NCBI GenBank assembly: GCA_012960465.1
Contig: DUBF01000148.1
Span: forward strand, 18,032 to 82,031
Direction: 5' to 3'
Origin: Rhodospirillales bacterium
GTDB taxonomy: Bacteria; Pseudomonadota; Alphaproteobacteria; Rhodospirillales; UBA2165
Length of the DNA: 64,000 bases
Shown: in pieces, positions 1 to 64,000 of the stretch
How positions within the stretch are numbered: position 1 is the first letter of the stretch
Layout: each line of letters opens with the position of its first letter
The notes under the pieces: generated by a model
What the model saw: only the letters and a program-made list of their open reading frames with translations
What the model was told of the DNA's origin: nothing
Databases searched by the model: none
Made by a program: the position numbers and the translations under genes

Positions 1-214
1 GTGGCGAGCTTTTTTAGGAGCTTACCTATTTGGTGGAATTACAATTATACAATTACATGCGCAAGGATTTGGCGTGGAAATTGCCCCTGAATTCCTGTCT
101 ATGCTGCCCTATCTTGCGACGATAGTGGTTCTTGTTCTTATATCACGGGATAGTTCTCGGGCAAAACTTAACGCTCCTGCTTGTCTGGGTAGGAGTTTTC
201 ACGAGGCAGGCTGA
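1..214 (+). CDS. ABC transporter permease, C-terminal fragment (nucleoside/BMP-type system), 5' truncated by window edge
   Basis: Open frame from nt 2 (WRAFLGAYLFGGITIIQLHAQGFGVEIAPEFLSMLPYLATIVVLVLISRDSSRAKLNAPACLGRSFHEAG*), immediately upstream of a BMP binding protein; not in supplied ORF list. Confidence 0.8.
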   Translation, partial: WRAFLGAYLFGGITIIQLHAQGFGVEIAPEFLSMLPYLATIVVLVLISRDSSRAKLNAPACLGRSFHEAG

Positions 215-247
215 TTTTATGGTTCAACATTTTATTGGAGGTAAAAC

Positions 248-1330
248 ATGATTTCAAAAAAAATAATATTGGGGGCGCTTTTGTCAGCTGTCATGGCTGT
301 TGGTGCTACCGTCGGACAAGCAGCAGATAAAAGGACCAAAGTTGGTTTTGTTTATGTTGGTCCTATTGGGGATCATGGCTGGTCCTATCAACATAATGTT
401 GGACGGTTGGCGGTCAACAATGCTTTTGGCGATAAGGTAAAGACGACTTATGTGGAGTCGGTGCCGGAGGGGGCCGACGCTGCGAGGGTCATTACTAAAC
501 TTGCTCGCTCAGGGCATAAGCTTATTTTTACGACGTCGTTTGGTTATATGAACCCGACGTTAAAGGTAGCTAAGCGTTTCCCAAAAGTGAAATTTGAACA
601 TGCAACTGGCTTTAAACGATCTAAAAATCTTGCGACTTATTCAGCGCGTTTTTATGAAGGACGGCACGTTGCAGGTTTGATCGCGGGAAAGATGACAAAG
701 TCGAATGTTATCGGTTACGTTGCCTCTTTTCCAATCCCAGAAGTAATCAGGGGCATTAATGCAACGTTTCTGGCCGCTCGTTCGGTGAACCCAAAAGTAA
801 AAATTAAAATAATTTGGGTGTCTACCTGGTTCGATCCAGGTAAAGAAGCTGATGCAGCTAAGGCCTTAATTGCTCAAGGTGCTGATGTAATTATGCAGCA
901 TACTGATTCTCCTGCACCGCTACAGCAAGCCCAGAAAAATAAAGTGTGGGCGGTCGGCCAGGCATCCAATATGGCTGCTTTTGGTCCTAAGGCCCAGTTG
1001 ACAGCTATTATTGATGACTGGAATGCGTACTACATTCAGCGGACTAAAGCTATGTTGGATGGGACCTGGAAATCCCAAGATGTTTGGGGGGGGTTTAAAT
1101 CAGGTATGGTTAAGATGGCTCCTTATAATAAAGCTATTCCAGCAAATGTAGTGGCAATGGCAGAAAAGGCTAAAGAAGGTATCTTTAACGGTACGGTTCA
1201 TCCATTTACCGGGCCAATTAAGGATCAAAAAGGTAAAATTCGTGTCCCAGCAGGTAAAACTGCTGACGATGGTATGCTTGCAGGTATGAATTTTTATGTT
1301 GAAGGCATCGACGCCACTATGCCCAAATAG
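248..1330 (+). CDS. BMP family ABC transporter substrate-binding protein
   Basis: Signal peptide; VGFVYVGPIGDHGWSYQHN start and overall BMP/Med family pattern. Confidence 0.92.
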   Translation: MISKKIILGALLSAVMAVGATVGQAADKRTKVGFVYVGPIGDHGWSYQHNVGRLAVNNAFGDKVKTTYVESVPEGADAARVITKLARSGHKLIFTTSFGYMNPTLKVAKRFPKVKFEHATGFKRSKNLATYSARFYEGRHVAGLIAGKMTKSNVIGYVASFPIPEVIRGINATFLAARSVNPKVKIKIIWVSTWFDPGKEADAAKALIAQGADVIMQHTDSPAPLQQAQKNKVWAVGQASNMAAFGPKAQLTAIIDDWNAYYIQRTKAMLDGTWKSQDVWGGFKSGMVKMAPYNKAIPANVVAMAEKAKEGIFNGTVHPFTGPIKDQKGKIRVPAGKTADDGMLAGMNFYVEGIDATMPK

Positions 1331-1404
1331 GCGTCTGATTATTCAGATTTAAATTGCAGGATCTGGTCGATATGCCGGGTCCTGCAGTTTGATTAAAAGG
1401 TGAT

Positions 1405-2712
1405 ATGTCGATGAACACTGACGTAGGCTCCTCGCTTGCGCTTAAGGGGCGAATTTTAACTTTTAATGATTCGCCCCATAATTATGACTATTGGGAATCT
1501 GGTTGTGTCTTAATTGAAGGTGGTTTTATCACTTCAGTTGGTGATGCGAGCTTAGTCGAAGTTCCAAATGATGTCCGTATCATCGATCATGGTGAAGATC
1601 TTATTTTGCCAGGCTTTGTTGACGGTCATGTGCATTACCCACAAATGAATGTTATTGCATCGTTTGGTGCAAAACTAATTGATTGGCTTAATACCTTCAC
1701 ATTTCCCGAGGAAGCTAAATTCTCGGATAAATCTTATGCGTCTGCTGCAGCAAAGTTTTTTTTAAGTGAAGCGCTCAGAAACGGGTATACCACCAGCGCA
1801 GTATTTTGCACTGTCCACCCTCAGTCGGTTGAAGCGTTTTTCACTGAAGCGGAAAGACTGGGTCTTCGTATGATTGCCGGTAAAGTCCTAATGGATCGCC
1901 ATGCTCCGAAAAGTTTGCTGGATACTGCTCAAACATCTTATGATCAATCCAAGGAATTAATTGACAAATGGCATAACAAGAATAGGGCACTTTATGCGAT
2001 TACGCCACGATTTGCACCGACGTCAACACCTGAGCAACTTGAAGTTTCTGGCGCACTTTACAGAGAAAGCGAAGGCGTCTATGTACAGTCACATGTTTCT
2101 GAAAATGTTGATGAAATCTCTTGGGTTGCAGAGCTTTTCCCGCAAGCTACTTCCTATTTAGACGTTTATAATGGATTTGACTTATTGGGTCCGCGTACAC
2201 TTTATGGGCATGGAGTACATTTTTCTGACGCCGATATTGAAATGGTGAAGGATACGGATACATCAATTATCCACTGTCCAACATCAAATCTTTTTTTGGG
2301 TAGTGGCTTGTTTGAATTTCAGAAATTTAAAGATGTTGGCGCTCGGGTCGCATTAGGTACGGATGTCGGCGGAGGCACTTCACTGTCGCCATTTGCGACA
2401 ATGAAGGCGGCCTACGAAATAGCTCAATTTCGCAACTATTCCTTAACACCGTTTGAGGCATTTTATCTGCTGACACTTGGCGGTGCAGAAGCGTTACATC
2501 TTGGGGATAAAATTGGTCGTATTGCGCCAGGATACGAGGCTGATTTAACTGTTGTTAATTTGACGTCCACTGAAATTATAAGTAACCGTATGAAACAATC
2601 TAATGAATTAGCTGAAATATTATTTTCGCAAATTATCATGGCCGATGACCGGGCTATTCGGACTACCTACGCTAACGGCAAGCAAGTTTACAAGAGTGAC
2701 GAGGAAGCATAA
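1405..2712 (+). CDS. guaD: Guanine deaminase
   Basis: Amidohydrolase motif PGFVDGHVHYPQ; GuaD-like SHVSE and GTDVGGGTS motifs. Confidence 0.9.
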   Translation: MSMNTDVGSSLALKGRILTFNDSPHNYDYWESGCVLIEGGFITSVGDASLVEVPNDVRIIDHGEDLILPGFVDGHVHYPQMNVIASFGAKLIDWLNTFTFPEEAKFSDKSYASAAAKFFLSEALRNGYTTSAVFCTVHPQSVEAFFTEAERLGLRMIAGKVLMDRHAPKSLLDTAQTSYDQSKELIDKWHNKNRALYAITPRFAPTSTPEQLEVSGALYRESEGVYVQSHVSENVDEISWVAELFPQATSYLDVYNGFDLLGPRTLYGHGVHFSDADIEMVKDTDTSIIHCPTSNLFLGSGLFEFQKFKDVGARVALGTDVGGGTSLSPFATMKAAYEIAQFRNYSLTPFEAFYLLTLGGAEALHLGDKIGRIAPGYEADLTVVNLTSTEIISNRMKQSNELAEILFSQIIMADDRAIRTTYANGKQVYKSDEEA

Positions 2713-2964
2713 TGCTTGAACCAGTGGGCTACTTTTTATGGAGGGACAGTATGCTTGTTTCAATTTATTTATATTAGATTTTCTGAATATAATGTTTAAG
2801 TGATTGACGAACAAATTGTTTATTTTATAAAATTTTATTACAATTTTGTATATAGTATTTTGAGGCTTTTTGTCATAACATTATTTGGTTTGATAAATTG
2901 TTTAATTAATAAGACAGGCATCATTTTGTGTTATTTTTAATGATATTTTAACAGGAGGTATAGA

Positions 2965-4341
2965 ATGGCGGACCAATCATCAAAGGCGGATTTACAAAAT
3001 CCGGATTATACACCACCACTCAGTCAGGCCATCCCATTAGGCATCCAACATGTACTGGCGATGTTTGCTGGTAACGTGACAGTGCCGCTTTTAATTGCGT
3101 TTGCTGCGGGTGGCCCTCAGCTCATTTCTCCATTGGTGCAAATAGCGCTTGTGGCTGCTGGTGTGGCAACCCTTATTCAGACTATAGGAATAGGCCCAAT
3201 TGGAGCTCGTCTTCCTGTTGTTCAAGGAACTAGTTTTGCTTATGTCGGTATTTTGATTGGTGCTTTAAAAAGTGGAGCAACATTGGCAGCTGTTTTTGGC
3301 GCTTCTTTGATAGGTGGTTTATTCCAGATGATTTTGGGATTTTTCATTCCCCAGATACGTAAATATATTCCACCTTTAGTTTCGGGAGTTGTGGTGTTGA
3401 CCATTGGGTTTACCCTACTTCCTGTCGGTATAAAATACTCTGCTGGTTGCGGAGCATTTCCTAACCCAGCATCATGGTGTCAAGGCGGATTTGGGAGCCT
3501 TTCGAATTGGGGAATGGCTTTATTTGTCATCATAGTAACGCTCCTTATGCGTACTCAAATGAAAGGAATTTGGTCTGCTGCTTCCATATTTTTTGGTTTG
3601 GTAGTGGGCTACGTTGTAGCTATTCCATTTGGAATGGTTAATGCTGGGAAAATCGCCGCAATAGGAAAGGCCGATTGGTTTGGAATGCCGGGTCAATATT
3701 TATTTACCCTAGATTTTACAAGTCCGGCTGCCATTAGTTTGATTGGCCTGATGATTATTATGGCATTTATCACTACAATTGAAACCGTTGGTGATATTTC
3801 AGGAATCACAATGGGTGGTGCAGACCGAGAGCCGACAGACGCTGAACTTAAAGGTGGTATAATGGCTGATGGTCTAGGGTCTGCTGTTGTCTCATTGTTT
3901 GGTGGCCTACCTAATACATCTTATAGTCAAAACGTCGGTTTGGTTTCATATACCAAAGTGATGAGCCGCCATGTGGTTACTATTGGTGCTATATTCTTAA
4001 TATTGGCCGGTCTGGTGCCAAAATTAGGCGCTTTAGTTGCTGCTATGCCATCCCCAGTTCTTGGTGGTGCATCTGTTGTCATGTTTGGAATGATTGCGGC
4101 GGCGGGGATGAAGCTTGTAGGGCAGTCAGGTTTTAGTGCTAAAAACATGGTTATAGTGGCAATCTCTCTCGGCCTTGGACTGGGTATTTGGCAAGTCAAT
4201 CAACTTGCTGGTTTGGCGAAGTATGGCCCTATTCCTTCTGCAAATTTTGCAGATTGGACGATACCATTATTAGTATCAGGTATCGTAGTTTCAGGATTAA
4301 CAGCTGCTATACTAAATTTAGTCATGCCGGATGATGATTAA
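2965..4341 (+). CDS. NCS2 family nucleobase:cation symporter (uracil/xanthine/urate permease)
   Basis: IPLGIQHVLAMFAGNVTVPLLIA and TTIETVGDISG motifs of the NCS2 family, many TM segments. Confidence 0.92.
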   Translation: MADQSSKADLQNPDYTPPLSQAIPLGIQHVLAMFAGNVTVPLLIAFAAGGPQLISPLVQIALVAAGVATLIQTIGIGPIGARLPVVQGTSFAYVGILIGALKSGATLAAVFGASLIGGLFQMILGFFIPQIRKYIPPLVSGVVVLTIGFTLLPVGIKYSAGCGAFPNPASWCQGGFGSLSNWGMALFVIIVTLLMRTQMKGIWSAASIFFGLVVGYVVAIPFGMVNAGKIAAIGKADWFGMPGQYLFTLDFTSPAAISLIGLMIIMAFITTIETVGDISGITMGGADREPTDAELKGGIMADGLGSAVVSLFGGLPNTSYSQNVGLVSYTKVMSRHVVTIGAIFLILAGLVPKLGALVAAMPSPVLGGASVVMFGMIAAAGMKLVGQSGFSAKNMVIVAISLGLGLGIWQVNQLAGLAKYGPIPSANFADWTIPLLVSGIVVSGLTAAILNLVMPDDD

Positions 4342-4373
4342 TATTCGTAAATAAACTTAAATATTAGGTGATG

Positions 4374-4412
4374 AAAACCCCCAGTCACAATATTTGGCTG
4401 AGGGTTTTTTTT
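4374..4412. terminator. Hairpin terminator between convergent NCS2 permease and ubiX-like genes
   Basis: aaaacccccagtcacaatatttggctgagggtttttttt: interrupted inverted repeat (AAAACCC/GGGTTTT plus CAGTC/GGCTG with one G-T pair) followed by a T run. Confidence 0.7.
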
Positions 4413-4432
4413 AAAGCAGTGATCGGCTCAAT

Positions 4433-5011
4433 TTATCTTTGTGGCTGCTTCATTTTACCATCCCACCGTGGTACGGTATCAACCGTAATATTGAACTGAT
4501 CAAGTACACGCATAACGATGTGGTCTACCATGGCCTCTATCTTTTTAGGATGATTATAAAAAGCCATCATCGGTGGCGCGATGCTAACGCCCATGCGCGC
4601 GAGTTTCAGCATGTTTTCCAGATGAATTTGATTGAGTGGTGTTTCACGAGCCACTAATACCAGCTTTCGCTGTTCTTTGATGATTACATCTGCGGCACGG
4701 TGGATCAGATGGGTGCCCTGTCCACTTGAGATAGAGGCAAGGCTTGCCATTGAACACGGAATTACAACCATACCTTCTGTGCGGAATGAGCCTGAAGAAA
4801 CGGCAGCTCCCATATCTCCAGGACCATAATAGACATCAGCCATTGCTGTAACTTGGTCGTAGGTATAACTGGTCTCATGTTCGAGTGTCTGTTGCCCCCA
4901 CTTGCTGATAATTAAATGTGTTTCAACGTTGGTTCCATTCAATATTTCCAGTAGTCGAACGCCTAGAATTGAACCTGTTGATCCGGTTATACCAATAATA
5001 ATTTTTTTCAT
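4433..5011 (-). CDS. UbiX family flavin prenyltransferase
   Basis: MKKIIIGITGSTGSILGVRLLEIL and VARETPLNQIHLENMLKLARMG motifs; start trimmed from ORF start 5086 to the conserved Met at 5011. Confidence 0.87.
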   Translation of the reverse strand: MKKIIIGITGSTGSILGVRLLEILNGTNVETHLIISKWGQQTLEHETSYTYDQVTAMADVYYGPGDMGAAVSSGSFRTEGMVVIPCSMASLASISSGQGTHLIHRAADVIIKEQRKLVLVARETPLNQIHLENMLKLARMGVSIAPPMMAFYNHPKKIEAMVDHIVMRVLDQFNITVDTVPRWDGKMKQPQR

Positions 5012-5027
5012 AAAAATACCATAAATT

Positions 5028-6011
5028 TTAAACTCTTGCGCCTTTTCCTCCGGCACTCGGTTTGGTTGTGGTTTTGGATCCCTCAAAATTCATGCCGAAT
5101 TTTTCCGGAGGGTTGGGACCCCACAAATAGAAACCAACATCCATAGGCCAATCTCTCGGTGTCCAGGCTGCGTCATCGGCGATGTAATCCATATCTGCAA
5201 AATATTCACATAGACCTTCATGTGGGTCGCGTATATACCAAAAGAAGTTGGATCCCAAGGCATGACGGCCTAGTCCCCAGCCATTACGGTAGCCTTTCTC
5301 AAGCATTCCTTGACCACCAAGGCCTACATGGTCAATGTTATCAACCTCAAAGCTTGCATGATGAAAACCGGTTCTATCAGTTTGAAGGAAGCCAACGGTA
5401 TGGTGGTCGCTTCCACCAGGTGGTCGTAAAAAGGCAATTAAACCTTCACTGGAGTCTGTTAATATTAGGCCCATTACATTTGTATAAAAGGCTATTTTTT
5501 TTTCAAGGCTTGTCGTAAATTCCACCATGTGACCAAGCCTATGTGGTTCAGGCTTTGTCTCATATGAAATACTGCCCTTTTTATTTACACGGTCATAATG
5601 ACCTGGACCATTCGCCTGAAAGGCTTCGTGAGGGATTGAGGGTGTTAAACCACCCTTGGAAGGAGCGGGATCGCTGATATTAACGTTATAAATATCCCCT
5701 TCAAAATCCTCAAACCAGATGCCGTCGTATGGCACATCTTTTGGGCAGTCTATTTCTTTGGCAAGATTACTTTTATCAATATTACTCTTAATAGTTATCA
5801 ATCCTTCTTCATCAGCACCGTAAGAGAGGTGATGAAGTTTGCGCTCAGAACCCTCGGTTAAAACAATTTGATCTTGTTCGCGACCAACACAACGCATGAT
5901 TGCCCGGTTTTCAATTTCTTCACCGATCAGTCCAAAATCTTCATAGAATTTTTGCTGTACCGGAACATCTGGAATAATGAGGCCCATATGATGAAAATGT
6001 TTTACACTCAT
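5028..6011 (-). CDS. VOC family protein, extradiol (catechol 2,3-dioxygenase-like) ring-cleavage dioxygenase
   Basis: Two VOC halves; LGHMVEFTTSLEKKIAFYTNVMGL, FHHASFEV and HEGLCEYFADMD patterns. Confidence 0.8.
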   Translation of the reverse strand: MSVKHFHHMGLIIPDVPVQQKFYEDFGLIGEEIENRAIMRCVGREQDQIVLTEGSERKLHHLSYGADEEGLITIKSNIDKSNLAKEIDCPKDVPYDGIWFEDFEGDIYNVNISDPAPSKGGLTPSIPHEAFQANGPGHYDRVNKKGSISYETKPEPHRLGHMVEFTTSLEKKIAFYTNVMGLILTDSSEGLIAFLRPPGGSDHHTVGFLQTDRTGFHHASFEVDNIDHVGLGGQGMLEKGYRNGWGLGRHALGSNFFWYIRDPHEGLCEYFADMDYIADDAAWTPRDWPMDVGFYLWGPNPPEKFGMNFEGSKTTTKPSAGGKGARV

Positions 6012-6299
6012 TCTAATTCTGTCCTCGCATTATAGTTCAATTTAAATCAAGACGATCAGCAACATTACGAATTTCTGAAAGTAGCGGATTTCTGTGTTTG
6101 CTGACAATCCCTTTATTTTTTATCACTTTTCCTAAGTTAACTAAATAATTTTTATAAAATATGGCTGAGTCGATTATTTTATATGACCTGAATAGATAAT
6201 GTGCAAAATTTATCGTCTCTCAGAAATAAGTTAATTTAAGGGAGACCTATTTTTGTATTAAGCGGCCTAATACAGATTGACTTTCTTACGACATACGTT

Positions 6300-6428
6300 T
6301 AACGATAGGTGAGATGGTTTACTTCAATATCAAGTGAAAAAAGGGAATAAGGTTCACTAGTTTACGAGAAAGTAATTCCTTAGCTGCCCCCGCAACTGTG
6401 AGCATTTCGCGAGCCAGACACTGCCATC
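6300..6428 (+). promoter_or_regulatory. Cobalamin riboswitch (compact form) upstream of cbtB
   Basis: Core ...aaagggaataaggttcac...tagctgcccccgcaactgtgagc...gagccagacactgcc (B12-box-like) directly before cbtBA. Confidence 0.85.
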
Positions 6429-6450
6429 ACAAATGAACACGGAGGGTGAT

Positions 6451-6636
6451 ATGAGTGAAACGAAAACTTTACAGAAAACCGCTAAAATAAATACTTTATC
6501 CGATAGATTGGTAGTGGCTTTATTGGGCGGCTTAATGGGTACATTTATTTTGCTAGGTGTTGGCTTCGCCAGTGCGAACCTGATCCACAATGCTACACAT
6601 GATGCCCGGCATGTTAATTCCTTTCCCTGTCATTAG
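6451..6636 (+). CDS. cbtB: CbtB family protein (predicted cobalt transporter subunit)
   Basis: Single-TM small protein with His-rich C-terminus (HNATHDARHVNSFPCH), riboswitch upstream, cbtA downstream; start trimmed to MSETKT. Confidence 0.88.
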   Translation: MSETKTLQKTAKINTLSDRLVVALLGGLMGTFILLGVGFASANLIHNATHDARHVNSFPCH

Positions 6637-6645
6637 GTCAAACTA

Positions 6646-7527
6646 ATGTTGCAACGTTTACTCCTTACGGGGCTATTGTCCGGGGCTATTGCTGGTATCG
6701 TACTGACAATAGCACATTTGACTTTAGTGCAACCGCTTATTGTAAAAGCTGAAATTTTTGAAAAGAGTTTGAATGCGCCTGCGGTGAACGTTAGGCATGT
6801 TCACCAGGCGGGGTTCGCTCATATTCATGAGGGTGGAAACGTTCCGCATCTTCATAAAAAAAATTTCCATATCCATGCTGAAGGCACCGCACATGTTCAT
6901 CCGAATACGAAAAAGGGACACACTCACGCGGAGCAAATAAAGACGGTTAAACAGGACCATGGTGTGCATTCGCATATTGAAAATGTGTGGTCGCCTCAAG
7001 ATGGCATTGAACGCTCGTTATACACGTTGGCTGCAAATATTTTAACGGCCATTGCTTTTGGTCTGTTGTTAGTATCTGGTTATACCGTGTACGGTGGTTC
7101 GGTGACGCTCCTTCAAGGTTTTTTCTGGGGTGTTGCTGGTTTTTCTTGCTTCACATTTTTGCCAGGATTAGGGCTACCCCCTGAATTGCCAGCTTCAGTT
7201 TCTGGCGATTTATTAGCTCGTCAAATTTGGTGGCTCGGAACGGCTGCATTGAGTGTTGCTGGCCTGTCATTTCTCGTTTTTGGTTACTCAAATGCCTGGC
7301 GGGCAGTTGGCCTTCTTTTATTAATCATTCCACACGCCATAGGAGCGCCCCACCCAGTCGCAGGTGCAGTTGGGGCCTCCCCACCTGAATTAGCGGCGCA
7401 TTTTGTTATGGTCTCCTTATTTGCATCAGCTATCATGTGGTCAGTTTTAGGTGTTGCGGCGGCTTTTTTGTTTGATAGATTTTTGGTTGAGGATCCAACA
7501 AGCTATTCAAGGACTTCTGCAAATTAA
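6646..7527 (+). CDS. cbtA: CbtA family protein (predicted cobalt transporter)
   Basis: CbtA-like TM topology and GAPHPVAG motif; long His-rich loop; adjacent to cbtB. Confidence 0.88.
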   Translation: MLQRLLLTGLLSGAIAGIVLTIAHLTLVQPLIVKAEIFEKSLNAPAVNVRHVHQAGFAHIHEGGNVPHLHKKNFHIHAEGTAHVHPNTKKGHTHAEQIKTVKQDHGVHSHIENVWSPQDGIERSLYTLAANILTAIAFGLLLVSGYTVYGGSVTLLQGFFWGVAGFSCFTFLPGLGLPPELPASVSGDLLARQIWWLGTAALSVAGLSFLVFGYSNAWRAVGLLLLIIPHAIGAPHPVAGAVGASPPELAAHFVMVSLFASAIMWSVLGVAAAFLFDRFLVEDPTSYSRTSAN

Positions 7528-7809
7528 CAGTTAGAAATTAGATGAAATCAAAAAACTAGAGGATTTTATCAAGTTTGTGACAGACACTGAACCTATGTTA
7601 AGGCAGAGGCTTTTAAGATACATATCTGGCGTTTTGATACCCAAAAAAACATGTACACCGGCGCAGATGACTAAAGAATGTGCTTGTGCTTATACCAGGC
7701 TGCGATATAGGTCTGTTTTTAGCTCAATCAACAGGATCATTACTGACACATCCCCTTTATGAGAGATTAATTTGATTGTGATTTTGTCACCTAAGAAACT
7801 CTAAAATAA

Positions 7810-8832
7810 TTAACTTTTTTTTGTTACAGTAGCTTCCTCGAAGGTCGCCATACCATTATGGCAGGCAACTGCGCTACGCAAAATTCCGACAGCTAAAGCT
7901 GCTCCTGACCCCTCACCAAGCCGCATACCGAAATCAAACAATGGTATTTTATTAATTTTTTCAAGGAGATGTCGATGGCCGGGCTCGGCTGAGACATGTG
8001 CTACCATACAATGATCTAATGCATAAGCATCTAATGAATGTAATGTGGCGGCCGCGGCACAAGTAACATACCCATCTAACAAAACAGGTATTCGCGAAAG
8101 GCGTGCAGCTATAATAGCACCGCATATTGCGGCCATTTCGCGGCCACCCAGGCAACGCAATATTTCAAGGCCATCTACTAGAACGGCCTTATGCAGTATA
8201 ACGCTTTCTCTTACGATTCTTATTTTATTATCGAGCTCTTTACCTTCTATGCCAGTACCAGGTCCGACCCAATCAGCAGCTTCGCCGCCATAAAGTGCAT
8301 GGCAAATTGCTGCTGAGGCAGTTGTATTACCTATACCCATTTCTCCGATACATAGAACATCTACTCCCACATCTGGACCGGACATTCCAAAAGCTACAGC
8401 TTCGGCGCAATCTCCATCATCCATCGCCGGTTCTCGAGAGAAGTCACGGGTTGGGATTTCAAGAGCTGCTTCCATCACCTTGAGCTCGATATCAAAAACT
8501 TTACAAATTTGATTTATGGCAGCTCCCCCATTTTGGAAATTTGATATCATTTGTTGATTTACTTCTGGTGGAAAAGCAGAAACATTTTGTGACGTTATAC
8601 CATGCGAGCCGGCAAAAATAATGGTTCTTGGTAAATTAATTTGTGCGGGATGTTTACCTTGCCATCCAGCCAACCATTCAGCTATTTCTTCTAGTCGCCC
8701 CAGGGAGCCTTTTGGTTTGGTGAGTTGAGGTTCTCGTAATCGGGCTGCTGCCATGGCTTCCTCATCTGGTCCCGGGAAACTTTGAGTTAATTCTCTAATT
8801 GCATCTAACGTTGTGACAGGGTTTTTTTCCAT
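7810..8832 (-). CDS. cobT: Nicotinate-nucleotide--dimethylbenzimidazole phosphoribosyltransferase
   Basis: KPKGSLGRLEEIA, FAGSHGI and GEMGIGNTTASAA motifs. Confidence 0.95.
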   Translation of the reverse strand: MEKNPVTTLDAIRELTQSFPGPDEEAMAAARLREPQLTKPKGSLGRLEEIAEWLAGWQGKHPAQINLPRTIIFAGSHGITSQNVSAFPPEVNQQMISNFQNGGAAINQICKVFDIELKVMEAALEIPTRDFSREPAMDDGDCAEAVAFGMSGPDVGVDVLCIGEMGIGNTTASAAICHALYGGEAADWVGPGTGIEGKELDNKIRIVRESVILHKAVLVDGLEILRCLGGREMAAICGAIIAARLSRIPVLLDGYVTCAAAATLHSLDAYALDHCMVAHVSAEPGHRHLLEKINKIPLFDFGMRLGEGSGAALAVGILRSAVACHNGMATFEEATVTKKS

Positions 8833-8943
8833 TACGTATTTCCGTCGTATTTAGAAATTGTTTGAGTATATTAAACTAGAATCATAACGTGTCATATAAC
8901 GCGGATAGGATGTGCGAAAGCAATTTTTTTTAAGGGGCTTACT

Positions 8944-9837
8944 TTGGCTAAAAAAAAAGAAAATACTGATAATCAAGATGATCGTGATGTAAGTGTATCG
9001 CAAGAAAAAATTCTTGACGAAGAATTAGCAGATAATTCTGATTTAATAGGGCGAATAAAATATAACGTAAACAAACAGGGCTGGTTTTCGGATCTAAAAA
9101 TCTGTTTTTGCGTATTAACACGACTGCCTGTGTACATAGGTATCTCGCCCGAAGATTTCTCTATTTCTAACGCATCTAGGTTTTTCCCTATTGTTGGGGC
9201 TTTTATCGGTTTATTAGCATCTGTAGTTTTATGGATTGGCAGTTGGTTTGGGTTTTCACCGAATCTGCTGGCATTATTTGCTTTACTTACAATCACGCTT
9301 GTAACTGGAGCACTGCATGAGGATGGATTGGCGGATACGTTTGATGGTCTTGGTGGTGGGATAACGCGAGATCAGAAACTAAAAATTATGCGCGATAGTC
9401 AAATAGGAAGCTATGGTGTAATGGCCTTGCTTTTTAGTTTTGGTTTACGCTGGGCTGCATATGCCGAAATAACTGAACTAGGGTTTAGTATTATATTGTC
9501 TGCGTTAATTGCTACTGCAGCTGGTTCGCGTGCGGCTTTACCAGTCATTATGCATTTAATTCCGGTTGCTCGTGAGGATGGTTTGAGTGCTAGTGCTGGC
9601 AAGCCGAGCCTTGATCGTGCCATTACAGCTTTATTAATTGGTATAGGTTGTCTGCTGTTTTTATTAGGCTTTAGAGTTAGTATCGTCGCTTTGGGTATGT
9701 CCATCTTGGTTGCTAGCCTTTTCGTCTATTTTGTAGCAACCCGCATAGGAGGTCAAACTGGCGATGTTTTAGGTGCAGCTCAACAGATAACCGAGATAAC
9801 AATATTATTGGCAATTATTATGGTAGGTATGGAATGA
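8944..9837 (+). CDS. cobS: Adenosylcobinamide-GDP ribazoletransferase (cobalamin synthase), with about 50-aa charged N-terminal extension
   Basis: GALHEDGLADTFDGLGGG and QIGSYGVMAL motifs; TTG start. Confidence 0.93.
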   Translation: MAKKKENTDNQDDRDVSVSQEKILDEELADNSDLIGRIKYNVNKQGWFSDLKICFCVLTRLPVYIGISPEDFSISNASRFFPIVGAFIGLLASVVLWIGSWFGFSPNLLALFALLTITLVTGALHEDGLADTFDGLGGGITRDQKLKIMRDSQIGSYGVMALLFSFGLRWAAYAEITELGFSIILSALIATAAGSRAALPVIMHLIPVAREDGLSASAGKPSLDRAITALLIGIGCLLFLLGFRVSIVALGMSILVASLFVYFVATRIGGQTGDVLGAAQQITEITILLAIIMVGME

Positions 9838-10415
9838 CTTCAACGCGTTGGTGGTGGGTGCGTCACGCCCCCTCTGCGGGGCTACCTGGGATCATTCATG
9901 GTCAAGATGATGTTGATGCTGACCTTACTGACCACACGGCAATTGAGGACCGTATAGCTATGTTGCCAAAAGACGCAGTTTGGTTGACGAGTGGATTGCC
10001 TAGAACTGTGCAAACAGCAGTAGCGCTAGGGGCAGCCAACTGTCGAATAGTAACGGAGTTAATGGAGCAAGATTTTGGCGATTGGAATGGCAAAAGTTGG
10101 AGCGATCTTAGAGATAATCAAACTCGAAATTTCTGGATGAATTTTGCAACCGAGGCACCGCCTGGCGGCGAGAGTTTTGTGCATATGATGGACAGAGTTT
10201 CGCATACCATAGCAGAACTATCTTTGGAATACGAAGGTCGAGATATCATAGCAGTCGCACATGCTGGTACAATTCGTGCAGCCTTAACAATGGCATTGAA
10301 TTTATTCGCAAAATCAGCTTTAACCTTTCAATTGGATAATTTATCAATTACCGAGATTGAGAATATTCCCGGTGGCGACTTGAGAGCTTGGTGTGTTCAC
10401 GGAATTAATCGCTAA
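9834..10415 (+). CDS. cobC: Histidine phosphatase family protein, probable alpha-ribazole phosphatase
   Basis: WWVRHAPS variant of the RHG motif; overlaps cobS by 4 nt; VAHAGTIRA. Confidence 0.8.
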   Translation: MTSTRWWWVRHAPSAGLPGIIHGQDDVDADLTDHTAIEDRIAMLPKDAVWLTSGLPRTVQTAVALGAANCRIVTELMEQDFGDWNGKSWSDLRDNQTRNFWMNFATEAPPGGESFVHMMDRVSHTIAELSLEYEGRDIIAVAHAGTIRAALTMALNLFAKSALTFQLDNLSITEIENIPGGDLRAWCVHGINR

Positions 10416-10618
10416 TCGATTATTAGTATTCCAACATCTAAATGCTAGCCTTATCGGAGCTCCGACAGCATAATACGGATCGTAGATTTGGGTGCTTCAG
10501 GCTCTGTTAATTTTGATGTTAGGGATCTTGGGGAAAAATCCCAAGTAAGTTAGTTATGGTAGTGTGTCATCATTTAGAGCTCTTATGAAAAATATATCGA
10601 GAAGATATTCTCGTTTAA

Positions 10619-11164
10619 ATGGCTGCGTTTGTCATGGGTGAACCTTTAAACTTAAAACAGTCCGGTTTTACCCTAGTACTTGGGGGCCAGCGTTCGGGCA
10701 AAAGTTTTTTTGCTGAGCAACTTATCGAAAAGGTTGGTGGAGGAATTTATGTAGCCACCTCTGAATCCCATGATGGTGAAATGGCATCGCGGATATTAAT
10801 CCATCAGGAACGCCGGGGTGATTTGTGGCAAACCATTGAGGAACCAATATTATTAGTCCAGACGCTCTTATCTTTAAAAGGCCGCCGGAAGCCTGTTTTA
10901 GTAGATTGTTTGACGTTGTGGTTAACAAATATAATGTTACTTAATAAGAATATTGAGACAGAAATAGACGATTTGTGTGCATTGGCTGAGAATATAGATT
11001 TTCCCGTTGTTTTTGTTTCTAATGAGGTTGGTCAAGGAATTATACCAGATAACGCTTTAGCGCGACAATTTGCCGATTGGGCTGGTAAAATGAACCAGAA
11101 GATTGCTACTGTTTCTGATAATGTTATTTTTATGACCGCGGGAATTTCTCAAATACTAAAATAA
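10619..11164 (+). CDS. cobU: Bifunctional adenosylcobinamide kinase/adenosylcobinamide-phosphate guanylyltransferase
   Basis: LVLGGQRSGKSFFAEQL P-loop; VDCLTLWLTN; VSNEVGQGIIP. True start may be Met at 10634. Confidence 0.93.
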   Translation: MAAFVMGEPLNLKQSGFTLVLGGQRSGKSFFAEQLIEKVGGGIYVATSESHDGEMASRILIHQERRGDLWQTIEEPILLVQTLLSLKGRRKPVLVDCLTLWLTNIMLLNKNIETEIDDLCALAENIDFPVVFVSNEVGQGIIPDNALARQFADWAGKMNQKIATVSDNVIFMTAGISQILK

Positions 11165-11173
11165 GGAATAATA

Positions 11174-12208
11174 ATGGCTTTAGAGACTAAAGTACCTGTT
11201 ACTGTGATAACTGGCTTTTTAGGGGCGGGGAAAACTAGTTTGATCCGCCATATGTTGGAGAATGCTGGTAGCAAGAAACTAGCTTTAATCATTAATGAAT
11301 TTGGTGATCTTGGTATTGATGGTGATATTCTAAAAGGTTGTGGTGACGAGACTTGTTCTGAAGAGGATGTTTTGGAGCTGACGAATGGCTGTATCTGTTG
11401 TACCGTTGCCGATGATTTTATACCAACCCTTGAAAAGTTGTTAAATCGGGAGGAACGTCCAGATCAAATCGTGATTGAAACCTCTGGTTTAGCGTTGCCC
11501 AAGCCTCTTATAAAGGCGTTCCAATGGCCAGAGATCCGATCTCGGACAACCGTCGATGGAGTGATTACTGTTGTTGATGGGCCAGCTGTAAACTCTGGAT
11601 TGTTTGCTAATGACCCTGATTTAATTAAAAAGCAACGAGAAGCTGACCCATCGCTAGACCATGAGAACCCTTTAGAAGAAGTTTTCAACGACCAGTTAGC
11701 TTGTGCGGACATGGTGATTGTAAGCAAGTCTGACATGCTTGATGAAAAAAATTTAACAGATGTTTTAACACTTATAAATAAAAATTCTAGAACTTCGGTA
11801 GAAGCCATTCCTGTGGTTCATGGCCGACTTGATCCAAAAGTAATATTGGGTGTTGGGGCCGCTGTCGAAGATGAGGTGGATACTCGACCGTCCTGCCACG
11901 ATGACGAAGAAGATCATGAGCATGATGACTTTGATACTATTACGGTCAACATTTCTGCAGCATGCGTACCCATCGATACTGTTAATCGAGTTAAACTTGC
12001 TCTTGATCAAGAGGGGGTTCTTCGGATTAAAGGTGTTACAGAAATCCGGGGTAAGGAAGCCCGGTTGGTAATCCAGGGTGTTGGTGGTCGTGTTGATTAT
12101 TATTATGATCGACCATGGAACTTGAGCGAAAGCCGTAATAGTCAATTAGTTGTTATTGGATTAAAAGGTTTTGACTGTGATGCCGTCGAAACAATTCTGA
12201 AGAACTAA
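11174..12208 (+). CDS. cobW: Cobalamin biosynthesis GTP-binding protein CobW
   Basis: TGFLGAGKTSLIRH P-loop, GCICC metal motif, His/Asp-rich stretch, adjacent to cobN. Confidence 0.93.
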   Translation: MALETKVPVTVITGFLGAGKTSLIRHMLENAGSKKLALIINEFGDLGIDGDILKGCGDETCSEEDVLELTNGCICCTVADDFIPTLEKLLNREERPDQIVIETSGLALPKPLIKAFQWPEIRSRTTVDGVITVVDGPAVNSGLFANDPDLIKKQREADPSLDHENPLEEVFNDQLACADMVIVSKSDMLDEKNLTDVLTLINKNSRTSVEAIPVVHGRLDPKVILGVGAAVEDEVDTRPSCHDDEEDHEHDDFDTITVNISAACVPIDTVNRVKLALDQEGVLRIKGVTEIRGKEARLVIQGVGGRVDYYYDRPWNLSESRNSQLVVIGLKGFDCDAVETILKN

Positions 12209-12216
12209 GAGGTAGT

Positions 12217-15200
12217 ATGCATCTACTTGTCACCCAACCTGGAGAAATTAATGACGGTGGCCAGGCAGTGGACCTTGGACAATCGTCTGGCGACATTATA
12301 TTTTTGTCGTCAGCAGCCAGCGATTTAGCAATATTAGCTGAACAGCATAAAACGTATAACTATCCGACTCTTAGGCTCGCTAATTTAATGCAGCTTAGCC
12401 ATAACATGTCGGTGGACTTGTATATAGAGAATACAATTATTGGGGCTAAGATAGTAATTATTCGGTTACTTGGGGGGCTGGGTTATTGGTCTTACGGGAT
12501 TGAACAAATCAGGATTACATGTCTGAAGTATCATATAAAATTTGCCGTTGTACCGGGTGATGCCGCTCCAGATCCAGAATTAATAGAACAATCTACTTTG
12601 GAGCCTGAGGCCTGCCATCGAATATGGCAGTATTGTGTGCAAAGTGGGCCAGATAATATTCGCAGTCTATTGGATTATTCAAGTTCATTAATTGGCAAAG
12701 AAGTTATGTGGCGTGAACCTGTGTCGTTATTACATTCTGGTGTGTATTGGCCTTTAATCTCTAATCCGGACTTAGCACAAATCAGTGATAAATGGGTTAA
12801 AGAGTATCCCGTGGTTGCAATTGTATTTTATCGTTCTCTCCTGCAAACTTCCGATCTTGATCCTATAGATGTATTGATCGAACGGCTACAGTCTCAGAAT
12901 ATTAATCCCCTGCCCATTTTTGTTGGAAGTTTGAAAGATCTTATTTCCGCAGAGATCGTTAGAAAGCTGATCAAAGAAACGCGCCCTGCTGTTATTTTAA
13001 ATTGTACTGGTTTTGCAGTGTCTTCACCGGGTAGTGCTATCTTCGATACGCCCTTCCTCCTGGCTAATTGTCCTGTTTTTCAAGTTATACTATCGGGAGG
13101 GACATTTACAGAGTGGCAGGAAGGCACGCGCGGCTTGTCGCCAAAAGATCTCGCGATGAATGTAGCTCTCCCTGAGGTCGATGGACGCCTCATAACACGA
13201 GCAATCTCGTTTAAAAAATCGCAGAAATTTGATAAATCAACGGAAGTTACGGTTATTAAACATGAGGCAGTTCAGTCACGTATAGATTTTGTGGTAGCGC
13301 TTGCTGCATCTTGGGCACGTTTGCGTTCTGTTAAAGTTGCTGAGAAGCGGATAGCTTTAGTCGTAGCAAATTACCCAAATAAAGATGGTCGCCTTGGCAA
13401 TGGAGTGGGACTTGATACGCCAACCAGTATTGGCGTTGCTCTCGAACGTATGATTAAGGAAGGTTATACGCTTGGTCCAAATGTGCCTACCACAAGTAAA
13501 GAAATAATGGGTCGATTGATGGCGGGGCCAACAAATGCCGCGGGTAAGCGGATCGGAGGCGAGTTATTCTCTTTGGTTGATTACCAAAATTTCTATAAAA
13601 CGCTGCCCACGCCTGTTCAAGGTGATATATTGAAGCGCTGGGGTAAGCCAAACGATGATCCTTTTTTCTCAAACGGGAACTTTATTTTGCCTGCACATAT
13701 TTTCGGCAATGTTATATTAGCTGTGCAGCCGGCACGTGGCTACAATATTGATCCTACATCATCCTATCATGATCCTGATCTAGTACCACCTCATGGTTAT
13801 CTCGCATTTTATGCTTGGTTGCGTAACAAAATGAATATCCATGCAATAGTTCATTTTGGTAAACATGGAAACCTTGAATGGTTGCCCGGAAAGGCATTAA
13901 TGCTGGATAATACCTGCTATCCGGAAATTGTTTTAGGACCGGTACCTCATCTGTATCCTTTTATCGTCAATGACCCTGGTGAAGGTACTCAGGCAAAGCG
14001 GAGATCGGGAGCCATTATAATTGATCACTTAACTCCTCCTTTAACGCGAGCCGAAAGTTACGGACCCTTGAGAGATTTAGAGCAACTGATTGATGAGTAT
14101 TACCAAGCTACCGGTATGGATCCGCGGAGGCTCCAAATATTAGGTGAAGAAATTCTCGTTCTTAGTCGTAGCATTGGCCTTGATAAAGATATTGGGATTA
14201 AGAATTCAGATGGTGAGAATGTCGCTTTATCAAAGATAGATAATTATCTCTGCGAGTTGAAGGAAATGCAGATTAGAGATGGTCTTCATATTTTTGGAAA
14301 CTCACCAACTGGTATTCAAAAGACCGACCTTATGATAGCACTTACTAGGTTGCAGCGCGGGAGTGGTAAGGGTGCGGAGGCCTCGATTATTCGTGCCTTG
14401 GCTAAAGATTTGGAGATTAAAGACTTTGACCCGCTTGATTGTGAAATGGGTAACGTTTGGCTGGCTGTTAGACCCAAGGAACTAAAGCGTTATGGGGGAG
14501 TGTGGCGTAGCAATGGGGATACTGTAGAACGCCTTGAAATGTTGGCACAGAGTATTCTTATAGGAGAGGTTAATCCAAAACGACACTGGAAAAGGACAAA
14601 TGCAGTAATCGAATTTATTCAACAAACCCTCGATCCAATTATTTCTGATTGTGGCGAGCAAGAATTGTCTGGTTTGATGAAAGGGCTGGCAGGCTGTTTT
14701 GTAGAACCGGGAAGCAGCGGAGCACCAACTCGAGGGCGTTTGGACGTTTTGCCAACAGGTAAAAATTTTTTTTCCATTGACGTTCGAGCTGTTCCGACAC
14801 CATCAGCTTGGAAGCTTGGTTGGAAATCTGCTACGTTATTGATCGAGCGCCACTTCCAAGAAAACGGCGAATATCCTAGGCGTTTGGCTATAAGTGCATG
14901 GGGGACAGCTAATATGCGCACCGGGGGTGATGATATTGCTCAGGCATTAGCCCTAATGGGTGTTCAGCCTGTTTGGGATAAGCAGGCCAATCGAATTACC
15001 GGCTTTGAGGTAATGCCGCTGACGGTTCTCGGGCGGCCTCGCGTCGATGTTATATTCAGGATTTCTGGGTTTTTCCGAGATGCGTTTCCTGCACAAGTCG
15101 ATTTATTAGACTCGGCTGTACGCGCAGTCGCTGCGCAAGATGAGTCAGAATATGATAATCCTCTAGCCGCACAGACAAAAAAAGATTCAGCACTGTTAGT

Positions 15201-15957
15201 TGCAGGCGGTTCAGACGCTGATGATGCGTTACGCCGTGCAAGTTTTCGTATATTTGGTTCTAAACCAGGGGCGTATGGCGCAGGCCTGCAAACCCTAATT
15301 GACGAGCGCTGTTGGGAGAGTGATGAAGATCTTATGCGAGCTTATGTGGCATGGGGTAGCTACGCCTATGGTGATGGTGCAGAGGGAAAGGCTGAGAAAA
15401 GCTTGTTCGAGGCGCGGCTCAAGGGTGTGGAAGTAGTTGTTCATAATCAAGATAATCGTGAACACGATCTTTTGGATAGTGATGACTACTATCAATTTGA
15501 AGGAGGTATAACAGCAGCAGTTCGAGAACTTTCTGGTCAACAGCCGACCATTTATCACAATGATCATTCAAGACCAGAGTTTCCAAAAATCCGCACGCTT
15601 GAGGAAGAAATTGGCCGCGTAGTTCGGGCGAGAGCTGCTAACCCAAAGTGGATAGAAGGCGTGATGCGGCACGGTTATAAAGGAGCCTTTGAGATGGCGG
15701 CAACGGTTGACTATCTATTTTCTTTTGCGGTGACGGCTCAAGTTGTAGATCATCATCACTTTGATCAATTATTTGATGCTTATATATTGAATGAGCGTGT
15801 GTGCAGTTTTATCGAAGAATATAACACCCCGGCGTTGCGTGAAATTGTCGAACGTTTTGCTGAAGCCATTGAAAGAGGTGTTTGGCACCCGCGATCTAAC
15901 AGGGTGGGAGACATTTTAGCTCAATTAAAAAGTAAAAATTCAGGGGAACTTGTATGA
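12217..15957 (+). CDS. cobN: Cobaltochelatase subunit CobN
   Basis: 1246 aa; HFGKHGNLEWLPGKALMLDNTCYPE and RMRTGGDDIAQALALMGVQPVWD-type blocks; between cobW and cobO. Confidence 0.95.
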   Translation: MHLLVTQPGEINDGGQAVDLGQSSGDIIFLSSAASDLAILAEQHKTYNYPTLRLANLMQLSHNMSVDLYIENTIIGAKIVIIRLLGGLGYWSYGIEQIRITCLKYHIKFAVVPGDAAPDPELIEQSTLEPEACHRIWQYCVQSGPDNIRSLLDYSSSLIGKEVMWREPVSLLHSGVYWPLISNPDLAQISDKWVKEYPVVAIVFYRSLLQTSDLDPIDVLIERLQSQNINPLPIFVGSLKDLISAEIVRKLIKETRPAVILNCTGFAVSSPGSAIFDTPFLLANCPVFQVILSGGTFTEWQEGTRGLSPKDLAMNVALPEVDGRLITRAISFKKSQKFDKSTEVTVIKHEAVQSRIDFVVALAASWARLRSVKVAEKRIALVVANYPNKDGRLGNGVGLDTPTSIGVALERMIKEGYTLGPNVPTTSKEIMGRLMAGPTNAAGKRIGGELFSLVDYQNFYKTLPTPVQGDILKRWGKPNDDPFFSNGNFILPAHIFGNVILAVQPARGYNIDPTSSYHDPDLVPPHGYLAFYAWLRNKMNIHAIVHFGKHGNLEWLPGKALMLDNTCYPEIVLGPVPHLYPFIVNDPGEGTQAKRRSGAIIIDHLTPPLTRAESYGPLRDLEQLIDEYYQATGMDPRRLQILGEEILVLSRSIGLDKDIGIKNSDGENVALSKIDNYLCELKEMQIRDGLHIFGNSPTGIQKTDLMIALTRLQRGSGKGAEASIIRALAKDLEIKDFDPLDCEMGNVWLAVRPKELKRYGGVWRSNGDTVERLEMLAQSILIGEVNPKRHWKRTNAVIEFIQQTLDPIISDCGEQELSGLMKGLAGCFVEPGSSGAPTRGRLDVLPTGKNFFSIDVRAVPTPSAWKLGWKSATLLIERHFQENGEYPRRLAISAWGTANMRTGGDDIAQALALMGVQPVWDKQANRITGFEVMPLTVLGRPRVDVIFRISGFFRDAFPAQVDLLDSAVRAVAAQDESEYDNPLAAQTKKDSALLVAGGSDADDALRRASFRIFGSKPGAYGAGLQTLIDERCWESDEDLMRAYVAWGSYAYGDGAEGKAEKSLFEARLKGVEVVVHNQDNREHDLLDSDDYYQFEGGITAAVRELSGQQPTIYHNDHSRPEFPKIRTLEEEIGRVVRARAANPKWIEGVMRHGYKGAFEMAATVDYLFSFAVTAQVVDHHHFDQLFDAYILNERVCSFIEEYNTPALREIVERFAEAIERGVWHPRSNRVGDILAQLKSKNSGELV

Positions 15958-16574
15958 GTATTGAATTATCTGAAGAAGAAATAAATCAACGAGCTAATGA
16001 AAAACGCCGTAAGCACAAGGCGGCAAAAGATAAACTACTAGCAACTAAAACTAAAGAGGGTGGTCTACTGGTCGTCCACACGGGCAAAGGTAAAGGTAAA
16101 ACGACCGCCGCTATGGGGATCGTGGCCCGTTGTATTGGCCATGGGGAAAAAGTTGGTATTGTACAGTTTGTTAAAGGCAAGTGGGAAACAGGAGAGCGAG
16201 TTGTTCTCGAGGCTTTTCCAGAACTCGTAAATATTACGGCAATGGGAGAAGGTTTTACATGGGAGACACAAGATCGGGCTCGAGATATTAAAGCGGCAAA
16301 TGCAGCCTGGGCTCGCTCAAAGGAAATGATTGAAGACCCCGAATTTTTCTTGGTGCTTTTGGATGAGATTAACATCGTGTTGCGCAATAATTATATCGAC
16401 ATTGAAGAAGTAGTTGAATATTTAAAAAATAAACCAAATGACAAACATGTGATTTGTACAGGTCGCAATGCTAAGTTGGAATTAATTGAAGTGGCTGATT
16501 TGGTGACTGAGATGACCGAAATAAAACATCATTTTCGTGATGGATACAAAGCGCAGGCTGGAATAGAGTTTTAA
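15954..16574 (+). CDS. cobO: Cob(I)yrinic acid a,c-diamide adenosyltransferase
   Basis: VVHTGKGKGKTTAAMGIVAR P-loop; ATGA overlap with cobN. Confidence 0.95.
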   Translation: MSIELSEEEINQRANEKRRKHKAAKDKLLATKTKEGGLLVVHTGKGKGKTTAAMGIVARCIGHGEKVGIVQFVKGKWETGERVVLEAFPELVNITAMGEGFTWETQDRARDIKAANAAWARSKEMIEDPEFFLVLLDEINIVLRNNYIDIEEVVEYLKNKPNDKHVICTGRNAKLELIEVADLVTEMTEIKHHFRDGYKAQAGIEF

Positions 16575-16577
16575 TTT

Positions 16578-18035
16578 ATGTCTGCTCTTATGTTTCAGGG
16601 TACTGGTTCCGATGTCGGTAAATCACTCATTGTAGCGGGTCTGTGTCGTGCCCTGGTGAACCGAGGGTTGTTGGTGAAACCATTCAAGCCTCAAAACATG
16701 TCTAATAATGCGGCAGTTGTTTCAGGCGGTGGCGAGATTGGACGGGCACAAGCTTTGCAGGCAAAAGCTTGCAGGCTATCACCTCATATTGATATGAACC
16801 CTGTCCTACTCAAACCGCAATCAGATGTGGGTGCGCAGTTGGTTGTGATGGGTAAAGTTGAAGGGAATTATCCGGCGAAAGAATATCAAGCAAAAAAGAT
16901 TGAGTTATTAGATGTTGTGATGGATGCTGCTCAGCGCCTTAAAAAAGAAGCAGATATTCTTTTGATTGAAGGTGCAGGAAGTGCTGCAGAAGTTAATCTG
17001 CGAGAAAACGATATTGCCAATATGGGCTTTGCAGTTGCTACGCAAACGCCGGTAGTCCTCGTAGCTGATATTGATAGAGGTGGCGTAATTGCAAGTATTG
17101 TTGGAACGTGGGAGTTGCTGCCAGAAGAGGAGCGCAAGTTAATTTCGGGTTATATAATTAATAAATTTCGCGGCGACGTCAATTTGTTCAAAAGTGGTAT
17201 CGAGATAATTGAAAAAAAGACTGGATTATCGTGTTTTGGTGTTATTCCATTTGTGCCGGAGGCTACGAGGTTGCCCCAAGAGGATGCCCACTCTTTAGAA
17301 AATACTACGCGCAACCAAAGTGGCGGAGAGATTAAAATTGTTGTGCCACAATTAGCTCATATCTCTAACTATGATGATTTTGACCCACTTATTGCGGAGC
17401 CCGATGTTGATTTACAATTTATTAAACGTGGAGAGGTTTTACCAGGTGATGCGGATCTGGTCATCTTGCCCGGTTCTAAAACGACTACTGCTGATTTAGT
17501 AGATCTAAGAATACAAGGCTGGGATATAGATATTAAGGCTCATCTCCGGCGAGGAGGCCATGTTTACGGTATTTGTGCTGGTTATCAAATGCTGGGCAAT
17601 CAGATAAATGATCCTGAAAATTTGGAGGGCGAAGTTGCTTCAATTGAGGGACTTGGACTTTTGGACATTCAAACTAGGATGGGTGGCGATAAGACTTTAA
17701 CTGAAGTTTCAGTAGACTCCTGTCTGGGTTTTGGAGAGTTTCAGGGCTACGAAATGCATATAGGTCAAACTGTGGGCCCCGATTGTAGCAGGCCTTTTGG
17801 TAAAGTAGACGGTAGAAATACAGGGGCCGTTTCTCCAGATGGAAATGTTGGGGGCTGTTATGTGCACGGCCTATTTTCTAATGACGCATTTCGTCACTCA
17901 ATTCTTTCAAGTCTAAAAGATAGAAAAGCAACTGGTGTTGCCTATGATCTTCAAGTTGAAGAAGCTTTAGATAGTGTTTCCATAGCTTTTGAGAAAGCAT
18001 TGAATATTGATAGATTGTTGGCTTCTGCACGTTAA
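16578..18035 (+). CDS. cobQ: Cobyric acid synthase
   Basis: MFQGTGSDVGKSL; FKPQNMSNNA; YGICAGYQMLG amidotransferase motif. Confidence 0.96.
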   Translation: MSALMFQGTGSDVGKSLIVAGLCRALVNRGLLVKPFKPQNMSNNAAVVSGGGEIGRAQALQAKACRLSPHIDMNPVLLKPQSDVGAQLVVMGKVEGNYPAKEYQAKKIELLDVVMDAAQRLKKEADILLIEGAGSAAEVNLRENDIANMGFAVATQTPVVLVADIDRGGVIASIVGTWELLPEEERKLISGYIINKFRGDVNLFKSGIEIIEKKTGLSCFGVIPFVPEATRLPQEDAHSLENTTRNQSGGEIKIVVPQLAHISNYDDFDPLIAEPDVDLQFIKRGEVLPGDADLVILPGSKTTTADLVDLRIQGWDIDIKAHLRRGGHVYGICAGYQMLGNQINDPENLEGEVASIEGLGLLDIQTRMGGDKTLTEVSVDSCLGFGEFQGYEMHIGQTVGPDCSRPFGKVDGRNTGAVSPDGNVGGCYVHGLFSNDAFRHSILSSLKDRKATGVAYDLQVEEALDSVSIAFEKALNIDRLLASAR

Positions 18036-18064
18036 TTTTGATAAAAATAGCGCCGTGATGTGTT

Positions 18065-19054
18065 TTAGTTATGGATGTTCAATCCTGTCAAAAATACAAG
18101 TAAAGCCGCTAATAAAAGACATGCGTTTACGTAGAGTAATAAACCTTTACTAATATCCTCATCAGTCGCATCAGGAGTACTACCCTCGACGGCAATTCCA
18201 ACCCAATCGCCATCGATCGTTTGATCGCTGTAGTCGCGGGGTCCGGCCAATCTTAAGTTAAGGGCCCCAGCCATTGCAGATTCGGGAAATCCGGCATTAA
18301 TCGATAGTTGTTTTCTTGCATCGTGTGTAATGGCTATCCATGATCTTTTAGCTTCACTTTGACCCCAGGTGAATGCTGCAATACACAGCATAAGTGCTGA
18401 CAGTCGCGCGGGAATAAAATTCGCAAGGTCGTCCATGCGGGCAGCAGCCCACCCAAAATAAAGGTAACGATCATTCTTGTATCCGATCATACTATCGGCA
18501 GTATTAAGCATTTTATATGCTAGCACGCCGGGTAGGCCAAAAAGTGTTGCCCAAAATATTGGAGCCACTACACCATCGGAGAAATTTTCTGATAAAGATT
18601 CAATAGCCGCGCGAGCAATGCCATGGTCATCAAGATTTTTTGTGTCTCGGCCGACAATTTTCCCTGCGGCAGATCGTGCATTTTCGATATCATCACTTTT
18701 CAGAGCAGAGGCGACGGCAAATACATGTTGATAGAGGCTCTTGCTAGCGATCATCGTAGAGAGCAGCAATGCCTCCAATATCCAGCCATAAGGAATGAAC
18801 GATAATAGGAATACTAGTCCCAAACCAATGCTGGCGGCTAATACTAAAATTATAATTACTGCATAAATACCTTTTATTCGTTGAGATCTGGTCTCGTCTA
18901 ATTCGTCATTTAGTCGGGTATCTAGGTGTTTAATGACCCAGCCCATCATCTGGGTGGGATGGGGAATGGAGCGGTAGAATAACTTTGGATCGCCAATAAT
19001 AGCGTCAATCGTCAGTGCGAATAGTAAGGTTGGGAACATTGTAAGTTCAAACAT
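18065..19054 (-). CDS. cbiB: Adenosylcobinamide-phosphate synthase CbiB/CobD
   Basis: IDAIIGDP; SENFSDGVVAPIFW; YKNDRYLYFGWAAARMDD. Confidence 0.94.
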   Translation of the reverse strand: MFELTMFPTLLFALTIDAIIGDPKLFYRSIPHPTQMMGWVIKHLDTRLNDELDETRSQRIKGIYAVIIILVLAASIGLGLVFLLSFIPYGWILEALLLSTMIASKSLYQHVFAVASALKSDDIENARSAAGKIVGRDTKNLDDHGIARAAIESLSENFSDGVVAPIFWATLFGLPGVLAYKMLNTADSMIGYKNDRYLYFGWAAARMDDLANFIPARLSALMLCIAAFTWGQSEAKRSWIAITHDARKQLSINAGFPESAMAGALNLRLAGPRDYSDQTIDGDWVGIAVEGSTPDATDEDISKGLLLYVNACLLLAALLVFLTGLNIHN

Positions 19055-19293
19055 TTCTGATTTCTATCAGGGAGGATTTAAACCGTCAATTAGGTAACTA
19101 TTTTTCTAACTTTGATTTATAAAAAATCTTTAGCTGCAGTGACTGATCCTTTATGATGCGATACCTTGGTAAACTATTGTATAAAGTTCAGTAAATGTCT
19201 TTGTTGAGTGACTAAGCAAAAATACCCATTAATAATGGACTAACTTAGGTAAGTTTAAATAAGTCCGAGAAGTTTTTTTTTACGAGGCTTTAC

Positions 19294-20403
19294 ATGTTAA
19301 AAACTGGTATCATCATCTGCGGACACGGTAGCCGTTCGAAGAGTGCAGAGAGCGAGTTTGGCTCTTTGGCCATAGCTGTAAGAAAACGGTTTCCCAATAC
19401 TCCTGTCGAGTATGGTTTTTTGGAATATTCTTCACCTAATATTCATATGGGCTTGGACGCTCTTAGGGAAGCAGGTGTCGAGCAAATTATAGCTGTACCT
19501 GGAATGTTATTTGCCGCCACTCATGCAAAGAATGATATTCCATCCGTTTTGGTTTCATATCAAAAGAAGTACCCTGGTATAGAAATTAAATATGGCCGAG
19601 AACTGGCGCTAGACTCTAAAATGATTGCTGCGTTTGAAGCGAGGATCATGGAGAGTTTGGGTGTTGATCATGTTCATGATGGAGATTTATATAATACGAT
19701 GTTGGTTGTTGTTGGTAGAGGTACTTCAGACACATACGCTAACGCGGAGGCAGCTAAATTAACACGAATAGTTACTGAAAATTTAGGTTTTGGTTGGTCA
19801 GAGACGGTATATTCGGGTGTTACTTTTCCATCCGTTGGCCAAGGATTGGAAATGGCTATTAAATTAAATTATAAAAAAATAGTCGTGGCACCGTACTTCC
19901 TCTTTTCTGGTCGCTTAATTGATAGAATACAAAATTATGTTGACCGAGTTGCGGACGGCGCCCCTGATGTTAAATTTTTTAAGGCGAATTATCTCTCTGA
20001 CCAAAGAAATGTGATAGACACGTTTGTAGATCGGATTGAAGAGGCAAAACAAGGACTTGTGAAAGATAGCCATAATTTAATGGCTTCATTTGAAGCTCGT
20101 CTGTCTCGAGGTGAAGTCGAAATTCACCATCATCATGCAGAGTATCACCCGATTATGGATCCAGAAGATGAAGAGGCTTCTGGGATACATACTCACACGC
20201 ACGATCATGAAAGTTCCCATGAGCATTCTCACGGGCATACACATGCTAAATATAAACATATTGCTCATCCAAATGGGCCCAGAACAATGATAGATCAGGG
20301 AGTCTGTTGTTGTTTTATGAGCCAGTTTCCCCAAGACGTTATAGATGACGAGCGCATGCTTCGAAATAAATTAATAACTCAGAATAAAAAAATCAAAACA
20401 TGA
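19294..20403 (+). CDS. cbiX: Sirohydrochlorin cobaltochelatase CbiX, long His-rich form
   Basis: IIICGHGSRSKSAESEF; two chelatase repeats; His-rich region HTHTHDHESSHEHSHGHTH; C-terminal CCCFMSQFP. Confidence 0.93.
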   Translation: MLKTGIIICGHGSRSKSAESEFGSLAIAVRKRFPNTPVEYGFLEYSSPNIHMGLDALREAGVEQIIAVPGMLFAATHAKNDIPSVLVSYQKKYPGIEIKYGRELALDSKMIAAFEARIMESLGVDHVHDGDLYNTMLVVVGRGTSDTYANAEAAKLTRIVTENLGFGWSETVYSGVTFPSVGQGLEMAIKLNYKKIVVAPYFLFSGRLIDRIQNYVDRVADGAPDVKFFKANYLSDQRNVIDTFVDRIEEAKQGLVKDSHNLMASFEARLSRGEVEIHHHHAEYHPIMDPEDEEASGIHTHTHDHESSHEHSHGHTHAKYKHIAHPNGPRTMIDQGVCCCFMSQFPQDVIDDERMLRNKLITQNKKIKT

Positions 20404-20518
20404 AGCCATGCTGTGGGCGTATTTTAATGACTGTGGATGTTAGTTTAGATTATTTGCATAAGTCGGGTAAGAAAATGATCCAGCCGACTCAAGTTAATAT
20501 ATGTTTAGGCGGAAATAC

Positions 20519-21148
20519 ATGAACTACTTGCGTGATCCTGATAAAATTTACCGTGCTTCCTTTGAAGCAATTACCAGCGAAGTTGATTTATCTAAATTTC
20601 CTGAAGGTCTTCATAATATTGTTCTGCGTCTTGTTCATGCGATAGCAATACCAGAAATTATTGATGATATTGTGTGGGATGGTGATGTAGTGGAAAATGC
20701 AAGTGTTAGTTTGGCAAATGCTAAGCCGATCATCGTTGACGCTAATATGGTATCAGCGGGTATTATAAAAGGTCGGTTACCCGAAGGTTCACAAGTTAAA
20801 TGTTTTCTCAATGATGGCAGCGTACCTGACATCGCAAAGTCAATGGCTACAACGCGCTCGGCTGCGGCGGTTGAGTTGTGGCGTCCATTCTTGGACGGTG
20901 CAATCGTGTCTATTGGTAACGCGCCGACAGCTCTATTTCATTTAATTGATATGCTTGATGATTCTACATGTCCAAGACCGGCAGTGATATTTGGGTTTCC
21001 GGTTGGTTTTGTTGGAGCTGCCGAATCTAAATCTTATTTAATAGAAAAAAATTTAGGTATTCCCTACATTACACTTACAGGTAGAATTGGTGGTTCAGCG
21101 TTAGCTGCGGCAGCGGTCAATGCGATTCTACTTGGAGGTACTATATGA
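20519..21148 (+). CDS. cobH: Precorrin-8X methylmutase / cobalt-precorrin-8 methylmutase
   Basis: RLVHA; VDANMVSAGI; GNAPTALFHLI; GFPVGFVGAAESK. Confidence 0.94.
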   Translation: MNYLRDPDKIYRASFEAITSEVDLSKFPEGLHNIVLRLVHAIAIPEIIDDIVWDGDVVENASVSLANAKPIIVDANMVSAGIIKGRLPEGSQVKCFLNDGSVPDIAKSMATTRSAAAVELWRPFLDGAIVSIGNAPTALFHLIDMLDDSTCPRPAVIFGFPVGFVGAAESKSYLIEKNLGIPYITLTGRIGGSALAAAAVNAILLGGTI

Positions 21149-22341
21149 CGGCTTGGCTTACTATTATTGGGATTGGTGAAGACGGACTTCCAGGGCTTGG
21201 AACCCTAGCAAGAGAGGTTATTGACGATGCAGAGTTCTTATTCGGTGGAGAACGTCATTTTGCACTCGTTGGTAAAAAGGGGTTGATTTGGAAATCGCCG
21301 CTAGAAGATAGTTTTGCCGAGCTCGATCAACTTCGGGGTAAAAAGGTAGTTGTAATTGCGACTGGTGATCCTATGTGGTTTGGCATTGGTGCCACTCTCG
21401 GCCGTCGTTACGGGCCAGATGCGATAAAAATTATCCCCTCTTCTTCGGCTTTTTCGCTCGTCGCCGCTCGATTGACTTGGTCACTGAACGAAATCGACTG
21501 CATAACGGTACATGGCCGGGACCTTGATCGAGTGAAGGCTTTTTTGATGCCGGGGAATAAACTTATTGTTTTGACTAATGACGGCAACACCCCTGGTCAG
21601 ATTGCAGGGCTTTTAAAAGATACTGGTTTTGGTGGAAGCTTGCTTATAGTTTTTTCTCAAATGGGAGGAACTGAAGAACGACGTTTTGAAGGTACGGCAA
21701 TCGATTGGGATCACGATGCAATACCTGATCTGAATACTGTTGCAATCGAGTGTTTAGCGGATGAGGGACTAATACTTAAAGCCCGTATTCCAGGTCTGCC
21801 CGACGATGTTTTTGAGCATGATGGTCAATTGACTAAGCGTGAAGTTCGGGCAATCACGGTCTCATCTTTAGCTCCCATGCCAGGGCAGATGCTGTGGGAT
21901 ATTGGTGCAGGTTGCGGATCTATTGGTATTGAATGGTTGCGTGGAACTCTAAATGCAAGAGCGATTGCAATTGAGCATAATATGGACCGGCTTGGGATGA
22001 TTAACAGAAATGCTTTGGCTTTGGGCGTTCCCGAATTAAAAGTAATATTTGGGGAAGCCTTGACTGAAATTATTGGCTTACCTTCTCCGGATGCCGTTTT
22101 TATAGGTGGGGGCCTCACAACGGATGGTTTGCTAGAATACTGCTGGCAAAATCTAAGGCCTGGTGGGCGCTTAGTTGCAAATGCAGTAACGTTTGAAAGT
22201 GAGAGACGTTTGTTTGAAGCCCGTGAGAAGTTAGGTGGTGATTTAAATAAAATAGAAATCTCGCGAGCTCAAGCTATGGGAGATTATACTAGTTGGCATG
22301 GTCTCATGCCTGTAACACAATTAAAAATAATCAAAACATGA
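21145..22341 (+). CDS. cobL: Precorrin-6Y C5,15-methyltransferase (decarboxylating), CbiE-CbiT fusion
   Basis: IGIGEDGLPGLG N-terminal; second domain LWDIGAGCGSIGIEWLR. Confidence 0.94.
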   Translation: MTAWLTIIGIGEDGLPGLGTLAREVIDDAEFLFGGERHFALVGKKGLIWKSPLEDSFAELDQLRGKKVVVIATGDPMWFGIGATLGRRYGPDAIKIIPSSSAFSLVAARLTWSLNEIDCITVHGRDLDRVKAFLMPGNKLIVLTNDGNTPGQIAGLLKDTGFGGSLLIVFSQMGGTEERRFEGTAIDWDHDAIPDLNTVAIECLADEGLILKARIPGLPDDVFEHDGQLTKREVRAITVSSLAPMPGQMLWDIGAGCGSIGIEWLRGTLNARAIAIEHNMDRLGMINRNALALGVPELKVIFGEALTEIIGLPSPDAVFIGGGLTTDGLLEYCWQNLRPGGRLVANAVTFESERRLFEAREKLGGDLNKIEISRAQAMGDYTSWHGLMPVTQLKIIKT

Positions 22342-23051
22342 ATAATAAAGTAAAAATTTGGGGACTTGGTATCGGACCTGGGGATCCAGATTTAATTACC
22401 GTGAAAGCCCTGAAAATTCTCCAAGAAGTGGATGTGATTGCCTATCCAACCTTGGATGGAGGTGAGAGTTTAGCACGTTCGATTGCCAAGCCGCATCTGA
22501 CCTCAAATCAGGAAGAAATTATAATTTCAATCCCAATGCTTAGTGATCGATATCCAGCCCAAGGTGTTTATGATTCTGCCGCTATAAAAATTAGTGCGGC
22601 GGTTCACGCTGGTAAATCGGTCGCAATTTTATGTGAAGGAGATCCGTTTTTCTATGGATCGTTTATGTATCTGTTTGTCCGACTTTCAGAAAACCATTTA
22701 GTTAGAGTGGTGCCGGGCGTGACATCATTGGCAGCCTGCTCATCTGCATTAGCTTTGCCGCTTGCCGCACGTAATGACGTTATTTCTGTAATACCGGGAC
22801 CTTTGGATGAAAAGGATTTAGAAGAGCGATTGCTGACAACTAATGTCGCAGCCATTATTAAGGTTGGTCGTCATTTGGGGAAAATAAAACGTATATTGAG
22901 GAAAATTGGTGTCATTGATAATGCCCATTATATTGAACGTGCGACTATGGACAATCAGCATATTAGACTTTTGAGCGAGATGGATGGTGACACTGCTCCT
23001 TATTTTTCAATGATCATTGTACGGTTGAGTGGAGATATATTAGAATTATGA
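22338..23051 (+). CDS. cobI: Precorrin-2 C20-methyltransferase
   Basis: GLGIGPGDPDLITVKALKIL; GDPFFYGSFMYL; ATGA overlap with cobL; start trimmed from 22293. Confidence 0.94.
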   Translation: MNNKVKIWGLGIGPGDPDLITVKALKILQEVDVIAYPTLDGGESLARSIAKPHLTSNQEEIIISIPMLSDRYPAQGVYDSAAIKISAAVHAGKSVAILCEGDPFFYGSFMYLFVRLSENHLVRVVPGVTSLAACSSALALPLAARNDVISVIPGPLDEKDLEERLLTTNVAAIIKVGRHLGKIKRILRKIGVIDNAHYIERATMDNQHIRLLSEMDGDTAPYFSMIIVRLSGDILEL

Positions 23052-24886
23052 AGGTGAAGTCCCCCGCTTTCGTCGTCTTAAACAAAACGGGTGCCAAATT
23101 AGCCCGTAAATTAGTTCCTCATGTGTATGGCGCAGAGGTCCACGGGCTTAAAGCGCGGGTCCCCGAAGTTGATTTCCCATTTGAGAAGACTGTTGATCAT
23201 CTGCGTATGCTATTTATCGAAGATCGGGCCATCATTGCCTTATTATCGGCAGGTATCGTCATTCGAGCATTGGGACCGTTACTGGCGGATAAAACTCATG
23301 AACCACCGGTGTTGGTAATATCTGAGGATGGAAAATCTGTTGTACCATTGTTGGGTGGGCATTTTGGCGCAAATGATCTTACTAGTATAATTTCTAAAGT
23401 TTTAAAAGTTAAGCCGAGCATTACAACCGCTGGTGATACGCGGTATGGAATAGCGCTTGATAATCCTCCGATAGGTTGGCGAGTCGCTAACCGCGATGCT
23501 GCTAAACCGATCATGGCGGCTTTATTAAATAATGAACCTGTATTTATTAAAAACGAAACATTGAATGGCGTTGACGTGGCTTGGCTTTCAGAATTTGATT
23601 TCTCGGTATCTGAGAGCCCCCCGCAAAAAGTTCGAGTTACCTATTTCGATTTTCCTGAAAAAACTAAGGATTTGATACTTTCGCCAGGCGTGCTTACGCT
23701 GGGAATTGGCTGCGAGAGGGGTGTTGATTCAAATGAACTTTTAACTTTTCTGTCTTTAGTTTTTAAAAAACACAATCTTGGTAAACATGCGATTGCATGT
23801 ATTGCTACCATCGATATCAAAGAAGATGAAGGAGCTATTCGTAATGTCGCAAATTTGTGGGAGGTGCCGCTACGTTTGTTTGAAGCAGCAGTTCTGGAAA
23901 AAGAAACACCTCGTCTGACGGATCCATCTGATTATGTTTTTTCTACCGTTGGCAGCCATAGCGTAAGTGAGGCTTCAGCTCTGGCTGCCGCAGGACCCGA
24001 TGCGGAGCTGATCGTTCCCAAACAAAAACACGGAGGTATAACCTGCGCTGTAGCCTTGTCATCACGTATTATTAAGCCTGAAAAAGTCGGAAGAGGGTGT
24101 GGACGTTTGGCTGTGATTGGAATTGGCCCTGGCTCTAATGATTGGCGGGCCCCAGAAGCAACGAACGAAATTTCCAGGGCAACTGAGATTATTGGCTATA
24201 AGCTTTATTTGGATTTATTAGGCCCTCTCATCGAAGGTAAAAATCGCTATGATTATCCTCTAGGTGAAGAGCGCGATCGAGTTGCAGAAGCACTTAGAAT
24301 GGCGGCTGAGGGTAAGGAAGTCGCGCTTGTTTCCAGCGGTGATGCGGGGATTTATGCTATGGCGTGTTTGGTGTTTGAATTGATAGAACACGGTATTATG
24401 GGAAATGTTAAACCGGAATGGCAACGAATTGATGTCCATGTTGTTCCAGGTATCTCGGCTTTGCAGGCGGCCGCGGCTAAGATTGGTGCCCCATTAGGTC
24501 ATGATTTTTGTACTATTTCTCTTTCTGATCTGTTGACCCCTTGGGAAGTAATTGAAAAGCGTTTGGAGGCTGCTGCTAAAGGTGACTTTATCATAGCGCT
24601 TTACAACCCAGTTTCAATCAAACGGCGAAAGCAATTAGGTTTTGCCCGCGATATTTTATTAAACTACCGTTCAGCAGGGACACCAGTTGTTTTAGCAAAG
24701 AATCTTGGTCGTGAAGAGGAACAGGTTGATGTAATTACCTTAAATGAACTAAATGCTGAAAAGGTCGACATGCTGACGGTTTTACTGGTTGGCAGTTCCC
24801 AAACGCGACTGCTGACGCTCAATAATGATAAATCGTATGTATATACGCCACGTGGTTATGGTGATAAAAAGGAAAATTTTAAATGA
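23048..24886 (+). CDS. CbiG-CobJ/CbiH fusion: cobalt-precorrin-5A hydrolase plus precorrin-3B C17-methyltransferase
   Basis: N-terminal CbiG (LSAGIVIRALGPLL; PLLGGHFGAND; LGIGCERG); C-terminal methyltransferase (LAVIGIGPGSNDWRAPEA; SSGDAGIYAMA; ALYNPVS). Confidence 0.93.
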   Translation: MKVKSPAFVVLNKTGAKLARKLVPHVYGAEVHGLKARVPEVDFPFEKTVDHLRMLFIEDRAIIALLSAGIVIRALGPLLADKTHEPPVLVISEDGKSVVPLLGGHFGANDLTSIISKVLKVKPSITTAGDTRYGIALDNPPIGWRVANRDAAKPIMAALLNNEPVFIKNETLNGVDVAWLSEFDFSVSESPPQKVRVTYFDFPEKTKDLILSPGVLTLGIGCERGVDSNELLTFLSLVFKKHNLGKHAIACIATIDIKEDEGAIRNVANLWEVPLRLFEAAVLEKETPRLTDPSDYVFSTVGSHSVSEASALAAAGPDAELIVPKQKHGGITCAVALSSRIIKPEKVGRGCGRLAVIGIGPGSNDWRAPEATNEISRATEIIGYKLYLDLLGPLIEGKNRYDYPLGEERDRVAEALRMAAEGKEVALVSSGDAGIYAMACLVFELIEHGIMGNVKPEWQRIDVHVVPGISALQAAAAKIGAPLGHDFCTISLSDLLTPWEVIEKRLEAAAKGDFIIALYNPVSIKRRKQLGFARDILLNYRSAGTPVVLAKNLGREEEQVDVITLNELNAEKVDMLTVLLVGSSQTRLLTLNNDKSYVYTPRGYGDKKENFK

Positions 24887-25638
24887 CGGTTCACTTCATT
24901 GGCGCTGGCCCAGGTGCCCCTGACCTCATTACGGTACGTGGTCTTAATTACATAAAGGCCAGCCAGGTGTGCCTTTATGCCGGCTCCCTTGTACCTGAAG
25001 AAGTAGTGGCAGAGGCCCCGAATGATGCAGAAGTAATTGATACGGCGCCATTGCACCTTGATCAGATCATTGAGAAAATCAACGAAGCAGACCAGGATGG
25101 ATTGGATGTGGCGCGAGTGCATTCAGGTGATCCATCTATATATGGTGCAATAGCTGAACAAATGCGCCGGCTTGATGCCCTTGACATTAATTATGATGTT
25201 ACGCCTGGTGTTCCTGCCTTTGCTGCAGCGGCAGCCGTGTTGAATCAAGAACTTACGCTTCCCGAAGTCTCCCAAACAGTCATAGTTACCAGGACTGCAG
25301 GCAAGGCATCTAACATGCCAAAGGGTGAAGAGTTGGCTTCTTTGGCGACTTCAAAGGCAACCCTCGCAATACATCTTTCTATACGAAATTTAAAGAAAAT
25401 TATTGAAGACCTCGTCCCTTATTATGGAGAAAACTGCCCTGTCTATATTGTATATAGGGTCACATGGCCGGACCAAAAAATAATCTCTGGTACACTCTCC
25501 GATATACGGGCAAAAGTCCGTGCGGCGAAAATTACAAGGACAGCACTGATTATGGTAGGTAGGGTCTTTAGCACTACTGATTTCATCGATAGTCGTTTAT
25601 ATTCAAAAGATCACAAACATGTGTTGCGCCCTCGTTAA
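24883..25638 (+). CDS. cobM: Precorrin-4 C11-methyltransferase
   Basis: VHFIGAGPGAPDLITVRG; YAGSLVPEEV; HSGDPSIYGA. Confidence 0.95.
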   Translation: MTVHFIGAGPGAPDLITVRGLNYIKASQVCLYAGSLVPEEVVAEAPNDAEVIDTAPLHLDQIIEKINEADQDGLDVARVHSGDPSIYGAIAEQMRRLDALDINYDVTPGVPAFAAAAAVLNQELTLPEVSQTVIVTRTAGKASNMPKGEELASLATSKATLAIHLSIRNLKKIIEDLVPYYGENCPVYIVYRVTWPDQKIISGTLSDIRAKVRAAKITRTALIMVGRVFSTTDFIDSRLYSKDHKHVLRPR

Positions 25639-25692
25639 CCATCGTTTCAATTGATATTTTCTACTAGGTGAAATTTGGGTAAATATGAAGAG

Positions 25693-26427
25693 TTAAGTTT
25701 GGTTACTCAGCCAGTCTAGAGATTTTTCAATCGTAAAAACTAATTTCCCTGCTGGCGGCATTGGTTTTTCGATTACCACAATTGGTATACCAAGTTTATG
25801 AGCAGCATTGAGTTTGGCTGCAGGTGGGCCTCCACTATTTTTACTTACAAGAACATCAATACGGAAATTAGTTAGTAAGGTACGTTCTTGGATCTCGTCG
25901 AATGGACCACGTTCGAAGACAATATTGTGGTTTTTAAGTGGAATTGGGTGAATTGGTTTCTCGATGGCTCGAATTAGAAACCACTTATTTGATAGAATAG
26001 AAAAGGCCTCTAAATTATTTGCTCCGATTGAAAGAAAAATGCGCTCACCCATTGTGCGAATCTTTCTTACAGTCTCTGAATAAGTAAGGGCAGAAATCCA
26101 TGTTATTTCATTTGGTTCCCACGGTGGCCGACAAAATTTAATTCGGGGGATGTTAATTCTGTTACATGCTTCCGCAGCATTTGCAGCTATCTTATCAGCA
26201 AAAGGATGAGTTGCATCTATTACAAAATTGATTCTTGCGGCCCGGAGATAATTAACCAAACCATCTACTCCCCCAAAACCACCGGTTCGGATTTCGCATA
26301 GAGGGATATTGGGACTATGGGTTCGGCCTGCTAACGAATAAATAGTCGCAAGATTCAGCATCTCATTAGTCATTGCTGCGAGTTTATTGGCATCACTTGT
26401 GCCTCCTAATATTAAAAGGCGTTTCAT
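25693..26427 (-). CDS. cobK: Precorrin-6A reductase / cobalt-precorrin-6A reductase
   Basis: LLILGGTSDANKLA; IDATHPFADKIAANA; SKNSGGPPAAKLNAA. Confidence 0.93.
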   Translation of the reverse strand: MKRLLILGGTSDANKLAAMTNEMLNLATIYSLAGRTHSPNIPLCEIRTGGFGGVDGLVNYLRAARINFVIDATHPFADKIAANAAEACNRINIPRIKFCRPPWEPNEITWISALTYSETVRKIRTMGERIFLSIGANNLEAFSILSNKWFLIRAIEKPIHPIPLKNHNIVFERGPFDEIQERTLLTNFRIDVLVSKNSGGPPAAKLNAAHKLGIPIVVIEKPMPPAGKLVFTIEKSLDWLSNQT

Positions 26428-26430
26428 CTA

Positions 26431-27537
26431 TTAACCTTTTTTAAAAGGAGCGTGGCCAATCTGGTTGCCCTTTCTATCATAGACTAGAACCTCAATATCA
26501 ACATCTTTTTTGACCTCTTGATTCACAATGGCTTGAGCGGTTTTAGCCACGTAATCACCAAGCTTAAGACTATTCTTTTCTATTATCTCTATTATGTTTC
26601 CTGCGCTTTCCACTTTGGCAATTTGCGTGCAAATATTTTTGTTAATCCCACCTCTAGCGGCGAGTGAGGCTATAAAATTTGGATCTACTTGAGAACGTTT
26701 TGAATGTAAGTCCATATGACCGGCCGCGAGTTTGGAAATTTTGCCAAACCCACTTGCGATTGTAACTTTTGGAATCGGATAGGTTCGAAGATATTTAATT
26801 GTGCCGCCAACAAAATCTCCCATATCTAAGATTGATGACGGTTCAAAACCGTATAAAGCAGTTACGGCTTCCTCGGAAGTTTTTCCTGTGCAAGCTGCCA
26901 CATGTGTGATCCCTGTTGCGCGCGCCACATCAATACCTTGATGAATTGAGGCTATCCATGCAGCGCAAGAATATGGGATAACTATGCCGGTTGTCCCGAG
27001 TATCGATAAACCACCAACAATACCGAGACGCGGGTTCCAGGTTTTCTTTGCTAGTGCCGCACCATTATCAATTGAGATCTCTATCTCTATATTCAGATCA
27101 ACACCGTGTTCATTTGCAATCGCTTGTAAATTTTGTTCTATCATTTTACGAGGTCCAGGATTAATTGCTGGTTCCCCAACCTCAATTGGCAAACCAGGTT
27201 TTGTAACTTTCCCAACACCGTGTCCAGCTTTAAAGGTTAATTTCTCTGACCTGCGAATTGTCACCCGAACGATTGAGCCATGAGTAACGTCAGGATCATC
27301 TCCTGCATCTTTTTCAATGGCAGCCATAATATCTACTTTGGAAATACACGTGTCTTTGACGAAAAAACTAGGCGTTTGCCCTCCTGGAAGCGTTATCTGA
27401 ACCTCGCTTGGTATCTGGCCAGTTAATAGACCAATGTAACTGGCTTTTGCTGCGGCAGTTGCGCAAGCGCCCGTTGTCCAACCTCGACGCAGTTCCCGCG
27501 TATCCTTCTCGGTTTCTGTAGAATTATTATTTTTCAT
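26431..27537 (-). CDS. cbiD: Cobalt-precorrin-5B C1-methyltransferase CbiD
   Basis: LRRGWTTGACATAAAKA; NPGPRKMI; GGLSILGTTGIVIPYSCAAW. Confidence 0.95.
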   Translation of the reverse strand: MKNNNSTETEKDTRELRRGWTTGACATAAAKASYIGLLTGQIPSEVQITLPGGQTPSFFVKDTCISKVDIMAAIEKDAGDDPDVTHGSIVRVTIRRSEKLTFKAGHGVGKVTKPGLPIEVGEPAINPGPRKMIEQNLQAIANEHGVDLNIEIEISIDNGAALAKKTWNPRLGIVGGLSILGTTGIVIPYSCAAWIASIHQGIDVARATGITHVAACTGKTSEEAVTALYGFEPSSILDMGDFVGGTIKYLRTYPIPKVTIASGFGKISKLAAGHMDLHSKRSQVDPNFIASLAARGGINKNICTQIAKVESAGNIIEIIEKNSLKLGDYVAKTAQAIVNQEVKKDVDIEVLVYDRKGNQIGHAPFKKG

Positions 27538-27591
27538 TAAATTAACTTATAGCCTTTTTCAATCGGGCTCCAGTCTGCTAAATTCAAAGTT

Positions 27592-28374
27592 ATGGAAAAT
27601 ATACCAATAAAAATGCCTAACTTCGAACCGGGAACCGTTTGGGTCGTTGGTGCGGGGCCAGGAGATCCTGGATTACTCTCACTTTTGGCATTACACGGGA
27701 TCCAGAATGCGGATGTTATTGTTTACGATGCGCTTGTTGGGGAAGATATTATACGATTTGCACGGGAAAATGCTGTGCTCGAATATGCTGGAAAGCGCGG
27801 TGGGAAGCCGTCTCCTAATCAGAAAGATATAACTGATCGTCTGGTCGTGCTCGCCCGTGATAAAAAACGTGTATTAAGGCTAAAAGGTGGTGATCCATTT
27901 GTCTTTGGTCGAGGCGCTGAAGAGTGTTTGCGTTTAGCAAAAGAAAACATCTCCTTTCGAATAGTGCCGGGTATCACTGCGGGTATCGGCGGGCTTGCCT
28001 ATGCCGGTATTCCAATGACAACGCGAGGGACCAATTCAGCGGTGACCTTTATTACCGGGCATAATGCCAGCGGGGAGGTGCCGGATGATATTAATTGGAA
28101 AGCTTTGGCTGATGGTGCGCCTGCCCTGATTTTTTTTATGGGAATGGCCCATATTGGTCGAATTGCTGATCAATTAAAAGAAGCAGGGCGTTCGGCGACA
28201 GAACCTGTGGCAATCATTTGCAAAGCGACAATGCCTAAACAACAAGTTCTAATTTCTACTTTGCAAAATTGCGCTGCTGATGTAGCAGCCTCTGATTTAA
28301 TTCCGCCGGCTCTAATTGTCGTTGGAGATATAGTTAATTTTCGTGAACAATTAGACTGGCTTACCAGTGGGTAA
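27592..28374 (+). CDS. cobA: Uroporphyrinogen-III C-methyltransferase
   Basis: VWVVGAGPGDPGLLSLLALHGI; LRLKGGDPFVFGRGAEE; GIPMTTRGTNSAVTFITGH. Confidence 0.95.
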   Translation: MENIPIKMPNFEPGTVWVVGAGPGDPGLLSLLALHGIQNADVIVYDALVGEDIIRFARENAVLEYAGKRGGKPSPNQKDITDRLVVLARDKKRVLRLKGGDPFVFGRGAEECLRLAKENISFRIVPGITAGIGGLAYAGIPMTTRGTNSAVTFITGHNASGEVPDDINWKALADGAPALIFFMGMAHIGRIADQLKEAGRSATEPVAIICKATMPKQQVLISTLQNCAADVAASDLIPPALIVVGDIVNFREQLDWLTSG

Positions 28375-29698
28375 ACAAATGGCTTCTGGACTTGTCATAG
28401 CAGCCCCAGCTTCGGGTAGTGGAAAAACTGTTATTACCCTGAGCTTGCTGCGTGCGATGAGAAATGCAGGTATTACAGTAAGCTCGATTAAAATCGGTCC
28501 GGATTATATTGACCCTGCCTATCATTCTGCCGCTTCTGGCGAATTGTGTCAAAACCTTGATTTATGGGGAATGCGTAACGAAACCCTTATACACCAACGT
28601 GCCTCCGCAGTGGGAGAAAGTGATGTGGTTATTGTGGAGGGTGTTATGGGGTTGTTTGATGGTGCGGTGACGGGGAAATCGATAAATTCAGGAAGTACCG
28701 CAGATGCCGCTAAATGGCTCGATTGGCCCATTATCTTGGTTGTTGATGCCAAGGGGCAAGGCGCATCGGTTACTGCTTTAGTTGAAGGTTTTGTCAATCA
28801 CCGAGATGATATTAAAATTGCTGGTGTTATTTTTAACCGGATCGGTAGCGAAAACCATGAACGTATATTAAGAGAAGCACTATCAAATACTAACGTACCT
28901 TGTTTAGGCTGTATTCCGAGGCATGACAGGCTAAATCTTCCGCATCGGCATTTAGGTCTAATCCAGGCACGTGAAATGCGACACCTCAACATGTGGCTTG
29001 ATGGGGCCGCAAATTTGATCACCAGTAGCGTTGATCTTGATTTGTTATGTAAACTTTCTACGCGGTCAAAAATTATGCCAACGCCTAAACATTCTATGAC
29101 AATCCCAATGCTCGGGAAGCACACTTCTGTTGCCCGTGACAATGCATTTTCTTTTTGTTACGACTATGTGGTGGGTGCTTGGCAGGCCGGCGGAGTTAAG
29201 GTAACTTTTTTTTCCCCGCTGGCTGGGGAGGCGCCACATCCGCACGCGGACAGTATTTATTTGCCTGGCGGATATCCGGAACTTTATGCTGCTGAAATTT
29301 CTGAAAATCAAAAATTTAAAGAAACGATGAAGATCGCCGCAATCAATGGCTCGGTGATTTACGGCGAATGTGGAGGTTTTATGGTATTGGGCGGGTCGTT
29401 AATAGACCGAGATGGTATATCGCACGAAATGCTAGACCTTCTGCCTATTAAAACATCATTCGCCAAACCCAAATTGCATTTGGGCTATCGTCAATTATCA
29501 CTTATCGATAAGGGCATCCTGGGCGACGCTGGTGCTACGTTTAAAGGTCATGAATTTCATTATTGTAATATAGTTGAGGATAGCAAAGCCGAAAGTTTAT
29601 TTTATGGCTACGATGCACGAGGCGAGAAATTGCCGGCGATGGGCTCAAAGCGTGGTTCGGTAATGGGTTCATTTTCTCACATTATTGATAGTGTTTAG
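28367..29698 (+). CDS. cobB: Cobyrinate / hydrogenobyrinate a,c-diamide synthase
   Basis: IAAPASGSGKTVITL; GPDYIDPAYHSAASG; YLPGGYPELYAAEIS; YGECGGFMVLG. Confidence 0.95.
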   Translation: MGKQMASGLVIAAPASGSGKTVITLSLLRAMRNAGITVSSIKIGPDYIDPAYHSAASGELCQNLDLWGMRNETLIHQRASAVGESDVVIVEGVMGLFDGAVTGKSINSGSTADAAKWLDWPIILVVDAKGQGASVTALVEGFVNHRDDIKIAGVIFNRIGSENHERILREALSNTNVPCLGCIPRHDRLNLPHRHLGLIQAREMRHLNMWLDGAANLITSSVDLDLLCKLSTRSKIMPTPKHSMTIPMLGKHTSVARDNAFSFCYDYVVGAWQAGGVKVTFFSPLAGEAPHPHADSIYLPGGYPELYAAEISENQKFKETMKIAAINGSVIYGECGGFMVLGGSLIDRDGISHEMLDLLPIKTSFAKPKLHLGYRQLSLIDKGILGDAGATFKGHEFHYCNIVEDSKAESLFYGYDARGEKLPAMGSKRGSVMGSFSHIIDSV

Positions 29699-30697
29699 TG
29701 TTGAATTTAAAACAAATTCGAATTTCTGCCACTCAATTTCTACTCCGGGCAAGCCCATTCTTAACCACTTTGGGTGATCTTCAAATCGCCTAACCAAGAT
29801 ACCTGCGTTAGCAAGGGCATTATAGAGTTCAAAGGCGTGATCGGTTGTAATTAGTGTAAACAAATCAGTTCCACCGATAATAGAAAGTTTTTCTTTGTCC
29901 AATATGCGATTTAGACGAGAGCTTTTAGAGTTTAATGTCTCTTGCATTTCTGAAAACCACGAACTGTCCAATAAAGCTCGGGTACCAATTTCAATTGCAG
30001 GTCTTGATACGGCCCATGGACCAAGCCGTGCTGCGAGTTGCCGGGTAATTACCGGCATGCCAAGTGCAAATCCCAGGCGTAATCCAGCTAGCCCAAAGAA
30101 TTTCCCGAGTGAGCGCAGGACAAGAATCTTGTGTTCAGCTAAATGAGGAATAATACTTAAATCTGGTGAGTTATCACAAAATGCTTCGTCAACAACTAAT
30201 AACTCCAAGTTTTCTGAAAGTTTTAAAAGATCTTCTACTTGATGCTTTCGACCATCAGGATTATTTGGGTTTACTACGACCGCAATAACGTCGTGGGGAA
30301 TAGCGCTTAGTGTGTTAACGGGCACAACTTTATTTCCAGCTTGCTCCCACGTATACTGGTGTTCACTGTATGTGGGTGTTAAAATGACGATTTTTCGACT
30401 TGGAAAGAGAAGGGGGAGGTTTTGCAGTATTGATTGAGTACCAGGTCCAGCAATTATCTCGCTATCCTTGTTAACCCGATAAAATCTTCTGGCTCCGTTT
30501 AAGAGGCGCTCCATGTCACTCATTTTTGGCAGAGTTCGGAATATCTGCGCATTTAAATGGGTATTTGGATAGCTTGCACTATTAATCCCTGTTGAAAGGT
30601 CAATCCACTGATCCTCCGGCAAACCAAACTCTTTCGTTGCCGCAGTAAGGTCACCCCCATGTATGGGTTTAGTTAAATTGTTTACCGGCTCTGACAT
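29669..30697 (-). CDS. Threonine-phosphate decarboxylase-like aminotransferase (CobC/CobD family)
   Basis: HGGDLTAATKEFG; LSTGINSASYP; VVVNPNNPDGR; LRSLGKFFGLAGLRLGFAL. Confidence 0.92.
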   Translation of the reverse strand: MSEPVNNLTKPIHGGDLTAATKEFGLPEDQWIDLSTGINSASYPNTHLNAQIFRTLPKMSDMERLLNGARRFYRVNKDSEIIAGPGTQSILQNLPLLFPSRKIVILTPTYSEHQYTWEQAGNKVVPVNTLSAIPHDVIAVVVNPNNPDGRKHQVEDLLKLSENLELLVVDEAFCDNSPDLSIIPHLAEHKILVLRSLGKFFGLAGLRLGFALGMPVITRQLAARLGPWAVSRPAIEIGTRALLDSSWFSEMQETLNSKSSRLNRILDKEKLSIIGGTDLFTLITTDHAFELYNALANAGILVRRFEDHPKWLRMGLPGVEIEWQKFEFVLNSTLNTINNVRK

Positions 30698-30780
30698 ACT
30701 CGGTTTATAACAAGTCTGGTCCCGAACGGATAGCAGACTTTTTTTTTGATTTGTGTTATTCTTTAGCTCAAGGAAATAAA

Positions 30781-31614
30781 ATGCCTTATCCGAATTTTAA
30801 TAACCTAGACGTTATTTGGGATTTGCCAGAGAACTGCGCAGAATGGGATCATATTGAGACTACTTTGGCGCGACTTGAAAACCACCTTGTTTCTCTGCGA
30901 TTTTCAGATCGATTTGTTTTCTTCATTACCTCTCAGGATGAAAAACTCGAGATTGCTATTGATACACCTATTGTTGTTTATCAGATACAAGATAAGGCTC
31001 ATAAAATTCCAGATTATGTTAATGATGCTTTTGCAATTTTTAAGAATTATGTGCCATTTAGTCCTTCTCCAGATAGCGTTTATAGTGTGCCATTAGGTTG
31101 CAACAAAAAAATACCAAATCTGGATGTTCAGCTGATGGCAGATCGAACTATTAATCTTTTTTTTATGGGTCGGGCAGGTAACAGGGAAGATTTTTTTACT
31201 TTTGTGGGAAAAGAATTTTTATCGAATACTGAAGCCCGGAATATAGTGATAGAGCGATCAGTCGAGATCCAATACAATGTATATGCCCACAATATGGCGC
31301 AGGCTAAAATAGCCCTTTGTCCAGGTGGAATTAGCTGTGATACATTTCGCATTTATGAGGCGATGCGTGCCGGATGTGTGGTAATTGTACCGCGACAAGT
31401 ACCGGCTTGGTTTAGCCATGGATGGCCATTGATTGAGCTTGATGATTGGTGTGAACTTAAACCAATTGCGGAGAGCCTTTTAAACGACCATAAGAAACTA
31501 CAAAAAATTTCAAATCAAACCCGATTATGGTGGGAAGAGAAATGCAGTGAGGAGGCGGTTGCCCGTTATATGGCGCGTGAGTTATCTCTTAATCTTATGA
31601 AGCTCGATCTATAG
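30781..31614 (+). CDS. Exostosin-like (GT47-type) domain protein
   Basis: AKIALCPGGISCDTFRIYEAMRAGCVVIVPRQVPAW resembles the exostosin C-terminal motif; start trimmed to 30781. Confidence 0.6.
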   Translation: MPYPNFNNLDVIWDLPENCAEWDHIETTLARLENHLVSLRFSDRFVFFITSQDEKLEIAIDTPIVVYQIQDKAHKIPDYVNDAFAIFKNYVPFSPSPDSVYSVPLGCNKKIPNLDVQLMADRTINLFFMGRAGNREDFFTFVGKEFLSNTEARNIVIERSVEIQYNVYAHNMAQAKIALCPGGISCDTFRIYEAMRAGCVVIVPRQVPAWFSHGWPLIELDDWCELKPIAESLLNDHKKLQKISNQTRLWWEEKCSEEAVARYMARELSLNLMKLDL

Positions 31615-31629
31615 TTTGGGAAACATATT

Positions 31630-32643
31630 TTGACCAACGAAAAAATCCCAACCACATTGATCACCGGCTTTTTTGGGGTCGGTAAAACAACCGCCATTCG
31701 GTCTTTGCTGGCGCGAAAGCCAAAAAACGAGAGTTGGGCAATTTTGGTAAATGAATTTGGTGAGGTAGCCATTGACCAGACGGCCTTGAACGTAGTTAAC
31801 GGAAATAATGTTACCATCCGAGAAATTCCAGGCGGATGTATGTGCTGCGCAAAAGATATACCAATGAGAGTTGCGATTACGGAAATATTAAGGTGGGCCA
31901 AACCCGATCGCTTATTGATTGAGCCTACAGGGATTGGACATCCTGCCGGTATTTTGGATGAACTTAGAAATGCCAACCTTAAAGATATAGTCGATGTAGG
32001 CGCGGTAATTTGTTTTGTTGATCCACGATTTGTCGGTGATCCGCGTATTGAAGATGTTGAAGTGTTTCGCGACCAGGTTCATTTGGCTGATGTATTAATC
32101 GCGAGTAAAACGGACCTCGCAAGTAAAGATGATCTTGAGCGTTATCAAGCTTGGGCAGAGGCTTTGTTTCCGCCGAAGCTTGTTATTACCAAAACAGCAA
32201 TGGGTAATATTGATATAGCATTATTAGACGTTAAGTCGTACGATAACCGATTACCACTTTTTCCGAATCTGCATTCCCATGAAAAGCAAGCTATCCCATC
32301 TGACATTGGTGAACCTAGACCTGGAATTCCTATTCGGGTAGAAAATAATGGGGCTGGTTATCAAGGTTGTGGCTGGGTTTTTTCTCACGAAGATAATTTT
32401 CGTGACAAGGCATTGATTGATTACTTGGGTCCCCCGGGACCTAAAGGGCTTAATAATGTCGAACGACTTAAAGGTGTTTTCAGAATGGATGACGAATGGG
32501 TGTTGGTTGATCGTGTAAGGAACGAGTTGTCTTTTTCGCCTATTGCATATCGCCGGGACTCACGTTTGGAAATTATTTTGTCTGAGAATGAAACAGTTGA
32601 CTGGCCATATATAGAGTCTGCGCTTTTAAGATTTATAAAATAA
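31630..32643 (+). CDS. CobW-like GTPase, COG0523 family (second copy)
   Basis: TLITGFFGVGKTTAIRSLLA, GGCMCC motif, NEFGE, IEPTGIGHP; TTG start. Confidence 0.9.
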   Translation: MTNEKIPTTLITGFFGVGKTTAIRSLLARKPKNESWAILVNEFGEVAIDQTALNVVNGNNVTIREIPGGCMCCAKDIPMRVAITEILRWAKPDRLLIEPTGIGHPAGILDELRNANLKDIVDVGAVICFVDPRFVGDPRIEDVEVFRDQVHLADVLIASKTDLASKDDLERYQAWAEALFPPKLVITKTAMGNIDIALLDVKSYDNRLPLFPNLHSHEKQAIPSDIGEPRPGIPIRVENNGAGYQGCGWVFSHEDNFRDKALIDYLGPPGPKGLNNVERLKGVFRMDDEWVLVDRVRNELSFSPIAYRRDSRLEIILSENETVDWPYIESALLRFIK

Positions 32644-32683
32644 ATACGTAAGTTTCTTCAGTGTTAGGTCTTATGCGAAGAAA

Positions 32684-33430
32684 TTAGAATATAAATAAAG
32701 TAAGTGCCGTAAAAATTAGAATGCCGTAGGTTGCCTTTTTAAACCATTCAGCTGGAGAGATTTTATAGAAGTAATCTCCTAATTTTGTGCCGATCATAAA
32801 AATGGGAGCAATTATCAGCGCCCGAAGAAGCATTGTTTCGGTGTACACCCCCTGCACTATCAAACCAAATATAGCCACCAGCGCAGCGCATGCCATAGCG
32901 GCAAGAACATTAGCTCTTTTTATTTCCACTTTTTCGGGTGATGTCTGGAAATACATGACCTGAAGAGGGAAGCCAGGAACTCCAAAACACCCTGTTATTC
33001 CGCCTGAAATTGCGCCAGTAAAAATACCACTGAATATCGAGCGTTTTCCAGAATAATTCCAACCAGACATCATAAAGCCTGTAATAAATAAAATGAATAT
33101 AGCCATTCCTTTACGTATGATCTCTGGATCAGCAGAAACTAGAAATAAAATGCCAAGGCTTAAGGTGATCGTAGAGGTTGCTGAAACTGGTCCAACTTCT
33201 TTCCAATCAGCTTTTTTTGATGCATCAAAAAAAAGCGCGCCTTGGCCAAATAAAACTATAAACAAAACGATAGCGAAGCCTTCCACAGGACCATACAAAA
33301 TTGCAAAAAATGGAATGGCGACGAGTGCTCCTCCAAAGCCTGCATATCCCTGAATCATACCGCTTGGGAGTGCAACAATAGCAGCTAGTAGCAAGTTATA
33401 TGTTAAAGTATTATTTAATAGCTGTAACAT
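32684..33430 (-). CDS. TauE/SafE family sulfite exporter-like permease
   Basis: GMIQGYAGFGGALVAIPF; GAISGGITGCFGVPGFPL. Confidence 0.87.
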   Translation of the reverse strand: MLQLLNNTLTYNLLLAAIVALPSGMIQGYAGFGGALVAIPFFAILYGPVEGFAIVLFIVLFGQGALFFDASKKADWKEVGPVSATSTITLSLGILFLVSADPEIIRKGMAIFILFITGFMMSGWNYSGKRSIFSGIFTGAISGGITGCFGVPGFPLQVMYFQTSPEKVEIKRANVLAAMACAALVAIFGLIVQGVYTETMLLRALIIAPIFMIGTKLGDYFYKISPAEWFKKATYGILIFTALTLFIF

Positions 33431-33507
33431 TTCATTCGTCTATAGTTGGTCTTTACTTCTTACAATTGATCGCAGGCAATACTTATTTATTAACAAATAG
33501 AAATCCG

Positions 33508-34608
33508 CTATATAATATCTATTTTAGCCCAAATTTTATCAGCTATATCAAGATAGGTGGTCGAATGTATGCTGGATGGATCCGAAACAACAATGGGTTG
33601 TCCATTATCAGAAGTTTCACGGATGATAATATCTAGTGGGATTTCGCCTAAGAAGTCCATCCCAAGTTTTTCAGATTCTCGGCGTGCGCCGCCATGACTA
33701 AAAATTTCCGTGCGTTCGCCGCAATGCGGGCAATTGAAATAGCTCATATTCTCAATTAAACCAAAGACTGGTATATCAACCTTTTCAAACATATTCATAC
33801 CTTTGCGGGCATCAGCAAGCGCAATATCTTGCGGTGTTGATACAATTACAGCACCTGATAATGGTATTCGTTGGGCCATCGTTAGATGAATATCACCGGT
33901 ACCTGGAGGCAGATCAATTACTAGACAATCCAACTCGCCCCAAGCAACATCTTTAATCAGTTGTTCTAAGGCGCCTGTAGCCATTGGCCCCCGCCATATC
34001 ATTGCAGTGGCTTCATCAATTAGAAAGCCAATTGACATGCATTTGAGCCCATAATTTTCGAGTGGGGCAATCAAGCCACTTGCTGTCTGTGACGGTTTGT
34101 CAGTAATCCCCAACATTAGTGGGATGGATGGACCATAAATATCCGCATCAAGCAAGCCAACGCGTTTTCCTTTTGCAGCCATCGCGAGTGCTAAATTGAC
34201 TGCTGTCGTTGATTTTCCGACACCGCCTTTACCTGAGGCGATCGCAATAACTGAATCAATACCTAGGAGGTCCATCTTTTGAAATGCGGCGGGTTGAGCA
34301 CCGGAAGGAGTATTTGGTGATTGATTTGTTGGAGTTTTCTCTGGTGCAGCCTCCGCCTCGCGTTCTGCGGTTAAAACAGCGGTTACTGTCAGCACACCGG
34401 AAAGGTCGTGAACTACTTGCTCTGCAGCTTTTCTGACAGGTTCGAGCTCAGCACCTCTTTTAGCGTCAACCTCAATCCCAAATGCAACGTGGCCATCTTT
34501 TAATTGAAGACCAGAAATCATGCCTAAATCTACAATACTTTGGCCCTGATCAGGATCTTTTATCGTTTTTAGGGCTTCTAGGACTTGCTCAGCAGTGATC
34601 TCCGACAT
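33508..34608 (-). CDS. Mrp/ApbC (NBP35 family) iron-sulfur carrier P-loop ATPase
   Basis: IASGKGGVGKSTTAVNLALA; LIENMSYFNCPHCGERTEIF; start trimmed from 34878 to MSEITAEQ. Confidence 0.94.
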   Translation of the reverse strand: MSEITAEQVLEALKTIKDPDQGQSIVDLGMISGLQLKDGHVAFGIEVDAKRGAELEPVRKAAEQVVHDLSGVLTVTAVLTAEREAEAAPEKTPTNQSPNTPSGAQPAAFQKMDLLGIDSVIAIASGKGGVGKSTTAVNLALAMAAKGKRVGLLDADIYGPSIPLMLGITDKPSQTASGLIAPLENYGLKCMSIGFLIDEATAMIWRGPMATGALEQLIKDVAWGELDCLVIDLPPGTGDIHLTMAQRIPLSGAVIVSTPQDIALADARKGMNMFEKVDIPVFGLIENMSYFNCPHCGERTEIFSHGGARRESEKLGMDFLGEIPLDIIIRETSDNGQPIVVSDPSSIHSTTYLDIADKIWAKIDII

Positions 34609-34789
34609 ATCTATGGCTCCAAGCTCTGATTTACCTATTGAATAAAATAAACGTCTAAAAGGTAATACAAGATTGAGACACCGTTGCAACGGTGTTAAAC
34701 CTGTCATATAAGTCAGAATAATACTTTGTAAACAACGAAACTTAATTTTATGCGGTAATCTGCTGCATTTATTGGATGAGGAAAAAATA

Positions 34790-35917
34790 ATGGTGTGGGA
34801 TATCCAACGTGGAGGCCCTTGGGGCGGATCAGGTGAGGGCGGATCAGATGGAGGTGGACAAGGCCCTTGGGGTGGCAATGGAGGTCAATCTGGGCAGAAA
34901 CCACCCGACATCGAAGAAATGCTGAGACGTGGCCAGGATAAATTTAAAAAGTTTATACCTAGTGGTGGGGGAGGACCAAAGCGGATTATTCTTCTAGTAT
35001 TAGCAGCCATAGTTATCTGGCTGGGCACTGGGTTTTATAGAGTACAACCAAGTGAACAAGGTGTAGAACTCTTATTTGGCAAATTTGTTCAAATGACGAC
35101 CCCGGGTTTGAACTACTGGTTCCCTGGACCGATCGGACAGGTTTATACACCGGATGTAACGAATACTAACATTACCAGTGTTGGATTCCGTCAAGTTGGT
35201 TCCGGTGGGGCTCGCGCAACGAATGTGCGCGATGTTCCAGAAGAGAGCCTGATGCTAACTGGGGATCAGAATATTATCGATATTGATTACCAGGTACAAT
35301 GGAGGATCAAGAACGCAGCAGAATTTTTGTTTAATATTCGCAATCCACAAGAGACGGTCAAGTTGGCATCTGAAAGTGCTATCCGTGAAATTGTAGGTCA
35401 AACTACGCTTGAAGATGCGTTGGCTAAGCAACGCCAACAGGTTGAAAGTCAAACCCACGAAGTTTTGCAAAAAATACTCGATAGCTATGGTGCCGGTGTT
35501 TTTATCGATTCGGTAAAGATGCAGAAGGTTGAACCCCCAAAACAGGTAATAGATGCGTTTAATGATGTACAACGTGCTAAGCAGGACCGTGAGCGTCAAC
35601 AAAACGAGGCACAAGCTTATGCCAACGATATTATACCAAAAGCAAAAGGTGAAGCTGCGAAAATGATTCAGGAAGCAACGGCGTATAAAGAGAAATTGAT
35701 GCATGAGGCTGATGGTGAAGCTAAACGATTTTTATCTGTTTATGAGGCTTATAAGGGTGGCAAGCAAGTTACTAGGACTAGGTTGTATTTAGAACGCATG
35801 CAACAAGTCCTGAAAGATTCAGAAAAAGTGATTATTGATAAGGGACAGGGGGGGGCCGGTGTGATCCCATATCTTCCGCTCCCAGAAATAAAAAAGCGTA
35901 GTAGAGGAAAAAACTAA
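34790..35917 (+). CDS. hflK: FtsH protease activity modulator HflK
   Basis: Gly-rich N-terminus, TM, SPFH domain; followed by hflC. Confidence 0.94.
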   Translation: MVWDIQRGGPWGGSGEGGSDGGGQGPWGGNGGQSGQKPPDIEEMLRRGQDKFKKFIPSGGGGPKRIILLVLAAIVIWLGTGFYRVQPSEQGVELLFGKFVQMTTPGLNYWFPGPIGQVYTPDVTNTNITSVGFRQVGSGGARATNVRDVPEESLMLTGDQNIIDIDYQVQWRIKNAAEFLFNIRNPQETVKLASESAIREIVGQTTLEDALAKQRQQVESQTHEVLQKILDSYGAGVFIDSVKMQKVEPPKQVIDAFNDVQRAKQDRERQQNEAQAYANDIIPKAKGEAAKMIQEATAYKEKLMHEADGEAKRFLSVYEAYKGGKQVTRTRLYLERMQQVLKDSEKVIIDKGQGGAGVIPYLPLPEIKKRSRGKN

Positions 35918-36795
35918 TGAATAAATTGGTTCTCGCCATAATTGGTTTTGTCGTGATCGTTGGAGGTATTGTCGGATCAGCGTCAATATTTACTGTTCAC
36001 CAAACGCAACAGGCTTTGATCTTACAATTTGGTAATCCAGTTCGTGTTGAAACAGAACCAGGGTTGAAGTTTAAGGTGCCCTTTGTTCAGAATGTAACAT
36101 TTTACGATCGGCGTATTCTTGATCTTGATCCTCCTGCTCAAGAAATTATTTTGAATGATCAAAAGCGTATCAATGTTGACTCCTTTGTCAGATATAAAAT
36201 AATCAACCCATTGGAGTTTTTGAAAACAGCGCAAACAGATGCAAATTTTAGGCAAATATTTGGCGGCAGGTTAAATGCTGCAGTTAGATCTGAAGTGGGT
36301 AAAGTTTTGCTTGGTGATATGCTATCTAACAAACGCGATGATGTAATGGGATTGATTACTAATCAATTAAAAAAACAAGCTCCACAGTTTGGTATTGAAG
36401 TAATTGATGTGCGTATCGGGAGAACGGATTTGCCTGAGACAACTTCTCAGTCTGTATATAATAGGATGCGTTCGCAGCGGATTGCTGAGGCGGCAAAGCT
36501 TCGTGCCCAGGGTGCTGAATTGAAAGCTAAAATACAAGCAGATGCAGATCGCAAGCGAACTGTAATATTAGCCAAAGCAAAAAGGGATTCTCAGATCCAG
36601 CGTGGTGTTGGAGAAGGTGCGCAGACATCAATTTTGAATAAAGCCTATGGCCAAGATAGCGATTTTTTTGAATTTTATCGATCGATGGATGCTTACAGCG
36701 AGGCTTTTGGCGAGGGTACGACAATGGTTTTATCACCGGACTCAGATTTTTTTAAGTTTTTTGGAAACGTGAATGGACGTAAATCAAAGAAATAG
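35917..36795 (+). CDS. hflC: Protease modulator HflC
   Basis: SPFH domain, TVHQTQQALILQFGNPVR. Confidence 0.94.
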   Translation: MNKLVLAIIGFVVIVGGIVGSASIFTVHQTQQALILQFGNPVRVETEPGLKFKVPFVQNVTFYDRRILDLDPPAQEIILNDQKRINVDSFVRYKIINPLEFLKTAQTDANFRQIFGGRLNAAVRSEVGKVLLGDMLSNKRDDVMGLITNQLKKQAPQFGIEVIDVRIGRTDLPETTSQSVYNRMRSQRIAEAAKLRAQGAELKAKIQADADRKRTVILAKAKRDSQIQRGVGEGAQTSILNKAYGQDSDFFEFYRSMDAYSEAFGEGTTMVLSPDSDFFKFFGNVNGRKSKK

Positions 36796-36813
36796 AAAGA
36801 AGTTGAAGGTCGA

Positions 36814-36999
36814 ATGACGGATCTTTTAACCGCAATCGCACTTGCGGTTGCTTTGGAAGGAGCATTATACGCAATCTTTCCGGAAGCTATGAAAAAATTT
36901 ATGGTTCAGGTTCTAGATCAGCCAGATAATGCTTTACGTCGTGCTGGTATGACCGCAGTGATTGCTGGGGTGGCATGTGTCTGGCTTATTCGGAGGTAA
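36814..36999 (+). CDS. DUF2065 family small membrane protein
   Basis: 61 aa, EGALYAIFPEAMKKFM pattern, located downstream of hflKC. Confidence 0.8.
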   Translation: MTDLLTAIALAVALEGALYAIFPEAMKKFMVQVLDQPDNALRRAGMTAVIAGVACVWLIRR

Positions 37000-37118
37000 A
37001 ATACATCCTGTGATCGATAACTGCTGAGTTTATATTTTTTAAATAGATTTTGATCTATTACGTACGAGGTAACGTAGAGCTATAGAATCGAAAATTAGCC
37101 TACGCATTATTTGGCCCA

Positions 37119-38600
37119 GTGTTTGGAGAATTAAGAGTGACTAGATTAAGCTTGAAATTATTTTACGTCATACCAGTCTATTTTTTTCTGGTCTCTATTG
37201 TTGTTTCAACTACAGTTGGTGCTCGCTCAGCGCCTGAGAGTTTCGCTAATTTAGCAGAAAAATTACTTCCGGCGGTTGTTAATATATCAACAACCTCTGT
37301 TGTAAAACAAAGTGCCGGCAAGAGGCCAGAGCTTCCCCAATTTCCTCCGGGCTCTCCATTTGAGGATTTCTTTCGTGAATTTTTCGATCGGAATAACCCT
37401 AATCAGCAGCGAAAATCCACCTCTTTGGGGTCTGGGTTTATAATAGATGGAAAAGGCATTGTAATTACGAACAATCACGTGATACAGGGTGCAGATGAAA
37501 TATCAGTTGTGTTACAAAACAATGAGACGTTAAAAGCTGAGGTGGTTGGTCGCGATATCAAAACCGATATAGCGGTGCTAAGAGTTAAACCCAAAAAAGA
37601 TTTGCCATTTGTCAAATTAGGCAATTCAGACAAAATCCGGGTTGGTGATTGGGTTGTAGCCATTGGTAATCCGTTCGGTCTTGGGGGCACGGTAACGGCG
37701 GGTATCGTCTCTGCACGTGGACGAAACATTAATTCTGGTCCCTATGACGATTTTATTCAAACTGATGCTTCTATTAATAGGGGTAATTCAGGCGGTCCAT
37801 TGTTTAATATGGCAGGTGAAGTGATTGGTATTAATACTGCAATCTTTTCTCCTTCTGGCGGTAGTATTGGCATTGGGTTTTCAATCCCTTCGGGTATTGC
37901 CAATGGTGTTATAGTCCAACTCATCAAATATGGTAAAACTAAACGCGGCTGGTTGGGTGTGCGCATTCAAAGTGTGACAGATGAAATTGCTGAAAGTTTG
38001 GGACTTGAGAAAGCAACTGGTGCTTTGATTGCAAGTGTGACTGAAAATAGCCCAGCTGCGAAGGGCGGCATAAAAGCAGGCGACGTTGTTTTGAGATTTA
38101 ATAACAAAATAGTTAAATCAATGCGTAGTTTACCAAAAATTGTTGCAGAGACTGAGATAAATAAAAGGGTAGACGTCGAAGTTTGGCGTGGTCGCAAGAA
38201 AATTGTTACACAAGTGAGTGTAGGCGAATTGGATGAAGAGCAGGTCACTAAAAGAGTAGTAAAACCTACACCAAAAAATAGCGACGTAGAAAAGGTTGTT
38301 ATTGAGGATTTTGACCTCACTCTGAGTACCGTATCAAATCAACTACGTAAACGTTTTAATCTCAAAAAAGCGTCCAACGGTGTAGTGATTGTAGCAATTG
38401 ACAAAGAAGGCGTTGCAGCTGAAAAAGGACTAAAAATAGGAGATCTTATTATAGAAGTTGGCCAGGTTCAGGTAGGAACACCCAGCGATGTTAAACGCCA
38501 AATTAAAAAGTCGCGGGCATCCAGTCTGAAGTCGATACTTTTGTTGGTTGAGGGGCAGTCTGGCTCGCGTTATGTTGCCCTACGTCTCTCTAAGAAATAA
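37119..38600 (+). CDS. Do/DegP-DegQ family periplasmic serine endoprotease
   Basis: SLGSGFIIDGKGIVITNNHVI; DIAVLRV; QTDASINRGNSGGPLFN; two PDZ domains. GTG start at 37137 possible. Confidence 0.95.
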   Translation: MFGELRVTRLSLKLFYVIPVYFFLVSIVVSTTVGARSAPESFANLAEKLLPAVVNISTTSVVKQSAGKRPELPQFPPGSPFEDFFREFFDRNNPNQQRKSTSLGSGFIIDGKGIVITNNHVIQGADEISVVLQNNETLKAEVVGRDIKTDIAVLRVKPKKDLPFVKLGNSDKIRVGDWVVAIGNPFGLGGTVTAGIVSARGRNINSGPYDDFIQTDASINRGNSGGPLFNMAGEVIGINTAIFSPSGGSIGIGFSIPSGIANGVIVQLIKYGKTKRGWLGVRIQSVTDEIAESLGLEKATGALIASVTENSPAAKGGIKAGDVVLRFNNKIVKSMRSLPKIVAETEINKRVDVEVWRGRKKIVTQVSVGELDEEQVTKRVVKPTPKNSDVEKVVIEDFDLTLSTVSNQLRKRFNLKKASNGVVIVAIDKEGVAAEKGLKIGDLIIEVGQVQVGTPSDVKRQIKKSRASSLKSILLLVEGQSGSRYVALRLSKK

Positions 38601-38796
38601 CTTTTCTATTTAAAGATTGAAACCAGCATTATTTGTTTAGTATTGCTTATTGGGTCAGCTATTTAGCGGATTTATGACAAACTGTAGATTATTGATTAAC
38701 AGACAGCCAATTAAAAATAGCTCCCCAAGTATTTAGGGTTTAACTTAGTGTGTAAGCTTGTTAAATAGTGTTGGTGAGTAGTCTGGTATTAAAGTA

Positions 38797-40068
38797 TTGG
38801 ATTGTGCTGTGAGTGATTTTCAAAAAAAGAATTTGGTCCGTCCTTTTGCTGCGCTTCGTCCGGTCCCCGATTTGGCTGCGGAAGTAGTAGCACCTCCCTA
38901 CGATGTAGTAAGTACTAATGAAGCGATTGCATTGGCAGAAGATAAGCCGTGGAGTTTTTTACATATTTCCAAACCAGAGATCGATCTGCCGGTAGGAATA
39001 GATATCTATTCTGATGCAGTATATGAGAAGGCCCGTGAAAATTTCAATCGAATGATTGACGATGGAATTTTAAAGCGTGATGAACAAGACTATTATTATA
39101 TATACCGCCTTAAAATGGCAGATCATATTCAAACAGGAATTGTTGGTGCAGGTTCTATTGCAGCCTATGAAGCTAACCTTATTCGCCGTCATGAGCTTAC
39201 CCGGCCTGATAAAGAAAACGACCGAGTGCGTCAAATAGACGCCATTAATGCTCAAACGGGACCTGTTTTTACAATACACAAATCAAATGATCTTCTTGAG
39301 GAGGTAATCAATAGAAACGTCGCTTATGCTGCAGATTATCATGTAATTGGCGATGGGAAGGTGGAGCATACGCTATGGGTGGTTACGGATTTAAATGACA
39401 TCGAAAAAGTTACCGAGGGTTTTGATGCTTTAGGTGTTTTGTATATAGCCGATGGTCATCATCGTTCAGCCGCAGCTTCACGTGTTTTTGCTGATCGAAA
39501 TAAAACTGGGGGTAATTCGGCTGTAAATGAACCAAACGATTCATTCTTGTTAGTTAGTTTTCCTGAAGCCGAGGTTAAGGTTTTTGCATATAATCGTATA
39601 GTTAAAGATCTCAACGAACTTTCAGAATCAGATTTTATTAACAAAATTAGTGAAATATTTGATTTGGTAAAGCAAGCCGAAGCTATAAAACCTAGCGTAC
39701 GTAATAGTTTTAGTATGTACATCTCCGGTACCTGGTATTCACTGTCGTTAAAATCTCCCATGTCTGATGATATAGCACCAGTAGAGCAACTTGATATTAG
39801 TATTTTGACTAATCTTTTGTTAGAGCCAATTTTAGGGATTGCCGATCCGCGAATTGACCCGCGAATCGATTTTATCGGTGGTATTAGGGGTTTGGTAGAG
39901 CTAGAAAAACGCGTCGATAGTGGTGAATGGTCTGTTGCCTTCGCGCTTTACCCGACAAGTGTTCAAGACCTTATTTCCGTTGCAGACGCAGAAGAAGTAA
40001 TGCCGCCAAAAAGTACTTGGTTTGAGCCAAAGCTGGCTGATGGAATGATATCTTTAGTTTTAGATTAA
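38797..40068 (+). CDS. DUF1015 family protein
   Basis: VRPFAALRPVPDLAAEVVAPPYDVVS and YIADGHHRSAAASR patterns. GTG start 38809 possible. Confidence 0.85.
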   Translation: MDCAVSDFQKKNLVRPFAALRPVPDLAAEVVAPPYDVVSTNEAIALAEDKPWSFLHISKPEIDLPVGIDIYSDAVYEKARENFNRMIDDGILKRDEQDYYYIYRLKMADHIQTGIVGAGSIAAYEANLIRRHELTRPDKENDRVRQIDAINAQTGPVFTIHKSNDLLEEVINRNVAYAADYHVIGDGKVEHTLWVVTDLNDIEKVTEGFDALGVLYIADGHHRSAAASRVFADRNKTGGNSAVNEPNDSFLLVSFPEAEVKVFAYNRIVKDLNELSESDFINKISEIFDLVKQAEAIKPSVRNSFSMYISGTWYSLSLKSPMSDDIAPVEQLDISILTNLLLEPILGIADPRIDPRIDFIGGIRGLVELEKRVDSGEWSVAFALYPTSVQDLISVADAEEVMPPKSTWFEPKLADGMISLVLD

Positions 40069-40211
40069 CCGGTTTTTTATATATTCCCTTATTTGTTAGG
40101 TATTTAATGCAAAGAATTTTTATTTTATCTACTAAAAAATTCAAAAGTTAAGCACCTTACATTACTTCTTTATTCTCAAATGCATAGACTGTACGGTACA
40201 CCTTTATATGA

Positions 40212-41288
40212 ATGAAAGTGGAGCCAGTTGTGCGTTTTGGCATTCAATTTTTTCCAGATCAACGGGAAGATGAAAAATCTCCAGTGCAATATTACGATGA
40301 AGCCATGCATCTCGTCGGTCTTTGCGACGAATATGGGTATTCTCATGTTAGAACTGTTGAGCATTACTTTCACCATTGGGGGGGGTATAGCTCAAATCCA
40401 ATTATCTTTCTGACAGCGGCGTGTCAGCACACTAAGACAGCAAGAATGGTAACGGGCGCTGTTTTGCCGGCATTCAACTCACCTCTGAAACTTGCGAGTG
40501 ATTTATGTATGCTTGATGCGTTTTCGAACGGCCGGTTGGATGTGGGATTTGCTCGGGCTTTTTTACCGCAAGAGTTTCGGCATTTTGAGGTCGATATGGA
40601 CGAAAGTGTTGAACGTTTTGAAGAAGGTATTAAACAAGTTCAGTTGCTTATGGAGGGAGAGAACGTTACCTCTAAAGGTAAATTCCATAGCTTTGAAAAT
40701 GTTACTACGATGCCTCGGCCGACGCAGTTACCACGTCCAAATTTCTACGTAGCAGCAGTTGGTACGCTAGCATCATTTGAACGTGCGGGTAAGATGGGGC
40801 ATTGGATCATGGCAATTCCCGGAGTTGGTTCTGATCCCATTGCGCTTTTGGAAACGTATAGAGATGCATGGACGAAAGCCAAGCATCCTGGCAAGCCAAA
40901 GATGATGATGGCCGTTTTTATGTTTTGTCATGAAGATGGAGACGAAGCACGGCGGATTGCAAAACCGCATATAGAGGGTCATTTTGCGCAGATTGTGGAT
41001 GCGATGATGGAATACACTGATGGCTCACCTTCAAACGCTTACAAGAACTATGATGTATTAAGGAAAAAAATAGCTACTCAAACATTGGAAAGCCAAATTG
41101 AAAGTGGGGCAGCTTTTGTTGGTAACCCATCGGAGATAATCAAGCAGTTGAAAGTTTTTAATAAGGCTTGTGGAGGTTGTGATGAATTATCGCTTCAAGT
41201 AAACCCCTTTGGATTGAAACTTAATGCGGCTGAGGCGTCCATGAGACTTTTTGGTACAGAAGTGATGCCTTATTTTAAAAATAATTAA
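40212..41288 (+). CDS. LLM class flavin-dependent oxidoreductase (bacterial luciferase-like)
   Basis: RTVEHYFHHWGGYSSNPIIFLTAACQHTKTARMVTGAVLPAFNSPLKLASDLCMLD. Confidence 0.88.
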   Translation: MKVEPVVRFGIQFFPDQREDEKSPVQYYDEAMHLVGLCDEYGYSHVRTVEHYFHHWGGYSSNPIIFLTAACQHTKTARMVTGAVLPAFNSPLKLASDLCMLDAFSNGRLDVGFARAFLPQEFRHFEVDMDESVERFEEGIKQVQLLMEGENVTSKGKFHSFENVTTMPRPTQLPRPNFYVAAVGTLASFERAGKMGHWIMAIPGVGSDPIALLETYRDAWTKAKHPGKPKMMMAVFMFCHEDGDEARRIAKPHIEGHFAQIVDAMMEYTDGSPSNAYKNYDVLRKKIATQTLESQIESGAAFVGNPSEIIKQLKVFNKACGGCDELSLQVNPFGLKLNAAEASMRLFGTEVMPYFKNN

Positions 41289-41301
41289 AAGGAATGATAC
41301 T

Positions 41302-42312
41302 GTGGATACATTTCTAAAAGAAATTCAGGCACACGATTTGGCTCCTTTGTGGGAGGTTTATGAGAATATTGTTTTGAATGAACCGTCGCGATCTGAACCA
41401 TCAATAATATGGAAGTGGACAGAAATGCTGCCTCTAATCGAAAAATCAGCTGAGCTTGTTCAAGGAAGTCACGCAGACCATCGTGTGCTTATCCTTAAAA
41501 ACCCTAAACTCGATGGCAAAATGGCAACAACCACTAATATTCTAGCAGCCTTTCAATGCGTGAACCCGGGCGAGGAAACTTCTCCTCACCGTCACACTCC
41601 AGCCGCTACTCGAGTAATTATAGAAGGATCTGGTGGCAGTACGTTTGTTGATGGTAAACGGTGTGAGATGTTTGAGGGAGATCTCATCATTACGCCTAAT
41701 TGGACGTGGCATTGCCATAAAAACGACAGCAGTAAGAGAATTATCTGGTTAGATGTACTAGACATTCCATTGGTTGGTTCGTTAGACGCAGTTTTTAGCG
41801 ATATGAAAATGCAACCAGAAAATCATTTCCCGGATAATAGGGCTATGATATCTGATGATGCGTATGCAGGAGGAGGACTTGTACCTGTTAGTAATCTTAT
41901 GCATGTCAATCATTCACCTCGTTTACGCTACGCCTTTGAAGATGTTCTCGTTGCGATAAAAAATACGCCTAAATCAGATGATGGCATCCAGTCGATCAAT
42001 TATACTAATCCAGTTGACGGTAGTGGCATTTTGCCAACTCATGATGCAAAAATTTGCTCTTTAGGTAGAAACATTAAAACAGCAACATTACGTTCTACCG
42101 CAAATGCGGTGTGTATCGTTATAAAAGGCAATGGCTATAGTCAAATTGGTGATGTCGCTCATCAATGGGGGCCTAAAGATATCTTTACGATACCCCATTG
42201 GTCATGGGCAACTCACACAGCTTCTAGTGAAGAAACGCTTCTTATTGTGATCTCTGACCGCCAAGTTATGGAAAAACTGGGTTTATACCGTGAGGAAGCA
42301 TTAGAATCTTAG
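41302..42312 (+). CDS. Bicupin ring-cleavage dioxygenase, gentisate 1,2-dioxygenase-like
   Basis: SPHRHTPAATRVIIEGSGG; two cupin domains; PNWTWHCHKN and PHWSWATHTAS; GTG start. Confidence 0.8.
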   Translation: MDTFLKEIQAHDLAPLWEVYENIVLNEPSRSEPSIIWKWTEMLPLIEKSAELVQGSHADHRVLILKNPKLDGKMATTTNILAAFQCVNPGEETSPHRHTPAATRVIIEGSGGSTFVDGKRCEMFEGDLIITPNWTWHCHKNDSSKRIIWLDVLDIPLVGSLDAVFSDMKMQPENHFPDNRAMISDDAYAGGGLVPVSNLMHVNHSPRLRYAFEDVLVAIKNTPKSDDGIQSINYTNPVDGSGILPTHDAKICSLGRNIKTATLRSTANAVCIVIKGNGYSQIGDVAHQWGPKDIFTIPHWSWATHTASSEETLLIVISDRQVMEKLGLYREEALES

Positions 42313-42388
42313 TTGTAAATTTTTTTGGGTGTTGGTTGCGGAATGTATAACTTCATAGTTCACTTATCATCGTCAAATTAGAGCTATC

Positions 42389-43333
42389 GTGAGGAAAATT
42401 AATCTTAGTTTGCCTCGGTCAATTTTAATTATCGCGGGACCAACGGCCAGTGGAAAGTCGGGTTTTTCTCTCGAAGTTGCTGACAAGTATGATGGCGTAA
42501 TTATTAATTGTGACTCGATGCAGGTCTATAGCGAACTACAAATCATCACGGCACGTCCGTCGATTGTAGATGAACGCGATATACCCCATAAACTTTATGG
42601 TATGATTTCTGTGGCCGATTTCTTTTCCGTTGGTATCTGGCGCGATTTAGCCATAAATGAAATTAAGGCTTGTTGGCAGTCTGGCAAGCTTCCTATTATT
42701 ACTGGTGGCACCGGGCTCTATATAAAGGCATTGATGGAAGGTTTAACTCAAATACCTGCCGTTTCTAGAGAAATTAGAGAGGAGGTAATTGCGCGTCGCA
42801 AAAAAATTGGAGTTGAAGCCTTTCATCTCGAATTAAGAGGGTTTGATCCAGTGTCAGCAGAACGCCTTAATAAATCAGATAGTCAGCGAGTAATACGGGC
42901 GTATGAGGTGTATGTTGCAACGGAACGTTCGTTGAGTGATTGGCATAAACAGGAGCGGATAGCGGAGCCACTTTCTGCGCACTATCAATCAATAATATTC
43001 GAGCCGCCAAGAGATTTACTTTATGCCAAATGTGAGGATCGCCTCGATTTGATGGTAGAGAACGGTGCGTTGGATGAGGTGCGTGCCTTAGTGGATATTA
43101 ACCTTGATCCAATGCGCCCAGCTATGAAAGCTCTTGGTGTCTCCGAGTTTTTGGCGTACTTGAATAATGATATAACGTTAGAGGAAGCTCTAAATGCAGC
43201 AAAGCAATCCACTAGACGTTATGCAAAACGTCAAATGACCTGGTTCCGCAATCAAATAGTTCAAGATTATAGGTTAAATGCGCAATATTCGAAAAGTTTA
43301 ATACCAGAAATCTTTTCAAATATTATAAAATAG
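42389..43333 (+). CDS. miaA: tRNA dimethylallyltransferase
   Basis: ILIIAGPTASGKSGFSLEVA; INCDSMQVYSEL; GGTGLYIKAL; GTG start. Confidence 0.95.
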   Translation: MRKINLSLPRSILIIAGPTASGKSGFSLEVADKYDGVIINCDSMQVYSELQIITARPSIVDERDIPHKLYGMISVADFFSVGIWRDLAINEIKACWQSGKLPIITGGTGLYIKALMEGLTQIPAVSREIREEVIARRKKIGVEAFHLELRGFDPVSAERLNKSDSQRVIRAYEVYVATERSLSDWHKQERIAEPLSAHYQSIIFEPPRDLLYAKCEDRLDLMVENGALDEVRALVDINLDPMRPAMKALGVSEFLAYLNNDITLEEALNAAKQSTRRYAKRQMTWFRNQIVQDYRLNAQYSKSLIPEIFSNIIK

Positions 43334-43336
43334 GTA

Positions 43337-43468
43337 TTGACCCCAGATAGGATTAGGTATAGTTTCCGGCGGAATTGCGCCAGAATAGCTCTTCTGCTTT
43401 TGATTTTTTGGGGAGTTAGTTGGCGTTGGTTTTTTTATTTTGTAACTAACCAGGAAGAAGTCGCTTAA
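43337..43468 (+). other. Putative 43-codon leader ORF (TTG start) upstream of ilv operon
   Basis: MTPDRIRYSFRRNCARIALLLLIFWGVSWRWFFYFVTNQEEVA*, in the miaA-ilvI gap; overlaps inverted repeat GTTAGTT..AACTAAC. Confidence 0.3.
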
Positions 43469-43489
43469 ATTGGCGTTGGAGAAAAGAAA

Positions 43490-45244
43490 ATGTCGAGTAA
43501 CCAATATACTGGCGGTGAGATTATTCTCAAAGCATTAGCTGACCAAGATGTTGAAGTCGTATTTGGTTATCCGGGTGGTGTTACACTGCCGCTTTATAAC
43601 GATATGTATAAGCAAAATAGTCTGCGGCATGTCCTTGTTGGTCATGAACAAGGAGCAGTACATGCTGCCGAGGGTTACGCGCGTTCAACAGGTAAAACCG
43701 GTGTTGCAATGGCAACTTCTGGTCCGGGCGCAACCAATACAGTTACAGGTTTGGTAGATGCCTTGATGGATAGTATTCCGCTAGTTTGTCTAACGGGTCA
43801 AGTTGTTAGCCATCTAATTGGAAACGATGCGTTTCAGGAAGCCGATACCACGGGTATCACGCGGCCAGCTACGAAACACAATTATTTGGTAAAATCGACA
43901 GATGAACTTGCTCGAGTTATCCATGAAGCATTTTATATTGCAGCAAATGGTCGTCCAGGACCCGTTTTAATTGATATTCCAAAGGATATAATAATGAATA
44001 TGGGTACTTATGTTGGTCCCGAAGGTATTGAGCCTCGCAACTATAAACCTCAAATTAGTGGAGACCGAAAAAAAATTGAAGCCGCAGTTGATATGATAGC
44101 AAATGCAGAGCGTCCCCTTATTTATGCCGGCGGTGGAGTGATCAATTCCGGTCCTGAGGCATCTCATTTATTACAGAAGTTTGTCAAAATGACTGGCTAT
44201 CCTTGTACTACAACATTAATGGCATTAGGTGCCTATCCAACAACAGATGATCAGTTTATTGGTATGCCGGGTATGCATGGTACCTACGAAGCTAACCTCG
44301 CAATGCACGGATGTGATATTATGTTTAATATTGGAGCGCGCTTCGATGATCGGGTGACCGGTAATACGGCGCTTTTCTCTCCTAATAGTAAGAAAATTCA
44401 TGTCGATATTGATCCTTCTTCTATTAACAAAAATATTGTAGTTGATATCGCGATTATAGGAGACGTGACGAATGTGTTATCCGATTTGATAACCATCTGG
44501 AATCAAAAACAACCGAAGCTTAATCAAAATGCTATCGAGAACTGGTGGAATGTAATTGGAGAATGGCGTTCTGCTGACTCGCTTGGATTTGAGCAAGATT
44601 TTAAAGAGTCGATTAAGCCACAATACGCCTTAAGTCAATTAAGTGAATCTTTGAATGGAACCGATTATTTCGTTACGACAGATGTTGGACAGCACCAAAT
44701 GTGGGCTGCTCAGTATATTCAATTTTCTGAACCAAATCGCTGGATGACGTCTGGTGGTCTCGGTACTATGGGATATGGCATTCCAGCAGCTATGGGTGTA
44801 CAAGTTGCACACCCTGATGCAGCTGTAGTTTGTGTGACCTCGGAAGGTTCAATGATGATGAACGTTCAAGAAATGGCAACTATTGCAAAAGAAGGCCTTC
44901 CAGTTAAAATACTCTGTTTGTATAATCAAGTGCTTGGTATGATCCGGCAATGGCAGGAATTATTTCATGAAAATAACGAATCTGAATGTGATTTAAGTAA
45001 CGGACCTGATTATATTAAACTGGCGGAAGCCATGGGTTTTAGTGCGTTAGAGTGTCAAAAAGCCGATGACGTTAATGGTTCGATTAATAAAATGCTTGAA
45101 ATTAAAGGACCAGTATTTTTATTGATGCACACAGATCGAGCAGAAAATGTTTTTCCCATGATCCCATCTGGAGCTGCCCATAATGAAATTGTTCTGGCTC
45201 CCAATAATAAAACGAAATTTGTTAAAGATAAAGAAATGGCTTAA
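43490..45244 (+). CDS. ilvI: Acetolactate synthase large subunit
   Basis: [39 protein letters not shown]-binding C-terminus. Confidence 0.95.
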
Positions 45245-45269
45245 GAATTTTGTGCTAGGGTAAATAAAA

Positions 45270-45788
45270 TTGACTGATAATTTGAATAGTGGTGAGCAAA
45301 ATCATACGTTCTCAGTTCTTGTTGAAAATGAGGCTGGGGTTTTGGCGCGTGTGATTGGCCTATTATCTGGCCGAGGGTACAACATTGAAAGTTTAACAGT
45401 TGCTGAGGTTGATAAAGACGAGCATTTTTCTAAAATAACTCTTGTAAGTTCGGGTACCGAAATGGTGCTTGAGCAAATTCGTACTCAGCTTGAGCGTTTA
45501 GTGCCAGTGCGAGCGGTCGCAAATTTGACTATTGATGGGCCTTCTGTCGAGCGAGAACTCGCTTTGATAAAAGTAGCTGGAGGTGATAAAATGCGGGCTC
45601 AATGTTTGGAAGTAGCAGATACTTTTCAGGCAAATGTTATAGACAGTACACCAGAATCTTGTGTTTTTGAAGTTGTAGAAAGTACAGAAAAGATGGATGC
45701 TTTTATTAATTTAATGAAGCCGCTTGGTTTGGTGGATGTATCACGTTCAGGTGTGGTAGCCATTTCGCGCGGTTCAGAACCAATTTAA
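45270..45788 (+). CDS. ilvH: Acetolactate synthase small subunit
   Basis: HTFSVLVENEAGVLARVIGLLSGRGYNIESLTV ACT domain; TTG start. Confidence 0.95.
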   Translation: MTDNLNSGEQNHTFSVLVENEAGVLARVIGLLSGRGYNIESLTVAEVDKDEHFSKITLVSSGTEMVLEQIRTQLERLVPVRAVANLTIDGPSVERELALIKVAGGDKMRAQCLEVADTFQANVIDSTPESCVFEVVESTEKMDAFINLMKPLGLVDVSRSGVVAISRGSEPI

Positions 45789-45817
45789 ACGGCCTCCCAG
45801 GGCTATAGGCTAATTGA

Positions 45818-46864
<1,047 letters not shown>

Positions 46865-46894
46865 GTTCCTAATAATATAGAAAATTAGATAAAT

Positions 46895-46923
46895 AAAAGG
46901 GTGCTTTATGAGCACCCTTTTAT
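46895..46923 (+). terminator. Rho-independent terminator after ilvC
   Basis: aaaagggtgctttatgagcacccttttat, perfect stem with T-rich tail 30 nt past the ilvC stop. Confidence 0.9.
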
Positions 46924-47055
46924 TTAACCTGGCTGCTATATTAACTAAATAATGCTAATTAAAAGCGATTAGAGAGATGTGAGAATTTTGGAAAACTTTA
47001 AGATCTTTATTCGTAAATTGTTTAACAATTAATTATCTTATATTAAGCTCAGATA

Positions 47056-47478
47056 ATGATTGAAGTTACGCCTTATATTTCACTTTCAGATAACGAGATT
47101 GAAGAGAAATTCATTCGATCACCAGGGGCTGGAGGTCAAAAAGTTAATAAGACGGCTACGTCAGTTCAGTTGCGGTTTAATGCCAAGAAAAGTTCCGCCT
47201 TAACTAGTGATTTGTTTTTAAGATTAAAACGACTAGCGGGTCAGCGCATGACAAATTCTGGCGTTATTGTGATTACTGCGCATAAGTATTCTACACAGAA
47301 ACAAAATCGTCAGGATGCGCTTCAGCGTCTAGTTAACTTGATCCGGAAAGTGGCTATTGTGCCGAAAGTGCGACGAAAGACTGCACCGACCCGGGGTTCC
47401 AATAAGCGTCGTTTGGATAGTAAACGGCAGAAAAGTAATATTAAAAAAGGAAGAGGCAGGCTCCGAAAGTTCGATTAA
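47056..47478 (+). CDS. arfB: Alternative ribosome-rescue factor ArfB (YaeJ-like)
   Basis: RSPGAGGQKVNKTATSVQLRF GGQ motif, short protein with basic C-terminal tail. Confidence 0.93.
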   Translation: MIEVTPYISLSDNEIEEKFIRSPGAGGQKVNKTATSVQLRFNAKKSSALTSDLFLRLKRLAGQRMTNSGVIVITAHKYSTQKQNRQDALQRLVNLIRKVAIVPKVRRKTAPTRGSNKRRLDSKRQKSNIKKGRGRLRKFD

Positions 47479-47519
47479 TATACTTAAATAACGCTATAAT
47501 CTGTGCGGCGCACATTTCT

Positions 47520-48503
47520 TTATTTTTTTCTACGATTAAGCATTTTTTGCGAGAGTTTTGAGGCTCGGCCAGGGGTAGACCACGGGCATCTTGCAATACA
47601 AATAGCACACCCTAAAGCTTCACCAAATGTTGGTATGCATTTATCGAAATCGACAAACCATTTATTGACACCGCGGACCATCTGTTTTTCTGAAAAAATT
47701 GCCCCGGGAGGGCATGCCTTTACACAGATTTGACAATTATTACAAAAATCTTCGGAGCCTATATCTCTCATTTGATCAGCGATCAGTGGCATATCTGTAG
47801 TTACTGCTGAAAGTCTAAAAGATGAGCCAAATTCACCATGTATCAAAGAGCCATGCTTGCCGAGTGTACCCATTCCTGCGTCAATAGCGGCCGGCACCAT
47901 GCTTAGTGCCGATGCAAACGGCCCCGCCCATGGTTTAGCAAAGTACCCCTGACTGAGTATAAAATTGGTTAGTTCTCGGCAAACCCTAGCGGCACGATTA
48001 TATTGACGCGCGACTTCAACCGGCGATTCTGGTTTCTCGAGACTTGCCGGTACTTTGTCGAGCTCCGCATGATCCATGGTAACACCAACAATAATAACCC
48101 AAGGTTCATCTATCCGATATCCTTCGTAGATATAATGTGGATCCATTTTAGTGATACGGACATCATCACCTTCATGGCAGAGGGTAAATTCTTTAATTGC
48201 CATTACCCATTCTTCGGCAGATTTTTCAATAATAGTTTGTGCTTTTTCAATTGTTTTGGGGCCACGTGCTGCATTACTACTGTAGTGCTCAACAATTGCG
48301 GGAGATCGTCTCTGGATATCAACAACTTCAGTTTGTAATTCGCCAAAGGCGTGTTTGTCGTGAGGATGCCAAAAAAAGGGGGATGGGCTTCTAATCTCCG
48401 TTTCGTTTAGGCCATTTACCGTATTACCAGAAACATCTGGAAAAAGTGCTTTAAAATCATCAGCAGTTTCAGGTAGTTTTTTTGGTTTTTGTAGATCTGT
48501 CAT
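47520..48503 (-). CDS. Cytosolic 4Fe-4S protein resembling reductive dehalogenase/QueG family
   Basis: YNRAARVCRELTNFILSQGYFAKPWAG; FCNNCQICVKACPPGAI; GCAICIARCPWS; start trimmed from 48530. Confidence 0.75.
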   Translation of the reverse strand: MTDLQKPKKLPETADDFKALFPDVSGNTVNGLNETEIRSPSPFFWHPHDKHAFGELQTEVVDIQRRSPAIVEHYSSNAARGPKTIEKAQTIIEKSAEEWVMAIKEFTLCHEGDDVRITKMDPHYIYEGYRIDEPWVIIVGVTMDHAELDKVPASLEKPESPVEVARQYNRAARVCRELTNFILSQGYFAKPWAGPFASALSMVPAAIDAGMGTLGKHGSLIHGEFGSSFRLSAVTTDMPLIADQMRDIGSEDFCNNCQICVKACPPGAIFSEKQMVRGVNKWFVDFDKCIPTFGEALGCAICIARCPWSTPGRASKLSQKMLNRRKK

Positions 48504-48672
48504 GGCGCTATAGTGAAGATGTAGGACCAACCCATCAATACCTAATTATATTTTTTAATATTCATAGTTTTTATTATTGTGGTTGTGATAATCAGTTTTC
48601 TAGGTTAAAAAACAGAATATTGGTTACTAAAATCGAATTATTCGACGAGCTAATTAAATAAAGGTTCTTTAT

Positions 48673-49443
48673 TTAACAGCTATGAATTTTCATTCTATCC
48701 TGCCATTCTATGCCTTTGCTCCAGGCTAACATGTTTTTAGCATCAGGTTCTTTTTTATCAATATATAAGACTGTTCGCCATGCTAGGCTCAGCATGCAAG
48801 ACGTTACTGGCGGCCCCTCCCAATTTTTGCAATCTAGAATAGGCTGTAGTGTTGGCATTCCCGTGCCAAGCATCACGATTGCATCTATTTCTTTATTTTG
48901 GAGAGAGTATAAGGCTTCACTGCTACTATCTGCGCGAATACTATAGATCGGATGAAAATCGCTTTCATCATTATAAGTACTGGCAACTTCGGAAACTTCG
49001 AAACCAGCATTTTGCCAATAGCTTACACTGATCTTTGTTAAAGAAGCTGGGTATGGTGAAACTAATCCAATTTTTTTTGCGCCCAACGCATTAAATGAAT
49101 CGGTTACTGCGCGCGCTGCTGTAACAAATTCGAAGCCCTTACTTTTCTTGATTCGTTCACATATCTCGGTCTCTTTTTCTTGACCAATAAGATAGGAGGC
49201 GCCTGTGCAGCCAAAAGCAACAGCTTGTATAGGAGCATTTGCAAATTGATCAAGTGTCACTTCAATCTGGTTCGTATAGTCAACCAGTCGATCTTCCATC
49301 TCTTTTTTACTGCTTGTTAGACGGGCATTCAGCATTGTTACGCCAGCAGGCCATAATATTCTAAACTCAGGCTCTACAGTGGTATTGGCTTGAGGTGTTA
49401 ATACACCAACGAGACCACGTTTTGCATATTCTAGTTCGGTCAT
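48673..49443 (-). CDS. Maleate cis-trans isomerase / arylmalonate decarboxylase family (Asp/Glu racemase fold)
   Basis: LVGVLTPQANTTVEPEF; VAFGCTGASYLIG; VMLGTGMPTL; second Cys in VTSCMLSLAWR; start trimmed from 49458. Confidence 0.82.
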   Translation of the reverse strand: MTELEYAKRGLVGVLTPQANTTVEPEFRILWPAGVTMLNARLTSSKKEMEDRLVDYTNQIEVTLDQFANAPIQAVAFGCTGASYLIGQEKETEICERIKKSKGFEFVTAARAVTDSFNALGAKKIGLVSPYPASLTKISVSYWQNAGFEVSEVASTYNDESDFHPIYSIRADSSSEALYSLQNKEIDAIVMLGTGMPTLQPILDCKNWEGPPVTSCMLSLAWRTVLYIDKKEPDAKNMLAWSKGIEWQDRMKIHSC

Positions 49444-49537
49444 TTTTATTAAGTCCACTGAGTTTTAATTATCTTTAGTTTATGACATTGTTACAGGTGA
49501 AAAACCATAATTTCAATTTATGGGCAAGGTCTTTAAT

Positions 49538-50755
49538 ATGTTAAAGCAAGCTAACGAGAAACGTATTTTAATAGTTGGGGGTGGTCCTGTAGGATTATTT
49601 GCAGCGACACGTTTGGTTGACTTTGGAATTCCGGTTATACTCATTGATAAAGCCTCACAGGTTAGTACTGATATCCGCGCCTCTACAATTCACCCACCTT
49701 CCCTGGAAATGATGGCGCCTTACGGTATTACAGACGAGATACTTGAGACAGGAATTAAAGTACCGCAATGGCAAATACGTAATCACGCTACGGGTGAAAG
49801 GGTTGTTTTTGATCTTAAGCATATCGCAGATAAAACTAAGTACCCGTACCGTGTGCAGTTTGAGCAAAGTAAAATTTGTGCAATCATGGATAGGAGGCTC
49901 CAGGATAATCAGTTAGCCGATATTCGGTATGGAACAGAATTTGTGTCGTTTGACCAGAATAGCGCTGGTGTTTCAATCAATGTTAATACGGCAGCAGGAC
50001 CAGATAAAATCCATGGCCAATTTTTAATTGCAGCTGACGGGGGTGCTAGCCCAATTAGGGAACAGTTAGGACTAACTTTTGAAGGATCTACGTATTCTGA
50101 GAGAACTGTGTTGGTTACAACACCCTTTCCCTTCCATGAGCATATTGATGGATTGTCGAGTGTTAGCTATTGTTGGGAAAAAAAGGGTAATTTTAGTCTC
50201 CTGCAATTACCCGACCAATGGCGAGCTAGCCTCTGTTTTCCAGAAAATATGTCACCTGATGCTGCTTTGGCGGATGAACACATCCAAAAACAACTTCATG
50301 TTATATGTCCAATTGGCGAGCCATTCGAAATCTATGATAAGCGTGTCTATCGTGTTCATCAACGCATAGTATCTAAATATGATCATGGTCGAATTGCTTT
50401 GGCGGGTGATGCCGCGCATATTAATTCGCCATCTGGTGGTATGGGCATGAATGGTGGCTTACATGATGCCCATGACTTGGCAGAAAAATTAAATCAGATT
50501 TGGCTAAGTGAAGATGAGTATATTTATTTTGATCTTCTTGGTCTTTATTCGCGCCAGCGAAAACCGATTGCCGAAGAGCAAATTATTAAGCAAGCTGATG
50601 AAAATTGTAAGCGCATGACGGAGAAGAACCATGAAAAGCGGCGAAAATCTCTAGATGAATTGCTAGATATCTCGAGCGACCCTGTAAAGTGTCGGGCTTT
50701 TCTATTGAAATCGTCGATGTTTGAAGGTTTGCGCCAGGCTTCACTTATTGAGTGA
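49538..50755 (+). CDS. FAD-dependent monooxygenase (class A aromatic hydroxylase family)
   Basis: ILIVGGGPVGLFAATRLVDFGIPVILIDK; GRIALAGDAAHINSPSGGMGMNGGLHDAHDLAEKL. Alternative start 49520. Confidence 0.92.
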   Translation: MLKQANEKRILIVGGGPVGLFAATRLVDFGIPVILIDKASQVSTDIRASTIHPPSLEMMAPYGITDEILETGIKVPQWQIRNHATGERVVFDLKHIADKTKYPYRVQFEQSKICAIMDRRLQDNQLADIRYGTEFVSFDQNSAGVSINVNTAAGPDKIHGQFLIAADGGASPIREQLGLTFEGSTYSERTVLVTTPFPFHEHIDGLSSVSYCWEKKGNFSLLQLPDQWRASLCFPENMSPDAALADEHIQKQLHVICPIGEPFEIYDKRVYRVHQRIVSKYDHGRIALAGDAAHINSPSGGMGMNGGLHDAHDLAEKLNQIWLSEDEYIYFDLLGLYSRQRKPIAEEQIIKQADENCKRMTEKNHEKRRKSLDELLDISSDPVKCRAFLLKSSMFEGLRQASLIE

Positions 50756-50826
50756 CATTAAATATTTGGCATTTCTGCAATACGTGAAAAATAAAGGTTA
50801 GAAAATTCAACTAGTAGAAAAATAGA

Positions 50827-52101
50827 GTGAATTTGATGGGACAAACAATAGCTGAAAAAATTATCGCAAAAGCGGCTGGTCAGCAGACTGTTAAGCCGGG
50901 TGATATCGTTACCTGTAATGTCGATCTAGCTATGATCCACGATAGTGGTGGTCCGCGCCGGGTTAAACCTTTAATGGAAAAACTTGGGGTTAGCGTCTGG
51001 GATCCAAACAAGGTTGTTTTGATTTCCGACCATTTTACTCCCTGTACGGATGCTGAGAGCGCAAACATTCTTAAATTGACAAGAGAATGGGCAGCGGAAC
51101 AGGGTATTATTAATTTTTATGATCAACAGGGGATTTGTCATGTGGTAACTCCTGAGCGTGGGCACATTCACCCTGGAATGTTTGCTGTCGGTGGTGACAG
51201 CCATTCACCGACGGGCGGAGCTTTTGGTAGTTATATGTTTGGAATTGGTGCAACTGATATGCTTGGTGTCCTTGTCACGGGTCAGACTTGGATAAAAGTG
51301 CCCGAGACTATTAACATTAAATGGTCTGGAGATTTTGGTGTTGGAATAGCAGCTAAAGATATGGCCCTTAAAATGTGTGCTACGCTCGGCATGGATGGTG
51401 GAGATTATCAGTCAATTCTGTACTCAGGTGATACAATAGAAAATTTGGATATGATGGAACGCATGACGTTGAGTAATATGGCAGCGGAACTCGGTGCGCA
51501 ATCTGGTCTGATCGAGCCAGATGAAAAAACTGTTGATTATATTAAGTCAGTGGGAGGTGTTCCCGGCGATTGGCAGAATTTTAAGAGTGATCCAGATGCG
51601 AACTATAGCGTTTCACATGAATTTAGTGCTATAGATTTAGAACCGCAGGTAGCCGTACCACATAGCCCAGCGAATGCAGTAGCTGTTGGAGACGTTGGAA
51701 AGGATCAGATTGATCAATTTTATATTGGTGCATGTACTGGGGCTAAATTAAATGACTTGGAAATGGCGGCCTCTGTTCTCAAGGGTAAGAAAATTGCTGC
51801 TGGCAAACGTCTTACAGTTGCACCGGCCTCTTCGCGCATCCTGGCCCAAGCGATCAAGCAGGGGATAATCGAAGTTTTACTAGAAGCTGGAGCAGGTTTG
51901 TTGCCTCCTGGCTGTGGGGCTTGCGCAGGTTACGGAGTAGGTGTTTTAGCAGAGGATGAAGTTTGCCTGGCTTCAACTGCCCGGAATTTTCAAGGTAGAA
52001 TGGGGGCGAGTACTTCTAAAGTGTATTTAGCATCGCCTTACACGGTTGCCGCCAGTGCGATACGGGGACATATCTCAGACCCAAGAGAGGAGCTATTATA
52101 A
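50827..52101 (+). CDS. Aconitase/3-isopropylmalate dehydratase family large subunit (LeuC/HacA/DmdA-like)
   Basis: GGDSHSPTGGAFGSYMFGIGATDM; IGACTGAKLNDLEMAA; GCGACAGYGVGVLAEDE Fe-S ligands. Confidence 0.9.
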   Translation: MNLMGQTIAEKIIAKAAGQQTVKPGDIVTCNVDLAMIHDSGGPRRVKPLMEKLGVSVWDPNKVVLISDHFTPCTDAESANILKLTREWAAEQGIINFYDQQGICHVVTPERGHIHPGMFAVGGDSHSPTGGAFGSYMFGIGATDMLGVLVTGQTWIKVPETINIKWSGDFGVGIAAKDMALKMCATLGMDGGDYQSILYSGDTIENLDMMERMTLSNMAAELGAQSGLIEPDEKTVDYIKSVGGVPGDWQNFKSDPDANYSVSHEFSAIDLEPQVAVPHSPANAVAVGDVGKDQIDQFYIGACTGAKLNDLEMAASVLKGKKIAAGKRLTVAPASSRILAQAIKQGIIEVLLEAGAGLLPPGCGACAGYGVGVLAEDEVCLASTARNFQGRMGASTSKVYLASPYTVAASAIRGHISDPREELL

Positions 52102-52586
52102 TGTCCAGTCGTGTTTGGAAGTTTGGAGATGATATTAATACAGATATTTTAGCACCGGGTATATACATTAAATTACCCCTAAACGAACTTGCACAGCATT
52201 GTCTTGAGTCCATTGATCCTAGTTTTGCTTCTAGGGTATGTGAAGGAGATATCATTGTGGCGGGCAATAATTTTGGGATGGGTTCAAGTAGAGAGCAGGC
52301 GCCTCAAGTTTTGAAGGAACTTGGTATTACTGCGGTTATAGCGGCTTCTTTTGGCGGTATATTTTATCGTAATGCTTTTAATCTCGGCTTGCCCGCGATA
52401 ATTTCTAAAGATTTCACAAAAATCGCTGCAGACCATCAAATTGAACTTGATATTAAAACTGGAAGAATTTGTAATATTACTACAGGTCAAGATTTAGTTG
52501 GAGAAAAAATACCGGAAAATTTATTGACACTTATTGAAGCTGGCGGGCTTGTGCCTTACCTGGAAAGTAACTTGAATAATAATTAA
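52101..52586 (+). CDS. Aconitase/3-isopropylmalate dehydratase family small subunit (LeuD/DmdB-like)
   Basis: KFGDDINTDILAPGIYIKL; GNNFGMGSSREQAP; ATG overlaps large-subunit stop. Confidence 0.9.
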   Translation: MSSRVWKFGDDINTDILAPGIYIKLPLNELAQHCLESIDPSFASRVCEGDIIVAGNNFGMGSSREQAPQVLKELGITAVIAASFGGIFYRNAFNLGLPAIISKDFTKIAADHQIELDIKTGRICNITTGQDLVGEKIPENLLTLIEAGGLVPYLESNLNNN

Positions 52587-52599
52587 TTAAGGAGTGGCC

Positions 52600-53478
52600 A
52601 TGTCGCCGCAGAAAATCTTAAGAGATCGTCTCGACCAGGATAAAATTATACTTACACCAGGTATATATGATGCTTTTGGAGCAATGATGGCTGAGCGGGC
52701 TGGTTTTGAGGCGCTTTACCTGTCCGGGGCTTCGATAGCTTATACAAAATTAGGCCGCCCAGATATAGGACTCGTAACCTTGGACGAGTTGGCGTCTGTT
52801 GTAGGAACAATTCGTGAGCGGACAGACTTACCTACAATCGTTGATGCGGATACGGGGTTTGGTAATGCGCTCAATGTTCAGCGCACTGTAAAACTCTTGG
52901 AGCGCAATGGTGCCTCTGGTATTCAACTGGAGGATCAGTCTCTGCCAAAACGCTGCGGACACCTTGATGGTAAAATGCTGATAACTGCAGATGAAATGAA
53001 TGGTAAAGTCAAAGCAGCTCTCGATGCGCGTATGGATGAAAATACTGTTATCATAGCAAGGACAGATGCTATTGGGGTTGAAGGCTATGAGAGTGCCATG
53101 GATCGCGCAGTTGGTTATGTCGAGGCAGGAGCTGATGTCTTGTTTATTGAAGCTATGCAAAATACTGAACAAATTGCAGGGGCTATAAAACAATTCGGAG
53201 GCAAAGTTCCGTTATTAGTAAATATGGTTGAAGGTGGTAAAACTCCAATGGCGCCAGCTTCTGAATTGGAAGAAAAGGGTTTTTCGATTGTAATATTTCC
53301 CGGTGCTTTGGTTCGTGTGCTTGCTCATGCTGCGGAGAATTATTTTAATTCGCTACTCAAGCATGGCTCAACTTTGCATCACAAATCTCAAATGTTTGAT
53401 TTTAATGAGCTAAATGAACTTCTAGGCACGGAAGAAATGCTTGAAATAGGTAATCGTTACACAGATGGTGGAGATTAA
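52600..53478 (+). CDS. Isocitrate lyase/PEP mutase superfamily C-C lyase (2,3-dimethylmalate lyase / methylisocitrate lyase / oxaloacetate decarboxylase-like)
   Basis: DRLDQDKIILTPGIYDAFGAMMAERAGFEALYLSG; VDADTGFGN; LEDQSLPKRCGHLDGK. Confidence 0.9.
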   Translation: MSPQKILRDRLDQDKIILTPGIYDAFGAMMAERAGFEALYLSGASIAYTKLGRPDIGLVTLDELASVVGTIRERTDLPTIVDADTGFGNALNVQRTVKLLERNGASGIQLEDQSLPKRCGHLDGKMLITADEMNGKVKAALDARMDENTVIIARTDAIGVEGYESAMDRAVGYVEAGADVLFIEAMQNTEQIAGAIKQFGGKVPLLVNMVEGGKTPMAPASELEEKGFSIVIFPGALVRVLAHAAENYFNSLLKHGSTLHHKSQMFDFNELNELLGTEEMLEIGNRYTDGGD

Positions 53479-55216
53479 GATGCAAAAACTCGACCCTGTG
53501 ATGCTGGCTGTCCTTAAAGGACGGTTGGAGCAAATTGCGGATGAAATGGATGCGACGCTTTTTCGTAGTGCGTTTAATCCAATAATAGCTGAAGCTCATG
53601 ATGCCAGTCATGGGCTCTACCATGCCAAAACTGGTGAGACCTTAATTCAAGGCAAGTCTGGCCTACCCGTTTTCGTTGGAGCTATGTCATTTGCGGTAAA
53701 AATGGTGATCGATAAAGTTGAAGTCGAAAATATTGTTCTCAAACAGGGTGATGTTTTCGTATTTAACGATCCTTATGAAGGTGGAACTCACCTTTCAGAT
53801 TTTAAACTCGTAAAGCCTTTCTTTCATGAGGGCGAGATTTTTTGCTTCTTAGCTTCCGTTGGCCACTGGCACGACGTAGGTGGAAATGTGCCAGGTAATT
53901 ATAATCCCGTTGCAACGGAGTGTTACCAAGAAGGCATGCTAATCCCTCCAGTGTTTCTTTATAAGGAAGGTGTTCTCAATGAAGATATTATTGCAATTTT
54001 ACAATCTAATTCGCGCCTACCAGGCAGTCTTTATGGTGATCTGAATGGACAAGTTAGCGCTCTTGATCTCGGTGATCGAAGATTAAAGGATTTGCTTCAA
54101 GAATATGGTAAAGAGAAAATTACATCTGCTTTAGTTGAACTGAATCAAAGTGCTGCCAGGCTCATGGCGAGTTATATTAGTGATCTTCCAAACGGTACTT
54201 ACTCGGCTGAAGATTGGCTCGACAATGATGGTATTATCGATGAGCCGCTAAAAATTGGCCTTGATATTATTATTGCTGATAACCGAATGACTTTGGATTT
54301 TTCTAGAACATCGGCTGCATGTGATGGACCAGTAAATATCTCGCGTTCTACGTGTATTGCGTCTTGCTATGTTGCGCTTAAGCATATTTTTCGTGAGGTT
54401 CCGGCCAATGCTGGAGTGCTGGAGCCGATTGATTTTATAATTCCAGAAGATAGCTTACTAAGTGTTGGTCGCCCAAAACCCGTTTGTGGTTATACTGAGA
54501 CAATTCTTCGTGTTATCGATGTTATGTTTCAGGTGATTTCTCAAGTTGCTCCAGAAATGAGTAATGGCTGTGCATACGGAACCATCAATGCATTATCAAT
54601 GGCAGGTTATCGTAAGAATGGCGTTCGCTGGGTTATGTTTTCTTTCTTTGGCGGCGGCCACGGCGGCCATCCTAATGGTGACGGCCTTAATCATGGAAAT
54701 GCGCCAATTTCAACAGCCACCATTCCCCCACTGGAAATCTTGGAGGCTGCCTATCCAATCCGTTTTACCCGATGGGCCCTCAGGCCAGATAGTGGTGGGC
54801 CAGGTAAAAACCGTGGTGGTTGCGGTGCAATTTATGAGATTGAATTACTTGAAGAAAAAGCTGATGCTTTTTTGTTTGGCGAACGAGGCAAATTTGGCCC
54901 GCCCGGTGTTATAGGGGGTGAGAGCGGAGCTCTAAATAAATTTAGTTATCCGACTGGCGTCAATGGTGAAACATCACCCCCGATGGTTTCTAAGATGGTT
55001 GGCATTCATCTGGAGCAAAATCAGCGTATACGTCTGGAAACGCCGGGTGGTGGAGGCTACGGCGATGCTTTTGAGCGAGATCCAAAACTTGTTGCCGAGG
55101 ATGTGCGACTTGGTTATGTAACGGCTAATTCAGCATTTGAAAACTATAGATGTTCGGTATCTGATGACGGGATCCTTGATCAACAAGAAACTGACCGGTT
55201 GCGAGAAACGAGCTAA
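53465..55216 (+). CDS. hyuB: Hydantoinase B/oxoprolinase family protein
   Basis: RLEQIADEMDATLFRSAFNPIIAEAHDASHG; VFNDPYEGGTHLSDF; GGHGGHPNGDG. Met at 53480 is an alternative start. Confidence 0.94.
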   Translation: MVEIKMQKLDPVMLAVLKGRLEQIADEMDATLFRSAFNPIIAEAHDASHGLYHAKTGETLIQGKSGLPVFVGAMSFAVKMVIDKVEVENIVLKQGDVFVFNDPYEGGTHLSDFKLVKPFFHEGEIFCFLASVGHWHDVGGNVPGNYNPVATECYQEGMLIPPVFLYKEGVLNEDIIAILQSNSRLPGSLYGDLNGQVSALDLGDRRLKDLLQEYGKEKITSALVELNQSAARLMASYISDLPNGTYSAEDWLDNDGIIDEPLKIGLDIIIADNRMTLDFSRTSAACDGPVNISRSTCIASCYVALKHIFREVPANAGVLEPIDFIIPEDSLLSVGRPKPVCGYTETILRVIDVMFQVISQVAPEMSNGCAYGTINALSMAGYRKNGVRWVMFSFFGGGHGGHPNGDGLNHGNAPISTATIPPLEILEAAYPIRFTRWALRPDSGGPGKNRGGCGAIYEIELLEEKADAFLFGERGKFGPPGVIGGESGALNKFSYPTGVNGETSPPMVSKMVGIHLEQNQRIRLETPGGGGYGDAFERDPKLVAEDVRLGYVTANSAFENYRCSVSDDGILDQQETDRLRETS

Positions 55217-55218
55217 AC

Positions 55219-57297
55219 ATGGTCAGTAAACCAAAAAGATCTAGGACAGTCGTTGGGGTCGATGTAGGCGGTACCTTTACAGATGTGTTTTTCCTGAATG
55301 AAGTTGATGGTTCGTGTGATGTGGCGAAGGTGCCTTCAACTCGCAGTGATCAATCTGTTGGAATCCAAGAAGGGATTGCACAACAATTAAAAAAGCTCTC
55401 TGAAGTTTCTCTAATAATTCATGGTACCACTGTTGGAACCAATGCACTTCTCGAACGCAAAGGAGCTAAGACTGGAATTATCACAACGCGGGGATTCCGT
55501 GATGTAATAGAAATGCGAAGACGCGATCGGCCGGAAACATGGGGTCTTTGGGGAATGTTCGAGCCGATTGTATCCCGTGAACTGCGGGTTGAGGTTGATG
55601 AGCGGGTTTTGGCTGATGGTACGATCCTTACTCAACTTGATGCAAGTGATGTGAAATCAGCAGCGGGGAAACTACTATCCCTTGGGGCCGAATCCGTTTG
55701 CATATTTTTTATAAATAGCTACGCCAATGACACTAATGAAAAACTGGCAGTTAAAACTCTAAAAGAAATATGGCCAAACGACCACATTACATCTTCTTCT
55801 GAAATACTTCCGGAAATCCGGGAATTTGAACGTTGTTCGACTGCAACTTTAAATGCTTATTTGCAGCCTCCTATTGGTGATTACCTTGAGCGGCTTGAAG
55901 GGGGGCTGCAGAAAGGCGGATTTGGTGGTGAAGTATTAATTGTGCAATCTAATGGTGGCGTAATGTCAGTTAATATGGCCCGATCGTTTCCAGTCCGAAC
56001 GGCATTGTCTGGTCCAGCAGCGGGCGTCATCGCCGGAGCTTATATTGGTGTGAGTGCTGGATTTCCAAATCTTATAACATGCGATATGGGAGGGACGAGC
56101 TTTGACGTGTCTCTCGTTGCCGATGGTGAAAGCGCGCTTGCTGCACAAACAGCAGTGGACTTTGGTATGGTAGTTCGTACGCCAATGATAGAAATCACAA
56201 CAATTGGTGCAGGTGGCGGCTCAATAGCATCTGTTGATAGAGGTGGCTTGCTACAAATTGGGCCTGAAAGTGCAGGATCTGATCCCGGACCCGTTTGTTA
56301 TGGGCAAGGTAATGATCGTCCAACGGTGACAGATGCTAATGTTGTCTTGGGGAGGATCAATGCAGAAAAACCAATCGGCGGTAAGTTAGCTCGCTTGGAT
56401 GTTGACGCAGCCAAAAAAGCAATAAAGATACACGTTGCTGATTTGTTGGAAATCGAAATTATGGACGCTGCTGAAGCTATTATTAGGGTTGCTAATGCAA
56501 AGATGGCGGGCGCTATCCGTTTGGTTTCTGTGGAACGCGGACATGATCCTGAAAAATTTGTTGCTATGCCATTTGGCGGTGGGGGCGCTTTACATGCTGG
56601 TGCGCTTATAAAAGATGTTGGTTTATCAAAAGCTCTGGTGCCACGCTATCCCGGCGTAACGAGTGCATTAGGTTGTATCATCGCTGATATGCGGTTTGAT
56701 AGGGTACATACAATTAATGCTGTACTTGATGATCTCGACATTAGAAAACTTGCATCTGAAATAAAAAAGACAGCAGAAGATGGTCAAAAACGTTTGGTTG
56801 AGGCTGATGTAACGTTTGACGGTGTAGAGCATTTAATTGAATTGGATATGCTTTATTTAGGACAAACCCATACTGTAGCGGTCAGGTTACCTGTTGGATT
56901 AGAAGATATTAAAAGTAGTTTGAATACTAACGTTATTCGCACCGCTTTTGAAAATACATATGAAAAAGTTTTTGGACGGTTATTGCATAACATTGGAATA
57001 AGGGTCCTTAACCTTAGAGTAACCGTGATTGGCCGTCGGCCAAAGTTTGATTTATCAATCCTCGGTCCTTCAGGTGATTATACAATTGAGGAAGCTAAAA
57101 TTGATTCTCGAGAAGTTTGGTTTGAAGGTAAATGGCGGCAAACAGACGTGTATAGTCGTTTAAATCTTCCTAAAGAGCAGGTTGTGTCGGGTCCCGCCTT
57201 ACTAGAGCAACCGGATACGACTATATTTATAGATCCTGATCTAGAAGGTAAAGTCGACCAATTTGGCAATTTAATTATTTCTCGAAAGAATGTTTGA
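55219..57297 (+). CDS. hyuA: Hydantoinase A/oxoprolinase family protein
   Basis: VVGVDVGGTFTDVFFL; IIHGTTVGTNALLERKGAKTG; TCDMGGTSFDVSLV. Confidence 0.95.
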   Translation: MVSKPKRSRTVVGVDVGGTFTDVFFLNEVDGSCDVAKVPSTRSDQSVGIQEGIAQQLKKLSEVSLIIHGTTVGTNALLERKGAKTGIITTRGFRDVIEMRRRDRPETWGLWGMFEPIVSRELRVEVDERVLADGTILTQLDASDVKSAAGKLLSLGAESVCIFFINSYANDTNEKLAVKTLKEIWPNDHITSSSEILPEIREFERCSTATLNAYLQPPIGDYLERLEGGLQKGGFGGEVLIVQSNGGVMSVNMARSFPVRTALSGPAAGVIAGAYIGVSAGFPNLITCDMGGTSFDVSLVADGESALAAQTAVDFGMVVRTPMIEITTIGAGGGSIASVDRGGLLQIGPESAGSDPGPVCYGQGNDRPTVTDANVVLGRINAEKPIGGKLARLDVDAAKKAIKIHVADLLEIEIMDAAEAIIRVANAKMAGAIRLVSVERGHDPEKFVAMPFGGGGALHAGALIKDVGLSKALVPRYPGVTSALGCIIADMRFDRVHTINAVLDDLDIRKLASEIKKTAEDGQKRLVEADVTFDGVEHLIELDMLYLGQTHTVAVRLPVGLEDIKSSLNTNVIRTAFENTYEKVFGRLLHNIGIRVLNLRVTVIGRRPKFDLSILGPSGDYTIEEAKIDSREVWFEGKWRQTDVYSRLNLPKEQVVSGPALLEQPDTTIFIDPDLEGKVDQFGNLIISRKNV

Positions 57298-57902
57298 TGA
57301 GTAAAACGACAGCACTTGTTCTTATTGATATGCAGAACGATTTCATACATCCGGAGGGTGCTTATGCCCGGGGTGGGGCAACATCAGATTATATTGCTGC
57401 ACTACCCAAGGCGTTAAAGCCAGTTGCGGAGGTTGTTCGACGGGCAGGTGGTTGGATAGTTTCGACACATTTCACTTTAGTGCCTGGAAAAAATAGTAAA
57501 CCTTTTATTGCTGATCACTTGTTAGAACTACGCCCCTTTCTTGCTGAAGGTGATTTTTCCCCTGGGAGTTTTGGTCATAGGCTTATTGATGAATTAGCTC
57601 CGGCAGATTTATTGGTAGAAAAAATAGCCTATTCAGCGTTTTATATGAGCCGCATGGACTGGATGTTAAAACAAGCTGGGATTGAACATTTGATATACGG
57701 CGGTATTGTTACGAATGGCGGTGTGGCTTCTACTGTTAGAGATGCCCATGTGCATGGCTACCGTAATACTGTATTATCTGACGGGTGTGCGGCTTTTGAT
57801 GCGAAAATCCATAATATTTCTATCGAAAGTTTGAAAACTGTTGCTGAAATAAAAACTTGTGGGGAAATACTCAATTTACTGGAGGGTCGAAGGCGTGAAT
57901 AA
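57294..57902 (+). CDS. Isochorismatase family hydrolase, catalytic Cys position replaced by Gly
   Basis: ALVLIDMQNDFIHPEG; LVEKIAYSAFY; GGIVTNGGVASTVRDAHVHGY; ATGA overlap with hyuA. Confidence 0.9.
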   Translation: MMSKTTALVLIDMQNDFIHPEGAYARGGATSDYIAALPKALKPVAEVVRRAGGWIVSTHFTLVPGKNSKPFIADHLLELRPFLAEGDFSPGSFGHRLIDELAPADLLVEKIAYSAFYMSRMDWMLKQAGIEHLIYGGIVTNGGVASTVRDAHVHGYRNTVLSDGCAAFDAKIHNISIESLKTVAEIKTCGEILNLLEGRRRE

Positions 57903-58578
57903 TATAAATAAACAAAGTTTGCAGGCGTGGTTTCGTGCTCATTCGCAAAGCCGTTTGGGTCGGGACTATATCAATGAGAGGTTTGTGGCTAAGAAAACTG
58001 CGCTCGTTGTCGTTGATATGCAGAATTATTTTATGAAACCAGGTTTTTTAGCAGCTTGTCCGATGGCTATCGAAATTGTTTCCGTAATTAACGAGATGGC
58101 AAGTGATTTGCGGGAGAAGGGTGGTACTGTCGTTTGGATACAAACTACGGCTGCCCCTGAAGCAACTAAAGATTGGAGTATTTATAAGGAACTATATACC
58201 TCGAAAAATTGGGAACGCAGGAATACTGAGCTCGCCGAGGACCATGAGGGGTACGAAATTTGGCCAGAATTAATGGTATCCGATACAGACCTTCGGGTTA
58301 AAAAGTCTCGTTTTAGTGCATTCATTGCCGGTTCGTCTGACATTGACACGCAGTTAAAAGCCTTGAATATAGATACTTTATTGATATCGGGTGTTGCCAC
58401 CAGCGTTTGCTGTGAAGCTACTGCACGTGATGCGATGATGCTGAATTATAGAACTACGATGGTGTCGGATGGCCTTGCATCGATGACTATTGAAGCTCAT
58501 GAGAATGCTCTCAAAGCTTTATACGGGATGTTTGCTGATGTCCAAATGTGTTCGGAAATTAAATCCAAACTCGTATGA
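57895..58578 (+). CDS. Isochorismatase family cysteine hydrolase
   Basis: ALVVVDMQNYFMKPG; KSRFSAF; GVATSVCCEATARDAMMLNY; GTG start at 57895. Confidence 0.91.
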   Translation: MNNINKQSLQAWFRAHSQSRLGRDYINERFVAKKTALVVVDMQNYFMKPGFLAACPMAIEIVSVINEMASDLREKGGTVVWIQTTAAPEATKDWSIYKELYTSKNWERRNTELAEDHEGYEIWPELMVSDTDLRVKKSRFSAFIAGSSDIDTQLKALNIDTLLISGVATSVCCEATARDAMMLNYRTTMVSDGLASMTIEAHENALKALYGMFADVQMCSEIKSKLV

Positions 58579-58698
58579 TGATAGTATTAGTTAAAATATT
58601 TATGAGAAAAAGTTTCGCGGTATCTTTTAAAAGATTAAACATATGGTATAATAATCTCAAAGATAATAATTATACATAAACGCACTAGATTTATGAAA

Positions 58699-58719
58699 AT
58701 AGAATAAATGCTATTCTAT
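58699..58719. promoter_or_regulatory. Candidate operator upstream of dctP: perfect 8-bp inverted repeat, 5-nt spacer
   Basis: ATAGAATA-aatgc-TATTCTAT, 34 nt before the dctP start. Confidence 0.5.
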
Positions 58720-58753
58720 CGGAATAATTTTTGAACAGTGGAGGAGTTAAATT

Positions 58754-59767
58754 ATGAAGATATTCAAAATCTCAATATATAGCTGTGTGGTAGCCTTGAC
58801 ATGCTTTTCAGCAGCACTATTTGGTTTGCCAAACAAGAGTAATGCAGAAACAAAATTAACACTCATCTATCCTTTTCCCGATTTTCTCCAGTATACGAAA
58901 AATTGTAAGGCATTGGCGAAAGAGATCAATAAACGTGGTAAAGGTGTTATCAAAATTGAAGTTTTGCCATTCAATTCAATTAAGATGTTTGCCCAGGCAC
59001 CAGCAGTCAGTAAGGGCCGGGTCGATTTGAACTGTATACCCGCCGCTTTTTATGCGAGAGCTGTTCCTGAATTAGAGGCCGTCTCAACGGCGAGTTCCAC
59101 AGTGGAGCAAGCACGAAAGTCTGGTGGAATTGATATGTTGGATAAGCTCCAGCAAAAGTATTTTAAGGTTAAGTATTTAGGCTGGACAACGGACGGCAAT
59201 AAATTTCGAATTTACATGAAAAATAAGCCAAAGTTTGGGTCTAATGGCCTTGTAGATTTTAGTGGTGTTAAGCTTCGGGGTAATCCAATTTATGGGGCAT
59301 TTTTGAAGGCTATGGGAGCCACAACGCATAGTTTACCCGCAACTGCAACTTATGGCGCCCTAGAAAAAGGCGTTGTTGACGCGGCAGCTTGGGCGACAAC
59401 AGGACTCAGGGGTCTTAAGTGGGATAAAATGCTTCGGCATGCGATCGAACCTGATTTTTATGCTACGGATATTGGCTGGATTATCAACCTTAAGAGATGG
59501 AATGGTTTGAGTGCCAAGGCAAAAAATGTTCTACAATCAACGGTTAAAGAATATGAATTAGCGAATAGAAATGGTTTGCTAAAACTTCAGACGGCAGAAA
59601 GAAAAGCTTTAATCAGTGGTGGAATGAAATTCCATACTGTTCCTGACCCTAAAAAATACTTAAAGCTGGCGGTCGACTCGGCTTATGAGAGAATGGTCGG
59701 ACGCTTAAAGAAAGCTAAAAGAAGTACAGATCATATATCTAAACTTCGGGCTGCATGGCAGCAGTAG
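58754..59767 (+). CDS. TRAP transporter substrate-binding protein (DctP family)
   Basis: Signal peptide; KLTLIYPFPDFLQYTKNCKALAKEINKRGKG; KLRGNPIYGAFLKAMGATTHSLPATATYGALEKGVVDAA. Confidence 0.92.
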   Translation: MKIFKISIYSCVVALTCFSAALFGLPNKSNAETKLTLIYPFPDFLQYTKNCKALAKEINKRGKGVIKIEVLPFNSIKMFAQAPAVSKGRVDLNCIPAAFYARAVPELEAVSTASSTVEQARKSGGIDMLDKLQQKYFKVKYLGWTTDGNKFRIYMKNKPKFGSNGLVDFSGVKLRGNPIYGAFLKAMGATTHSLPATATYGALEKGVVDAAAWATTGLRGLKWDKMLRHAIEPDFYATDIGWIINLKRWNGLSAKAKNVLQSTVKEYELANRNGLLKLQTAERKALISGGMKFHTVPDPKKYLKLAVDSAYERMVGRLKKAKRSTDHISKLRAAWQQ

Positions 59768-59815
59768 CAAAAAAGTTAAAAGTTATTGTACTAATTGTTT
59801 CTTAAGCAATCTTGT

Positions 59816-60382
59816 ATGTTTAAACTTTTAGATGATATTTGGGGTAAGGTACTAGCGGGATTAATGGGCATAGCTGCAATCTATGTCACCTTAATAATGT
59901 TCGCCATTGTTTACACTAGCGGGTTTCGTTATTTGGGTTTTTCTTATTCCCCTCTTACCATCCCATTTATTGAGTATGGCTTTATTTACATATTATTTCT
60001 TGGATCACCCTTTTTAGTAAGGATGCGGGGGCATGTTTATATTGAAATGCTCACGGCCGCACTGGGTGATTTTCAACGGCTCATTGTATCAAGATTAATT
60101 TGCCTATTGGCAGGTGGCGTTTGCCTCACCTGGGCTTGGTACACCGGGCTTCTTTTTCTCGAGCGTTATGAAGATATTATGGCTTATGACGAGCTTCGAG
60201 CTCAATGGGATATTCCGCTTTGGATTAGCACATTACCTTTCCCAATAGGATTTTTTCTTATGTCAATTGAATTCTTTCGTTTTGTATTTATCGCAGAACC
60301 TATGCATACGGGTTTAGCAGGTATTGCTAGCGATCGGATAGAACTTGAAGAAACCAAGCGAGACTTGGAGGGCTTGAGCTAG
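59816..60382 (+). CDS. TRAP transporter small permease (DctQ family)
   Basis: Four hydrophobic segments, YGFIYILFLGSPFLVRMRGHVYIEML; position between DctP and DctM. Alternative start 59795. Confidence 0.9.
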   Translation: MFKLLDDIWGKVLAGLMGIAAIYVTLIMFAIVYTSGFRYLGFSYSPLTIPFIEYGFIYILFLGSPFLVRMRGHVYIEMLTAALGDFQRLIVSRLICLLAGGVCLTWAWYTGLLFLERYEDIMAYDELRAQWDIPLWISTLPFPIGFFLMSIEFFRFVFIAEPMHTGLAGIASDRIELEETKRDLEGLS

Positions 60383-61789
60383 ATGGAATGGTACTGGATT
60401 TTATTCTTATTGCTTGGTTCTATACTTTTTCTCATGTTCGTTGGGGTGCCCATAGGGATTGCCTTCATATTTGTGAATTCAGTAGCGGCATTTTTTCTTT
60501 ACGGAAGATTTGGAAGTTTTGACGCTAATGTATCAGCTAGCATTGGCCAGCTTACGGATAACGCATTTGCTAATATGGCAATCTTTGCGATTGTCCCGAT
60601 ACCGATGTTTTTATTAATGGGGGAGCTTTTTTTTCATTCAGGACTCGCAAAGAGAATGTTTGATGCAATTGAAAATCTGATGGGAAGTATCCCCGCGCGT
60701 CTTTCTTATGTGACTGTAGCTGGCGGAACCGCTTTTGCCACACTTTCTGGATCATCGATGGGTTCAACGGCTCTTCTTGGCACCTTAATGGTGCCTGAAA
60801 TGGAAGAGCGGGGCTATGACAAGAGTATGTCGATTGGTCCAATACTTGGCACTGGCGGATTGGCTATGTTAATTCCACCATCTGCCCTGGCGGTTTTGCT
60901 TGGAACTTTGGCAGAACTAGATATTGGTAAGTTATTAATAGCAGGTGTTTTGCCAGGTTTAATTTTAGCCACTATGTACGCAATACTCATATATGTGAGG
61001 GTCACATTAAAACCATCCTTGGCGCCCTCTTATGAAGTGAAACGAATTCCTTGGTCAACAAGAATAAAGTATTTTCTGGTTGATGTGGTTCCGATGGTTT
61101 CAATTATTTTTCTCGTAATTTTATTAATAATGTTTGGGATTGCTACCCCATCGGAATCGGCAGCATACGGATCCCTGAGTGTAGTTATTTTATCGTTTAT
61201 TTATTTACTTATTATTCCTTTGCTCCAAGGAGATCTTGATAAAGTCAAAATATTCTGGCCAAATTTCCAGGTAGCCATGTGGAAGTCAATGTGGGGGGCA
61301 AGTAGAGTAACGATAATTGCATTAATGATCCTCTTCGGGTCCAGCTTGTTTTCAAATGTTCTCGCCGGTTCTGGTGCTAGCGTTAAGCTGATTGAATGGG
61401 TTACGAGTTTTGAAATTTCTGGACTTGGTATGTTAATGGCGATGTTTGTCATTCTATTATTTTTAGGGATGTTTATGGATCAGTTAGCGATGATGTTGCT
61501 TACTGTTCCTATTTTTTTCCCTATTATGGCTGGTTTTGATCTAGGAATGGGCCCTGAAAAGCAAGTGATATGGTTTGCTGTGATAATGTTGTTAGCGATG
61601 GAAATAAGTTTTACGACGCCACCTTTTGGTCTCCTGTTATTTGTTATGCAGGGCGTCGCGCCGTCTGGTACTAGGTTCGTTGAGATTTGTTTAGCCGCTG
61701 TTCCATTTATGCTGTGTGCCATGGCTTTAGTAGTGTTAATTATCATTTTCCCAAGTATTACAACTTGGTTGCCATTTTTGACTAAATGA
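60383..61789 (+). CDS. TRAP transporter large permease (DctM family)
   Basis: ASFATLSGSS-type motif (AFATLSGSSMGSTALLGTLMVPEMEERGYDKSMSIGPILGTGGLAMLIPPS). Confidence 0.95.
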   Translation: MEWYWILFLLLGSILFLMFVGVPIGIAFIFVNSVAAFFLYGRFGSFDANVSASIGQLTDNAFANMAIFAIVPIPMFLLMGELFFHSGLAKRMFDAIENLMGSIPARLSYVTVAGGTAFATLSGSSMGSTALLGTLMVPEMEERGYDKSMSIGPILGTGGLAMLIPPSALAVLLGTLAELDIGKLLIAGVLPGLILATMYAILIYVRVTLKPSLAPSYEVKRIPWSTRIKYFLVDVVPMVSIIFLVILLIMFGIATPSESAAYGSLSVVILSFIYLLIIPLLQGDLDKVKIFWPNFQVAMWKSMWGASRVTIIALMILFGSSLFSNVLAGSGASVKLIEWVTSFEISGLGMLMAMFVILLFLGMFMDQLAMMLLTVPIFFPIMAGFDLGMGPEKQVIWFAVIMLLAMEISFTTPPFGLLLFVMQGVAPSGTRFVEICLAAVPFMLCAMALVVLIIIFPSITTWLPFLTK

Positions 61790-61813
61790 TCCTTACCTCG
61801 TTATGTAACGTAT

Positions 61814-61831
61814 TTTATTCGGACGAATAAA
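61814..61831. repeat. AT-rich perfect palindrome between convergent genes, possible weak bidirectional terminator
   Basis: TTTATTCG-ga-CGAATAAA between the dctM stop and the ligase stop. Confidence 0.4.
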
Positions 61832-63388
61832 TTACTTAATGGTCAGTCTTTGTTCGAGAATATGCCGCTGGATTTTACCTGAAGTACTCCGAGGTATTTC
61901 ATCATTCTTCAAAAAATGTACCTCTTTAGGTAATTTATACTTAGCAATTCGGTCGCGACATAGATCAATTATATCGATGCTTTTTATTTTATCTGAATTA
62001 CTGGCGACAAAAGCTACAGGGACCTCTCCCCAACGTTCATCAGGTTTACGGACTACAGCTACATCAATAATTCTATCATCTACCATTATATGCTGTTCTA
62101 TTTCTGCAGGATAAATATTTTCACCACCTGATTTGATCATATATTTAACTCTATCGACAAAATCGAGCAGTCCTTCAGGCGTTCGTCTAAACACATCTCC
62201 CATATGAAACCAGCCATTACGAAAGGCTTCCGCATTCGCCTCCTCGTTCGCCCAATAACCTGAAAATAAACTAGGTCCTCTAATGGCTAGTTCACCGGGC
62301 TCGCCATCTTTAACGTCATTGTCATTTGGATCCACCAAACGAATTTCACAAAAGTTATTTTGTTTTTTTGACAAAACCTCAGGAGCAATACCAATCGGTA
62401 TCAGATTGCCAGAAGCTGGGGGGTTGCCTGTTTCGGTTGAGCCAAACGTATTAAAGTAAGGTGCATCCAATAATATGGTAATTTCTTTTAACATCGATCT
62501 TGGGACTAAATCTGCCATGGCTCCTATTAAACCAATAGGTTTTGGCTTGGCATTTGATAATTTTAACTGATTGATAAAGTCCTCAATCATACCCGGTACG
62601 ACTGTCAGGTAATGCACCGGATACATTTCAATAGATCTGATTATTTCATCGGGCTGGTATCCATCAATAATAACGACTTGACCGCCACGTAAGAGGGTAG
62701 CAATGCTAAAATCGTTTGAGCCCATATGAAATAGTGGCGTCCAGGCAATGAAAGTGTCATTTTTGGGTGCTCTCGTTTCTTCAGCGAAAATCAAGGCTCT
62801 GGTTATAATCGCGCGGTGACTGATAAGGGCGCCTTTAGGCAGGCCCGTTGTTCCACTGGTAAATATTATTACTAATCCATTCTCGGCATCAACTAAGTCT
62901 GTTGGTTCTTCATTTGATGAGTTGCGAAGTAAATTCTCGTATTCAGTGTGGAATAAAATATTTTGTACTTCGCCACTGTTTGGCAATAATTCTTGGAATT
63001 CAATAGCGGAAAAAATTAATTTAGGTTGGGTTAGATCGAGACAATGTTTTACTTCTTCCCTGGCTAATCGCCAATTTAAACTAACTAGAATAGCACCTAT
63101 TTTTGCACATGCTAACTCCACCTCAAGAAATGCTGCACAGTTACGGGCTATTAACGCGATACGGTCTCCATGTTTTAGATTCTTATCTAATAAACCATTT
63201 GCTAATTGATTAACTCTATCATTCAATTCCCTGTATGTAATCCTACGATCATATTCAATAATCGCATTGTTATCTGGCGATTGATCAGCAATACCTTTGA
63301 AGAGCCTACCGATATTTGTCGCACTTGCCTGCAGGATCGTCTGAGATGGTTGGTAACTATTATTTGAGCTTGTCATATACCTGCTCAA
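61832..63388 (-). CDS. AMP-dependent acyl-CoA synthetase/ligase
   Basis: IIFTSGTTGLPKGALISHRA; NTFGSTETG; GELAIRGPSLFSGYW; VDRVKYMIKSGGENIYPAEIE. Met at 63376 possible. Confidence 0.93.
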   Translation of the reverse strand: MSRYMTSSNNSYQPSQTILQASATNIGRLFKGIADQSPDNNAIIEYDRRITYRELNDRVNQLANGLLDKNLKHGDRIALIARNCAAFLEVELACAKIGAILVSLNWRLAREEVKHCLDLTQPKLIFSAIEFQELLPNSGEVQNILFHTEYENLLRNSSNEEPTDLVDAENGLVIIFTSGTTGLPKGALISHRAIITRALIFAEETRAPKNDTFIAWTPLFHMGSNDFSIATLLRGGQVVIIDGYQPDEIIRSIEMYPVHYLTVVPGMIEDFINQLKLSNAKPKPIGLIGAMADLVPRSMLKEITILLDAPYFNTFGSTETGNPPASGNLIPIGIAPEVLSKKQNNFCEIRLVDPNDNDVKDGEPGELAIRGPSLFSGYWANEEANAEAFRNGWFHMGDVFRRTPEGLLDFVDRVKYMIKSGGENIYPAEIEQHIMVDDRIIDVAVVRKPDERWGEVPVAFVASNSDKIKSIDIIDLCRDRIAKYKLPKEVHFLKNDEIPRSTSGKIQRHILEQRLTIK

Positions 63389-63924
63389 GCCTTCTCCGTT
63401 AATGCCAGTACTCTAACGGGACTGCCTGAGCCTTGGCGTATTTTTAAAGGTGGTGTAATTATTACTGAGCCTTGAGGTGGTAATTTATCTAAATTAGTGA
63501 GCGCAGGGAGCCCAAACCGGCCGTTTCCATGCATTAGATGATGACAGGGCATCGGTACCGTGAAGTGGGCAGCTTGACCTGCGTCCGTACCGACCGCTTC
63601 ACATCCAAAGCCAACAACATCGCGTTGATCTATGAGCCAAGGTATTAAATTCTGATGTGGACCTGGCGTATGGGCGCCTTCTTCATCTAGATTCAGGTAT
63701 TCAGCTGGGTCTTTTTTAAGGGACCAATCGGTCCTCATGAGCAACCAAGAACGCGGGGGTATTTTACCGTTATTTTTTTCCCAAGTCTCAACATCTTTGG
63801 TGGTTAGAAGATAATCGGGGTCCTTGTTTGCTTCAGAACAGCAATCAATTACGCAGGCATGGCTGCGATCGCCCTCCTCACGTACACGCTAATACCGCTG
63901 TTCATCAAAAGAATTAGAAGTCAT
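63385..63924 (-). pseudogene. Cyclase family protein (kynurenine formamidase-like), apparently decayed: N-terminal half missing and in-frame TAG
   Basis: C-terminal half intact (ACVIDCCSEANKDPDYLLTTKDVETWEKNNGKIPPRSWLLMRTDW...TPGPHQNLIPWL); upstream MTSNSFDEQRY then TAG at 63891..63889; HxGTHxD metal motif absent. Confidence 0.7.
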
Positions 63925-64000
63925 ATTAGTTTTAACATGGAAAGATTGTTTGGTCTTTCGGTAACTCCTAACTCCTAACATCCTATATCTAACATCATAT

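Follow-up and report, generated by a model that had tools for sequence, protein, structure and literature searches.

Positions 47520–63924 of the window, a 64,000-nucleotide stretch of DNA from a Rhodospirillales bacterium, contain a conserved core of genes together with passengers. The core has the order LeuC–LeuD–(ICL-family lyase)–HyuB–HyuA–ICH1 (50827–57902), and an importer usually adjoins it. It is proposed, with a probability of about 0.5, that the core is a catabolic module that converts a carboxylated cyclic imide or amide to glutarate and a 2-oxo acid, of which pyruvate is the most likely. Two observations that were not part of the original prediction bear on this reading: the exchange of the ring-opening enzymes between loci and the linkage of the module to glutaryl-CoA dehydrogenase. 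All of the genes named previously are intact open reading frames in the expected places, and profile searches confirmed their families. However, the genes of this supposedly contiguous catabolic run lie on both strands, and its coordinates include two genes that had no place in the prediction. The contig ends at base 64000 of the window.

47520–48530, minus strand: reductive-dehalogenase/QueG-like Fe-S protein (TIGR02486, 99 bits, cut-off 160), probably outside the module
48673–49458, minus strand: Asp/Glu racemase-superfamily protein, maleate isomerase/Amdase-like (PF17645), accessory
49520–50755, plus strand: group A flavin monooxygenase, FMO (FAD_binding_3, PF01494), accessory
50827–52101, plus strand: LeuC, large subunit of an aconitase-family hydratase (PF00330; NF001614, 545 bits; IPMI_arch, 479 bits), core
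52101–52586, plus strand: LeuD, small subunit of the hydratase, LeuD/DmdB subfamily (TIGR02087, 175 bits, cut-off 109), core
52594–53478, plus strand: PrpB-like C–C lyase of the ICL/PEP-mutase superfamily (PF13714; KRCGH and NMVEGGKTP motifs), core
53465–55216, plus strand: HyuB, hydantoinase B/caprolactamase beta-like (PF02538, 539 bits), core
55219–57297, plus strand: HyuA, ATP-dependent hydantoinase A/caprolactamase alpha-like (PF01968, PF05378, PF19278), core
57294–57902, plus strand: ICH1, isochorismatase-fold protein without catalytic Cys (GIVTNGGVAST; PF00857), core, paired with HyuAB
57859–58578, plus strand: ICH2, isochorismatase-fold hydrolase with Cys (GVATSVCCEAT; PF00857), accessory; its true start is probably later than 57859
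58754–59767, plus strand: DctP, binding protein of a TRAP importer (PF03480)
59795–60382, plus strand: DctQ, TRAP small permease (PF04290)
60383–61789, plus strand: DctM, TRAP large permease (PF06808)
61832–63388, minus strand: AMP-dependent acyl-CoA ligase (PF00501), accessory
63385–63888, minus strand: C-terminal part of a PF04199 cyclase (29 bits), broken or truncated, with an upstream stop and next to the contig end; not a module member

The order of the core genes is repeated in 11 other genomes of the family of the window genome, with LeuC preceding the lyase in all 11 loci, and the core set recurs across Alpha- and Betaproteobacteria; Azospirillum brasilense also carries a cluster. Genes in the GC-rich loci of relatives were called by tblastn combined with codon-scored calling. 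TRAP genes are located near the core in 6 of the 11 family loci and in 31 of 41 f53 loci. The synteny refutes the possibility that the core is an assortment of modules that do not co-occur, and the predicted combination of imide or amide opening, hydration of a substituted maleate, ICL-type cleavage and import is supported as one conserved module. By contrast, the FMO, the maleate-isomerase-like gene, ICH2 and the ligase, which had been included in the same system, each occur in two or three relatives only and do not belong to the core. The FMO adjoins the core in G010 and G015, the maleate-isomerase-like gene does so in three family loci, and ICH2 is next to ICH1 only in G004 and G007, which also have the ligase at the same place. 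The reductive-dehalogenase/QueG-like protein has one partial 35% match in the relatives, at the edge of a locus. An orthologue of the lyase (E ≤ 1e-95) is encoded by 45 of 385 genomes drawn evenly from the class. Like the repeated core order, this exceeds what chance would produce; the module is thus common whatever its substrate, and its members bear generic names.

The ring-opening slot of the module is occupied by enzymes of different types. HyuAB-type loci account for 117 of the 196 lyase rows, and in other loci HyuBA and ICH1 are replaced by a hydantoinase/allantoinase-like enzyme, or by two PuuE-like enzymes and ICH3. The types exclude each other, as 116 loci have Hyu, 12 the hydantoinase/allantoinase-like and 12 the PuuE-like opener, and no locus has two. 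The opener type has changed at least 10 times on the lyase tree. The exchange of openers together with their mutual exclusion supports the opening of a cyclic imide or amide as the function of the slot. Fifty-one of the 196 rows contain no recognized opener, and some of these loci comprise only LeuCD and the lyase.

The HyuA and HyuB of the window contain the Hydantoinase_A and Hydantoinase_B domains (PF01968, PF05378, PF19278, PF02538) and belong to the families of N-methylhydantoin amidohydrolase and caprolactamase, which open cyclic amides in an ATP-dependent manner. However, HyuA scores 535 bits with caprolactamase alpha (NF050156, CapA) and HyuB 289 bits with caprolactamase beta (NF050157, CapB), below the equivalog cut-offs of 1000 in both cases, and the window pair is accompanied by a Cys-less isochorismatase-fold protein. 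Relatives of HyuAB also act on lactams and hydantoins, and the opening of an imide needs no ATP. PuuE-like genes occupy the HyuAB slot in 12 loci, and HxnM, a PuuE-fold cyclic imidase of Aspergillus, opens an imide before amide hydrolysis in the HxnM/HxnN pathway; in A. nidulans, however, the product is 2-hydroxyglutarate, and no hydratase and lyase follow (PMC9304392).

ICH1 is present in 110 of the 114 loci with HyuA. It retains the Asp and Lys of the catalytic triad, whereas 104 of the 110 orthologues have Gly (TNGGV) at the position of the Cys; the remaining six fall outside the search pattern for the TNGG motif. The triad of ICH2 is complete, with the Asp and Lys aligned, and the Cys is also present in ICH3 of the PuuE-type loci. 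Clusters with the hydantoinase-like opener contain no ICH whatever. Thus, the two isochorismatase-fold amidohydrolases originally proposed share the fold, but only ICH2 has the Cys triad. Because ICH1 lacks the nucleophile, the HyuAB-type core has no proven enzyme for deamidating the half-amide. The ICH1 of Sulfitobacter pontiacus, whose cluster is carried by a plasmid (NZ_CP081118.1), is annotated as an ‘isochorismatase family cysteine hydrolase’, although its orthologue family is without the Cys.

Both hydratase subunits exceed the cut-offs of their subfamilies (NF001614, TIGR02087). The loop of LeuD, GxYMK as opposed to ARFMS in LeuD2, was considered as a marker of specificity but is not decisive. 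Residues C121, H123, D84, D86 and E113 of the lyase, comprising the KxCGH loop with the catalytic Cys and the metal-binding acidic residues, are invariant among 196 sequences. Residues F184, I234 and P236 are the same as in methylisocitrate lyase, NMVE agrees with 2,3-dimethylmalate lyase, and the methyl-accommodating pocket residues are invariant or nearly so in the same set. With the residue roles that we take to distinguish the two enzymes, the pocket is predicted to be methylisocitrate-lyase-like and not isocitrate-lyase-like. As in the 2-methylcitrate cycle, where PrpB forms pyruvate and a dicarboxylate after an aconitase-type hydration, the window lyase has the KRCGH motif and the methyl-pocket residues F, I/L and P. 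However, it scores 307 bits with the prpB model TIGR02317 (cut-off 354), its orthologues have N[MI][VI]EGG (NMVEGG in the window) in place of NITEFG or NMTEFG, and the core, in which no methylcitrate synthase was recognized, is associated with ring-opening enzymes and with glutaryl-CoA dehydrogenase. Nicotinate fermentation by Eubacterium barkeri (DmdAB, dimethylmalate lyase) likewise employs a LeuCD-type hydratase followed by an ICL-type lyase acting on a substituted maleate; however, neither an enamidase nor a B12 mutase or a methylitaconate isomerase was seen here, and HyuAB and an importer are found instead.

Most relatives encode in addition a fumarate-reductase-family flavoprotein (FADdh) that resembles flavocytochrome c, urocanate reductase and TcuA of tricarballylate utilization, but scores below the TcuA cut-off. 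A glutaryl-CoA dehydrogenase gene is positioned directly 3' of FADdh in five loci, four of which also contain a CoA-transferase of the glutarate type. In one of them, L080, the dehydrogenase scores 551–611 bits with solved glutaryl-CoA dehydrogenases (next family 221), and the CoA-transferase 529 bits with succinate-glutarate CoA-transferase NF052585 (cut-off 750; next family 303). The dehydrogenase occurs in eight loci, compared with 1.1 expected (P = 2e-5), and the link remains when counted as six independent changes (P = 1e-3). Four genomes have a second copy elsewhere. The co-operonic dehydrogenase and CoA-transferase indicate that glutarate is probably one product of the lyase. Counting against glutarate, no more than 8 of the 193 loci contain the dehydrogenase, and that of the window genome is located elsewhere, beside aromatic-degradation-like genes. 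On contig C43 of the window genome, glutaryl-CoA dehydrogenase is about 10 kb from a HyuAB paralogue; these are apparently separate aromatic and UbiD–HyuAB sets and were not counted. A search of the contigs of the window genome identified no FADdh, and therefore its substrate should already be unsaturated.

Gene content, synteny, the fact that ring openers exclude each other, the link to glutaryl-CoA dehydrogenase and the active-site residues were observed here, whereas the reactions of the proposed pathway, their sequence and the compound degraded are all inferred. The importer would take up a cyclic imide, or cyclic amide, bearing a free side-chain carboxylate. HyuAB would open the ring at the expense of ATP, after which an amidase, either ICH1 or a different one, would release the nitrogen. 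LeuCD could then add water to the substituted maleate so formed, which is a tricarboxylate, and the PrpB-like lyase would split the 2-hydroxy acid in a retro-Claisen reaction. Its products would be glutarate and a 2-oxo acid, with pyruvate as the most likely candidate. FADdh, where present as in most relatives, probably introduces the double bond into a saturated form of the substrate. The best guess for the substrate is an imide with methyl and carboxyethyl substituents, such as hematinic acid, yielding pyruvate and glutarate. Among the substrates suggested earlier, pyridine carboxylates are a poorer fit than alkylmaleimides derived from tetrapyrroles, because glutarate is the likely product. 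A route from pyridine carboxylates via maleamate and maleate was rejected: an ICL-type lyase would be superfluous for maleate, and the isomerase-like protein lacks the required Cys. The accessory maleate-isomerase-like protein matches maleate isomerase 4fq5 only weakly (48 bits); as its alignment with homologues shows, the window protein has the first Cys (FGCTGAS), but the second is replaced (LGTGMPTL). With one of the two catalytic cysteines absent, the label ‘maleate isomerase’ is not justified.

It may be, although this is doubtful, that the module is a widespread, undescribed bacterial route for imide fragments of tetrapyrroles, in which hematinic acid or its dihydro form is converted to pyruvate and to glutarate destined for glutaryl-CoA dehydrogenase. 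Dihydrohematinic acid from chlorophyll would enter via FADdh. No tetrapyrrole-specific gene was recognized in the clusters. Among the publications searched that name hematinic acid, no catabolic pathway for it was found; ChuS of E. coli is reported to release the compound (PMC11442138), and it occurs in leaves and, as cited there from other work, in lake sediments (PMC7318184). The literature searched contained no published combination of these gene names and nothing relevant for ‘dimethylmaleate hydratase’. If the route exists, the module would offer a genetic handle on the mineralization, by soil and marine bacteria, of the small imides derived from heme and chlorophyll, which make up a large flow of nitrogen-containing carbon.

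A smaller imide is a rather unlikely substrate. Methyl-, dimethyl- or ethylmethyl-substituted maleimide or succinimide would provide citraconate or a dialkylmaleate, to be hydrated and cleaved to pyruvate or 2-oxobutyrate and acetate, propionate or butyrate. This agrees with the assignment of LeuD to the LeuD/DmdB subfamily, and with the best match of a 55-residue lyase segment containing NMVE, which is 2,3-dimethylmalate lyase (3fa3), albeit as a local sequence match only. However, the co-operonic glutaryl-CoA dehydrogenase and CoA-transferase would have no explanation, and TRAP and TctC importers usually require a carboxylate. The homoaconitate variant shares the glutarate link, but dispenses with the methyl group: carboxyethylmaleimide would be converted through homoaconitate and homoisocitrate to glyoxylate and glutarate. 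Although homoaconitase models give good scores with both LeuC (hacA_fam, 492 bits) and LeuD, the conserved methyl pocket, the lack of recognized glyoxylate-handling genes in the loci and the fact that we know of no natural substrate make this variant improbable.

The likeness of FADdh to the TcuA family would suit a third scheme, in which the imide of tricarballylate is opened, FADdh generates cis-aconitate, LeuCD forms isocitrate, and the lyase releases glyoxylate and succinate. Older literature has isonicotinate degraded through citrazinate and tricarballylate, although no account of citrazinate or isonicotinate degradation was found in the literature searched. Hydration could be performed by the housekeeping aconitase, the lyase pocket is of the wrong type, glutaryl-CoA dehydrogenase is unexplained, and the window genome lacks FADdh; the scheme is therefore very unlikely. 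There is a similarly small chance that the ring opened is that of a lactam, a hydantoin or some other compound, with LeuCD and the lyase handling a fragment of that molecule and ICH1 hydrolysing an enol ether or enamine without a Cys, in the manner of isochorismatase. This would account for the best match of HyuAB, which should use ATP, to caprolactamase and for the tie of the Cys-less ICH1 to HyuAB. Evidence against it comes from the replacement of HyuAB and ICH1 by non-ATP openers among otherwise identical partners, and from the Cys of ICH3 in the PuuE version.

The window forms the right-hand end of its contig (G000:C148:18032-82031, G000 being the window's own genome), which is 82031 bases long, and the genes of interest are arranged as follows:

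47520-48530, minus strand: RDH/QueG-like Fe-S protein, beside the module
between the RDH/QueG-like gene and the monooxygenase, minus strand: maleate-isomerase/Amdase-like protein
directly before LeuC, plus strand: flavin monooxygenase
in this order, all plus strand: LeuC, LeuD, ICL-family lyase, HyuB, HyuA, ICH1 (57294-57902), ICH2, DctP, DctQ, DctM
after DctM, minus strand: acyl-CoA ligase
last ORF before 64000, minus strand: cyclase, C-terminal part only, with a stop upstream near 63888

From LeuC to ICH2 the genes are tightly packed: neighbours either overlap by 1 to 44 bases or are separated by 2 to 7 bases. Within the window's family, lyase orthologues (at least 57% identity) occur in 12 genomes, the window's own included; three more genomes of its order also have one. 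The original prediction of one contiguous catabolic run holds for the core: the order LeuC-LeuD-lyase-HyuB-HyuA(-ICH1) is kept in all 11 other family loci, where ICH1 is absent only at contig ends. It does not extend to the accessory genes, since the maleate-isomerase-like gene is near the core in three of these loci, and the monooxygenase in two, as are ICH2 and the ligase (G004, G007). TRAP importer genes are near the core in 6 of the 11. No cyclase was found at the core in the other loci compared, and the RDH-like gene has just one partial 35% match beside the core in relatives, at a locus edge. A second one-stranded set in the window's genome (UbiD-like, HyuA, HyuB, maleate-isomerase-like; contig C43, L264:4006-9814) shows 26-33% identity to the window's counterparts.

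A scan of 84,980 species genomes (best 80 matches taken), together with genomes sampled from the class, from the phylum and from the large alphaproteobacterial family f53, places the same gene set across Alpha- and Betaproteobacteria; in Sulfitobacter pontiacus it is plasmid-borne. Lyases of f53 share 70-84% identity with the Sulfitobacter enzyme, and the gene layout in this family is nearly invariant, with TRAP-LeuD-LeuC-GntR divergent from tautomerase-HyuB-HyuA-ICH1-lyase-FADdh. The f53 LeuCD is a different pair (about 33% identity to the window's LeuC). The flavoprotein FADdh was not found in the window's genome (98.8% complete), which has only distant SDH-type matches. In one Chromatiales metagenome-assembled genome (L087) the lyase accompanies LeuCD without HyuAB. 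A triad of membrane protein, molybdopterin-type oxidoreductase and 4Fe-4S protein adjoins LeuC in one relative of the window and one betaproteobacterium (L041:3543-7593, L064:366-4460).

The putative ring opener is HyuAB in 116 of 185 loci, a hydantoinase/allantoinase-like amidohydrolase in 12, PuuE-like in 12 and none of the three in 45; two types never share a locus (0/185). At least 10 opener changes map onto the lyase tree (FastTree, 196 lyases). The strongest evidence that this slot serves to open a cyclic imide or amide is that unrelated cyclic-amide hydrolases replace each other in it while the other partners stay. The characterized PuuE-fold imidase HxnM is a precedent for the PuuE-type opener (PMC9304392). 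Of 114 loci with HyuA, 110 also have ICH1, and the remaining four are short or truncated; ICH3 accompanies PuuE in 10 of 12. Further slot occupants are amidases in a few loci and, elsewhere, an SDR with two conserved proteins, which we take to be DUF4387 and AtuA-like. In L077, L079 and L123, which have none of the three openers, a Liv ABC importer, an SDR and a conserved gene pair precede GntR-LeuCD-FADdh-lyase. Tistrella mobilis pTM1 (L267, 440048-464890) carries two MmgE/PrpD and two Asp/Glu racemase-family genes without HyuAB, and an amidase nearby on the opposite strand.

Deamidation by ICH1 is not supported by its residues, because its motif GIVTNGGVAST lacks the Cys of the Cys hydrolases of this fold; TNGG occurs in 104 of 110 orthologues, the other six falling outside the search pattern. 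The catalytic Cys is present in ICH2 and ICH3. Gly-Gly replaces it across the HyuAB-tied subfamily, yet one member is annotated as a cysteine hydrolase. The maleate-isomerase-like protein keeps its first Cys and lacks the second.

Among 196 lyase sequences, KRCGH, D84, D86, E113, R156 and others are invariant, as are F184 and P236, and I234 is nearly so. F184, I234 and P236 align with F186, L234 and P236 of E. coli PrpB, which form its methyl pocket; in isocitrate lyase W, F and T occupy this space. Where PrpB has NITEFG or NMTEFG, the window-type lyase has NMVEGG; its best local match is Aspergillus niger dimethylmalate lyase, which has NMVEHG. Both features would be compatible with a substrate that resembles methylisocitrate but is extended by one CH2.

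In five loci, L080 and four from f53 genomes that belong to different genera (L240, L249, L258, L262), FADdh is followed immediately on its own strand by glutaryl-CoA dehydrogenase; a CaiB-type CoA-transferase comes next in four of the five. The L080 dehydrogenase scores 551-611 bits against solved glutaryl-CoA dehydrogenases (next family 221). The CoA-transferase of L080 most resembles succinate-glutarate CoA-transferase, with a score of 529 bits that is under the curated cut-off of 750. The dehydrogenase also adjoins LeuC divergently in L199 and L201 and is near LeuC in L070. It thus occurs in 8 of 193 loci, where its frequency in 12 genomes would predict 1.1 (Poisson P = 2e-5; P = 1e-3 for six independent changes on the lyase tree), values that serve only as guides because the comparison is post hoc among many neighbour families and L199 and L201 share a genus. 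Another copy lies elsewhere in G1164, G919, G1107 and G073; in G1168 and G205 the cluster copy is the sole one. The lyase therefore probably releases glutarate, in which case its substrate would carry a CH2CH2COOH group.

In the proposed pathway, the substrate would be taken up and its ring opened by HyuAB; nitrogen would then be lost, LeuCD would carry out a hydration, and cleavage by the lyase would give pyruvate and glutarate. No described pathway of this kind was found in the literature searched, and within that partial coverage it appears new. The substrate is tentatively hematinic acid (probability about 0.3) or, in genomes with FADdh, its dihydro form; hematinic acid is a natural imide that bears both methyl and carboxyethyl groups. 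This substrate remains a proposal because no tetrapyrrole-specific gene was recognized in the cluster loci. Hematinic acid is reported to be released from heme by E. coli ChuS (PMC11442138) and to be present in leaves alongside chlorophyll products (PMC7318184).

A protein that combines a SAM-methyltransferase domain with an additional N-terminal portion adjoins the cluster (L061:5758-6852, L070:6771-8009, L071:10970-12127) and recurs, by clustering, in 9 loci. Tandem similar genes, VOC-like by eye, immediately follow the PuuE-type cluster in L070 (13628-19952).
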